From Candidatus Gottesmanbacteria bacterium RBG_16_52_11 (lineage in GTDB: Bacteria > Patescibacteriota > Microgenomatia > UBA10105 > UBA927): a DNA stretch of 41,904 bases. The stretch spans positions 70,558 to 112,461 of the forward strand of contig MFJD01000001.1 of assembly GCA_001779095.1 (NCBI GenBank). Reading direction: 5' to 3'. How positions within the stretch are numbered: position 1 is the stretch's first letter; every line of letters begins with the position of its first letter. This document shows, piece by piece, positions 1-41,904 of this stretch. The notes beneath the pieces were generated by a model, which was given only the letters and a program-made list of their open reading frames with translations, did no database searches and had not been told where the DNA came from. The translations under genes were made by a program, and so were the position numbers.

Positions 1-897
1 TTTGCTGCTGGTAAATCCGCTTTCCGTGATCAGAATCCCGGAATTACTGTATTGCGGCTTGTCAGAAACCAGACGCCGAAATTCCTGAATTTCGCCGGCT
101 GTCTCCCCGGGATCTGGATTATAGGAATGCCAGGAAAAGAAATCCATCCGCAGTCCGGAGCCGGTCAGAGCTTCAATCCAGGCTTTATACATTCCCGAAA
201 TTGCCGGACCCCCGATATAAAGCTGGTTTGCATCCGGTGCAGTCTGTGCACCGGCCAGGGCATAACGGTATAAGTCCAGGTAGTTTTTACCTCCGTAAGT
301 TTTCCACGATCCGAACTGTTCGAGGTCCGGTTCATTCCAGACTTCATAATAAATCCCGGCCACGTTGAGTCCGCCTTTCCCGCTGTAACGTCCGACCGTC
401 TGCCTGACCAGATCAGTCCATTCCTGCCAGTTCCGGGGTTTCCCGGTTACCGTGCCGTCATCCGACAGTTCCCCCGGCATGTAACCTAGTGACAGCATCG
501 GTACGGCACCGGTGTCCAGTATGCTCCGGACGACACCATCCAGTCGGGAGAAATCGTAACTCAGTGTACCGCCGGAACGGTCGGCAGTCACGAAGAAGTC
601 ATACACATGGTCTATACGGATCACCTTCGGTTTCAGCGCCGCAATTTTGCTGACTGCCGGTGCCAGCATATTCAGTTTTTCCTCCCCGCCCTGAGCGAAT
701 GCCCGCATGAATTCCCCTGATACCGTGTCCGGCAAAGGTGCAGACGCATCGACAGTGATATTTGCAGGTACGGATGTTGCCCGTGTCCGTAGGTCAAAAT
801 TCCCGAACTGCATCACAGCCGTAATCACGATCATCACGATGAGAATGACAAACCCCAGGGGTTTGCTGATATCTGATTTGCGCCGGGTGCGGTTCAT
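1..897 (-). CDS. GH39-like glycoside hydrolase, membrane-anchored (3' part missing)
   Basis: This reading frame is open at the left edge, so only the N-terminal 299 residues are visible. Residues about 14-31 form one hydrophobic segment after a basic start (MNRTRRKSD), a signal anchor that would place the enzyme outside the membrane. The rest looks like a clan GH-A TIM barrel. The motif YYEVWNEPD holds the likely acid/base Glu189, and ILITESGF near the edge holds the likely nucleophile Glu292. The WNEP motif and this spacing resemble family GH39 (beta-xylosidase or iduronidase type), but GH5 or GH10-like relatives cannot be excluded and the substrate is unknown. The start at 897 is the first Met before the anchor. 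No clear Shine-Dalgarno precedes it. Confidence 0.75.
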   Translation of the reverse strand, partial: MNRTRRKSDISKPLGFVILIVMIVITAVMQFGNFDLRTRATSVPANITVDASAPLPDTVSGEFMRAFAQGGEEKLNMLAPAVSKIAALKPKVIRIDHVYDFFVTADRSGGTLSYDFSRLDGVVRSILDTGAVPMLSLGYMPGELSDDGTVTGKPRNWQEWTDLVRQTVGRYSGKGGLNVAGIYYEVWNEPDLEQFGSWKTYGGKNYLDLYRYALAGAQTAPDANQLYIGGPAISGMYKAWIEALTGSGLRMDFFSWHSYNPDPGETAGEIQEFRRLVSDKPQYSNSGILITESGFTSSK

Positions 898-996
898 ATA
901 TCCTAGTTTACACGCATTTGAGCCCGGCAATCCATACAGGGGTCGGGGATATCTACATTTACTTCAGAGGATCGGTATTCGGTCCGGCACAGGGAT

Positions 997-1167
997 TTAC
1001 ATTCCCAGAAAACCGAGAAGCCGGTGTACTAAAAACGCCGGCCAGACCGCAGCCTTAAAAACTCCCACCGCTCCGTCCCAGAAGGTCGCAGCGTGCTGGA
1101 TATAATATACGGCTGCACCGACAAAACCCAGTCCGTAAACGGCTTCTGAACCGCCACAGCTCTTCAT
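997..1167 (-). CDS. small hydrophobic membrane protein, 56 aa
   Basis: This short frame begins MKSCGGSEAVYG, contains two hydrophobic stretches rich in Gly, Ala, Val and aromatics (about residues 10-26 and 31-54), and ends LLGFLGM. The composition and uninterrupted frame suggest a real small inner-membrane protein; such proteins are frequent in CPR genomes. I do not recognise a named family. It lies on the same strand as the glycosidase but 100 bases upstream of it. A TATGAT-like box lies just upstream of its start, with no Shine-Dalgarno, so the transcript may have a very short leader. Function is unknown. Confidence 0.6.
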   Translation of the reverse strand: MKSCGGSEAVYGLGFVGAAVYYIQHAATFWDGAVGVFKAAVWPAFLVHRLLGFLGM

Positions 1168-1314
1168 ACGTTAAATATATCATACTTAATATCCTTACCC
1201 CAGAGGCCGGTAGATTCTGCTTATCCTGTTGAACTGATTACGTGTCAGGTGGACTGTGACTGCTTCGGGGGATGGTCTGAGCTGAGCCGATTATTCATTT
1301 TCCGGCGGCTACAA

Positions 1315-1320
1315 TATAAT
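1315..1320 (+). promoter_or_regulatory. -10 box TATAAT upstream of the ABC transporter operon
   Basis: A perfect TATAAT lies 58 bases before the ABC ATPase start. Only a weak -35 candidate (TTATTC, 1291-1296, 18-base spacer) is visible. The start at 1378 itself has a GAGGGGA Shine-Dalgarno. Confidence 0.45.
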
Positions 1321-1377
1321 GATTATAATAAGGAAAATATTTTCATAGGCTATTGCTGAAAAACAGAGGGGAAAATT

Positions 1378-2064
1378 ATGAAGGTAGTCGAAATCCGGAA
1401 TCTGACAAAAACATTCGGGACTTTTATTGCCGTCGATTCGGTAAACTTATCCGTCGGAAAAGGGGAGAGGTATGCCCTCATAGGCCCCAACGGCGCCGGT
1501 AAAACCACGCTGCTTAAGATGCTGGTCGGCTTGCTGCTTCCCGGTTCAGGGAATGCCGCCATTTGCGGACATGACATTGTCCGGGAGCCCTTGGCTGCCA
1601 AAAAGCATTTCGGCTACGTGTCTGATGACCCCTCGGCATACGACTATCTCACCGGCAGCGAGTTCTTAACCATGACCGGCAGATTACGCGGTCTGGCTGG
1701 AGCGGAACTGGATAAGCGGATTGCCCGGCTGGTTCCGCTATTTCCCATAAGCGGTATTCTCCGGCAATCCATGACACGGTATTCAAGAGGGAATAAACAG
1801 AAAATTGCTTTTCTGGCCAGTATGTTAGCCGAACCGGAACTCCTGATTATCGACGAACCGATAGTCGGACTGGACAGCGCCAGTATCGATACCATGGGTA
1901 AAACACTTGTTGATTATGCGGCACGGGGCAATACCGTATTATTCGTAACTCACATTCTCGACTTTGCGCAGAAATTCGCCGGCCGCGTCGGGGTAATGCA
2001 TATGGGCAGGATTACTAAAGAATTAAGTATAAACAAATCAATAAAGCTGGGTAATCTACTTTAG
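1378..2064 (+). CDS. ABC transporter ATP-binding protein
   Basis: This 228-residue protein is the nucleotide-binding subunit of an ABC-2 type exporter. It has a Walker A motif GPNGAGKTT near residue 37, a signature loop in the variant form YSRGNKQK rather than LSGGQ, a Walker B LLIIDEP followed by the D-loop region, and the switch histidine in FVTH. The GERYALIGPNGAGKTTLL pattern is typical of drug, polysaccharide or bacitracin-type exporters. A GAGGGGA Shine-Dalgarno fixes the ATG start. The permease gene begins 8 bases after the stop, so the two form an operon. The substrate cannot be read from the sequence. Confidence 0.93.
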   Translation: MKVVEIRNLTKTFGTFIAVDSVNLSVGKGERYALIGPNGAGKTTLLKMLVGLLLPGSGNAAICGHDIVREPLAAKKHFGYVSDDPSAYDYLTGSEFLTMTGRLRGLAGAELDKRIARLVPLFPISGILRQSMTRYSRGNKQKIAFLASMLAEPELLIIDEPIVGLDSASIDTMGKTLVDYAARGNTVLFVTHILDFAQKFAGRVGVMHMGRITKELSINKSIKLGNLL

Positions 2065-2072
2065 GACCGGAT

Positions 2073-3680
2073 ATGTACATTCTGGGTACACTCTTTCGGG
2101 CTGATCTGATTCTGATGAAGCGGTGGTTTGCCGCGGGCATTTACAGCAGGCTGTTTGTAGCCTCACTTTTCTTTCTTCTGTTCGGAGGAATCGCTTATGC
2201 CCTATATGGCATTAGCAACATTTTTTTCAATAATCTGGCGGCATTTGACCGGTACGGACAGATGACCGCTGCCTATATCATCCACGCGGCAATCGCCGTA
2301 GTTTTATGGCTTTCCCTGACCAGCAGTGTGGCGGCTGCGTCAGGGACGGTTCTGACATCCAGCCCGTCATTAACATATCTGCTGACTTTGCCGGTACCCC
2401 GCGTATGGATTACCACTTGGACATACCTTAAAACGATATCCGCAAACCTGACGGTAATGCTGTTTGTATTTGTCCCGGTTACGCTGTCATACGCAGGGGC
2501 ATTTGACATGCTCTCATTAGGTTTCCTGCTGCGTACGGTATTGGTTTTATCCTGTTTAGTGATCGTATCAGGCAGTGTCGGAATGCTGGTTGCGCTTGCG
2601 CTGGTGGGGTGGCTGAGAGGTCATGAGTACCACTTTTCCGTGATCGGTTTCGGGTTATTTTTCGGGGGAATGGTCTGGATTCTGAAGCTGGTCTTCCCGC
2701 CGGCCTTATCACGGATCTATGATGCTACCAGTGAACAGTTTGCAGTATTATTTGCCGGTCTTCCGCTGAATAATCCGGTGCTGCCGACTTTTTGGCTGGC
2801 GCAAACGGTCACGTCAGGCATCAGCGGCGGAACGCTGATAGCCGTGCTTCTGACTGCCGCTGTTTTATTAATTTCCCTGGGAGTCCAGATCCGCAGATTT
2901 GTACCGGTTATTCTGGCAGAGCACTCCCGGCCATATCTGAAAAATTTACCGGAATACTGGAAAAACAGGTTATCACACTTCCGCTATCCGCTGCTTATTA
3001 AGGACTGGCTGTCGCTGGTACGATTACCGTCCGAAACCGGTTACGGCCTGTTTCTTATATCGATTGCGGCATTTTTTTTCCTGTCTTTATCATACGGCAC
3101 GAAAAACATCTCCCACCCGGGGAACTGGCAGGTTCAGCTGATCGTATTTTCGTTCAGCTGGCTGATGTTCTTTACCATTGCGCTACTGCTCCGCTTTATA
3201 TTTCCGCTGGTTTCCCGCGAAGGCAGAAGTGCATGGTACCTGTTCAGCCTGCCTAAACCGCGGACGGAAATTCTGCTTTCGAAAGTCCTGCTGGCAGTAC
3301 TCTCGGACATTCCCCTGTTTCTGCTGGCCCTGATAGTCTGGCGGGTACTCCCGTTTGCCGCCGGCTACCGCCAAATAATGTTCGGTGCAAGTATTATGAT
3401 CATTTTCTTTTTGTCTTTATTTCAGACGTTCCTGGGTGCCATCGCCCCGAATTTTTCACTCGGTCACGACCCGGAAAAGGTCAGTACGAGCGGAATGGGG
3501 ATTCTTACATTGGGTTTGTCTGTAGCTGTAACTGCGGAAGCCTGCATGCTGGTCAGCATGATGATTACCGGACGAATAAGTCAATTCCTTATGACCGGAG
3601 TACTGTTCGCTGTGGGTATTTTTTTAACAGTCTTACTTTGGCTTACTGCCGGAAAAGCCATGCAGCGTTACGAATGGTAG
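2073..3680 (+). CDS. ABC-2 type transporter permease
   Basis: This 535-residue integral membrane protein has around twelve hydrophobic segments in two blocks, for example residues 20-50, 66-90, 118-140, 150-175 and several more from 320 to 525. A soluble region near residues 275-320 carries charged residues. It follows the ATPase by 8 bases and must be the membrane partner. The double-length architecture (two permease halves in one chain) resembles Bacillus-type ABC-2 exporters with large single permeases. I cannot name the substrate. The next gene is convergent and starts 13 bases after this stop. Confidence 0.85.
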   Translation: MYILGTLFRADLILMKRWFAAGIYSRLFVASLFFLLFGGIAYALYGISNIFFNNLAAFDRYGQMTAAYIIHAAIAVVLWLSLTSSVAAASGTVLTSSPSLTYLLTLPVPRVWITTWTYLKTISANLTVMLFVFVPVTLSYAGAFDMLSLGFLLRTVLVLSCLVIVSGSVGMLVALALVGWLRGHEYHFSVIGFGLFFGGMVWILKLVFPPALSRIYDATSEQFAVLFAGLPLNNPVLPTFWLAQTVTSGISGGTLIAVLLTAAVLLISLGVQIRRFVPVILAEHSRPYLKNLPEYWKNRLSHFRYPLLIKDWLSLVRLPSETGYGLFLISIAAFFFLSLSYGTKNISHPGNWQVQLIVFSFSWLMFFTIALLLRFIFPLVSREGRSAWYLFSLPKPRTEILLSKVLLAVLSDIPLFLLALIVWRVLPFAAGYRQIMFGASIMIIFFLSLFQTFLGAIAPNFSLGHDPEKVSTSGMGILTLGLSVAVTAEACMLVSMMITGRISQFLMTGVLFAVGIFLTVLLWLTAGKAMQRYEW

Positions 3681-3693
3681 CGGACCGGGAATA

Positions 3694-4587
3694 TTAACGG
3701 CTGACGATTTCACTCCGGTGATATAATTTCAGGATTTTGCCGGTGGTAGGAAAATGAGGCCTGATGCGGTGTTCTTTAAGCTGCTCTACATATAGCTGGC
3801 GGGCCAGAACCTGGCCATAGTAGTTATTGCCGAAATCACCGCCGACGCAGAGCCGGGGTCCGTACATTGAGATAAATACTTCCCGGTCACGGGAATCAAG
3901 CGGTTCGGTATCGCGATGGCCCCAGGGCATGTCGTAAAGGGTTTTTTCATCCACTCCGAACAGAGCTCCCCAGGCTACAAAGGTAGTGGGAATATTTTTT
4001 CGGGCGATAATACCGCCGACTGCGTTAATCGCCCGCCGGCTCGCGATCGGAGCGATGAAAAGGATTTCCCGGGGACGGAACTTTGAAAGAAGGGAGTTCA
4101 TGGTGGCCGCGAGGTTCCTGCCCACACAGAAACTCTCGGCGATAATCCAGAGTCCGTTTTGGGTAAGCCCTTCAGTATTCTCGTACAGATAAGCCGTCCG
4201 GATTTTACCGTCACCTTTGATATGGGTCGCACCGATGAACGCGTCGCCATAGTGGTTTTCCATCCCCACCGCCATCAGCGCACTGCCCAGCCGGCAGGCC
4301 AAAGTTTCGCGAAGTACGGTAACGGTAGAAATCTCTTCCGGTTTATATTTTTTGAGGATTTTGGACACCGGCCGGATCTTAAGCGAATCAATGGTGGCCT
4401 GATACGTATCGTCTTCGCGCCGGGGTCCGAAGTTAAGCCGGCCGGGGACAAACTGGGTTGCACCGTTTAACTTGGTTAAAAAGCCGACGTTAAGGGAGCG
4501 CGAGTGGGGAGACTGGAGGACGATGATGGGTTGGTTATGGTCGGATGGGGGGAAAGATTTAAACTGAATGAAGGATTTATGGACCAT
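3694..4587 (-). CDS. phosphoribosyltransferase-fold protein, uracil PRTase-like
   Basis: This 297-residue protein has a PRTase-like core. The segment WIIAESFCVGRNLAATMNSL (about residues 148-167) sits where type I PRTases have the acidic PRPP loop, followed by a strand and helix (REILFIAPIASRRAINAV) and a tail with DMPWGHRDTEPLDSRDREVF that recalls the C-terminal substrate region of uracil phosphoribosyltransferases. The usual two acidic residues of the PRPP loop are reduced to a single Glu, so catalysis or ligand may differ. The identification rests on pattern similarity only. A clear promoter precedes it and the leader would be very short. It is a single-gene unit. Confidence 0.5.
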   Translation of the reverse strand: MVHKSFIQFKSFPPSDHNQPIIVLQSPHSRSLNVGFLTKLNGATQFVPGRLNFGPRREDDTYQATIDSLKIRPVSKILKKYKPEEISTVTVLRETLACRLGSALMAVGMENHYGDAFIGATHIKGDGKIRTAYLYENTEGLTQNGLWIIAESFCVGRNLAATMNSLLSKFRPREILFIAPIASRRAINAVGGIIARKNIPTTFVAWGALFGVDEKTLYDMPWGHRDTEPLDSRDREVFISMYGPRLCVGGDFGNNYYGQVLARQLYVEQLKEHRIRPHFPTTGKILKLYHRSEIVSR

Positions 4588-4601
4588 GTGTTTTGCTAGC
4601 C

Positions 4602-4631
4602 ATCATACGGAATAGTCATAATTGCTGTCAA
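4602..4631 (-). promoter_or_regulatory. sigma70-type promoter of the PRTase-like gene
   Basis: On the minus strand TTGACA (4626-4631) is followed after 18 bases by TATGAT (4602-4607). Transcription would begin near 4595, leaving only about 8 bases before the ATG at 4587, so this mRNA is nearly leaderless. Confidence 0.7.
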
Positions 4632-4770
4632 GTATTACGGGGGCAGTCCGGACAGACTATTACTTAAACAGTTTGCCCGCCCGCCGGGACGATTTCCGAA
4701 TGCGTTGATTCAATTATTCTCCTTCCCGGAAAAGGGCCGGCGGAGTGATGATACTGTTTGATGAACTGAA

Positions 4771-4783
4771 TATACTATACTAT
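4771..4783 (+). promoter_or_regulatory. -10-like TATACT repeat before the CHASE4 kinase
   Basis: TATACTATACTAT gives two overlapping -10 hexamers about 16 bases upstream of the preferred ATG at 4799. No convincing -35 box is visible. It is the main reason for choosing the shorter protein start. Confidence 0.4.
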
Positions 4784-4798
4784 CATCAGAGTCTGCCC

Positions 4799-6934
4799 AT
4801 GAAGTTACGCGACAAAAATACCCTGATTCTATTTATACTGTTTGCGATTACTACAACCATCATACTGTCCATCACTCAGAAAATAATCATCCCGAGCTTT
4901 GAAGAACTTGAAAGCCGTCAGGCTGTACGGGATACTGGGCGGTTATCAGCAGCCATTAGCGCGGAGCTGGAAACATTAAACAGCAAAGCCGGAGACTGGT
5001 CAAACTGGGATGATGCATATCAGTACGTACTGAATTCGAATGACGCGTTTCTTAAATCCAACGCGCAGGACACTACCTTCGAGGCCGTCGGTCTGAATGT
5101 CCTGCTTTTCTACGATACCCGGAAGGAAATGCTGGTCGGGATCGAATATGACCTGAAGAACCACGCAAGAATTCCGCTTTCTGTCTGGTGGTCGGACAGA
5201 GGATTCCGCCACACATTCACAACAGAAGCAAATGAAACCAACAATGTGTCGGGCATAGTGCTGGTGGATGGCAATAAACCGATGTTGATTGCCGCCCGTC
5301 AGATCCTGAAAAGTTCCGGTGACGGTCCGGCAGGCGGAACGCTGGTTTTCGGCAGATATCTGGATGAGGTAGAAATTAATAGTTTGTCAGACAGGGTGAA
5401 GTACCCCGTGGAAATTCTGCTTTATGGCTCCGAAGTACTGCCCGAAAGTTACAGTATGGCTAAGCATTCGATAACCGATGCTTCACCGGTCTATATCGAT
5501 AAGGAAAACAAAAATATACTCCATTCATACATGGTTATTAACGATATCTACGGTGAGCCTGCCATACTGGTCCGCACTTCAATAGACCGGGATATCACGA
5601 CATACGGCAGGCAGAGTGCGTCATGGCTCATGATGCTTCTGGTTATTACTGCCGTTCTGGTATTTTTGTTCGGGTATTTCTTCATGGAAATAATAGTGGT
5701 TAACCGGATCTCAAAGATGAGCAGAGAAGTCGCCTTTATCGGACCGGCCGGTTCGCTATCGGCACGGATCAATAATTACGGCAGGGATGAACTCGGGCAG
5801 TTGGCAAAAGCCATTAACTCCACGCTTGTGCAGCTGGAGAAGGTAACGACGGACAAAGCATATCAGGAAAGACAGTCAAGCAATCTTCTGGAAATGATGG
5901 GCGAAGGGGTAATCGTAACGGACCGGAATAATGCCATTACTTATGCTAATCCGGCATTTTTACATTTTTTTGATCTGGAAACCTCAGGAATAAAGGGTAA
6001 ATTACCGCAGGATATTCTTCATATATACGACGAACACGGCAACATGCTGTCATTTGATTCCTTAGGGACAGTATCTTCAGACAATAAGAATCAGAAAATA
6101 AGCACACAGGCAATTATGGAGGCAAACGGAAAAAAGATGGGGGTTATCATCAGCCAGGAACCGGTACTGGTTGACGGCGCACCTCAGGGCTCTATTACTG
6201 TTATCCATGACTATACAACAGAGCTTGATCTGAAGCGTCAGAAAGATGATTTTTTTTCGATAGCATCCCACGAGCTGAAAACACCGCTGACTGTCATTAT
6301 CGGAAACATTGACAATATCCTGCAGGGTTATGGCGGTAGTACTATTTCCGACGCGGACAGAAGGTCGCTAGCCGATGCGATGTCATCTTCCCATAACCTG
6401 ATAAGTATTGTTAATGATTACCTGAACGTATCCCGGCTCGAACAGGCCAAGCTTACTGCGGATATTGTGGAAACCGATATGCGTGAGTTGGAGAATAATA
6501 TTGAAAGGGAGTATAAGCACAGCATTGAAGAGAAGGGTTTAAAGCTTGTAAGGAAGTGCGATGAAATTAACCATATCGTACTTGCGGATGAAGACAGGCT
6601 GAAAGAAGTTCTGATTAACCTGATCGGAAACAGTGTTAAATTCACAAAAACCGGCACAATTACCGTCTCCCACAGAACCGAAGAGTCGATGCTCATTACG
6701 GATATTTCCGATACCGGCATCGGTATTCCTCCCGACAAGCAGCCGCTTCTTTTTAACAGGTTCCAGCATATGACCCGGGCTATTAACCGTGAAGCCGGCA
6801 GTACGGGATTGGGACTTTATATTTCCCGGCAGCTGGTCCGGCTGATGGGCGGTGAGTTATGGCTGGTGAAAAGCCAGCCGGATCAGGGGACCATATTCGC
6901 ATTTTCTTTGCCCAAAGTAGTTAAGTTAACCTGA
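4799..6934 (+). CDS. CHASE4-HAMP-PAS sensor histidine kinase
   Basis: A membrane sensor kinase of 711 residues. It has TM1 (about 8-31), an extracytoplasmic CHASE4-type domain with the hallmark AGDWSNWDDAYQY (64-76), TM2 (276-301), HAMP (about 302-350), PAS (about 360-470), a HisKA box FFSIASHELKTPLT with phospho-accepting His491, and a HATPase domain with N box (INLIGNSVKF), G1 box DTGIGIP and G2 box STGLGLY. An upstream GTG/ATG at 4745-4750 would add 18 residues, but a TATACT repeat (4771-4783) suggests the promoter lies inside that extension, so I prefer the ATG at 4799. No response regulator is adjacent, so this is an orphan kinase; the ligand is unknown. Confidence 0.9.
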   Translation: MKLRDKNTLILFILFAITTTIILSITQKIIIPSFEELESRQAVRDTGRLSAAISAELETLNSKAGDWSNWDDAYQYVLNSNDAFLKSNAQDTTFEAVGLNVLLFYDTRKEMLVGIEYDLKNHARIPLSVWWSDRGFRHTFTTEANETNNVSGIVLVDGNKPMLIAARQILKSSGDGPAGGTLVFGRYLDEVEINSLSDRVKYPVEILLYGSEVLPESYSMAKHSITDASPVYIDKENKNILHSYMVINDIYGEPAILVRTSIDRDITTYGRQSASWLMMLLVITAVLVFLFGYFFMEIIVVNRISKMSREVAFIGPAGSLSARINNYGRDELGQLAKAINSTLVQLEKVTTDKAYQERQSSNLLEMMGEGVIVTDRNNAITYANPAFLHFFDLETSGIKGKLPQDILHIYDEHGNMLSFDSLGTVSSDNKNQKISTQAIMEANGKKMGVIISQEPVLVDGAPQGSITVIHDYTTELDLKRQKDDFFSIASHELKTPLTVIIGNIDNILQGYGGSTISDADRRSLADAMSSSHNLISIVNDYLNVSRLEQAKLTADIVETDMRELENNIEREYKHSIEEKGLKLVRKCDEINHIVLADEDRLKEVLINLIGNSVKFTKTGTITVSHRTEESMLITDISDTGIGIPPDKQPLLFNRFQHMTRAINREAGSTGLGLYISRQLVRLMGGELWLVKSQPDQGTIFAFSLPKVVKLT

Positions 6935-7020
6935 TTGACATCAGATTATTACTCCGCGGGAAGGGCGGTGCCGGATCCTACCCGGCAGTCCGGTGTTCTT
7001 TATTAACCGGGCAAACGGCC

Positions 7021-7164
7021 TTAACGAAATATCCCCAGTCCGATGATGCCGACAAGGATCAGGTACCCGGCGATGAGATAGTTCAGGAATTTCGGAAAAA
7101 TAAGGATCAGTATTCCGAATACCAGGGATGCCAACGGGCTTAAATTTGTAAAAGAAAGGTTCAT
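7021..7164 (-). CDS. DUF3096 family small membrane protein, 47 aa
   Basis: The protein begins MNLSFTNLSPLASLVFGI and is almost wholly hydrophobic: two transmembrane helices (about 9-25 and 29-45) joined by the short PKFLNY turn, ending in Arg. This is the pattern of DUF3096, a family of roughly 50-residue membrane proteins often annotated only as conserved hypothetical. A strong Shine-Dalgarno, AGGAGGTGA, sits 7 bases before the ATG. It is the last of a minus-strand set of small membrane proteins (Lmo0937-like, YggT), so it is probably a stress or envelope-related protein, but no function is established. Confidence 0.85.
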   Translation of the reverse strand: MNLSFTNLSPLASLVFGILILIFPKFLNYLIAGYLILVGIIGLGIFR

Positions 7165-7195
7165 ACGGTTTCACCTCCTCACGTTTTAACCGTTA

Positions 7196-7342
7196 TCACA
7201 CATTTACCCCTAACAGACGGCCGACGAATACGACGGCTGCGACAACAAGAAGCAGATGTAACAGTCCTCCGCCGATCTTAAAAGATAATCCTCCCAACCA
7301 TGTAATAACTAATACAATAAGAGTGATATCTATTAGTCTCAT
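7196..7342 (-). CDS. Lmo0937-like small membrane protein, 48 aa
   Basis: The protein MRLIDITLIVLVITWLGG... has two hydrophobic helices separated by SFKIGGGL and ends GRLLGVNV. This is the signature of the Lmo0937 family of two-helix membrane proteins, found widely in bacteria and often in stress-related neighbourhoods. The open frame continues upstream to 7450, but that part overlaps the YggT gene; a GAAGGTGGG Shine-Dalgarno supports the ATG at 7342. It follows the YggT gene by 53 bases, with an RNA hairpin between them, and precedes DUF3096 by 31 bases. Role unknown. Confidence 0.85.
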   Translation of the reverse strand: MRLIDITLIVLVITWLGGLSFKIGGGLLHLLLVVAAVVFVGRLLGVNV

Positions 7343-7381
7343 ATTTCCCACCTTCTTTCCCGGTAAGGTTTCCTCCAGCCG

Positions 7382-7409
7382 GACAAGCTGACTAATCAGC
7401 CAGCTTGTC
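7382..7409 (-). promoter_or_regulatory. hairpin spanning the YggT stop codon
   Basis: GACAAGCTG (7382-7390) and CAGCTTGTC (7401-7409) form a perfect 9-bp stem with a 10-base loop that contains the YggT-family stop codon. No U-run follows, so it is more likely an mRNA stability or coupling element than a terminator. Confidence 0.5.
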
Positions 7410-7791
7410 GTTCGCCGGAAAATATCCGTATAAGCTTGACGATTCCCCAAGCCAGGACAGCGTATACAATAATTGCGACCACTGTCGAAGTTTCAAATAC
7501 TGATGTCGTTTCGACACCCCGGGAAATTCCCCTGCGGAATATGCCTTCAAAAGGCAATATGAACACTCCGGTAATTCCGTAGACTAATCCTACAAAAGCG
7601 CTATAGATATTTGCGCCCGTCAGCTTAAGAATCAGACGGAATGCCAGAAGTACTTCAAGTGCCCCAAACAGGAAATAGACTAAGTATTCAATCGTCTGAG
7701 AGCTGGTGGCTCCGATTCTTACCGGAGTTGCAACTGTCGGATTAACTGCGTTCCCCTGGGTTGTTATCGTTTCTTTTATTAATTCAGCCAT
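7396..7791 (-). CDS. YggT family membrane protein
   Basis: This 131-residue protein has a soluble N-terminal tail (1-33), then hydrophobic helices at about 34-56, 66-80 and 100-122. The motifs YLVYFLFGALEVLLAFRLILKLTGAN and the IFILPFEG-like segment (VFILPFEGIFR) match YggT-family proteins, small membrane proteins implicated in osmotic or division-related functions in other bacteria. The ATG at 7791 is preceded by a Shine-Dalgarno GGAGGTGA. It lies 24 bases downstream of the PH-like gene and upstream of the two smallest membrane proteins, giving a likely four-gene transcript. The TGA stop sits in a hairpin loop. Confidence 0.82.
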   Translation of the reverse strand: MAELIKETITTQGNAVNPTVATPVRIGATSSQTIEYLVYFLFGALEVLLAFRLILKLTGANIYSAFVGLVYGITGVFILPFEGIFRRGISRGVETTSVFETSTVVAIIVYAVLAWGIVKLIRIFSGERQAG

Positions 7792-7815
7792 ATGATTTCA
7801 CCTCCATTCATTTTG

Positions 7816-8415
7816 TCAGGATACGATATGATTTGTATGAAATTCTCCGATTTTTGATATAAGCTCATCTATTTCGTAATTTGACGTGTCAATATTATGT
7901 GCCGCAAAAGTCCGGAGCCCTTCTATGATCATGCGGACCTCATTGGCCTTACCGGCGTTCAGATGACCGATCTTAATATCATTCTGAATATAAGTCCGGG
8001 AAACAACCTGAAGCGTGGCGAAGAAAGGTGATGATTCGATGAAAATATTTGAAATATCCTTTATATCTACGCTATGAGACTGGGAGGCCATAAACTGCCG
8101 GAAAATAAACGTCACTCTGCTTTCTTCGACCTGTATCGTATTGGCGAAGAAATCCCAGGGGAACAGGGAAGAAATGCTGATGATGCATCTGTTTGATTTC
8201 CTGACTAAATCATCGATGGTTTGCTTGTCTTCCTCTTTTTTAGCCGCTTCGTTTTTCATCTGCTCGTTTTTTCCTTCTTCCTGAAACGTCCGATCCGACA
8301 GTTGGGGATACTGACGGACTTTCGGACCATCGGGTGCGATTTTTTCCGGTTGCCCGTCAGAGGCAGTGCGCGTGTAAAGTGACTGCGGTATAAGACGTAA
8401 TGAATTTAGATCCAT
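7816..8415 (-). CDS. PH-like domain protein of unknown function
   Basis: The 199-residue protein has an N-terminal disordered, Lys/Glu-rich part (about 1-65) and a C-terminal beta-rich region followed by a helix. The string IQVEESRVTFIFRQFMASQSHSVDIKDISNIFIE resembles a bacterial pleckstrin-homology-like barrel, and the final NAGKANEVRMIIEGLRTF matches the closing helix of such domains. There is no signal peptide, although its downstream neighbours are membrane proteins. The start is uncertain: ATG 8415 gives the full frame and ATG near 8259 gives only the folded domain. Similar proteins appear as hypotheticals in CPR genomes. Function unknown. Confidence 0.55.
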   Translation of the reverse strand: MDLNSLRLIPQSLYTRTASDGQPEKIAPDGPKVRQYPQLSDRTFQEEGKNEQMKNEAAKKEEDKQTIDDLVRKSNRCIISISSLFPWDFFANTIQVEESRVTFIFRQFMASQSHSVDIKDISNIFIESSPFFATLQVVSRTYIQNDIKIGHLNAGKANEVRMIIEGLRTFAAHNIDTSNYEIDELISKIGEFHTNHIVS

Positions 8416-8560
8416 AAAACTGTCTAAATGAGAAGAAGTCTTACGGTAAGGCGAAACAGATAGGAATATTTATTGATCGGGCTATCTTTATCTTCGCTTA
8501 TCGCAAAAAAGCTATCGGATTTAAACAGATTTATGCCCGTAAACCTGCCGCTGGTGAGTC

Positions 8561-8857
8561 TTATCGGGGCACTACAAGCGCTTTTGTATGTTTCGCAACG
8601 TTTCTCTTAGCCTTAGCGCCTATTCCGGTTACTAATGTATTACTTGTGTGAGCGGTGGCAAACTTTATCTGAATGTGCCGGTCGCTGACGCTTTCAATCT
8701 CCGGTACATACGCTTCAAGCGCTTTTTCGACGACTTCCGATAAAGTGAGTCCTTCCAGTGTTCCCCGGACTTTAGCCCTTTTTACCAGAATCGGATTGAC
8801 AAAAGCCGTAAGTCTCTGTTTGAAGTTTTTTTTAGTGATGTTATTATTCTGCATCAT
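8561..8857 (-). CDS. ribbon-helix-helix type DNA-binding protein
   Basis: In this 98-residue protein residues about 10-52 fit a ribbon-helix-helix fold: a basic strand (FKQRLTAFVNPILVKRAKVRG) followed by GLTLSEVVEKALEAYVPE, the usual second helix. The C-terminal 45 residues are basic and rich in Lys, Arg and Ala and could bind DNA or a partner. A GAGGG Shine-Dalgarno precedes the ATG. A near-consensus promoter overlapped by GTACAC repeats lies just upstream, so autoregulation is likely. It is divergent to the mscL remnant and upstream of the small membrane-protein cluster, which it may control. The regulatory role is inference. Confidence 0.65.
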   Translation of the reverse strand: MMQNNNITKKNFKQRLTAFVNPILVKRAKVRGTLEGLTLSEVVEKALEAYVPEIESVSDRHIQIKFATAHTSNTLVTGIGAKAKRNVAKHTKALVVPR

Positions 8858-8877
8858 GGTGTCCCTCTTTGGTCTCT

Positions 8878-8912
8878 GTACACATCGTACACCAATTACA
8901 ATTAATTGTCAA
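8878..8912 (-). promoter_or_regulatory. consensus promoter with GTACAC repeats and AT-rich palindrome
   Basis: On the minus strand TTGACA (8907-8912) and TACGAT (8884-8889) are separated by exactly 17 bases. GTACAC occurs at 8878-8883 and 8887-8892, flanking and overlapping the -10 box, and the palindrome CAATTAATTG (8899-8908) touches the -35 box. The arrangement looks like an operator for the ribbon-helix-helix protein it drives. Confidence 0.65.
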
Positions 8913-9093
8913 TTATCAATAGTGTGCATTAGTTGTAGTGCAGTAGTATTCATATTAATCGGAAAATTGTCGGAACGGCTATTGCTGCACGGGAGAAATG
9001 CGTTCGGCTTTAGAAAACTGATAAGGATTATCCTGATTCAACATCCGGGGTATAATCAGGTAAGCTAATTAACCGCAAAGGGAGGTGATATGC

Positions 9094-9467
9094 ATGTTTA
9101 AAGGATTCAGGGAATTCATCATGAAAGGTAATGTCGTGGATATGGCCGTCGGAGTCGTTGTCGGAGTGGCTTTCGGGAATGTCGTCACCGCGATGGTAAA
9201 AGGTCTGATTACACCATTCATCGGCGCCCTTGGCGGGACACCTGATTTCTCCGGTCTATATTTCACAATAAATAACAGCAAATTCATGGTCGGTGATTTT
9301 ATAAATGCACTTATTTCTTTATCGTAACTCCCATGAATAAGTTAACGGAAAAGATGAAAAGCGGTAAAACCGAAGATCCGACTGAGAAGGCCTGTCCTGA
9401 ATGTCTCAGCCTTATTCCGATCAAGGCCAGAAGGTGCAAATTCTGTACCGCTGTGATAGGCAAGTAG
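9094..9467 (+). pseudogene. mscL: mscL, large-conductance mechanosensitive channel, broken by an internal deletion/frameshift
   Basis: The first 77 residues (MFKGFREFIMKGNVVDMAVG...) are a clear MscL N-terminus with TM1 and the periplasmic loop, ending at FINALIS followed by a stop at 9325-9327. The C-terminal part continues in another frame: YFFIVTPMNKLTEKM, then CPEC and CKFC, the zinc-ribbon tail common in CPR and some other MscL proteins, ending at a TAG at 9465. Most of TM2 is missing at the junction (about 9310-9318), where TTATT-type short repeats meet. The start has a GGGAGGTGAT Shine-Dalgarno. Either a true pseudogene or an assembly error; as written it cannot make a channel. Confidence 0.85.
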
Positions 9468-9515
9468 GTTACAGAACTAACCGATATAATTCCGGCTGAT
9501 AGTTAATTAAAGACG

Positions 9516-9591
9516 GATCCCTGGAGTCTCACTCCGGGAGTGAAATAGGTTTGCACCTCGGGATCTTCTGACAAAAAGAGGTAATGCAAAC
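9516..9591 (+). repeat. nested inverted repeats between mscL and the M23-like gene
   Basis: Three pairings are visible. TCACTC (9529-9534) pairs with GAGTGA (9538-9543). GATCCC (9516-9521) pairs with GGGATC (9560-9565). GTTTGCACCTC (9549-9559) pairs with 9578-9591 (GAGG, a 3-base bulge, TGCAAAC). The second and third pairings interleave, so they are mutually exclusive or form a pseudoknot. No U-run follows. Confidence 0.5.
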
Positions 9592-9629
9592 GGGAAAAAA
9601 GGGGATATGATTGTAAAAATGAAAAATGA

Positions 9630-9635
9630 TATAGT
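9630..9635 (+). promoter_or_regulatory. -10-like TATAGT next to the M23-like start
   Basis: TATAGT ends 10 bases before the ATG at 9646 and no Shine-Dalgarno is present, so the transcript would begin almost at the start codon. Confidence 0.4.
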
Positions 9636-9645
9636 AAAGTAAATT

Positions 9646-10437
9646 ATGAGGAAAGTTCTGCCCTTTATTCTAATCGGGATTGTAGTACTGGTCATTGTAT
9701 CAGTTTTTCGTTCTCCGGAAATAATACCCACGAATAAGTTTAAACAAATGACTGATAATTACGCTAAATGTCCCGAGCCGTTTGTTTTTCAAATGCCGGT
9801 GGATATTACCAAAGCTACATCAATTTTGTACCCCGGACAGATAAGAGGTAACGACTACAAAGCGCACGGAGGCTTAAGATTCGATAGATCAAGACCCGAT
9901 GAAATAACAGTGATTGCCCCGTATGACGCCAAAGTTATTGCCGGCGCCCGCTATCCGGTTAACGGAGAAGTCCAATATACTTTTGATTTTGAACATCCGT
10001 GCGGTGTCCGCTATCGTTTCGGACATCTTTTAACACTGGCGCCGAAGTTCCAGACTATAGCGGAGAAGTTTCCTATGCCTGAAGAAACAGATTCAAGGAC
10101 GACTCAGGTAAACCCTCCGCTGGATGTGAAACAGGGAGAAATTATAGCAACAGCGGTCGGACTTACCAAAGGCGGACCTGAAGTTTTTGGAGGATTAAAC
10201 ACTTTTGTTGATTGGGGAGTTTACGATTACCGGCAACAAAATGAGGCATCAAAGGATCCCGACTGGGCTTCAGCTTATTCTTCGGAAGATCCTGATTGGG
10301 GTCAGTATTACAATTCCGAAACCTACAAATATGCTGTTTGCTGGTTTGACTGGATTTCTCCGGAGGATAAAGCCAAAGTTTTAGCTTTGCCTTCGGCAGA
10401 CGGCGAACACGGCACAGAGAGTGATTTATGTAAATAA
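9646..10437 (+). CDS. M23-like (LytM-fold) membrane-anchored protein, probably degenerate
   Basis: This 263-residue exported protein has an N-terminal signal anchor (about 4-20) and a region resembling M23/LytM endopeptidases: KAHGGLRFD (first His/Asp pair), a beta segment VIAPYDAKVIAGARY matching the usual A..dG.V.. strand, and YRFGHLLTLAP matching the last His motif. The His-to-Asp spacing is two residues longer than usual and only one His of the HxH motif is present, so the zinc site may be altered. An acidic C-terminal part carries a DPDWASAY / DPDWGQYY repeat. It may act on peptidoglycan or only bind it. The gene is monocistronic and convergent with its right neighbour. Confidence 0.6.
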   Translation: MRKVLPFILIGIVVLVIVSVFRSPEIIPTNKFKQMTDNYAKCPEPFVFQMPVDITKATSILYPGQIRGNDYKAHGGLRFDRSRPDEITVIAPYDAKVIAGARYPVNGEVQYTFDFEHPCGVRYRFGHLLTLAPKFQTIAEKFPMPEETDSRTTQVNPPLDVKQGEIIATAVGLTKGGPEVFGGLNTFVDWGVYDYRQQNEASKDPDWASAYSSEDPDWGQYYNSETYKYAVCWFDWISPEDKAKVLALPSADGEHGTESDLCK

Positions 10438-10439
10438 TT

Positions 10440-10466
10440 GCTCCGCGGGATGTTCGGCGCTTGGGC
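10440..10466. repeat. 27-base CGCGGG hairpin element, copy 1
   Basis: GCTC and GGGC flank a 19-base interior starting CGCGGGAT. It sits exactly between two convergent genes (stops at 10437 and 10470). It belongs with the copies at 14701, 16682, 16814 and 18709. Confidence 0.5.
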
Positions 10467-10469
10467 AGA

Positions 10470-10736
10470 TTACTTATGCAGCACGTAATTCTGAATCCGT
10501 GTGCTATACATCAATGCATCTTCAGCTTTGCGGTCATCAGTGAGTTCGGATAATAAACCTATTCGTTCAATGATCGTCTGCATATATGGCTGCAATTCGC
10601 TGACCTGTACCTCTGCCCTGCGTTTCATCGCTTCTTTAAAAAATCTGTCGGCTGTGGTAAATGATTTACGGTGTAATCCGAGCGCTACACGCTTTAAATC
10701 CATGGCGAGTGATGATAATGCAGTTTTATTTTGCAT
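10470..10736 (-). CDS. small helical protein paired with DUF5674
   Basis: An 88-residue, soluble and mostly helical protein (MQNKTALSSLAMDLKRVALG...). Conspicuous are the basic stretch FFKEAMKRRAEV and the closing TRIQNYVLHK. The start ATG at 10736 overlaps the end of the upstream DUF5674 gene (stop at 10726-10728), so translation is coupled and the two proteins probably work together. A two-gene unit with a small second gene would also fit a toxin-antitoxin-like pair, but neither protein shows a known toxin motif. I do not recognise a named family. Confidence 0.55.
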   Translation of the reverse strand: MQNKTALSSLAMDLKRVALGLHRKSFTTADRFFKEAMKRRAEVQVSELQPYMQTIIERIGLLSELTDDRKAEDALMYSTRIQNYVLHK

Positions 10737-11070
10737 ATACGGTTTGGAAAAAATATTTAGTGATCTTCTCAAAAGCAGTCCGGATATTTACGTCCTGGAT
10801 TTCATTACTCGTATTCCCCTGGGTGGAACGGATATTGATGAACGAATTTCCGTCAATAGTTTTCGTCTCTAAGTCGATGCCGCCTCCCCAGAGATTCGCC
10901 TGTTTGGACCCCTGGTCGAGAAGTATTTTTTCAGACTCAAAATGACGGTCACATCCTGCTGAACAGATTTTTTTCTCCACATCGATTACTGTTTTAATAT
11001 AACTGTCGAACTGCTCCCGAAGTTGATCTATCTCATCTTTCGTGAATGGAGTACTTTTTGTGAGAATCAT
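10726..11070 (-). CDS. DUF5674 family protein
   Basis: This 114-residue protein carries the central string EKILLDQGSKQANLWGGGID, then LETKTIDGNSFINIRSTQGN. This is the conserved core of DUF5674, a family of about 110 residues found largely in CPR bacteria and cyanobacteria. It has no signal peptide. Two cysteines (KKICSAGC) lie in the N-terminal half. It is the first gene of a two-gene unit overlapping the 88-aa protein by 11 bases. No Shine-Dalgarno is obvious. Biochemical function is unknown. Confidence 0.8.
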   Translation of the reverse strand: MILTKSTPFTKDEIDQLREQFDSYIKTVIDVEKKICSAGCDRHFESEKILLDQGSKQANLWGGGIDLETKTIDGNSFINIRSTQGNTSNEIQDVNIRTAFEKITKYFFQTVYAK

Positions 11071-11193
11071 TTATATAGTATATCAAAAAGACTTCCTGCT
11101 CCCCCTGACTGATATATTCAGGAACGGAAAAATTGACCCAATCTTAAATTCAAACGGAGTTGTCCCGGGCAACATTCAGATCCCCGGTGAGCT

Positions 11194-11673
11194 TCAGCCC
11201 ACCGCTTTCTTCACGAGCGCGGCGATCTTTGCCTCTTCGGTGGAGGTCAATTTCTTCAGCGCATATGAGCTTGGCCACATATCACCATCATCAAGATGCG
11301 CATCTTCCTGGAAGCCAAGCGTAGCATATCTATATTTAAATTTGCTTGCAGCCTGGAAGAAACAGACGACCTTGCCGTCCTTGTTTGCATACGCGGGCAT
11401 CCCGTACCAGGTTTTCGGCAAGAGGGCTGGCGCAGTGGCTTTGATGATCGCATGGAGTCGCTTAGCCAGAGCGCGGTCCGGTTCCGGCATTTTTGCGATT
11501 GCTGCGAGAACATCGTTTTCCCCTTGGGCTCTATTCTTGTTTGACCGAGCTTCCGCTGCAAGTTCTCTGGCGCGCTCCCGCATCGCGGCACGTTCCTCGT
11601 CCGTGAATCCCGTGATTTTCTTATTGACCGCGGTGGTGCCCTTGACGGTCTTATGTGTGTACTTGGGGTTCAT
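11194..11673 (-). CDS. DUF1801 domain protein
   Basis: This 159-residue protein has a charged N-terminal helix ([20 protein letters not shown]) and a DUF1801/YdhG-like domain from about residue 52: [53 protein letters not shown]. The W-Y-G-M-P-A-Y string is the family hallmark. Related proteins have been called iron-chaperone-like, but the activity is unproven. The gene is visibly richer in G+C than its neighbours and this family is common in Actinobacteria, so it may be a transfer. A GGAGG Shine-Dalgarno precedes the ATG. It stands alone. Confidence 0.88.
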
Positions 11674-11855
11674 AGCAACCTCCTTAATATTGATACTTTG
11701 AAATATATTGAGTTTATATCAATCTACAATTACTTTAAATGCACTACAAGAGGGTCTTCAGAGCATATTATCTGCTATATAAACCGTTGTTTCCAAAACT
11801 ATGACACTCACCGGGCCTGAGCATTGGAAATGTAAGAGCTATTGAACGCTTATCG

Positions 11856-11861
11856 TATAAT
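11856..11861 (+). promoter_or_regulatory. TATAAT box just before the DUF6448 gene
   Basis: A perfect TATAAT ends only 2 bases before a first ATG (11864) and 8 bases before a second (11870). A transcript initiated here could not include the first ATG with any leader, so leaderless translation from 11870 is likely. Confidence 0.5.
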
Positions 11862-11869
11862 TAATGGTA

Positions 11870-12475
11870 ATGCTGCATTTAACAAAAACGGTTTTTGTTA
11901 TCCTCTCTATCCTATTCGGTGCATTGTATGTCTTTCCTTCCCGGACATCTGCACACTGTGACACCTTAGACGGACCCGTTGTCAATGCTGCCAGAAAAGC
12001 TATCAATACGGACAATGCTAATTATGTCCTGATATGGGTCAAACCTGAAAACGAAGACGAAATCAGGAAAGCCCTGAAGCGGGCAAAGGCAAAGAAAAAA
12101 GCGGCGAAAACTAAAGAAGAAATGGATAAGGCTGAAATGGAATTGTTTGAAATTTTGGTAAGAATACACAGGGAGGGCGAGGGGGCTGGATATGAGGGCA
12201 TTAAGCCTGCCGGTTCAGTGGAGCCGGAAATAGCTCTTGCAGATAAAGCAGTTGAGACCGGTAAGCTGGATAATGTAATACAACATATACAATCCCCCGA
12301 AAACAGAGAAATTATACTGCACCTTTTCCATAAAATTAAGGAAAAATCTCATTACTCCGTAGATGACGTACCTGCCGGAAGAGAGTTTATTGAAGCTTAT
12401 GTGGTCTTTATACACGCTGTCGAAAAAGCAATAAAGGGAGAAATATTACACGAAAGCAAGTTACACGACCACTAA
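11870..12475 (+). CDS. DUF6448 family secreted protein
   Basis: An exported protein of 201 residues with a signal peptide (about 1-28) ending in SRTSA, immediately followed by HCDTLDGPVV, the hallmark N-terminus of DUF6448 proteins. Later conserved parts are LIWVKPENEDEIRKA, LFEILVRIHREGEGAGYEGIKPAG and AGREFIEAYVVFIHAVEKA. The mature protein is a helical, highly charged periplasmic or lipidless secreted protein. I chose the ATG at 11870 because the TATAAT box leaves no room for a leader before the alternative ATG at 11864. Its role is unknown. The His-Cys-Asp start and scattered His residues make metal binding possible, which is inference. Confidence 0.85.
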   Translation: MLHLTKTVFVILSILFGALYVFPSRTSAHCDTLDGPVVNAARKAINTDNANYVLIWVKPENEDEIRKALKRAKAKKKAAKTKEEMDKAEMELFEILVRIHREGEGAGYEGIKPAGSVEPEIALADKAVETGKLDNVIQHIQSPENREIILHLFHKIKEKSHYSVDDVPAGREFIEAYVVFIHAVEKAIKGEILHESKLHDH

Positions 12476-12680
12476 ATTTAAGGCGTTAAAAGGTCCTAAT
12501 TTTCCTTTGCTCTCATACCGGGAAGATTTGAGAACACAAACTTGTTCCCCAGTGTTCACACACTTCGGGCGCATTTTCTACAATCAGATGAATAAATAAC
12601 TTAGTGCTTGAATTCTGGTAATCAGTAGTGAACCGTGTCAGCAATATTGTACTTTAGTATGATTGCGCGGAGGTTATCCC

Positions 12681-13055
12681 ATGTCTAAGCATGTAACCGT
12701 TGAACTACTCAAAGGATTCCTGGAAGCATTTAACCAACATAATCTGGATTCCATCATGGACTATTTTGCAGAAGATTGTGTCTTTTATATGCCGCGGGGG
12801 ACTACGCCTCGTGGTGATAGGTATGTCGGGAAAACCGAGGTGCGGGCAGGTTTAGCAAAAAGATTTGAGGGTATTCCGGATGTGCATTACGGAGATGATC
12901 AGCATTGGGTTTGTGGTGACTTCGGAGTCTCCGAATGGACACTTACCGGTACATCTGTATCAGGGAAAAAGATAGAAGTACGGGGAGTCGACTTGCTTGA
13001 ATTCGTCGAGGGAAAAATCATCCGTAAGGATTCTTTCTGGAAAATTGTTGAGTAA
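12681..13055 (+). CDS. SnoaL-like / NTF2-fold protein
   Basis: This 124-residue protein fits the NTF2-like alpha/beta cone: helix VELLKGFLEAFNQHNLDSIMDYFAEDC, strand VFYMPRG, then RGDRYVGKTEVRAGLAKRF and the sheet strands DQHWVCGDFGVSEWTLTG and KKIEVRGVDLLEFVEGKIIRKDSFWKIV. This matches SnoaL-like polyketide-cyclase-type or ketosteroid-isomerase-like proteins. The substrate cannot be deduced. An upstream in-frame start at 12663 exists, but a GGAGGTT Shine-Dalgarno supports 12681. It is monocistronic, with no pathway partner nearby. Confidence 0.85.
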   Translation: MSKHVTVELLKGFLEAFNQHNLDSIMDYFAEDCVFYMPRGTTPRGDRYVGKTEVRAGLAKRFEGIPDVHYGDDQHWVCGDFGVSEWTLTGTSVSGKKIEVRGVDLLEFVEGKIIRKDSFWKIVE

Positions 13056-13183
13056 CTTGCAGTTTGTGAGAAATCAAATAGCTGAAGCGTCTCGTCTTAT
13101 TCAATGGAAGTCACAATAACTACCCAAAAAACATGGCTTTTTCATGTACTTGCATACCGGGACGATTATTGGAATATAAAAAA

Positions 13184-13717
13184 TTAGCTTGAATGCATGG
13201 TCGGAGATACTTCTTTCAGATTGTATGAACCAACAAATGCAGTTACGTCAATTGCAGGATCGGATAGTTTAACGAAGTCAATATCTGTCCTAGCTAATAC
13301 TGTTACTCCATGTAGAAAAGCACCGTTGTGTACAGACTGTTTGAAAGTTCTATATGCTGAGGGTTTAAGATAAAAATCCACGTCGCCAACAATGGGTAGC
13401 TCTTGGTCGGGTTTACGAATATAGAGATAAGTATACGTTGTCATGGGTACGTTATTAATAGCGGGAAAAATAATTGGCTTATATAACCGATAGTATTTAT
13501 GATTCCAATGATTAGCTGTGTCAGTTAGTTCTTTTCGAAGATTAGTCAAATGATCATACTCCTCCTCATAGTGACAAAATACGCCGATACTTCCAGCAAC
13601 AGGCAAGAGGTATCCAAGATTAAGTTTACAGAGTTTGTGAGCCGTAATGTGAATGTACTTAATGGCATTGAATAATTGGGTTCTATTTTCAATGGGACTG
13701 AATCTGAATTTATACAT
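13184..13717 (-). CDS. uncharacterised conserved-looking protein, 177 aa
   Basis: A soluble 177-residue protein beginning MYKFRFSPIENRTQLFNAIKY, with no signal peptide or membrane segment. Notable parts are HITAHKLCKLNLGYLLPVAGSIGVFCHY, the acidic EEEYDHLTNLRKEL, a strand-rich region TTYTYLYIRKPDQELPIVGDVDFYL, and a C-terminus DPAIDVTAFVGS. The alternating alpha/beta pattern and invariant-looking GYLLPVAGSIG suggest a folded enzyme or binding domain, and similar sequences seem to occur as hypotheticals in CPR genomes. I recognise no named family. It is alone on its strand, 466 bases from the next minus-strand start. Confidence 0.55.
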   Translation of the reverse strand: MYKFRFSPIENRTQLFNAIKYIHITAHKLCKLNLGYLLPVAGSIGVFCHYEEEYDHLTNLRKELTDTANHWNHKYYRLYKPIIFPAINNVPMTTYTYLYIRKPDQELPIVGDVDFYLKPSAYRTFKQSVHNGAFLHGVTVLARTDIDFVKLSDPAIDVTAFVGSYNLKEVSPTMHSS

Positions 13718-13849
13718 GCCCAGAGTATATCAAGAAGTTCGAGTCATGTCGGGGGTTGATCAGGTTGACAAGCTTATTCAAGGCCAAGACCAATTGCTCC
13801 GACTGGTAGACTATGTGAGGAACTTCCTGGGAAACCTAATTACTAGACC

Positions 13850-14491
13850 TCACTGTGTAAATTTGAATGTGGAGAGAATCTGGTCAATTGTTCTCAAGCC
13901 CATTGCGGTTGGTCCGTCTCCCCCAGTTTCTGTCGCCGATAATAACAATAAGTATTTAGAAATGTCCTTGCTGGGGAAAATAATTGCCAAATATGTGTTC
14001 TCATAAGAATTGTAGTAAAACTTTATGCCCTTAATCTCGTTATTAGAATATACTTCCGTATTATTTATTATTCCTTCTCTGCAGGGCATATTATCCTGTT
14101 TTAACAACTTATCAGCTTTTTTCTCATCGCCACACAATGTTAGTGCAAACTGTTCAAGTGAAAGGCCATTGTTTTCTGTCAAAGTTATTGTTGTATGAAA
14201 AAAGAGCTCGTAGTCATCATGAAAATTAGTTGTACTGTTATTAATTAATACTCCTTCATTTGAGGTATTTTCGCTGACCTTTAAGTCCGGCCTGTATTTA
14301 AATTCAAAACCCCCTTTTGCACTTTTAAAAGTTTTCCAGTCTGTCACGTCGAATTCCGCTGGCACTGCGTTAGGAAATGTCACAATCAATTTTTGAGGTT
14401 TAATTCCGTAAGATTTATAAAGAAAATACACAATGGCTACTAATACCGCCAAAATTATAATTATGATTGGGGCAAAACCTTTTTGTCTCAC
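13850..14491 (-). CDS. exported protein with KGFAPI prepilin-like N-terminus
   Basis: This 213-residue protein begins MRQKGFAPIIIIILAVLVAIVYFLY: a basic start, the KGFAPI motif typical of Microgenomates pilin-like or pseudopilin-like signal anchors, then one hydrophobic helix (about 7-24). The extracytoplasmic part contains DWKTFKSAKGGFEFKYRPDL, a PsbP-like or lipoprotein-like opening, and two Cys residues (LTLCGDE, MPCREG) that could form a disulfide. Function is unknown; a surface or pilus-associated role is inference from the N-terminus. No Shine-Dalgarno is evident. It is monocistronic. Confidence 0.65.
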   Translation of the reverse strand: MRQKGFAPIIIIILAVLVAIVYFLYKSYGIKPQKLIVTFPNAVPAEFDVTDWKTFKSAKGGFEFKYRPDLKVSENTSNEGVLINNSTTNFHDDYELFFHTTITLTENNGLSLEQFALTLCGDEKKADKLLKQDNMPCREGIINNTEVYSNNEIKGIKFYYNSYENTYLAIIFPSKDISKYLLLLSATETGGDGPTAMGLRTIDQILSTFKFTQ

Positions 14492-14659
14492 AAATATAGT
14501 ATGCTGTTAAATTAGAGAATTAGTCAAATATAATAAGAATCTCAAGCTCCTCAGGGAGGACTTGATTCTCAGCCAGCTGGCGGATTACCATTCACCGACA
14601 GTACGACTCACTCAGTAGCGTTACTTGCCGGATTTCGAACCTACGGTTTCGGTCTACTT

Positions 14660-14688
14660 GAGAAAATATAAAGACCCTTTCGGGCCTT
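14660..14688 (-). terminator. Rho-independent terminator downstream of typA
   Basis: Read on the minus strand, AAGGCCC, loop GAAA, GGGTCTT form a 7-bp stem with one G-U pair, followed by TATATTTTC. The stem is perfect only on the minus strand (the plus strand has an A-C mismatch), so it terminates minus-strand transcription about 100 bases after the typA stop. Confidence 0.65.
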
Positions 14689-14700
14689 CACTTTATTCTA

Positions 14701-14727
14701 GCTTCGCGGGGCAGACGGCGTTAGAGC
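14701..14727. repeat. 27-base CGCGGG hairpin element, copy 2
   Basis: GCTT and GAGC flank a 19-base interior (CGCGGGGC, AGACGGCGTTA). The interior differs from the copy at 18709 at only a few positions, and the outer stem stays paired through a G-U. Confidence 0.5.
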
Positions 14728-14792
14728 CTATATAAGCCAATTAATGGGGCTGATCATTTGGTTTCCCCGCTATAAGGAATAGGGTATTAATG

Positions 14793-16634
14793 TCAGGCGG
14801 CGGCGATGCCGGCAGACCTGCGGACGGCGCGCACGCGGTCGATTTTAGTGAGATGGCGTTTACGCAGTCTCAGGTTCGCCGGGGTGATCTCCAGAAGTTC
14901 ATCCTCTTCGATGAAATCCAGGCATTGCTCAAGTGACATTGTCACCGGCGGATCGAGCTGGATGGCGATATCGGCAGTCGCCGAATGGATATTTGTGAGC
15001 TTCTTGGTTTTGCAGACATTGATGTCGATATCCTCGTAGCGGTTGTTGATGCCGATGATCATTCCTTCATAAACGGAAACTCCGGGACCGATGAACGCCT
15101 GGCCGCGCTCTTGTACCGTGGTCAGGGCATAGCCTGAGGATTTGCCCGATTCATATGAAACCAGGACGCCGCTTCTCAGTTTGGGGACCTTTCGTGACAT
15201 CGGGAAGTACCCGACGAAGCGGGTGGCGAAAATACCGCGTCCGCGGGTTTTGGTCAGGATATCACCCCGGAATCCCAGCAGGTTCCTTGATGATATCCGG
15301 TAGACCATCCGCGTGATCCCCCTCTCGTTTGTGATAGTATCCAGGAGCTCTCCCCGTCGTTTGCCCAATTCTTCCGTAATGACACCGATAAAGCCTGCCT
15401 CAATCTCGACAGTCAGCTCCTCGTATGGTTCGCACTTCATTCCGTCTACTTCTTTTTCAATAACCTCGGGTTTGCCGACCTGCATTTCGTATCCTTCACG
15501 CCTCAGGGTTTCCAGAAGTACGGCCAGATGCATTTCGCCCTGGCCTGACACGGAAAAGCTACTGCCTCCCGATGTTTCCTCAATCCTTAAACCGATATTC
15601 GTCTTTTGTTCCTGCATCAGACGCTGATGGAGCTGTCGGGCAGTACAGAACGTGCCTTCGCGTCCTGAAAAGGGAGAAGTATTGGCAGAAAGTATGACTT
15701 TAAGAGTCGGTTCCTCAAGGGTGATAGCCGGAAACCCGACCGGGTCGGAAGGATCGGCAAGTGTCTGACCGATCTGCACTCCGTCGATCCCGGTGATTGC
15801 AACGATGTCTCCGGTTTGTCCGGTCTCAGTTTCTTTTCTTTTGAGTCCTACACTAATAAATACCTGGTCAACGCTGAAGGAGCCCTGTTTCTCTTTCTCA
15901 GCCATTAGTAGTACCTTCTGCCTAGGGCGTACGTTCCCCTGTGCGATCTTGCCGATGGCAAATACCCCTTTATGGGAATCGAAATCGAGTGAGGATACCA
16001 GCATTTTGAAGGGTTTGCCGGCGTCATGTTCACAGGGCGGGGGGACTGCCGACAGAATCTTTTCAAACAGCGGTTCCAGCGACGAATTTTCGTTGATTGA
16101 TGCGGGCAGGGTATTCCAGGCTTTGCCTTCACGGCCGACGGCGTACAGCACCGGAAAGTCAAGATGGTCTTCGTGGTTTGCCAAGTGTAAAAACAATTCT
16201 TCCGTAGCCTGCAAAACCTCCGCCGGGCGCGCATCCGAGCGGTCGATCTTATTGATGACCACGATCATTTTAAGGTTATGTTCCAGTGCTTTTGAGAGGA
16301 CAAACTGCGTTTGTGGTAGCGGCCCTTCCGCAGCGTCGACGATCAGAAGCGCACCGTCCGCCATCCTGATCACGCGCTCCACCTCGCCGCCAAAGTCAGC
16401 GTGTCCCGGGGTGTCGATGATGTTTATCTTGGTATCCTTATATATAACGGCGGTGTTTTTAGCCAGGATGGTGATCCCTTTTTCGCGTTCCAGATCGTTA
16501 GTATCGAGGATAGTCTCTTGGGTCATTTCCCGTTCGTTGTCACGGAAGGTGTGGGTCTGTTTGAGCATGCCATCGACAAGGGTGGTCTTGCCGTGGTCCA
16601 CGTGGGCGATGATGGCGATATTTCTCAGGTTCAT
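14793..16634 (-). CDS. typA: translational GTPase TypA/BipA
   Basis: The protein has 613 residues, the usual TypA length. Motifs visible in order: G1 AHVDHGKTT (10-18), switch region ILDTNDLEREKGITI, G3 DTPGHADFGGEV, G4 NKIDR, then the EF-G-like domains II, III and V (for example EEPTLKVILSANTSPFSGREG and RRGELLDTI) and the TypA-specific C-terminal domain (ALTTVQERGQAFIGPGVSVYEGMI). TypA binds the ribosome and supports assembly and stress adaptation. The frame extends upstream to 16712, but conserved TypA proteins begin at MNLRNIAIIAHVDHG, so I use 16634. No Shine-Dalgarno is seen. A hairpin lies 13 bases upstream of the start. Confidence 0.97.
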   Translation of the reverse strand: MNLRNIAIIAHVDHGKTTLVDGMLKQTHTFRDNEREMTQETILDTNDLEREKGITILAKNTAVIYKDTKINIIDTPGHADFGGEVERVIRMADGALLIVDAAEGPLPQTQFVLSKALEHNLKMIVVINKIDRSDARPAEVLQATEELFLHLANHEDHLDFPVLYAVGREGKAWNTLPASINENSSLEPLFEKILSAVPPPCEHDAGKPFKMLVSSLDFDSHKGVFAIGKIAQGNVRPRQKVLLMAEKEKQGSFSVDQVFISVGLKRKETETGQTGDIVAITGIDGVQIGQTLADPSDPVGFPAITLEEPTLKVILSANTSPFSGREGTFCTARQLHQRLMQEQKTNIGLRIEETSGGSSFSVSGQGEMHLAVLLETLRREGYEMQVGKPEVIEKEVDGMKCEPYEELTVEIEAGFIGVITEELGKRRGELLDTITNERGITRMVYRISSRNLLGFRGDILTKTRGRGIFATRFVGYFPMSRKVPKLRSGVLVSYESGKSSGYALTTVQERGQAFIGPGVSVYEGMIIGINNRYEDIDINVCKTKKLTNIHSATADIAIQLDPPVTMSLEQCLDFIEEDELLEITPANLRLRKRHLTKIDRVRAVRRSAGIAAA

Positions 16635-16646
16635 AATGAACAAAAT

Positions 16647-16665
16647 GCCCGTCTCGATTGCGGGC
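16647..16665 (-). promoter_or_regulatory. typA: terminator-like hairpin in the typA leader (possible attenuator)
   Basis: On the minus strand GCCCG, a 9-base loop, CGGGC, then ATTTTGTT resembles a short intrinsic terminator placed 13 bases before the typA ATG. It may attenuate typA transcription or hide the start region. A TATAAA-like box lies just upstream. Confidence 0.45.
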
Positions 16666-16681
16666 TTTATAGTACTAACTT

Positions 16682-16710
16682 GTTCGCGGGATAGCGGTCT
16701 AATGAAGAAC
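16682..16710. repeat. CGCGGG hairpin element, variant copy (GTTC/GAAC stem)
   Basis: GTTC and GAAC flank a 21-base interior beginning GCGGGATAG. Compared with GCTC/GAGC at 18709 the stem has changed on both sides, a compensatory pair, which supports a selected RNA or DNA hairpin. Confidence 0.4.
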
Positions 16711-16813
16711 ACTCACTCAGCGAATAGGTAAGTATACCATAAATTCTGACCGTCGCGCAATATGCTATAGGATACTGTTAAGCATGAAGCGTCGCATATC
16801 TGTATATACATTT

Positions 16814-16874
16814 GCTCCGCGGGATGGTCTCCTTCGCTAAGATGCTTCGGCGGACGACACGGCGACGTTAGAAC
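16814..16874. repeat. CGCGGG hairpin element, expanded copy
   Basis: It begins GCTCCGCGGGATGG and ends GCGACGTTAGAAC like the compact copies, but carries about 34 extra bases in the middle that contain CTTCG twice in a local inverted arrangement. The closing stem GCTC/GAAC has one mismatch. Confidence 0.4.
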
Positions 16875-16998
16875 CTAGTATTACATTAAAATGCACTATA
16901 TTATCCTATAATAATTGTCTGTCTAAGCATTAAAGAGTGTTTGAAAGTATTGTTTCGGATGACTTTATGGTACTATCTGGCTAAATCTGCCCAAAAGT

Positions 16999-18690
16999 AT
17001 GTTAATCAACTTTCTTTTGGCTATTATTTTTACCGGATTTATTATTCCTCCAAAAATTTCTCTGGCTTTAGACGTAAACCTCAATAGAATTAATTTGGTT
17101 TCAACTCCAACACCAGCCACATCCCAGACCCGAACGATAATAGTATTAACTCCTACTCCAACTCCTGTCCCTACCCCCACCCTTACCCCCGCCTCTACTC
17201 TTCGAAGGATTAATACAAATGAGTCATTGATAACTCCATCAACAGTTCAGAGTAAAACAACCATAAATATACAAGTAAGTCCGGCTCCGACACAGATAAT
17301 TAAAAGAGAATTTATCCCCAATGCAACCCCATCGATGTCATTCCAAAAGACCAGCTTGTCGGCAATTGCTTCTGCCGCTTCTTCCCTGGGAATAATAACT
17401 AACTCAGAAACTGCGACGCGCGAAGGAAAGCTCGTGGACGTATTTACAGCTCAGGAAAAATTGAAATTATTCGGATTTATTCCTATAACAAGCCGAGTTG
17501 AATTTGAAATTGATCAAGAAACTAACGGACTCAGAAGAATACATCGACCGTGGTGGAGCTTTCTGGCAATTAAACCCGACTGGGGTACATTTTTCCAAAA
17601 AGTCGGACCAAACCTCACCATTACTGATGTTACCTGGGATAAAAAATCGTATCATGCAGGCGATACGGCTAATATACATTTTAAAATAAAAAATACCGGA
17701 ACGAAGTATTTTCTTGGCCATTATGATGTAGTTTGGCGGGAAGGGGAAAAACCGTTGGGATATAAAGAAGATTTCTATACATCCCTTGAACCGGGAGAAA
17801 GTGTTGATTTTCTTTATTTTCAACCATGGTCATACGAGTGTGATAAACCTATTTTCCTGGAAATCGACGAAAAGAATGAAATAAAAGAAACTGATAAATC
17901 TGATAACGTTTGGCAGGGTGTCACGCACTGTGCTCCGACAACCGGACCGGACCTGACCGTGAACCAACTAAAAATGAATAATTCTTTTTATCCGTATACA
18001 GAAAAACGTATTGGAGTTCAAAATAACGTTAAGTATGTCATACAAAATATCGGGACCGATGTATCGGTGAAAACCCGGGCGCTTATGAGAACGACAGGTG
18101 GTCAGTATCTGGCGCTAATTGATGTCCCGCCATTGGCGCCTTCTTTGCAGTTTACTGGAGAGGTTCATTACACGCCGAATGATTGTAATCCCATTGAGCT
18201 TCTCATTGATACGGAAAATAAGAATACAGAACCGAATGAGGACAATAACTATGCTGTAGAGTCGCCCGAAATAGTGGATCACTGTAAAAAGGGTCCGGAT
18301 ATGTCTTTCGGTATTCACTACTATACACTGAAAGACGGTTCAGGATTCAAACCTCATCAGAACGGCGAACCGCTTCTGTTTCAGGTAGAATTATTAAATT
18401 CTGCGACAGATCAAACGTGGGGTTGTGCTCATAATGTCACACTGGCGGTATATGAAGATGACAAATTATTTTCGACTTTTAACGAAGGGAATTTTGGGTT
18501 TGGAGATAACTGTCCTAAAAGCGGAGGGGTAGGCGGTACCTATGATCACCCGACGTCAAACAAAACGCAGAAATTTTGGTATCCTGCCAAATGCGGGGCG
18601 ACGCTAAGTTTTGTTATTGATCCGGATATCACATTTTCAGATATCGATAGATCCAACAACACCTGGTCCCAGCCTATTGAGTGTCAATAA
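16999..18690 (+). CDS. secreted surface protein with CARDB domains and Thr-Pro linker
   Basis: This 563-residue protein has a signal peptide (about 1-24), a low-complexity Thr/Pro linker (about 35-65, TPTPTPVPTPTLTP), an intermediate helical part and then three repeated beta domains. Each starts with a hydrophobic PDLT- or PNLT-like strand and ends in a D/N-rich calcium-type turn: NEIKETDKSDNVW, NKNTEPNEDNNYA and FSDIDRSNNTW. This is the CARDB / APHP type adhesion-module pattern. Six to eight Cys residues could form disulfides. It is probably cell-surface exposed, anchored or released; the partner is unknown. It is monocistronic and convergent with the DUF305 gene. Confidence 0.8.
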   Translation: MLINFLLAIIFTGFIIPPKISLALDVNLNRINLVSTPTPATSQTRTIIVLTPTPTPVPTPTLTPASTLRRINTNESLITPSTVQSKTTINIQVSPAPTQIIKREFIPNATPSMSFQKTSLSAIASAASSLGIITNSETATREGKLVDVFTAQEKLKLFGFIPITSRVEFEIDQETNGLRRIHRPWWSFLAIKPDWGTFFQKVGPNLTITDVTWDKKSYHAGDTANIHFKIKNTGTKYFLGHYDVVWREGEKPLGYKEDFYTSLEPGESVDFLYFQPWSYECDKPIFLEIDEKNEIKETDKSDNVWQGVTHCAPTTGPDLTVNQLKMNNSFYPYTEKRIGVQNNVKYVIQNIGTDVSVKTRALMRTTGGQYLALIDVPPLAPSLQFTGEVHYTPNDCNPIELLIDTENKNTEPNEDNNYAVESPEIVDHCKKGPDMSFGIHYYTLKDGSGFKPHQNGEPLLFQVELLNSATDQTWGCAHNVTLAVYEDDKLFSTFNEGNFGFGDNCPKSGGVGGTYDHPTSNKTQKFWYPAKCGATLSFVIDPDITFSDIDRSNNTWSQPIECQ

Positions 18691-18708
18691 CCACGATACA
18701 ATAATAAT

Positions 18709-18735
18709 GCTCCGCGGGATAGACGATGTTAGAGC
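18709..18735. repeat. 27-base CGCGGG hairpin element, copy 3
   Basis: GCTC and GAGC flank a 19-base interior (CGCGGGATAGACG, ATGTTA). It lies between convergent stops at 18690 and 18759, with A/T-rich flanks on both sides (ATAAT, TATTTT), so it could act as a bidirectional terminator. Confidence 0.5.
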
Positions 18736-18758
18736 GTATTTTACAGATTTTATATGGA

Positions 18759-19376
18759 TCAACTCTGAAGCCATAAACGCATCTGTTCAATCTCTGTTTC
18801 TTGTGCCTTGATAATATTTTGACCTAATTGTTTCATTTCTGGTCGATCTGTTCCGGACAACAACATCTGAGCCATCATTACAGCCATTTGATGGTGCGGA
18901 ATCATTTCTTGCAGAAAAGCGGTATCAAAATCTTCAGCATTTTCCAAATATTCTATATCTGCATTTTCACCGCCCATCATACCTCCATGCATCATGCCCC
19001 GTCCCATACCCATTCTAGATGAAGAATCTATCGGCACGTCGATTCCGTACCATTCTTTATACCAAGATTGCATTTGAGTTATTTCCTGAGATTGACTCGT
19101 GATGATCGCGTCAGCCAAAGTTAATATCTCTGAGCGTTGGGAGCGTTTTTTAGCCAGTTCTGCCATTTCAATAGCACCCTCATGGTGAGGAATCATTTGT
19201 TCAATAAAATGTTTATCCAGGTTGCTATTCATGGGTGCTCCAATTCCCTGTCGCAAACCCATCATCCGCATGACACCCACATTATTGGTGTTAACGCTAT
19301 TGGCTATGAAGAAAGCTGTTATCAAGCTGCCCACTAATAAACCTATAACAGCGTATAGAAAAAGCTGACTTTTCAT
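18759..19376 (-). CDS. DUF305 family membrane-anchored protein (copper-associated)
   Basis: A 205-residue protein with one N-terminal membrane anchor (about 5-25) and two tandem DUF305 halves. Each half has the family motif: EQMIPHHEGAIEMAELA (59-75) and QEMIPHHQMAVMMAQML (156-172). A Met- and Gly-rich loop (RMGMGRGMMHGGMMGG, 121-136) joins them. DUF305 proteins are ferritin-like four-helix proteins, and copper-binding relatives such as cyanobacterial CopM are known. The His pairs plus Met-rich loop suggest periplasmic copper binding. Its position at the edge of the copper island supports this. It is convergent with the CARDB protein and divergent to the DsbA-like gene. Confidence 0.9.
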   Translation of the reverse strand: MKSQLFLYAVIGLLVGSLITAFFIANSVNTNNVGVMRMMGLRQGIGAPMNSNLDKHFIEQMIPHHEGAIEMAELAKKRSQRSEILTLADAIITSQSQEITQMQSWYKEWYGIDVPIDSSSRMGMGRGMMHGGMMGGENADIEYLENAEDFDTAFLQEMIPHHQMAVMMAQMLLSGTDRPEMKQLGQNIIKAQETEIEQMRLWLQS

Positions 19377-19513
19377 CAGTAGCAGAATAACAGTTTTTAA
19401 GTCGTAATTACAACTGTATTTCTCAGAAATGCGGCATAACTATGAATTGCTAAATTAGAATGCGCCTGAGAATTCATTAAATCTTCATGTTTGTTTTGTT
19501 AAGGTAATTCCAT

Positions 19514-20293
19514 ATGCAAAACGCTACACCACAGCCTCAACCCTTCAATACGATGCCCGTGATGGTGACACTCCTCATATTGGCTTCATTTTTTCTGGGT
19601 TCGCTGTGGACGAAAGTGCAGATATTGGAGAAAAGCGGCTTACGGGCACAAGCCACAGCGCCGGTGCCGACGGACGATAATCAACCGTCCGGCAATGTGT
19701 TACCCGTTGATGCTCAGCCTCCGGCAGTCCAACCGGCTACAAAAAAACCTGTCATTACCGGTGACGATTATTTTCGGGGTAATAAAAACGCAAAAGTCAC
19801 TCTCGTAGAATATTCTGACCTGGAATGTCCGTTCTGCAAACGTTTCCACCCGACGATGAAGCAAGTAATAGAGGAGTATGGTGATAAGGTGAAATGGGTA
19901 TACAGGCATTATCCGCTTTCATTCCATGCGAACGCCCAAAAAGAGGCGGAAGCAACAGAGTGCGCCGGGAAACTTGGCGGCAATGATGCATTCTGGAAAT
20001 ATGTCGATGCCATCCTCGACCGAACAACGTCAAACGGTACGGGTTTTGCACTCGATCAGTTGGCACCGCTTGCGAAAGAGTTGGGATTGAACAGTACCAA
20101 GTTTCAATCCTGTCTGGACTCCGGAGAATTTACCCAGAAAGTTAAAGATGAGATCGCCACCGGTTCCCAGGAAGGTGTTACTGGTACTCCCGGCACAATC
20201 ATTATTGATGCTTCAGGCAATACACAACTTATTCCCGGAGCCCTGCCATTTGAACAGGTGAAACCTATTATTGATAATGCTTTATCCGTCTAG
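19514..20293 (+). CDS. DsbA-like thiol:disulfide oxidoreductase
   Basis: A 259-residue protein with an N-terminal membrane anchor (about 15-32), a Pro-rich linker (to about 80) and a thioredoxin-like domain with an inserted helical region. The active site is CPFC (Cys105-Cys108) in YSDLECPFCKRFHP; the cis-Pro loop is GVTGTPGTIIID. This is the DsbA/BdbD-type oxidase pattern. It would introduce disulfides into exported proteins. The CcdA-like protein on the opposite strand could exchange electrons with it or with a related partner. It is convergent with DUF5676 (2 bases between stops). An A/T-rich promoter region lies upstream. Its role in the copper island is inference. Confidence 0.93.
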   Translation: MQNATPQPQPFNTMPVMVTLLILASFFLGSLWTKVQILEKSGLRAQATAPVPTDDNQPSGNVLPVDAQPPAVQPATKKPVITGDDYFRGNKNAKVTLVEYSDLECPFCKRFHPTMKQVIEEYGDKVKWVYRHYPLSFHANAQKEAEATECAGKLGGNDAFWKYVDAILDRTTSNGTGFALDQLAPLAKELGLNSTKFQSCLDSGEFTQKVKDEIATGSQEGVTGTPGTIIIDASGNTQLIPGALPFEQVKPIIDNALSV

Positions 20294-20295
20294 TG

Positions 20296-20562
20296 TTATT
20301 TCTTCACAAATGAATTATAGAAATAAGCGAAAACGTAACCGATCGCCCAGCCGCCGGCTCCCGATGTAAAAAGCCCCACAAGAAACGACACCGGTGTGAT
20401 ACTAGTATTCGAGAACTCTGACAACGTGACACCGTGAAACCATGTTCGGGCGATGCTTAATACCATATCAGGAAATAGCAAGACTGATAAAGCGCAAACA
20501 AGGTAGATCACTCCGACTGTTAATGCGGCAGCGTTCGCGGTGGCTAATGGATGATGCTTCAT
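20296..20562 (-). CDS. DUF5676 family membrane protein
   Basis: An 88-residue protein with two transmembrane helices (about 10-35 and 57-82). It fits DUF5676: an N-terminal ANAAALTVGVIYLVCALSVLLFPD, a loop WFHGVTLSEF, and a second helix SFLVGLFTSGAGGWAIGYVFAYFYN. These small membrane proteins are common next to heavy-metal ATPase genes. A Shine-Dalgarno AGGAGGTGA lies inside the end of the CcdA gene, 5 bases upstream in the same transcript, so translation is probably coupled. It is the last gene of the minus-strand copper operon. Function unknown. Confidence 0.82.
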   Translation of the reverse strand: MKHHPLATANAAALTVGVIYLVCALSVLLFPDMVLSIARTWFHGVTLSEFSNTSITPVSFLVGLFTSGAGGWAIGYVFAYFYNSFVKK

Positions 20563-20567
20563 ATATT

Positions 20568-21383
20568 TTATTCACCTCCTTTTCTTGCTTGTCGAATGGC
20601 AAATACAATAAACACCAACGCATCGATTATTATCAGTATATCGAATAACGGATTTTGAAATCTCTCCGAAAGCGTGTAAATGAGCGTTCGGAGAGATTTA
20701 CCGAATTCCATGCTGGAGTCCATCTGTATCTTTCCTGCCAGTGCCAGGATTGAGATGATTACCGCTGAAGCCATAAACGTCACAGCAGCTAATATTTTCA
20801 GAGGTTTCTCAACATTCTTTTTCACCTTATATAAATACTGGTTTGTGATCCGTTCGTAGAACAAGGACAGGAAAAAAAGCGGAAATACAATACCCATGAC
20901 ATAGACGACTGACACAATCAGTGATGACAGGAAAGTCGGTGAAAGTGTGGAAAGTGTGATGGCGGCAAACAAAACCGGAGCACAACAGGATGACGTGATG
21001 CCGGAAAAAAATCCCAGGATGTATGTTGACACAACATTCGTTTCCTTGGGCATTGTGTAATGCGGAAGTGGTAGCATGAGTTTGATATCCAACAGCGTCA
21101 TCAAACCAACGAGAAACATGACGAGCGCTCCGACTAGATAGACAGTCGTATGATAATCATTGAAAAACGATACGATGAACCGGAAACCGAGAGCAACCGG
21201 TATCAATACCGTACCCAAACCCAGTGCAAACACCAGGGTTAAGAATACAACCCGGCTTTTTTCCTTAAAGATCGTTCCTAAATACGAAGGAAACAGAAAC
21301 GTGATGCAACACGGGGCAAATAGGGCCACCATGCCACCAATAAACGAAGCCGTCAGTGATACACCAAGAAACAGGTTATTCAT
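20568..21383 (-). CDS. CcdA/DsbD-type transmembrane electron-transfer protein
   Basis: A 271-residue polytopic protein with six helices. The first cytoplasmic-side motif ALFAPCCITFLFPSYL (about 21-36) and the second GITSSCCAPVLFAAIT carry the paired cysteines of CcdA/DsbD-type proteins, which pass reducing equivalents from cytoplasmic thioredoxin across the membrane. Here both motifs contain adjacent CC pairs rather than a single Cys. The DsbA-like and DUF1573 genes are close, suggesting periplasmic thiol control of copper or protein ligands. The start at 21383 gives MNNLFLGVSLTASF; no strong Shine-Dalgarno. The 3' half of the gene holds a perfect 13-bp inverted repeat. Confidence 0.85.
   Translation of the reverse strand: MNNLFLGVSLTASFIGGMVALFAPCCITFLFPSYLGTIFKEKSRVVFLTLVFALGLGTVLIPVALGFRFIVSFFNDYHTTVYLVGALVMFLVGLMTLLDIKLMLPLPHYTMPKETNVVSTYILGFFSGITSSCCAPVLFAAITLSTLSPTFLSSLIVSVVYVMGIVFPLFFLSLFYERITNQYLYKVKKNVEKPLKILAAVTFMASAVIISILALAGKIQMDSSMEFGKSLRTLIYTLSERFQNPLFDILIIIDALVFIVFAIRQARKGGE
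20658..20699. repeat. 13-bp perfect inverted repeat inside the ccdA-like gene
   Basis: AAATCTCTCCGAA (20658-20670) is repeated inverted at 20687-20699, with a 16-base loop. It lies within codons for the CcdA-like C-terminal half, so the protein must tolerate it. Confidence 0.7.
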
Positions 21384-21435
21384 AGTTCGACACGCTCACT
21401 ATGAATCCTGAATGAAATTGAAGGATTCATAAATC

Positions 21436-21969
21436 TTATTCCACAAATGTTTTGATGGAAAACGTCAGCTGTGGATTAGCGGGGTCGTTGGTTTTGAGGT
21501 ATACAGACCGCGAGATATCGCCTTTTACCGGCATAATTTTCGGTTCGTAAATTACCGAAACGGTTGCCGACTGTCCCGGGTTTACCGTACCTGTCCAGCT
21601 GTTTTTGTCATGCATACTGACTGCAGGACTTTTAGTACCGTCTATAGTCACTTGTCCGCTAGTACAATCACATGACGAAGATATGCCATAAAACACCAGA
21701 GGTTTTGTGCCTGTATTTTTAACAGTAAAGTCGGTTATTTTCGTATCGTTTACGCTCATCATCCCGATATCCTTAGACGCAGCATCGACTTGCGCTGCCG
21801 GCTTCTCTGTATCGGTTAGATTATACTGGACAACGTTTGTACCGGGATCTGCCTTACTTTCTCCCACTGCTACGTAACCGATAAGGATAATTATGACCAC
21901 CAATAATCCGCCGATAAGCCACATCATGATTTTATCGGCATCGGTTGACTGCTTATGTTTTTGCTTCAT
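21436..21969 (-). CDS. DUF1573 domain exported protein
   Basis: This 177-residue protein has an N-terminal anchor (about 15-36) and an immunoglobulin-like DUF1573 domain: FTVKNTGTKPLVFYGISSSCDCTSGQV, then PGQSATVSVIYEPKIMPVKGDISRSVYLKTNDPANPQLTFSIK. The SSCDCTSG pair of cysteines is typical of the family and may bind metal or be redox active. It sits 9 bases after the CsoR-like gene and 52 bases before the CcdA-like gene, within the copper operon. Combined with CcdA- and DsbA-like genes, periplasmic copper or thiol handling is a reasonable inference. An upstream GGAGG Shine-Dalgarno is present. Confidence 0.88.
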   Translation of the reverse strand: MKQKHKQSTDADKIMMWLIGGLLVVIIILIGYVAVGESKADPGTNVVQYNLTDTEKPAAQVDAASKDIGMMSVNDTKITDFTVKNTGTKPLVFYGISSSCDCTSGQVTIDGTKSPAVSMHDKNSWTGTVNPGQSATVSVIYEPKIMPVKGDISRSVYLKTNDPANPQLTFSIKTFVE

Positions 21970-21978
21970 ATACGCCTC

Positions 21979-22242
21979 CTACGGGATTTGCGAATATTTA
22001 TAAACGGTTTCAATTTCTCGACATATTTCTTTAGTATTTCCCGGCTTCAATAGCTTCCTCAAACAAACTTTTATGTGATATTCCAAAATCAGCTTGTTGG
22101 TCTTTTGAATTATTCTCTGTGCCTCCCGGGCTACCTGGATAACATCACGGTCTTTACTCCCGGAACTAATCATCTCAATTCCCTGATCGACCAAGGACTT
22201 AGCGAGATTCAGATGATTTATGACATCTGATTTCGCAGACAT
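21979..22242 (-). CDS. CsoR/RcnR-like metal-sensing repressor, first metal Cys replaced
   Basis: An 87-residue protein whose core VINHLNLAKSLVDQGIEMIS ... ILEYHIKVCLRKLL matches the helical CsoR/RcnR family. His56 and Cys60 correspond to the second-helix metal ligands of CsoR. The first-helix Cys (in RxCpD) is absent: the place reads SKDRDVIQV. It would therefore bind copper differently, or not at all, or sense another cue. The start at 22242 overlaps the CopA stop region (TAATATG), so it is coupled to CopA translation. An upstream in-frame start (22287) inside copA is less likely. Regulation of the operon from within it is plausible. Confidence 0.65.
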   Translation of the reverse strand: MSAKSDVINHLNLAKSLVDQGIEMISSGSKDRDVIQVAREAQRIIQKTNKLILEYHIKVCLRKLLKPGNTKEICREIETVYKYSQIP

Positions 22243-22243
22243 A

Positions 22244-25200
22244 TTAATTCGTCTGACTGATTTTTGCAGTGATTGGTATTTTTTCAAACGTTGAATTATT
22301 TATAAAGTGATACGAATCAACCGGGCTTTCCGTCTGAGCAAGAATACCGACAATTTTCATTGAGCGTATGCCGAAGAAATCGTCAATCGTATCACCGATA
22401 TTCGTAAAAAGCTTTTCTTCACGCATCATAGCTGCTTCTTTTGTTCCCAAAACCATTTCGTCAGTGCTTAAAACCGGAGTACCTTCAGCTATTATCCAAT
22501 CAGCTGGCAATTCGCTAACTTCTGAAAATAGTTTTGGATCACTCCCGGAAAAGTTCAGTTTTAACTGATGCGAGGTGATAAAGCCGGTATAGTTTTGCGA
22601 AACTGGTAAGGTTTCCGTTTTACCCATACCCTGTTTCTCAGAAGCCATGGCGCTACTTAGTCTTCCGAATTCAATAAAAACCAGAGTAAAGATAACAGCC
22701 ATGGCGAATGGGGCGAACCTGGATACCCAATTATTTTTCCCCGGCCTGAAATATCGGAGGGTTAGTGAATTAGTGACAACCGAAACCGAAGAAAGAGCCA
22801 TGGCAAGCCCGGCAAGTTCAGGTTTGAGTACCAAACCCAATCCGGCAAAGACACGCGCAGCAATCGGTATACCTATCACGTTGTAGAAAAGGGCAAAGAA
22901 CATATTTTGTTTAATCTTGGACATAGTTTGCCGCGACAAATCAAATGCCGTAACTACATCCCGGAGGTCATTTTTGATAATGACGATACCACCTGTTTCC
23001 ATGGCTACATCAGTTCCCGAACCCATAGCAATACCGATGTCAGCCTGAGCCAATGCTGGAGCATCGTTGATGCCATCACCGACCATCGCCACCCTGATAC
23101 CTTTCTCTTGGATCTTTTTCACTTCATTGGCTTTGTCCTGCGGTAAAACTTCCGCAAGAATATTTGTTATCCCAACCTGGGATGCGATGGCTTTAGCTGT
23201 CCGCTCGTTATCGCCGGTTATCATATATACTTCAATTCCTCTCTTTTGGAGCGCGGCAACAGCTTCTTTTGATGTCTCTTTTACGGTATCGGCTACGGCC
23301 ACGATTCCTAATACTTTATCTGATTTTGCCAGAATCATGGCAGTTTTTCCCTGTTCTTCAAGTCGTGTTAATTTACGGTTATATTGTTCAATATCAAGAC
23401 CGGCAACATCGCTTATAAGCTTCCGGTTGCCGAAATAATATATTATTCCGTCAACTTCACCGGTTACGCCTTTTCCCGGAATTGCTTTAAAGTTTGTAAT
23501 ATCTTTTACAGGAATATTTTCTTCTTTGGAATATTCATAGATGGCCTCCGCTAATGGATGCTCTGATGATTTTTCCAAACTCGCAGAAATCATAATCAGA
23601 TCATCTTCATCCAACTCGCTAAGCGAAACAGTATCGGTTACTGACGGTTTCCCCTGAGTGAGTGTTCCTGTTTTATCAAACACTACGGCACCGACTTTGC
23701 AGGCGGATTCAAGTGGCTCTCCGCCCTTAATGAGTATTCCCTGCTGTGCTCCTTTTCCTGTACCGACCATGAGTGCCGTCGGGGTGGCAAGCCCGAGTGC
23801 ACACGGGCACGCAATAACTATGACTGCAGTAAATGCCATTAAAGCGAATGCCAACGTGCTGCCCAGCAAAAAGTACCAGACCAGAAATGTAATTATGGCT
23901 ATACCAATGACCGCCGGTACAAAGTAAGCTGAAATTTTGTCGGCGAACGCTTGAATCGGTGCTTTGGAGCCCTGGGCTTCCTCTATCAATCTGATTATTT
24001 GGGCGAGAGTGGTTTCGTTACCAACCCGAGTTGCTATAAATTCAAAGCTGCCGGTTTTATTGATCGTTGCACCGACAACAGTATCTCCGATGTTCTTCTC
24101 TACCGGGAGGCTTTCACCGGTAACCATGGACTCGTCAACTGCAGATGAGCCTTTCAGTATCTTACCATCAACCGGAATCTTCTCTCCCGGACGAACCAGG
24201 ATCGTGTCTCCGGTAACAACCTGATCTATGAGGATGTCTTGTGTCTGACCATCACGGATCACCCGAGCTGTTTTTGCCTGAAGTCCCATCAGTTTCTTGA
24301 TGGCGTCCGATGTTTGCCCCTTAGCCCGTTTTTCCAACCATTTCCCCAATAGTACGAAGGTTATCAAAAATGCAGCTGTTTCAAAATATAATTCTGGAAT
24401 TTTAGCACCACCCAGTCCGATTAGAGATCTATTTTGAACATAATAATTGATAAAGTTCAGTAAACTGTAAAAATACGCAGTTGATGTGCCTATCGCAATC
24501 AAACTGTCCATATTAAATGTTTTCATTCGGAGTGAAGACCACATGCCTTTATAGAATCCGGCTCCCATCCAGAACTGAACCGGTGTTGCCAGAATAAGTG
24601 ACGCAATTCCGATGTAAGGTAATAGAAAAACTCTACCCGGGAACCACGGAAAAAAGTCAAAAAACATGAAGTATAACATCGGCAGGCTAAGCATGAAACT
24701 GCGCAGGAATAAGTGAAACAGGTGACTGATTTCTGTTGACCGTTTGGCACTTTCGTCGATAGATTCGTTTTCCGGGATGATAGCTGCCTTATAGCCGGCT
24801 TTTTCGATAGCTTTAACCAGGTCCGTCGGAGTTGCGGCATGTTCGTCGAATACAACACTGGCTTTTTCCGCGGCAAAATTTACATTAGCCTGGGCAACAC
24901 CCGGCATTTTCTTCAGTGACCGTTCAATAAGGCCTGCACATGATGAGCAGTGCATACCCGAAATATCCAGTTTCATACGCTTTGGCGGTGATTTTTCTTC
25001 AGAATGCCCGAAAGTTTGAGGAGTACTAGTTGAATCCGAATGTATAGCAGTATCTGTGGGAGATTCAGTTTTTAGGGGAGGTGCCTGATTCCTGATTGTG
25101 CTCAACGAGCTAAAGATATTCAGAAAATCAGTAGTGGGGAATGCATCAGTCGTTGTTTCAATGGTGATTTTCAGCGGTTTTCCGTAACCGTAAACAGCAG

Positions 25201-25456
25201 CATCCGTGAAATTAGACGCGCCTGTTTGAGATTCGCCGTTTGCCATTGGTTTACTCTCATATCCTGCCCGTTTAATTGCCCCAAGAATATCCTGAACAGA
25301 TACCGTTTTTGGGTCCATCTGCATCATTGCAGTACCATCTTTGTGGTTTACCCGGATATCACTGACGCCATGCAATTCCTTGAGTTCTTCCGCAATCAGC
25401 ATTTCACATGACTGACAGTGCATTCCCGAGACTGTGAACGATAAATCCTTTTTCAT
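22244..25456 (-). CDS. copA: copper-translocating P1B-type ATPase (CopA) with two HMA domains and a C-terminal extension
   Basis: The protein has 1070 residues, longer than typical CopA (about 750-830). HMA1 has GMHCQSC (Cys14, Cys17) and HMA2 GMHCSSC (Cys170, Cys173), separated by a long low-complexity linker (about 71-160). The membrane part contains [10 protein letters not shown], the catalytic DKTGTLT, the hinge [20 protein letters not shown], and the later YN (FYNVIGIP) and [12 protein letters not shown] motifs of Cu(I) pumps. It exports Cu(I) using ATP. After the last helix ([14 protein letters not shown]) there is an extra 130-residue tail not known to me in this family. The ATG at 25456 begins right after a short leader; the CopZ-like gene is 27 bases upstream. 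Confidence 0.96.
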
Positions 25457-25483
25457 AAAAACCCCTTTTTCGGCGTTATAAGG

Positions 25484-25696
25484 TCAACTGACGCTTTCTA
25501 CGGTATAGAACGTACCCGACAGCGCTTCTGTGTATGCTTCCTTAGTAAATTTTGCTGCCACTGATACCCTGGCGACACCCTGCGGATCAACGGACAACAC
25601 ATTATATACGCCTTCCATGTGGGAGAGCATTCTGGTGATTAATTTGACACAAGCCCCGCACGTAATGCCTGATATTTTGATAGTCTGTTCGTTCAT
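25484..25696 (-). CDS. small heavy-metal-associated (HMA) protein, CopZ-like
   Basis: A 70-residue single HMA domain: MNEQTIKISGITCGACVKLI with metal-binding GITCGAC, then a ferredoxin-like fold (VSVDPQG-like VLSVDPQGVARVSVAAKF, KEAYTEALSGTFYTVESVS). It is a cytoplasmic copper chaperone candidate that could deliver Cu(I) to the HMA domains of CopA. A strong AAGGAGGGA Shine-Dalgarno supports the ATG at 25696; the frame continues into the upstream gene without a start signal. It lies between the SafE/cupredoxin fusion (13 bases upstream) and copA (27 bases downstream). Confidence 0.9.
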   Translation of the reverse strand: MNEQTIKISGITCGACVKLITRMLSHMEGVYNVLSVDPQGVARVSVAAKFTKEAYTEALSGTFYTVESVS

Positions 25697-25709
25697 ATGT
25701 CCCTCCTTT

Positions 25710-27524
25710 TTAAATGGCCTTAATTTTTCCTCTCGGAATCCCCATGGCACAGGTAATAGGATATTCACCGGCAGACGGAGTAAATGTAAACGTAACGGTT
25801 TTACCTTTTTCTAAAAACTCAGGTTGTGTTAACCGGGGCACCATGATCGATCCCATGCATCCGCTTCCGTCATCTTTGGCTTCAATCTCCATCCGGACCG
25901 GAACACCGGCTTTTACGGTAAACGTATTCGGTGAAATATCCTTATCGATGGTATAGATTGTCCTGATAACCTGAGTATTGTTTTGAACCGGCACTTTCTG
26001 AGCCTCATCTTCCACCACCGTTTTTTTTGCCCCACCGCCACACCCGCAACCACCGCTACCCCCGCAAGACCCGCCCCCGGTATTGGGTGCCGGCGCCTGT
26101 GGTTGAGGGCTTGGAACATTTGCTGCCAGTACCTGAGCCTGCGGAACTCGTGCGTCAGAATCTACGACTTCGAATGATCCGCGGTACATGCCCATCATGC
26201 AGGAAAAGTTTATTTTTCCTGTTTCCGTCGGAGTAAATTCGATAATATTTTCGCCGGGATGCAGATTTTTCCGAACTCCGATCTGGGACGAGACGATGCT
26301 TGATGCACAACTGTTGGAGTCGACTGAGTTCACAATCCACTTAACCGGTATGCCTTTGGTGATCGTGAAGTAATTCGGTTCATACCCGTTTGCACTTTGT
26401 GTCATCCTAACGACTTGGACATCACCGTCACGGACTGCGCTTGTATCTGAACTGTCGGCCAATACGTTACTGCCCACTGCCGACAACACACCAACAGGGT
26501 TCCAACCGATGAGGTTAAAAGCATTATTCATATTGAAAAGCGACAAAGCCATTACGGCTACCCCGGCAAATTTGAAAAATTTCTGAGCGAATACTCCCCG
26601 AACAACGGATGTCAAACCGCCGATTCCCAAAAGTCCCGGTGCTGTACCGATTGCAAATACCCCCATGATAAGTGCACCGGATAGGATATTACCGCTTGAC
26701 ATGGCGTAGAGTTGCATCGCCTGGGTAAAACCGCAGGGAAGAAAAAATGTACTGGCTCCCATTAGGAACGAATTTTTATGACTATATTCACTGGTGGCCT
26801 GATCTTTAATTCCGAAAAATCTACCTATTCCTTTGGGGATAGTAAGCCTGAACCCGTCCAATCTGGGGAAAAGTCCAGTTAGCTGCATACCAAGAGTTAA
26901 CATAACCAGAGCGACTGCCAGCGTAAGCAATCCTAAACTGAACCCGGAAAACTGAAAAAAAGATCCAACCCCTCCGATAATTCCTCCAAAAACGGCATAC
27001 GATAAGATTCTACCGGCATTAAACCATATATGCGGGGTAAACCTCTGGCTGTTTGTAGCTTCCGGATGTTTCTGGACATACCGCGTGGCCGTTCCTAATA
27101 TCAGTCCGCCTATGAGCGCCATGCAGGTAGAAAATCCTGCAGTCAGTCCGATGACAAGCACGGTAACTAAACTGGTGGGATGACCTCCACCGACCCCGAA
27201 AAGCTTAGTCAGACCTAAAATACTGACTATGATATAGAAAAAAAACAGTGTGACTCCTGCATAAAAAATATCAGCGTAATCAGCAATATTTTTCGATAAC
27301 CACGGCTTTTTGTCGTTGAATCCTATTTCATAGCCGGCTTTTTGTACTGCCTCTTTAATGTCATTCACCCGTAAAGCGTCGGAGGCGTAATACACTTCTG
27401 CACTGGCCCTTTTTTCGCTGACGTCAACCTTACAAACACCCGGCACCTTCGATAGTTCGCCTTCTATGAGCATTTCACACGATCTGCAGTGCATGCCTTT
27501 AATTGGGACTGTTGTTTTCTTCAT
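25710..27524 (-). CDS. HMA - SafE/TauE-type membrane - double cupredoxin fusion protein
   Basis: This 604-residue protein joins several copper-related modules. An HMA domain (GMHCRSC, Cys13 and Cys16) comes first. A membrane region of six or more helices (about 85-335) has a SafE-like FSTCMALIGGLILGT motif, and FLPCGFTQAMQLY adds a Cys. Two cupredoxin-like domains follow: one ending FSCMMGMYRGSFEV, one ending ITCAMGIPRGKIKAI; both keep a C-x-M-G-type ligand loop. A Gly/Cys-rich linker (GGSCGGSGGCGCGGG) lies between them. Architecture suggests copper import or scavenging, or periplasmic binding. The frame also allows a start at 27572; I chose the Met directly before the HMA domain. Confidence 0.85.
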   Translation of the reverse strand: MKKTTVPIKGMHCRSCEMLIEGELSKVPGVCKVDVSEKRASAEVYYASDALRVNDIKEAVQKAGYEIGFNDKKPWLSKNIADYADIFYAGVTLFFFYIIVSILGLTKLFGVGGGHPTSLVTVLVIGLTAGFSTCMALIGGLILGTATRYVQKHPEATNSQRFTPHIWFNAGRILSYAVFGGIIGGVGSFFQFSGFSLGLLTLAVALVMLTLGMQLTGLFPRLDGFRLTIPKGIGRFFGIKDQATSEYSHKNSFLMGASTFFLPCGFTQAMQLYAMSSGNILSGALIMGVFAIGTAPGLLGIGGLTSVVRGVFAQKFFKFAGVAVMALSLFNMNNAFNLIGWNPVGVLSAVGSNVLADSSDTSAVRDGDVQVVRMTQSANGYEPNYFTITKGIPVKWIVNSVDSNSCASSIVSSQIGVRKNLHPGENIIEFTPTETGKINFSCMMGMYRGSFEVVDSDARVPQAQVLAANVPSPQPQAPAPNTGGGSCGGSGGCGCGGGAKKTVVEDEAQKVPVQNNTQVIRTIYTIDKDISPNTFTVKAGVPVRMEIEAKDDGSGCMGSIMVPRLTQPEFLEKGKTVTFTFTPSAGEYPITCAMGIPRGKIKAI

Positions 27525-27627
27525 GGTTCGGTTTAACTCACCATTAATATTGGGCTCTGTCGAAATATTCATATGTAGCCAATGGTATCAAGGCAAATAT
27601 GAAGATTTCATTAATAAACGGGGGAAA

Positions 27628-29031
27628 TTATGAAGTTGTTAACTCAAGCGGAAATATGATAGTTATTGTAGTTCCCTTTCCTAAAGTACTTTCAATATCA
27701 ATCGTTCCACCGCATGAAATAATGACTGCTTGTGCAATTGACAGACCCAAACCGGACCCTAGGGTTTTATCCGTTTTTGACCCACGGTAAAAGCGGTCAA
27801 AAATATGAGGTAAATCTGCCTTAGAAATACCCCGCCCGGTATCCTTAACACGAACGACTGCCTGATTTTCCTGCTGCCTAAGTTTGATACTCACAATACC
27901 ATTGCTTTTACTGTATTTAATCGCATTATCAACAATATTCAGTATCGCCCTGAAAAGCTTATCTTTTTTCCCACGAACAATAAGTCCTTGTTCTACCTGA
28001 GATTTTATTGATACACCCTTACCGTATACCAATTTTTGGGCAATTTCCGTAAGTTCCCTAATTACCGCTGAAATGTTTACCGTGTCTTTCATGTTCTCGT
28101 ATGAATATGTCTTACTCCATGCCAGATCCAGAATATTCGTGAGGGTTCCGGACAGGTGGTTGGTGTCAATCAACAATTCTGTCATTACTTTTTTGTATTC
28201 ATGATCTGTCCGCCGTCTGGATAATGTAACTTCAATCTCGGTTTTAAGCGTTGTAAGAGGGGTCTTCAGTTCATGTGCTACATCACCGATAAACTGGCGT
28301 TCCCGGGTAAATGATTCTTCCAGACGGTCAAGCATACTGTTAAATGTATGTGTCAGATTTTCGATTTCGTCATGTGTTTGGGGATTTCTAACCCTGCGTT
28401 TCAGGTTTTCCGAATTAATTTCCTCCATTTCCCGGCTTATTTCGGCAACCGGACGCAGAGCACTTCCAGCCAACATATAACCGCCCACAATTGTCGGAAT
28501 GACAAAAGACAGAAATACCAGAGTTAAACTGCCATACAGTGCCACTAGCGATTGTTGGATGACATCAATAGGGTGACCGACCATTACGATGTCACGGACA
28601 GAACCATTGACGCTTACCGGACTAAGTATAAAGCGCATATCCATGGCACCGACGGCCTGATTAACGAATACCGGATTGTTTGAATCTTTTGTCCTGTTAA
28701 ATAATGGTAATGCGATTTTTTCTGCACCCGTTATCTTTTGAGAAATAGTAAGCACGTCCCCCTGGTTATTCGTAATCAAAACGAGCATACCCGGTGTTTC
28801 GTTAAACACATCCGACAGTAATTGGGAAGACATCTGCGTATCTAATTGAAATTGGTTTTGTGTCAGGATAGTAATGATCCTGGCGGAATGTGACTGTAAT
28901 GTCGCATCGGTATGATTGTAGAGTTCACGCTGGGTTACCCAAAAAAAACTAACAAAAAGTATCGCCAGTGAAAAAATTAGCGTACTGCTGTAAAGCGCTG
29001 TCAGCCTGAATCGTATGCTATTCGTAGTCAT
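27628..29031 (-). CDS. copper-type sensor histidine kinase
   Basis: A 467-residue sensor kinase with TM1 (about 8-30), an extracytoplasmic sensor region (about 32-160), TM2 (about 163-188), HAMP (about 189-240), HisKA with QFIGDVAHELKTPLTTLK (phospho-accepting His253), and a HATPase domain with VKDTGRGISKADLPHIFDRF and GSGLGLSIAQAVI. The layout is of the CusS/EnvZ type. It is followed by nothing on its strand for 104 bases before the fusion gene, and preceded by the response regulator 13 bases upstream. A Met further upstream (29079) would overlap the regulator. Location in a copper operon suggests it senses periplasmic copper, which is inference. Confidence 0.92.
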   Translation of the reverse strand: MTTNSIRFRLTALYSSTLIFSLAILFVSFFWVTQRELYNHTDATLQSHSARIITILTQNQFQLDTQMSSQLLSDVFNETPGMLVLITNNQGDVLTISQKITGAEKIALPLFNRTKDSNNPVFVNQAVGAMDMRFILSPVSVNGSVRDIVMVGHPIDVIQQSLVALYGSLTLVFLSFVIPTIVGGYMLAGSALRPVAEISREMEEINSENLKRRVRNPQTHDEIENLTHTFNSMLDRLEESFTRERQFIGDVAHELKTPLTTLKTEIEVTLSRRRTDHEYKKVMTELLIDTNHLSGTLTNILDLAWSKTYSYENMKDTVNISAVIRELTEIAQKLVYGKGVSIKSQVEQGLIVRGKKDKLFRAILNIVDNAIKYSKSNGIVSIKLRQQENQAVVRVKDTGRGISKADLPHIFDRFYRGSKTDKTLGSGLGLSIAQAVIISCGGTIDIESTLGKGTTITIIFPLELTTS

Positions 29032-29044
29032 ACGGTAATAAAGA

Positions 29045-29719
29045 CTAAGCCGTTTCGCTGATTTTGTATCCCACTCCATGGATAGTATGAATTAATTTAT
29101 GAGGTGACTTTTTATCAATTTTCCTTCTTAGACTTGCCACAAATACATCAACTACATTACTCATCCCGTCAAAGTTATAATCCCACACGTGCTCGGTGAT
29201 CATTGTTCTGGTTACAACTTCGTCCATATGCCGCATCAACAGTTCCAGTATGGAAAACTCCTTCGGAGTGAGGATGATTTTCGTACCATCGCGGATTACC
29301 GTGTGTTTTATCGGATCAACCGACAGGTCAACCAGCGTCAGCATCGGTGATATCTCACCCGTACTGCGGCGCAGTAATGCGTGAATCCGTGACCGGAGTT
29401 CAAGATATGCAAACGGTTTCGTCATATAGTCATCAGCTCCGCTATCGAGACCTGCAACTTTATCTTCTACTGTAACTTTGGCGGTCAACATGAGGATCGG
29501 GGTTCTCATCTTTTTATTTCTGAGTCTCCGACATACTTCAAGCCCGTCAAGTTTCGGAAGCATAATATCCAGCACAATGCAATCGTATGTTTCCGATTCC
29601 GCCAGATACAAACCGTCTTCGCCGTCAAATGCCGTATCCACCGCAAATCCGTCTTCCGTTAATCCTTTTTTAATCACGCTTGATAACCGCTGTTCGTCTT
29701 CAACGACCAATATCCTCAT
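29045..29719 (-). CDS. OmpR-family response regulator
   Basis: A 224-residue regulator with an N-terminal receiver domain (VVEDEQR, phospho-accepting Asp51 in VLDIMLP, Lys101 in MTKPF) and a C-terminal winged helix (about 128-222: LTLVDLSVDPIKHTVIRDG..., LTPKEFSILELLMRH..., VVDVFVASLRRKID..., IHTIHGVGYKI). It pairs with the adjacent sensor kinase. Its own start lies next to the GAAG-N4-CTTC palindromes in the divergent promoter region, the likely binding sites. The plus-strand DUF2933 gene shares this intergenic region. No Shine-Dalgarno is strong at 29719. Confidence 0.96.
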   Translation of the reverse strand: MRILVVEDEQRLSSVIKKGLTEDGFAVDTAFDGEDGLYLAESETYDCIVLDIMLPKLDGLEVCRRLRNKKMRTPILMLTAKVTVEDKVAGLDSGADDYMTKPFAYLELRSRIHALLRRSTGEISPMLTLVDLSVDPIKHTVIRDGTKIILTPKEFSILELLMRHMDEVVTRTMITEHVWDYNFDGMSNVVDVFVASLRRKIDKKSPHKLIHTIHGVGYKISETA

Positions 29720-29728
29720 AGGTATCGT

Positions 29729-29789
29729 GAAGTATACTTCATAATCATTAATATTTCATGAAGATTGCATTTTGTGTGAAGTTTTCTTC
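29729..29789. promoter_or_regulatory. palindromes GAAG-N4-CTTC in the response-regulator / DUF2933 divergent region
   Basis: GAAGTATACTTC (29729-29740) and GAAGTTTTCTTC (29778-29789) are two palindromes with centres 49 bases apart; TTCATGAA (29755-29762) lies between. The clustering suggests operator sites of the response regulator, bound near its own promoter and that of DUF2933. Confidence 0.5.
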
Positions 29790-29870
29790 ATGTTTTCTTA
29801 AGTCTTTCCTAATATCCAATCGTGTATGCTCCGGGTAAACATACATTTTCCATTAAGGAGGTGAAAGAAT

Positions 29871-30098
29871 ATGGATCATTTATCAACTGAAACCGGAAAT
29901 GTCGCTACTGTCCCAAAAAATAAACCGCTTATTAGTACACAAATACTCGCCGTTTGTGTTGTGCTCATCGCATTAGCCGTTACCGCAGTAACTGTTTTCA
30001 AGGTATCTGTCGGCAGCTTGTTTTTCATGGGGGCATTACTTGCTTGTCCCCTCATACATGTATTGATGATGCGAGGCATGGATCACAAACATGATTAA
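29871..30098 (+). CDS. DUF2933 family membrane protein
   Basis: A 75-residue protein with one long hydrophobic stretch (about 22-62, forming two helices) ending LLACPLIHVLMMRGMDHKHD. The ACPLxH-lMM-rGMxHxH ending is the DUF2933 hallmark; the Cys, His and Met residues could bind copper. A strong Shine-Dalgarno AAGGAGGTGA precedes the ATG. It is divergently transcribed from the response regulator gene, with the palindromes between them, and is the last gene of the copper island on its right flank. Function unknown. Confidence 0.85.
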   Translation: MDHLSTETGNVATVPKNKPLISTQILAVCVVLIALAVTAVTVFKVSVGSLFFMGALLACPLIHVLMMRGMDHKHD

Positions 30099-30137
30099 TT
30101 ACCTGTAAATATATCGAGTACAAATATTGAGAATCAT

Positions 30138-30459
30138 ATGGGTTTTGATACTGATTTAATTCCAGAAGTACTTGATTTGGACACCAATCTTTACGAAAGC
30201 TACCAAAAAGCCGTTTTTTGAAGCCAAGAGGCATTACTTGTCGATATTCTTTAGTAGAATTAACATTTTTAACAAGAAGATACAGAAAGCGGAATATGCA
30301 CCACTCTTTCAAAAGCTACTTGAAACTGAAAAAGTTACTTTAAGTTCCAACTTGCTCGAGAAGTGGGATGATTTTAGAAGAACAGACTGGACTACAGAGA
30401 TCGAATACCCCGAAATGACATTGCAACAAACCCAGAAATTCCTTACTATGCCTGTGTGA
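30138..30459 (+). pseudogene. frameshifted uncharacterised protein gene
   Basis: Two frames continue each other. The first begins MGFDTDLIPEVLDLDTNLYESYQ and stops at 30219-30221; the second continues FEAKRHYLSIFFSRINIF and ends FLTMPV at 30459. The junction is a run of six T (30214-30219); with five T the frame is open throughout, giving about 106 residues. Either one base was gained or the run was misread. The protein is hydrophilic with a charged C-terminus (LLEKWDDFRRTDWTTEIEYPEM). I recognise no family. It marks the left edge of the AT-rich accessory region. Confidence 0.5.
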
Positions 30460-30506
30460 ATCTGTGGGGGGTATGGGTTTCCGCCCGACTCTCAAATTTT
30501 ATGATT

Positions 30507-30540
30507 ACTCAGTCCAGACAAATCTATAATAGGACTGGGT
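30507..30540 (+). promoter_or_regulatory. hairpin enclosing a TATAAT box
   Basis: ACTCAGTCC (30507-30515) pairs with GGACTGGGT (30532-30540), one G-U pair. TATAAT (30525-30530) lies in the 16-base loop, 22 bases before the small basic gene. This could be an operator covering that gene's promoter. Confidence 0.4.
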
Positions 30541-30552
30541 AAAATAAAAATT

Positions 30553-30672
30553 ATGAAAAGAAAATTATCAAATCAGAAAAAAGGTAAAACCAAGCAGACT
30601 AAAAGAGGTCTTAACCTTCGAGAGGGTGAGTACGTGGGCTTTTTTATTCCCAGGATGAAAAAGGGTAAATAA
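30553..30672 (+). CDS. tiny basic protein, 39 aa
   Basis: The frame encodes 39 residues with about a third Lys or Arg: MKRKLSNQKKGKTKQTKRGLN, then LREGEYVGFFIPRMKKGK. It has a TATAAT box and hairpin upstream but no Shine-Dalgarno. The composition would suit a nucleic-acid-binding peptide. Being so short, it may be spurious. It precedes the terminase-like gene by 57 bases on the same strand. Confidence 0.35.
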   Translation: MKRKLSNQKKGKTKQTKRGLNLREGEYVGFFIPRMKKGK

Positions 30673-30729
30673 AGCTGGTAAAATCTACATACACCCCGCT
30701 TCTGGAATCTCTCCTATTTGATTTGTATT

Positions 30730-31047
30730 ATGGCAATACATTTGAGACCGAAACAAATTAAGTTTATCCAGGCATATCTGTTAACAGGAAACGCTACTCA
30801 GGCATATATCGATGCTGGATATAAAGCTAAAACTCGTGTTGTAGCCACAAGAAATGCTTCCCGATTGATAACAAATGATGACATTAAGGAAATTGTCCAA
30901 GCTGAACTAAAACTTGAAGGTCTAACATTATTTTCTCTTATAAAAAGACTAAAACAGATAATACTTAAGCCCCAAGAAATGGATGGATCTTCAGTAGCAG
31001 CATTAAATATAATGGGTAAATGGATGGGATATGAGAAGTTCAGATAA
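30730..31047 (+). CDS. terminase small subunit-like DNA-binding protein
   Basis: A 105-residue protein starting MAIHLRPKQIKFIQAYLLTG, then NATQAYIDAGYKAKTRVVATRNASRL. This is the N-terminal helix-turn-helix pattern of Terminase_2 small subunits (LTpKQekFvqeYl, NATqAA, GY), which bind phage DNA at packaging sites. The C-terminal half is short and lacks the usual oligomerisation part. No large terminase, portal or capsid gene is nearby, so it is a leftover or a recruited DNA-binding protein of the mobile region. I chose the ATG at 30730 because the upstream extension (MICI) is not conserved in the family. Confidence 0.7.
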   Translation: MAIHLRPKQIKFIQAYLLTGNATQAYIDAGYKAKTRVVATRNASRLITNDDIKEIVQAELKLEGLTLFSLIKRLKQIILKPQEMDGSSVAALNIMGKWMGYEKFR

Positions 31048-31075
31048 CAAAAACATCGACCGTTAAGTATGTTCT

Positions 31076-31819
31076 CTATTTAGTTCCCTCTTCAATTAAA
31101 AGCGTCGGATCTTGATTTGTGTATCCGCCATCTAGAGTTATCACTTGTCCGTTAATGTAATCAGAATCGTTAGATAATAAAAACTTAATCGCTTTGGCTA
31201 TGTCTTCCGGTTCTGCGATTCTGTTTAACGGATTCGTTTCTGCCAATTTCTTATAAAATTCTTCACTGTTCCCTTCGATCATTGGGGTAGAAACCCAACC
31301 CGGCGCTATAGCATTTACCCTAATCTTTTTATTCCTAAACAATAACGATAAAGATTTAGTAAGCGAATTAACACCCGCCTTACTTACTGCATAGCTAGCA
31401 GTAATAGAACCACCATAATAGGAATCAGTAGAACTAATCATAATAAAACGGCCATTCTCTACGAGTTTTTTCCCAACCAATCTAGCCAAATAAAAATTGC
31501 TCGAAAGATTAACCGCCAAAGTTTCATTCCAAATCGCAATGTTTTCTTCTAACGAAGCGCCTTCAAACTTTACGATCCCAGCACAATTTACAATCGCATA
31601 TAAAGATTTACCTTTTAAGACTTCATCTAGTTTTTTAATAGATTCCGAACTATTTAGGTCAACCTGAACTTTAGTAAAGTTACCACCTTTCGGATCAATT
31701 TTTTCAGTCTGTTTATTATAAGTTCCGATAACCGAATAACCTTCGTTTAGCAAAACTTTGGCAGTTTTATATCCGATTCCACCAGTATATCCGACTAGTA
31801 ATACTATTTTATCGTTCAT
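31076..31819 (-). CDS. short-chain dehydrogenase/reductase (SDR)
   Basis: A 247-residue classical SDR. It has a nucleotide-binding motif GYTGGIGYKTA (10-20, a slightly shortened TGxxxGxG loop), NCAG (78-81), catalytic Ser in MISSTDS (about 130), the catalytic YAVSK (Tyr143, Lys147), and a VNAIAPGWVSTPM substrate loop. The substrate is unknown; FabG-like or sugar/alcohol dehydrogenase are possible. It lies downstream of the membrane protein and EVE-like genes on the minus strand, after a 40-base gap, but has no obvious functional link with them. It is AT-rich like the surrounding element. Confidence 0.93.
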   Translation of the reverse strand: MNDKIVLLVGYTGGIGYKTAKVLLNEGYSVIGTYNKQTEKIDPKGGNFTKVQVDLNSSESIKKLDEVLKGKSLYAIVNCAGIVKFEGASLEENIAIWNETLAVNLSSNFYLARLVGKKLVENGRFIMISSTDSYYGGSITASYAVSKAGVNSLTKSLSLLFRNKKIRVNAIAPGWVSTPMIEGNSEEFYKKLAETNPLNRIAEPEDIAKAIKFLLSNDSDYINGQVITLDGGYTNQDPTLLIEEGTK

Positions 31820-31859
31820 AACTAAATGATAATTCTATATTAGTGATTGTTTTCGAAAC

Positions 31860-32198
31860 CTATCTTTCTAAAACTCGCTTGAAAATTGCCGTTATTCCGT
31901 CAGTTATATTTTTAGACATAACACATAAGTGTCCAAACAAGCCAAGCATAAATACGACTAATAAGACAAAATCACTAAGGTTTAATGATTCACCCTTCAA
32001 TAATAATGGCAATCTTACGAAGACAAAGAAATATCCGACCAATCCGGCAATTAAGAAATTAACGAAATCGTTCCATATTTCATTGAATTTTGATTGCCAA
32101 GGTTTACCTTTATATTGATCGGCTAGACTGCCATATTTTATTAAACCTAAAACCAAACTAGTAATGATTACTATTCCAAGAATAATTAAATTATTCAT
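31860..32198 (-). CDS. small membrane protein of the accessory cassette, 112 aa
   Basis: This 112-residue protein has three hydrophobic helices: about 4-20, 46-66 and 76-96. Between the first two is a charged, Trp-containing linker (YKGKPWQSKFNEIWNDF). The C-terminus is basic. It starts 3 bases after the EVE-like nuclease gene stop (32202), so it is very probably co-transcribed and translationally linked. In defence systems a membrane protein beside a sensor-nuclease often acts as an effector; here that is only a possibility. I recognise no family. Confidence 0.65.
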   Translation of the reverse strand: MNNLIILGIVIITSLVLGLIKYGSLADQYKGKPWQSKFNEIWNDFVNFLIAGLVGYFFVFVRLPLLLKGESLNLSDFVLLVVFMLGLFGHLCVMSKNITDGITAIFKRVLER

Positions 32199-32201
32199 AA
32201 T

Positions 32202-33242
32202 TTATTTTAAGAAAGTATCGTTTATTGCTGAAAATTCTGATACCGCCTTGAAAAAGTTTTCTAGTTGTTTATATTCCCTAAATCTAAAATCCTCCTTGTA
32301 CTTATAGTAAGGATCAGCATTTATATATTTTTCATAAAGATAGTAATCTTTACTTGAAGCAATAATAAATAGTTTTGTTGACAAAGGTTTTAACTGACAA
32401 AGCCTTTGAAGACCACTTGAAATTTTTGTACTATGCTCTACTTCAAAAGCACATTTAGGCACTTCGTCCTTAAACCAAATGACGTCTATTTGTGATACCA
32501 ATTTGGTTATATCTCCACCAATAAATCGAGTGGGTAATTCATTTAACGAAATATAATTTTGAAGTTTTTCTCCGTAAGCTTCATTCGATTTATTAGGAGA
32601 GTAAGTGTCATACCCCAGCATACGACCAATTTTTAATAAAAGCATTTCTGCTTCTGCGTGAGCTGCTATTTCATTCTTCTCTTCTAAGTCACTCGGGGCG
32701 AGAGTGTTATCTTCACCTGCAATATAATGGTTTACAAAGCCATCAACGCTTCCAAATTTTGAGAGAATAGCTTGAACCCCCTCATCACTAACTGGCATAA
32801 ATCCCTGAACAATGAAGTTTCTACTATATCCTGCCAAATCTGCTAATTCAGTAATGGGTATATAAACAGGTTTTAAGTCCTTAAGAAAAAATATACACGT
32901 CCAAGGTTCCTCACCTGTTTTAGGCGGCCACAATGACACTCCTAAGTCTCTACTATGCTGTTTATATAAAAGTCTACCAGCATATACCAACTTGCCTTCT
33001 CTTTCATCACCTTCCCTGCCTTTATAAAATAGGATTAAATCACCGTCTTCCATCTTATCCCAAGATGATTTTTTTGTTTCTTTATTCCCCCACGCAAATG
33101 TTTTCCCTCCGTCTCCGAGTAATTTTTTTCCTTGGTCTTCTAAGTAAGGCTCAATAATAGAATAGTCGACACCACTTTCAATTGTGCTTAAAAAATTCTT
33201 ATATGAGGTTTCGTTAGATCTTGGTGCTAAAAATATTTTCAT
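32202..33242 (-). CDS. EVE/PUA-like plus PD-(D/E)XK-like protein, candidate modification-dependent nuclease
   Basis: This 346-residue protein seems to have two halves. The N-terminal part (about 1-135) resembles an EVE/PUA-superfamily base-reading domain: FAWGNKETKKSSW (49-61), MEDGDLILFYKG (64-75), GKLVYAGRLL (83-92), EEPWTCIFFLKDLKPVYIP. EVE domains can recognise modified DNA bases. The C-terminal part (about 190-335) resembles a PD-(D/E)XK nuclease: helix AEAEMLLLKIGRMLGYD, Asp253 in QIDVIWF, then AFEVEHSTK with Glu267 and Glu269 in an E-x-E form, followed by a helix SSGLQRL. This would be a type IV-like restriction enzyme against modified phage DNA. Both assignments are from pattern and need structural support. 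Confidence 0.6.
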   Translation of the reverse strand: MKIFLAPRSNETSYKNFLSTIESGVDYSIIEPYLEDQGKKLLGDGGKTFAWGNKETKKSSWDKMEDGDLILFYKGREGDEREGKLVYAGRLLYKQHSRDLGVSLWPPKTGEEPWTCIFFLKDLKPVYIPITELADLAGYSRNFIVQGFMPVSDEGVQAILSKFGSVDGFVNHYIAGEDNTLAPSDLEEKNEIAAHAEAEMLLLKIGRMLGYDTYSPNKSNEAYGEKLQNYISLNELPTRFIGGDITKLVSQIDVIWFKDEVPKCAFEVEHSTKISSGLQRLCQLKPLSTKLFIIASSKDYYLYEKYINADPYYKYKEDFRFREYKQLENFFKAVSEFSAINDTFLK

Positions 33243-33278
33243 AGTAATTCTTTACCAAATTGCTTATTTAAGCTTATT

Positions 33279-33755
33279 TTACTCCATAACGTCAGGTTTC
33301 CATTCAATTACTGGACTTTCAGCTAAAAACCTAGCTTCACCTGTTATTTCTGGTTTATAATTTTTATCTGTCATTAATTTATAAGCACCTTTTTTACAAA
33401 CCCTAATCCATAATTTCGGCATAATTGATGCAAACAACTTTATTAATCCACTTTTATAGTGTTTCTTAGTCCAAAATACCAATACTTCTTCACTGTCTTG
33501 AATTCCACGCACCTTATAGGCATTCCATAAATTTTGAAAATCTAATTTGTGGGTCACGTACAAAGTAGCTCGTTGTGGGATTTTAGTACATTCGATAGTC
33601 AAAGTCGCATATGGAAAATTAGGAATTGAAGTTACTGTTTTTCCATCCACTTTCGCATAAGAATTAAATTCAACCGCCAAGAGTACATCCCCATCGATGG
33701 TGTCCCAAGTAATATCTTTACCTAAAATAGGATAATCTTTATTCATATTAGGCAT
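33279..33755 (-). CDS. uncharacterised cassette protein, 158 aa
   Basis: A soluble 158-residue protein (MPNMNKDYPILGKDITWDTI...). It has beta-rich segments (DGDVLLAVEFNSYAKVDG, ATLYVTHKLDF) and a Trp/Lys-rich part (VLVFWTKKHYKSGLIKLF, PKLWIRVCKKG). No signal peptide, no known motif. It starts 3 bases after the stop of the upstream 107-aa gene and precedes the EVE-like gene by 36 bases. Thus it belongs to the same operon. A second Met (MNKDY) at 33746 may be the true start. I do not recognise a family. Confidence 0.55.
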   Translation of the reverse strand: MPNMNKDYPILGKDITWDTIDGDVLLAVEFNSYAKVDGKTVTSIPNFPYATLTIECTKIPQRATLYVTHKLDFQNLWNAYKVRGIQDSEEVLVFWTKKHYKSGLIKLFASIMPKLWIRVCKKGAYKLMTDKNYKPEITGEARFLAESPVIEWKPDVME

Positions 33756-33758
33756 ACG

Positions 33759-34082
33759 TCAAACGGTAAAAATCTTATCCAGAGTCTTTCTTGCCTCATC
33801 AAGAGATTTTATTGGCAATAATAAATCCTTAAAAACATCCAAGAAATCTGGTTCAAGTGAAATTTCTGTTAACTTTTCCCTTACGGGTTTATATTTATCA
33901 GAAAATAAATCAGGTGTTGAAATCTCAAGTATGGTTTCGGCTGGAATTAAACCACCCCATTTTAATCTCGATATTTTAACACCAACCTGTGCTAGGGAAA
34001 TCAAAATTCTGTTTCCATCGTCAAATTTAATTTGACAATATTTACCTGACGGACTTTTTTGATAAGTAATAATTTGGCTCAT
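33759..34082 (-). CDS. uncharacterised cassette protein, 107 aa
   Basis: A 107-residue soluble protein, first structural gene after the HTH regulator in this minus-strand operon, 4 bases downstream of it. It begins MSQIITYQKSPSGKYCQIKFDDGNRILISLAQVG, which has the look of a small beta-barrel, followed by a helical C-terminal half (LTEISLEPDFLDVFKDLLLPI, LDEARKTLDKIFTV). It contains no catalytic motif that I can recognise. Tight spacing implies joint expression with the 158-aa protein and the EVE-like nuclease. Confidence 0.55.
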   Translation of the reverse strand: MSQIITYQKSPSGKYCQIKFDDGNRILISLAQVGVKISRLKWGGLIPAETILEISTPDLFSDKYKPVREKLTEISLEPDFLDVFKDLLLPIKSLDEARKTLDKIFTV

Positions 34083-34086
34083 AACA

Positions 34087-34266
34087 TTATTTGTTAATAA
34101 ATTTCTCTAAATCTTCCTTTCTATATCTCCTATCTCCTCGCTGACCGAATCGTACAGCCTTAAGAATCCCATTTTTATCCCACAATCTCAGTGTCTGGGG
34201 ATGGACTTTCAACATCTCACACGCCTCCCTGAGAGTAACCAGTTCGATATTTTTGTTTTCTGTCAT
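34087..34266 (-). CDS. MerR/excisionase-type helix-turn-helix protein, 59 aa
   Basis: A 59-residue DNA-binding protein: VTLREACEMLKVHPQTLRLWDKNGILKAVRF and a wing with RRYRKEDLEKFI. This is the MerR-type winged helix-turn-helix without a metal- or dimerisation domain, as in excisionases and phage regulators. The start at 34266 excludes upstream frame extension with no initiation signal. It is the first gene of the minus-strand cassette, and divergent to the 246-aa gene. Its promoter region contains GTTGATA direct repeats and shares an 11-base motif with the recombinase promoter, so it may control both. Confidence 0.82.
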   Translation of the reverse strand: MTENKNIELVTLREACEMLKVHPQTLRLWDKNGILKAVRFGQRGDRRYRKEDLEKFINK

Positions 34267-34274
34267 ATAATTGA

Positions 34275-34300
34275 GTTGATAATAGTTGATATTATTATAT
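34275..34300. promoter_or_regulatory. GTTGATA direct repeats and ATAATAGTTGA motif in the HTH/246-aa divergent promoter
   Basis: GTTGATA occurs twice in tandem (34275-34281 and 34285-34291), including the 11-base string ATAATAGTTGA (34279-34289), which recurs at 35972-35982 upstream of the recombinase. AT-rich -10-like runs follow. It is a good candidate operator for the HTH protein. Confidence 0.5.
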
Positions 34301-34338
34301 ACAATTCCAGATAAATTGTAAGTATTTACAAGATTAAT

Positions 34339-35079
34339 ATGACAATGAAAATATTTAACGACATTCCAGAGGATGTTAAGGATAAGGTCGATAAGTGGCT
34401 TGGAAATATCAGTGGTCTCGACTCGTTGATAAAAATTAACGATGTAGTTAGAGCACTTCAAACTGAAAGCGATCTTATAGGTGGTGAAACATTTCATATT
34501 CCCCTGAAGAGGCTTGCCAATTTAAGAGTGGAGGATCGTGAAGCAATATTCCAAAAACTAATGGCAATAGGAATCCTCATTGCTGGTACAGATCAAGTGA
34601 ATGTTGATGATAAACCAAGCCTTGCGAATGAAGAAACCTCCTGGGTGGCAGTTCACACCGATAGACTTGCTTATGTACTTAACCAATTACAGGAAAAAAT
34701 AAACATTTTGGGATCGGAGGAAACTAATAACACATCCTCTCAAATACCTCAGGTAATAAAATTGCCCTATGGTTGGAGACTGGAGGAGAAGATGGGAATG
34801 GCTGAGTTGCTTAATAATAACGAAATACGATACACCTTTAAAATGCTTGCCAGAAAACCGTATAAATACTTTCTTCATTTCTGCATAAATTACGGAAAGG
34901 AAATTGGCTATCCAGATCTTGTGAGGCTGGATTCATCGGTTACCGAACACGCCAATCACCTAACTCATAAAAATGTTCGCAGTGTGAGAAGCTATCTAAA
35001 CAAACTTTTCAAGAAAAGTAAGATTCCATTCGAGATTTTATTAACTAACGAACGCTTCTCCCTAACGATTCACCGCTAA
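34339..35079 (+). CDS. uncharacterised element protein, 246 aa, possible C-terminal wHTH
   Basis: A 246-residue soluble protein. The N-terminal region (MTMKIFNDIPEDVKDKVDKWLGN...) is helical with charged residues. The C-terminal part NVRSVRSYLNKLFKKSKIPFEILLTNERFSLTI (about 213-244) has the shape of a winged helix tail and could bind DNA. There is no signal peptide or membrane segment and no nuclease or ATPase motif. It is the first gene of the rightward mobile-element operon, divergent to the HTH gene. Similar proteins might be replication or transfer regulators, but I cannot assign one. Confidence 0.55.
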   Translation: MTMKIFNDIPEDVKDKVDKWLGNISGLDSLIKINDVVRALQTESDLIGGETFHIPLKRLANLRVEDREAIFQKLMAIGILIAGTDQVNVDDKPSLANEETSWVAVHTDRLAYVLNQLQEKINILGSEETNNTSSQIPQVIKLPYGWRLEEKMGMAELLNNNEIRYTFKMLARKPYKYFLHFCINYGKEIGYPDLVRLDSSVTEHANHLTHKNVRSVRSYLNKLFKKSKIPFEILLTNERFSLTIHR

Positions 35080-35082
35080 CTA

Positions 35083-35116
35083 TCCCCGTTTTGGTCTATT
35101 TCTCCCCGTTTTGGTC
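35083..35116. repeat. tandem 14-base direct repeat TCCCCGTTTTGGTC
   Basis: TCCCCGTTTTGGTC occurs at 35083-35096 and 35103-35116, exactly 20 bases apart (about two helical turns). It stays similar over 18 bases with one mismatch. A partial third copy (TGTTGGTC) follows near 35124. Confidence 0.8.
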
Positions 35117-35137
35117 AATTTTCTGTTGGTCTGATCG

Positions 35138-35179
35138 CGTCATATTCTCAAGTTACAAACGAGAATTATGAATATGACG
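35138..35179. promoter_or_regulatory. 10-bp inverted repeat overlapping the DUF5659 start codon
   Basis: CGTCATATTC (35138-35147) is repeated inverted at 35170-35179; the right arm covers codons 1-4 of the DUF5659 gene (ATG at 35168). A second stem ATTCTC (35144-35149) / GAGAAT (35161-35166) is nested and competes with it. This could control translation or be a repressor site. Confidence 0.65.
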
Positions 35180-35428
35180 ATAAATAAACAAATCAGCAAC
35201 AAGACCTATACCTCTACCGATCTTTCACTGGTTGGGTACATATCGCTTTTTTCTCCAATTCTTTCAGTAGATAAAACAAATCCTAAAAAGGTCTCTTTTT
35301 CCTTCAGTAAAGATAGTGAGGTTGAGAAACTTCTGGATCTTTTTTGGTCAGGACAAGCACGAGTAGAGCCGAACGACTATTTTAACCAGCTCAAACAAAT
35401 CAAGAGCAGAATTTACAGCCAAAAATAA
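35168..35428 (+). CDS. DUF5659-like protein, 86 aa
   Basis: An 86-residue protein with YTSTDLSLVGYISLFSPIL, a central VSFSFSKDSEVEKLLDLFWSGQARVEP and closing YFNQLKQIKSRIYS. This agrees with the DUF5659 pattern (TsDLyLaayL, F.F, then ydf-like and Lk.iK..iy), a family found in CPR mobile or accessory regions. Function unknown. An inverted repeat covers the start codon, and its stop is followed 1 base later by the next gene's ATG. Confidence 0.7.
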   Translation: MNMTINKQISNKTYTSTDLSLVGYISLFSPILSVDKTNPKKVSFSFSKDSEVEKLLDLFWSGQARVEPNDYFNQLKQIKSRIYSQK

Positions 35429-35429
35429 T

Positions 35430-35609
35430 ATGGTAAATCAGCAATTACTTAACGAGCTTAAGCAGATCATTAAAGAAGATTTCAAGACAGATTTAACACC
35501 AGAAATCCTTTCAGAGGTTGGTAATTCGCTGGTTCGTTTTTTCGAGTTGTTAATCAAGATTGATAATCAGTCACAAAATACTTTAAAGAAGAAACCAAAA
35601 CTAATATGA
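35430..35609 (+). CDS. small element protein, 59 aa
   Basis: A 59-residue helical protein: MVNQQLLNELKQIIKEDFKTDLT, then PEILSEVGNSLVRFFELLIKI and a basic tail KKKPKLI. Probably cytoplasmic. Its ATG follows the DUF5659 stop by a single base; its stop TGA overlaps the following ATG (ATGA). These couplings, and the clean frame, favour a real gene. No family recognised. Confidence 0.65.
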   Translation: MVNQQLLNELKQIIKEDFKTDLTPEILSEVGNSLVRFFELLIKIDNQSQNTLKKKPKLI

Positions 35610-35710
35610 CAAACAGTTATTACTGTCACACAGTCAACAGTATTAACAGTAATAAATATTTAATAGCCTACTGTTTAACAGTAGAACAGTTAACAGTTAC
35701 ACCATTATGA
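35606..35710 (+). CDS. 34-codon reading frame made of AACAGT repeats, coupled at both ends
   Basis: The frame begins in an ATGA overlap with the 59-aa gene and ends in an ATGA overlap with the 86-aa gene. The peptide is MTNSYYCHTVNSINSNKYLI, then AYCLTVEQLTVTPL. Nearly all of the DNA consists of AACAGT repeats, so the peptide composition may simply follow the DNA. It might be a coupling leader that carries ribosomes from one gene to the next, or just an accident. See the repeat entry. Confidence 0.4.
   Translation: MTNSYYCHTVNSINSNKYLIAYCLTVEQLTVTPL
35612..35697. repeat. cluster of AACAGT repeats (iteron-like)
   Basis: Exact AACAGT starts at 35612, 35636, 35645, 35677, 35685 and 35692; the inverse ACTGTT lies at 35670-35675, and partial copies (ACTGT 35622, ACAGT 35630) fill the gap. 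Two palindromes result: ACAGTTATTACTGT (35613-35626) and ACTGTTTAACAGT (35670-35682). Together about 86 bases. Confidence 0.8.
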
Positions 35711-35967
35711 GGAATAATTTAAAAGAAAAAGATCCTATCGAATTGCACAGCATAGCTAACGAGATCGCTGAGTTACTCGATGATGTTAAAAGCATAAGGT
35801 ATTACGAAATTTTGATTAATGAAAATGACCCCGATGAATTACTTGAAACCGCCCGTTATGTAGCTGGTGTTGACAAAGAGGGAGGGATAAGAACGAACAA
35901 GGCCATATATTTTCAGGGTGTATTACGAAGAACTGGATATAAAACTAAATTCAGAAAGACATATTAA
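35707..35967 (+). CDS. uncharacterised element protein, 86 aa
   Basis: An 86-residue acidic-to-basic protein: MRNNLKEKDPIELHSIANEIAELLDDVKSIRYYEILINENDPDELLETARYVAGVDKEGGIRTNKAIYFQGVLRRTGYKTKFRKTY, i.e. a helical acidic first half and a basic C-terminus which could contact DNA. It begins in an ATGA overlap with the repeat-based frame and precedes the recombinase by 46 bases, so it may be a recombination directionality factor or a replication helper. This is only a suggestion from position and size. No family recognised. Confidence 0.55.
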   Translation: MRNNLKEKDPIELHSIANEIAELLDDVKSIRYYEILINENDPDELLETARYVAGVDKEGGIRTNKAIYFQGVLRRTGYKTKFRKTY

Positions 35968-35971
35968 GTTA

Positions 35972-35996
35972 ATAATAGTTGACAATAGTTTATAAT
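35972..35996 (+). promoter_or_regulatory. recombinase promoter region with shared ATAATAGTTGA motif
   Basis: ATAATAGTTGA (35972-35982) precedes TATAAT (35991-35996). A TTGACA at 35979-35984 is too close to TATAAT to be its -35; the -10 may instead be further right in the TATATA run. The shared motif links this promoter to the HTH gene. Confidence 0.45.
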
Positions 35997-36013
35997 ATAT
36001 ATAAATTAAAATT

Positions 36014-37618
36014 ATGAAAGCAATCATTTTCTGCAGAGTATCAAGTAAAGAACAGGAAGAAACGGGTTATTCTCTACCCGCACAAGAGAAATACCTCAGA
36101 GAATACGCGGAAAGAAACAACTTCACTGTTGAAAAAGCATTTGCCGTATCAGAGTCAGCCAGTGGAAGTGTGCAAAGAAAAGTCTTCAATGAGATGGTTA
36201 ACTATATTCGAAAAGTCAACATTCCGATTGTCATAGTTGAAACCACGGATCGCCTTACAAGAAATTTCGCTGATGTACCGACAATAGATAAGTGGATACT
36301 TGAAAATGAGAGTTATCAAATTCATCTGGCAAAAGAGGCGTGTGTACTCCATAAAAACTCCAGATCACACGAGTGGTTTATGTGGAGAGTTAAAGTTGCA
36401 ACCGCTGAGTATTACGTCAGACTGCTTTCTGAAAATGTTAAAAAGGGTCAGAAAGAAAAGATAGCTCAGGGTTGGCTTCCCACTAAACCACCATTGGGGT
36501 ATCTGACGATCGGTGAGAAAGGTCATAAAACTCACATTCTCGACCAAGATAAATCTCCCTTAATGAAAAAGGTGTTTGAGCTTTATGCTACGGGTGATTA
36601 CTCACTCAAACGACTGTCTAATGCTATTTACGATCAAGGGTTAAGAACAGATAGCGGAAGGCGGGTTGTAAAAAGCCGAATTCACAGACTTCTGACAGAC
36701 CCTTTTTACATCGGGAAAATAAAGTGGAATGATGAGATACACCCAGGTAATCAAGAATCACTCATTTCAGAAGAAGTGTTTTATAAAGTTCAATCACTTC
36801 TGAAAAGTAAAACCACACCCAAATACAACAAGCACAACTATCAATTTAAGGGGTTAATCCGCTGTAAAGAGTGTGCGGGTACAATTACCTGGGAAATCCA
36901 TAAAAGCATCGTCTACGGGCATTGTAATCACTACAGAAACTGTTCTCAGCGGGCGTGGATTACTCAGGATGTGGTTGAATCCCAGGTTGTGGGTGAATTT
37001 GAGAAACTTGAGATCAAAAATACCAGAATAGTTGACTGGATCAGGAAAGCTCTTAAGGAAAGTCATAAAGACCAAATAGCTTATTACTCCTCCGTGATAG
37101 GTGAACTTAACCAGAAACAGGATCTTTACAAAAACCGACTTGACAGACTCTATGATGATAAATTGGATGGCAACATTTCAGAAGATACATTCCTTAGAAA
37201 GTCGAAAGACTGGAATGATGAACTTGAAAAAATAACTCTAACCATCAAAAAACATAACCAAGCAAGTGGAAAATACTTCCAATTAGGTATAAATCTCTAT
37301 GAGCTGTCACAGAGAGCAAAAGAGATATACCTAAAAGCAAAGGACGAAACTGACAAACGAGCTTTAATTAACCTCGTCTTTTCAAAACTTACCCTGGATG
37401 AAGGGGTGCTTGAGGTTAAACACTCAAAAACCTTTAATTTGCTGGCTGAAGCTGTTTCCTTAACCAATGGTTCGAAAATACAAAAACCTGCAACATTAGA
37501 TGATAGAATTTTCGAACCTTCAAAAAAGCCCGATATTACAACAAAAAAGGACGCTTTGTCTCCTCAGCGTCCTATCTGGCTCCCCCGGGAGGACTCGAAC
37601 CTCCAACCTGCCGATTAA
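36014..37618 (+). CDS. large serine recombinase, C-terminus read through a tRNA gene
   Basis: A 534-residue site-specific recombinase. The N-terminal resolvase domain has FCRVSSKEQEETGYS with likely catalytic Ser10, the conserved TDRLTRN segment, and long recombinase and zinc-ribbon regions (IRCKEC near 284, CNHYRNC near 305), followed by a coiled-coil part (about 345-425). Large serine recombinases insert elements at short sequence cores and need a directionality factor for excision. The last residues WLPREDSNLQPAD are encoded in the antisense strand of tRNA-Asn; this is the known signature of a frame running into a tRNA gene. The native C-terminus was probably replaced upon insertion. ATG 36014 with an AT-rich promoter. 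Confidence 0.95.
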   Translation: MKAIIFCRVSSKEQEETGYSLPAQEKYLREYAERNNFTVEKAFAVSESASGSVQRKVFNEMVNYIRKVNIPIVIVETTDRLTRNFADVPTIDKWILENESYQIHLAKEACVLHKNSRSHEWFMWRVKVATAEYYVRLLSENVKKGQKEKIAQGWLPTKPPLGYLTIGEKGHKTHILDQDKSPLMKKVFELYATGDYSLKRLSNAIYDQGLRTDSGRRVVKSRIHRLLTDPFYIGKIKWNDEIHPGNQESLISEEVFYKVQSLLKSKTTPKYNKHNYQFKGLIRCKECAGTITWEIHKSIVYGHCNHYRNCSQRAWITQDVVESQVVGEFEKLEIKNTRIVDWIRKALKESHKDQIAYYSSVIGELNQKQDLYKNRLDRLYDDKLDGNISEDTFLRKSKDWNDELEKITLTIKKHNQASGKYFQLGINLYELSQRAKEIYLKAKDETDKRALINLVFSKLTLDEGVLEVKHSKTFNLLAEAVSLTNGSKIQKPATLDDRIFEPSKKPDITTKKDALSPQRPIWLPREDSNLQPAD

Positions 37619-37651
37619 CAGTCGGACGCTCTACCATTGAGCTACAGGGGA
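37580..37651 (-). tRNA. tRNA-Asn (anticodon GTT)
   Basis: On the minus strand the gene folds as a cloverleaf: 7-bp acceptor stem TCCCCTG / CGGGGGA with one G-U, D arm GCTC / GAGC, anticodon arm with loop CTGTTAA (anticodon GTT), variable loop, and T arm GGAGG / CCTCC with TTCGAGT. Discriminator G. The first pair of the anticodon stem (T-C) is a mismatch. The 3' end is shared with the recombinase end; the 5' half (with upstream flank) is duplicated at 37907-37975. Confidence 0.93.
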
Positions 37652-37655
37652 ATGT
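37626..37655. repeat. direct repeat copy A (tRNA-Asn 5' half plus 4 flanking bases)
   Basis: These 30 bases, from ACGCTCTACC to CAGGGGAATGT, recur at 37907-37975, where they are split by a 37-base insertion. This may be an attachment-site repeat. Confidence 0.75.
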
Positions 37656-37656
37656 A

Positions 37657-37902
37657 TTAGTGAATTATATTTAATTTCTTTATAAACTTACGTCCGGCAG
37701 CACTTTTAAGGTATTTTTCCCTTATTCTGGCATCGGTTAAATTAACATAACTCTCCTTATAAACTAAAAATCATGGTTTGAATCTGCTGGTATATGCAGA
37801 TCTGCCGGAGTTATGCTCACGCATTCTCTTACCAAGGTTAATTGTACTGCCAACATATGTCTTTGGATAATTCACACTTTTCAGTATGTAAACGTACGCC
37901 AT
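37657..37902 (-). pseudogene. GIY-YIG endonuclease-like protein, interrupted by TGA
   Basis: Translation from 37902 gives MAYVYILKSVNYPKTYVGST, then NLGKRMREHNSGRSAYTSRFKP, a TGA at 37771-37773 (codon 44), then FLVYKESYVNLTDARIREKYLKSAAGRKFI to a TAA. Motifs YVYIL, TYVGST and REHN define a small GIY-YIG domain. The stop is at a place where relatives usually have Trp (FKPWFLVY), one base from TGG. The gene is therefore a pseudogene. It lies between the two copies of the tRNA-derived repeat. Confidence 0.8.
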
Positions 37903-37906
37903 AATT

Positions 37907-37975
37907 ACGCTCTACCCGCCTCGCCCTGACGAGCTATGGCGAGTCGGGGCGGGCCATTGAGCTACAGGGGAATGT
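37907..37975. repeat. direct repeat copy B (tRNA-Asn 5' half), interrupted
   Basis: ACGCTCTACC (37907-37916) and the rest of the 30-base repeat (CCATTGAGC to GAATGT, 37954-37975) flank a 37-base palindromic insertion. CC is present on both sides, so it looks like a 2-base target duplication. Confidence 0.7.
37917..37953. mobile_element. 37-base palindromic REP/MITE-like insertion
   Basis: The insertion begins CGCCTCGCCCTGACGAG and ends GGCGAGTCGGGGCGGG. It folds with CCCGCC/GGCGGG (first base from the flank) and TCGCC/GGCGA, leaving a bulge on one side. GC content far above the surroundings. No transposase here. Confidence 0.55.
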
Positions 37976-38159
37976 GAAATAGCCTGGATATTATACCATG
38001 AACAATTCACAATTCTACCGACCTGGCGTTCCGGATATACCTCTCCATTCAGGGTAACCCGGTTGATCGGATTTCAATTGACCTGTCAATACGTTAATGC
38101 CGTAAGAAACGATTATTCAGAAAGTAAAAAATATCCCACAACAACCATATTTAAAATGG

Positions 38160-38165
38160 TATACT
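38160..38165 (+). promoter_or_regulatory. -10-like TATACT before the third sensor kinase
   Basis: TATACT ends 22 bases before the ATG at 38188; no good -35 or Shine-Dalgarno is seen. The rest of the interval 37976-38187 shows nothing else. Confidence 0.35.
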
Positions 38166-38187
38166 CCTGATATCTGCTTCACACGTT

Positions 38188-39633
38188 ATGGACGAGCTAC
38201 TCAGGTTTATTAACCCGGTTGCCCGTTTAGGGAAGAAAAATTACTCGTTATCCTTTCCCATTCTCGGCACGGTTGCCGCATATTCCCTCACTGAGTTCTT
38301 TGCCAACTATATTTTTTCGGATCCGGATCATACCGGCAGTCTGGTGATTATCGTTTCGCTTGCACTGACAATTTATTTTGCTTTCCGGGACGGCGTCAGG
38401 GGAGGATACATTTCGGCAGGCATCGCGGTCGGATACTATTTTTTCATTATTTATTCCCGAGGTTATACCGGTGCCCAATTGCGCACCGGTATACAGACAA
38501 CGATCGTGCTGGGTTTGCTTTACTTCTTTCTGGCGGCCATTATCGGGTGGCTGAAACAGACGATCGATATCCTGATCGACCGTGAGGCGGAAGAAAAAAT
38601 CCGTCTCCTGACCATCGTCCAGCAATTGCCTGTCGGTATCATCATCACGGACCGGTTGCAGAGAATCGCCATCACGAACCGGCTGGCGGAAGTTATGCTC
38701 GGTATGAAAATTCCTCCAGGTGAGCAGTTAACACGGAATGGGGTGAAGGATGATCCGGACCACGATCCTGCTGTTGATGCGCGGGCGTTCCTGTCGGCCC
38801 TCAGAACCCGGTCGTCCCAGTCGGAAATCGTACTCAACCGCCAGGGCGGGAAAAAGCTGTATCTGCACATACGGAAAGCCGATGTGAAAAATGCGGATGG
38901 CAGTACGGTCGCGACTTCCGTTATCCTGAGTGACCTGACACAGGTACGGGAGGAGGAAGTCCGGAAAGACGATTTCATAAACATGGCGTCCCACGAACTG
39001 CGGACTCCGGTTACCAGCATGAAGCTTTACCTGGATGTGATGCGGATTCTGATTAAGTCACGGGGCGATGCCAAATTAACCAAGGCTATGCACAATATCG
39101 ATATGCAGACCAGCCGGATGCAGCGGCTGATAAATGACCTGCTTGACGTGTCCCGGATGCGGACCGGCAAGTTTCCGATCGTCAGGGAATCATTTTCACT
39201 GAACGCTATGGTGAAAGCTACCGTTAAAGAACTTCAGAAGACGGTACCGCAGCGCATCCGCTACGAATCACAGTCACAGGCAGACGTCAGGGCAGACAGG
39301 TTCCGTATCTACCAGGTGATCGCAAATTTCATTACCAATGCTGCCAAGTACAGTCCGAAAAACCGTGACATTACCGTACGGGTTTCGCGCAACGGCGGTA
39401 CGGGGACTGTCAGTGTTACTGACAGGGGAGTCGGCATCAGCAGTGATCAGCAGAAACGGATATTCGAACGTCTGTATCAGGTGCCTGATACGAAGTTCGA
39501 CAAACGGCAGTCCGGTATGGGACTCGGACTTTATATATCCCGGGAAATTATCCGGAGACACAACGGGAGGATCCGGGTGAAAAGTATCACCGGCAGGGGT
39601 TCAACGTTTTCATTCAGTTTGCCTCTTACTTAA
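38188..39633 (+). CDS. membrane sensor histidine kinase with PAS domain
   Basis: A 481-residue kinase with membrane helices at about 22-42, 50-66, 72-90 and 103-124; the YFAFRDGVRGGYISA segment between helices resembles the DUF4118-like membrane module. A PAS-like region (about 138-252, LLTIVQQLPVGIIITDRLQRIAITN...) is followed by HisKA (DDFINMASHELRTPVTSMKL, phospho-accepting His269) and a HATPase (FITNAAKYSP, VTDRGVGISSDQQKRIFERLYQ, GMGLGLYISREII). No response regulator is adjacent. Signal unknown. Only a TATACT box is visible upstream. Confidence 0.93.
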   Translation: MDELLRFINPVARLGKKNYSLSFPILGTVAAYSLTEFFANYIFSDPDHTGSLVIIVSLALTIYFAFRDGVRGGYISAGIAVGYYFFIIYSRGYTGAQLRTGIQTTIVLGLLYFFLAAIIGWLKQTIDILIDREAEEKIRLLTIVQQLPVGIIITDRLQRIAITNRLAEVMLGMKIPPGEQLTRNGVKDDPDHDPAVDARAFLSALRTRSSQSEIVLNRQGGKKLYLHIRKADVKNADGSTVATSVILSDLTQVREEEVRKDDFINMASHELRTPVTSMKLYLDVMRILIKSRGDAKLTKAMHNIDMQTSRMQRLINDLLDVSRMRTGKFPIVRESFSLNAMVKATVKELQKTVPQRIRYESQSQADVRADRFRIYQVIANFITNAAKYSPKNRDITVRVSRNGGTGTVSVTDRGVGISSDQQKRIFERLYQVPDTKFDKRQSGMGLGLYISREIIRRHNGRIRVKSITGRGSTFSFSLPLT

Positions 39634-39701
39634 TTCTTACATGTTTCACACACACCGTATCGGCAGCAGTCCGATAATCTGCTCAGAAGGAGGTGATACA
39701 T

Positions 39702-39896
39702 ATGGACGATAAGAAAGTGGCAATCGATCATCTGAAAGCCCACATAACCTATCCGGCGTCAGCAGATGCCCTTAAAAAGGCCTGTAACGACATGGAGGAC
39801 GTTCCGGAAAATCTGCGGAAGGAATTCATGCAGAAGTTACCCGCGGGAACTTACGGGTCGGCCCAACAGGTTATGCAGGCAATCGGCTGGGCATGA
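39702..39896 (+). CDS. DUF2795-like small protein, 64 aa
   Basis: A 64-residue soluble protein: [64 protein letters not shown] (split over the family pattern YPAsadaL..Acnd...vp, LP.gtY.s..eVm.AiGw). It resembles the DUF2795 fold. An AGAAGGAGGTGA Shine-Dalgarno precedes the ATG at 39702; the frame can be extended to 39693 by a GTG but that is inside the Shine-Dalgarno. Function unknown; single gene. Confidence 0.7.
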
Positions 39897-39914
39897 CACG
39901 ATCCGGTAAAGTAA

Positions 39915-40649
39915 TCAGTTATTCCTGACAGAATAAATTTTTTCCGGTACCATCCCCTCAAACTTTAGTACTCCTCCGCTGAATGTTGCGGAATCGACTT
40001 TGAGGCCTTCGGTGCCGGAAATTATTTCATTTACCAGTCCGGTCAGTACTTCGTCCGCGTTGACGGCTGCAAGCGGCACGGGCATGCGTCCGATTTCCGC
40101 AGCCCGGACGTTTACAGTGGCTACGTTACGGGTGACCGATCCGCTGCCTTTGAAGTATACCGGAGGATCGGTCGGAATGATTCCCAGCTTCGACAAGCCG
40201 GCGCGGACGTCGGCATCGCTGACACCGGTTCCGCCTATCTGAGACAGGAAACCGGCAATCCGGTCGACCGCGAGAATTCCGGACGCCTCCAGCGTGCCGT
40301 CATCATGGATTTTCACCTGGACATTACGCAGCGGCATGTATTTCCATGGACTGTAATTGATACGGGCCGAAATTTCTTCTCCGGTAAACCCCGCTGTCAG
40401 GGGTTTGGTACCTTCCGATCTGACGGTTTTCACCCCGTCCGATTCCGGCATCGCAATAAGCTCGCTTCCTCCCTTGGCCACATAACCGTCAAATTCCGCT
40501 TCGGAATACGTAACACCCAGGTCGCGGGGCTTGTCCGATCCGAAGGCGGCTGATAAGCCGGGGATGAATCCGAGATATCCGAGGGCTAGGATTCCGGCAA
40601 TCAGCAGGAAGATTGTGCCGCCAAGGAAAAAAACGAGCAATGCTTTCAT
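39915..40649 (-). CDS. exported protein of unknown function, 244 aa
   Basis: A 244-residue protein with an N-terminal membrane anchor (about 3-30). The rest is a periplasmic or extracellular region alternating strands and helices: TAGFTGEEISARINYSPWKY, VQVKIHDDGTLEASGILAVDRI, VYFKGSGSVTRNVATVNVRAAEIGRMPVPL and FSGGVLKFEGMVPEKIY. The pattern of LmeA/DUF2993-like lipid-binding proteins (a sheet with amphipathic strands) comes to mind but is not proven. It is the last gene of the right-end minus-strand block, 78 bases downstream of the DUF5666-like gene. Confidence 0.55.
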   Translation of the reverse strand: MKALLVFFLGGTIFLLIAGILALGYLGFIPGLSAAFGSDKPRDLGVTYSEAEFDGYVAKGGSELIAMPESDGVKTVRSEGTKPLTAGFTGEEISARINYSPWKYMPLRNVQVKIHDDGTLEASGILAVDRIAGFLSQIGGTGVSDADVRAGLSKLGIIPTDPPVYFKGSGSVTRNVATVNVRAAEIGRMPVPLAAVNADEVLTGLVNEIISGTEGLKVDSATFSGGVLKFEGMVPEKIYSVRNN

Positions 40650-40727
40650 AAGCGCCCTCCTGACGTTATTGTATCGGGAATGGACATGAGCGGCAACGCA
40701 CCTGTCCGGATTGTGATCAGGCTGAGA

Positions 40728-41582
40728 TCAGATCGCGGGAGTCGGTGTGGCAGTAGCGGTCGGGGTCGGGATTTCCGTAGGCTCAGGTGTCGGTGTCTGG
40801 GTCGGTACCGCACCCGTTGGTACCGGTGTCGCTGTCGGTGATAAGGATGGGGTAGCCGTGGCCGTCGGCGCGGGTGTACCGAATGCGGCACTGGGAGTTG
40901 CAATCGGAACCCTGCCGGTCAGGCCGCCGGCTTTTCCAGGAATCACATGGATGCGTTTGGCCAGAATCCCGTTTTCCGGTGCTACTTCACCAACTGCTGC
41001 AATCCGCATTCCGGCGGTGAGGTTAGCTGCCGTCGGCGTTTCGATGCCTTTCATGGTGATGACGGTTGCTGCGTTGTAATAAATGATCCAGGTCCGGCCG
41101 GTCTGGGTTTGATGGGAGATGGTAATGATGCCGTCGGTGATGGCGGTGATGACGCCCATGACGGCATGGCGTTTCAGCTGGGCGCCAGCAGTCGCCGTTT
41201 TTAGCGTCATTTTCGCTTTTTTCACCCGGACGCCGGAAAGCGTCGCACTGGAAGTGCCTTCAGTCAGAATGTTCCTGAGTTTGGCAGCTCCGATTTTTTC
41301 CGGTGCCTTTCCTTTACTTTTCACGGCAACGAAGCTTTCGACCTGTTTAGCGTTAGCCGTTGGCAGCGGCTGGGCGGTGGGGGACGGTTTTTTCAGGAGT
41401 CCCGGCGGATCAGTTTTGGTGACGGAGGTTACGGGTTTATCAGCCGCCTGGTTCTGAGTTTTATATGAATTCTCCGTTTTCTTCAGTTGCCCCGGAGCGT
41501 TATCGGTTTTTGCCGCGGCGGCGGAAACCAGGTATAAGCCGGCTATCATACTTCCCAGAACTATGATCAGAATTTTTTTCAT
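40728..41582 (-). CDS. secreted DUF5666-like protein with Thr-Pro tail, 284 aa
   Basis: A 284-residue exported protein. Signal peptide about 1-23. A Lys/Pro/Thr-rich linker is followed by HAVMGVITAITDGIITISHQ, then NAATVITMKGIETPTAANLTAGMRIAAVGEVAPENGILAKRIHVIPG, a small beta-barrel of DUF5666 type (repeating DG.iti and Gd.V.a.G). The C-terminal 60 residues are a Pro/Thr-rich low-complexity tail (TPTATATPSLSPTATPVPTG and so on), ending in TPAI. It would be anchored in or spanning the cell envelope. Its start overlaps the upstream gene's stop (ATGA), so they are coupled. Confidence 0.7.
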   Translation of the reverse strand: MKKILIIVLGSMIAGLYLVSAAAAKTDNAPGQLKKTENSYKTQNQAADKPVTSVTKTDPPGLLKKPSPTAQPLPTANAKQVESFVAVKSKGKAPEKIGAAKLRNILTEGTSSATLSGVRVKKAKMTLKTATAGAQLKRHAVMGVITAITDGIITISHQTQTGRTWIIYYNAATVITMKGIETPTAANLTAGMRIAAVGEVAPENGILAKRIHVIPGKAGGLTGRVPIATPSAAFGTPAPTATATPSLSPTATPVPTGAVPTQTPTPEPTEIPTPTATATPTPAI

Positions 41583-41904
41583 TGACCTGTTTCCGGTGCG
41601 ACGCTGATAGTTTCCGATGTTTCCTCACCGGCATCAGAGAATGCGGTGACACGCACCAGCCCGCCGTTTTCACCGACAATGACGGTGCTCTCGAACTGGC
41701 CGTCCCCGGAGCTCTCAATGCTGGTTTCGTCAGCATCCGTATATATGAGTACGGTCGCGTTCGGCAGCGTCCGGCCCGACACCAGTATCTCCCCGTTGAC
41801 AGCGGTGGTCGCTCCGGCTGTATTTAGAGCCAGGAACATCGGCCGGGGCGTCGGTTGGGCGATGATTTCCGGTTCTACAGGTGGAGGCTGTTTCGGCCAG
41901 GCAA
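41579..41904 (-). CDS. Ig-like/beta-sandwich exported protein, 5' part beyond the window
   Basis: The frame is open to the right edge, so its start lies outside. The visible part encodes a Pro-rich linker (AWPKQPPPVEPEIIAQPTPR) and one Ig-like domain: VNGEILVSGRTLPNATVLIYTD, then SSGDGQFESTVIVGENGGLVRVTAFSDAGEETSETISV. This is a carboxypeptidase-regulatory-like or Big-type beta sandwich found in surface proteins. The stop TGA overlaps the ATG of the DUF5666-like gene, so both are in one operon. Function unknown. Confidence 0.6.
   Translation of the reverse strand, partial: AWPKQPPPVEPEIIAQPTPRPMFLALNTAGATTAVNGEILVSGRTLPNATVLIYTDADETSIESSGDGQFESTVIVGENGGLVRVTAFSDAGEETSETISVAPETGQ

Follow-up and report, generated by a model that had tools for sequence, protein, structure and literature searches.

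A short array of AACAGT repeats in the coding DNA of an integrative element of Patescibacteria is real and conserved at the DNA level; the fusions of the protein domain encoded behind it and its gene context are observed as well. The array most likely consists of protein-binding iterons and serves as a replication origin or as an initiation or copy-control site of the element, a reading to which we assign a probability of about 55%. It lies in a stretch of 41,904 nucleotides (the window) from a 1.47-Mb Patescibacteria assembly, in which the G+C content drops from about 42–50% to 33–40% across about 30–38 kb, where the operon and the integrase gene sit. To our knowledge, little is known about the replication of mobile elements in Patescibacteria. 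The finding offers one specific candidate for an origin, whose motif is defined in 12 loci, together with an initiator domain that can be tested, and it connects this domain with a small, uncharacterised protein encoded on Patescibacteria chromosomes. The features of the region are:

34339 to 35079, + strand: 246-aa protein of no family; the related element L015 has a homologue in the corresponding place
35083 to 35116, + strand: two exact TCCCCGTTTTGGTC direct repeats with a 20-bp period, between the 246-aa gene and the operon
35168 to 35428, + strand: DUF5659 protein (PF18903, E 6e-8), a neighbour in most of these elements
35430 to 35609, + strand: 59-aa ORF, a small helical protein conserved in these elements as the immediate upstream neighbour of either the array gene or a replication gene
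35606 to 35710, + strand: 34-codon micro-ORF, corresponding to the array-bearing 5' part of the relatives' array/CTD gene
35612 to 35697, no strand assigned: repeat (iteron-like) array with six AACAGT, one ACTGTT and extra ACAGT/ACTGT copies
35613 to 35626: best-formed array site ACAGT-TATT-ACTGT, an inverted pair
35630 to 35641: best-formed array site ACAGTCAACAGT
35670 to 35682: best-formed array site ACTGTTTAACAGT, the inverted pair ACTGTT-T-AACAGT
35686 to 35697: best-formed array site ACAGTTAACAGT
35707 to 35967, + strand: 86-aa protein, a four-helix domain (CTD) that stands alone behind the arrays of 11 relatives
36014 to 37618, + strand: large serine recombinase (integrase), with Patescibacteria relatives of up to 75% identity

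The array spans 86 nt, with exact AACAGT copies starting at 35612, 35636, 35645, 35677, 35685 and 35692, a single ACTGTT at 35670 and partial copies at 35630 (ACAGT) and 35622 (ACTGT). An earlier note on this DNA had described six exact copies plus inverse and partial ones over about 86 bases, which was confirmed; two inverted pairs are present (35613–35626 and 35670–35682). Its statement that the micro-ORF is written entirely in AACAGT repeats was too strong, as they make up about 52 of the 105 nt, which is about half. AACAGT or ACTGTT occurs seven times in 99 nt; when the array was shuffled 3000 times with dinucleotides preserved, the count averaged 0.51 and reached 4 at most, and in shuffles of the region 35168–36013 it never exceeded 3. 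The 12-mer motif ACWGTTAACWGT, which has a GTTAAC core, matches three times in the whole window when one mismatch is allowed; two of the matches lie in the array, and three were reached in none of 100 shuffles. DnaA boxes showed no excess over chance in the window, which counts against an origin. The TCCCCGTTTTGGTC repeats are probably an operator or promoter site and not part of the AACAGT array. A hairpin (CUACUGU-UUA-ACAGUAG) is predicted in the mRNA at the repeats and would fit a function as RNA, with hairpins controlling translation of the 86-aa gene. Such a role is very unlikely, as the folding energy of the repeats is ordinary for their composition (z -1.2, not significant) and relatives such as L079, where the spacing is 30 bp, have mainly direct repeats.

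With the 86-aa protein as query, followed by small alignments, 11 independent relatives with 18–45% identity were identified in other Patescibacteria genera among the class and phylum genomes (L042, L043, L045, L046, L047, L048, L050, L051, L079, L080 and L081). In all 11, a repeat array occupies the corresponding place, within a continuous ORF upstream of the domain, which runs from a short N-terminal peptide through an array-encoded linker to the 86-aa-type domain. A short M-x-x-I-x-x-I-L peptide opens most relatives and chromosomal homologues and is absent in the window and L042. The GTTAAC-core motif ACWGTTAACWGT is common to eight loci including the window. L079 has three near-identical sites of this type, and in L045, L046 and L080 the site spacing is a multiple of 15 bp. 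AACGTT-type repeats are found instead in L043, L050 and L051, and TAACGA repeats in L081. The eight ACWGTTAACWGT loci cluster in the domain tree (76% of bootstrap trees); as the motif sits on the same piece of DNA as the domain, the clustering shows co-inheritance and not binding. A class-wide scan with the DNA pattern gave seven matches, four of which were unrelated coding or intergenic stretches, and in viral contigs the pattern matched at least 120 times with none of the loci fetched encoding the protein. Doublets of GTTAACAGT at L231:1501–1523 and L232:1501–1530 are mainly intergenic and unrelated to this gene family; they are apparently chance or small dispersed repeats.

The earlier note had left two explanations side by side, an iteron-like array kept open so that ribosomes can pass, or a peptide that itself matters, and had suggested a comparison of related elements to distinguish them. 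In this comparison, repeats are kept, codons drift and the frame of the sites changes, as would be seen for a DNA site. Sites occur in two reading frames within L042, within L048 and within the micro-ORF; in the third frame, GTTAAC would be read with its TAA as a codon. Within the repeats, codon usage is biased: asparagine in V/D-N-S is encoded by AAC in 17 of 19 cases versus 44 of 110 elsewhere (p 8e-5), and serine by AGT in 16 of 18 versus 23 of 70 (p 2e-5). Repeated 8-mers exceeded those in synonymous-codon shuffles at P<0.02 in six of the 11 relatives (L042, L046, L048, L079, L051 and L081; P 0.0005–0.0135), whereas L043 and L045 were marginal and L047, L050 and L080 not significant, which counts against the proposed reading. 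None of six chromosomal homologues showed such an excess. The codon bias inside the repeats and the sites in two frames show that selection acts on the DNA and not on the peptide. The iteron-like array kept open for ribosomes is thereby supported, with relatives that keep repeats in differing linker sequences. The 34-aa peptide as a functional product, such as a regulatory leader or a small toxin whose repetitive sequence the repeats would mirror, is highly improbable. It could draw on the 34-codon open frame and the ATGA coupling at both ends, but the peptide is not conserved, relatives fuse different linkers to the domain, and both the two frames and the codon bias speak against it. In addition, frames that stay open this long are not unusual by themselves at this composition (P = 0.065), and the array-encoded linker is predicted to be disordered (pLDDT 43–47), with the domain predicted to be folded (pLDDT >90).

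The frame from 35606 to 35710 contains no stops, in line with the uninterrupted 34 codons reported before, though openness alone has the P of 0.065 given above; the other two frames carry 6 and 3 stops. Both of the ATGA overlaps that had been reported with the neighbouring genes are real: the 59-aa ORF ends on the ATG of the micro-ORF at 35606, and the end of the micro-ORF forms the ATG of the 86-aa ORF at 35707. The proposal that the micro-ORF is a coupler between two genes was not supported, as 11 relatives have in this stretch the N-terminal linker of a single gene that also includes the downstream domain; in two of them the start codon of this gene overlaps the preceding stop by 4 nt. The array gene in L070 starts with ATATGAC and overlaps the preceding gene by 4 nt, the one in L235 has a TTG start with the same overlap, and the micro-ORF starts with ATATGAC and a 4-nt overlap like L070. 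In the relatives, translation runs on from the array into the domain as one ORF. In the window, the frame of the domain is blocked upstream by a TAA at 35653 and restarts at 35707. From start context, overlap and the continuous ORF of the relatives, the most fitting view of the micro-ORF is that of an array/CTD gene's 5' part, which lies out of frame with the 3' part. The frame split in the window may be due to a mutation or, less likely, to an assembly error. A programmed -1 frameshift was rejected, as inspection of the overlap zone revealed no classical slippery heptamer.

The CTD of which the 86-aa protein consists also forms the C-terminal part of the RepA_N protein L049/L071 (PF06970, E 7.8e-22), which has a ParA-like ORF upstream and a linker carrying two ACTTCTAGAAGT-type palindromic 12-mers, and it also ends the RPA initiator L054 (PF10134, E 1.4e-9). 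These fusions identify the 86-aa-type domain as one that replication initiators carry at their C-terminal end. RepA_N was found in one of 348 genomes of the class, and that single protein carries the CTD. The domain is found in Patescibacteria genomes and is host-lineage-restricted; tblastn with L047 did not find it in phage or plasmid collections, and protein searches of IMG/VR, phages and plasmids yielded nothing. No match above the cut-off was obtained in Pfam for the 86-, 59- or 246-aa protein, and the CTD had no meaningful family match in Pfam, NCBIfam or PDB. The model of the CTD is confident and shows four helices, with no significant Foldseek match that would speak for a DnaD/DnaB-like primosome domain by similarity to DnaD or the RepA CTD, and viral fold matches to replication proteins had E values of 0.7 or worse. 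Against an origin count the lack of a significant sequence or fold match of the CTD to known replication proteins, the lack of an HTH or other N-terminal DNA-binding domain in the 86-aa protein, and the lack of PF06970 (RepA_N) in the genome of the window.

The CTD also occurs as a small chromosomal protein of Patescibacteria (L055–L064, L086 and L097–L099), and at several chromosomal loci the preceding ORF resembles, by eye, the end of peptidyl-tRNA hydrolase. A second element was observed in the window's own genome (L063/L074; contig C8, 6357–9238, reversed), in the order DUF5659, HTH-like ORF, CTD as a separate overlapping ORF and serine recombinase. The split into an HTH-like ORF and a CTD ORF was seen only in L074–L076.

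Nearly all of the best relatives of the integrase are from Patescibacteria, mostly from Microgenomates lineages, and the order DUF5659, 59-aa-like protein, a variable gene and integrase recurs among them. The variable gene is a Prim-Pol protein in L005 (E 2.4e-28), a DnaG zinc-ribbon protein in L038 (E 3.8e-20), followed there by an ATPase-like protein, and an HTH_36 protein in L039 and L041. As sister elements carry primase or initiator genes at this position, array and domain occupy the slot of a replication module. Instead of an origin, the array could be an operator through which the operon or the adjacent integrase is autoregulated, or a partition or incompatibility site; a repressor bound to repeats at the 5' end of the gene would block transcription into the domain and integrase genes. 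A dimeric repressor could well bind inverted 12-mers, most loci have the integrase shortly after the array, and several elements have XRE or MerR regulators. This is possible, yet doubtful, as the array loci share a motif but no regulator type present in all, the fusion partners of the domain are replication initiators and not repressors, and sister elements fill the slot with primase and initiator genes.

A comparison anchored on the integrase (37 loci) did not reveal the array, and integrase and array module are separable. Seven second ORFs were checked as linker-like (L008, L009, L010, L012, L016, L032 and L039), and repeats were clear only in L009 and L010 and marginal in L012 and L032. 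In L009:5234–6004 and L010:2309–3004, repeated 9-mers exceeded synonymous shuffles (P 0.002 each); these ORFs lie between the replication-slot gene, HTH-like in L009, and the integrase, whose start they overlap, and they perhaps represent the same trick of an origin within an ORF in sister elements.

In the window, L068, L073 and L235 the array directly precedes a large serine integrase, which could also suggest an accessory recombination site (attP arm or excision-factor sites), with the 86-aa protein as recombination directionality factor. However, in L067 and, judging from its ORF, L236 the array gene adjoins a tyrosine recombinase; it is thus not tied to one integrase type, even if serine recombinases prevail. 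No comparable ACAGT/ACTGT cluster was present 1.5 kb upstream in 36 loci with related integrases, and the domain occurs in plasmid initiators, so that a recombination site is quite unlikely. The integrase ORF ends inside an opposite-strand tRNA-Asn gene (37577–37651), and 22 nt from the 5' part of the tRNA recur at a distance of 320 bp downstream (37634–37655 and 37954–37975), with a sequence between the copies that resembles, by eye, a GIY-YIG endonuclease remnant. No long att repeats were detected besides this tRNA fragment copy.

The array sits in the coding sequence of a small initiator-like gene. If it is an origin, the element would first be excised by its recombinase. A DNA-binding protein would then bind the GTTAAC-core sites, which might be the gene's own product, another protein of the element or a host protein. 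Near the array of L067 only an XRE-like ORF lies upstream, and neither DUF5659 nor a 59-aa ORF is found. Both proteins are therefore disfavoured as binder, and the protein encoded by the array gene itself, or one of the host, becomes the likelier candidate. The C-terminal domain would recruit host replication proteins, as the CTD of pSK41 Rep does with DnaG. In the window, ribosomes probably reinitiate at the ATGA at 35707 to produce the domain, with the DNA sites kept, and the DNA-binding half of the initiator may be supplied in trans or replaced. More tentatively, the element might be a new type of minimal replicon of Patescibacteria, in which the initiator has lost its DNA-binding half and a protein consisting only of the CTD is combined with an origin inside its own gene; the GTTAAC-core palindromes would then be read by the CTD itself or by a conserved host DNA-binding protein. 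Should this apply, the chromosomal CTD protein would become a candidate for a factor that acts in the primosome or in helicase loading across the phylum.

Several known systems share parts of this arrangement. Iteron plasmids of the Rep_3 type also combine a small replication gene with a nearby array of short repeats. Their array lies upstream of rep and not inside coding DNA as here, and no Rep_3 initiator domain was found in ten neighbouring proteins. PLE satellites of Vibrio are likewise integrated elements with a large serine recombinase, and their initiator acts at semi-palindromic repeats (PMC7145576), but the PLE iterons are non-coding and PLE has a full RepA_N initiator. In phage lambda, the iterons of the origin lie within the initiator gene O (PMC3349717), an arrangement comparable to the array, whereas here no O-type N-terminal domain and no helicase-loader gene P were seen, and the iterons of ori lambda measure 18 bp versus the 12-bp GTTAAC-core sites. 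In RepA_N replicons of the pSK41 type, the Rep boxes are located inside rep and encode a dispensable linker, and the genus-specific CTD binds DnaG (PMC5703833). Repeats in the rep coding sequence that encode a linker, followed by a lineage-specific C-terminal domain, are common to both systems, and the relative L049/L071 is a true RepA_N protein with the same CTD. Repeats precede the C-terminal part in the ORFs of the 11 relatives and, in the window, in the micro-ORF ahead of it, and the CTD is host-lineage-restricted here as well. Unlike in RepA_N replicons, the repeat-binding N-terminal domain is missing in the window gene and its 11 relatives (PF06970 is present only in L049), and in the window linker and domain are even in different frames. 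Some plasmids and phages thus already provide examples of an origin within the initiator gene; here the half of the protein that normally binds DNA is missing, and the layout of an origin in a gene would survive the loss of this half of the initiator.
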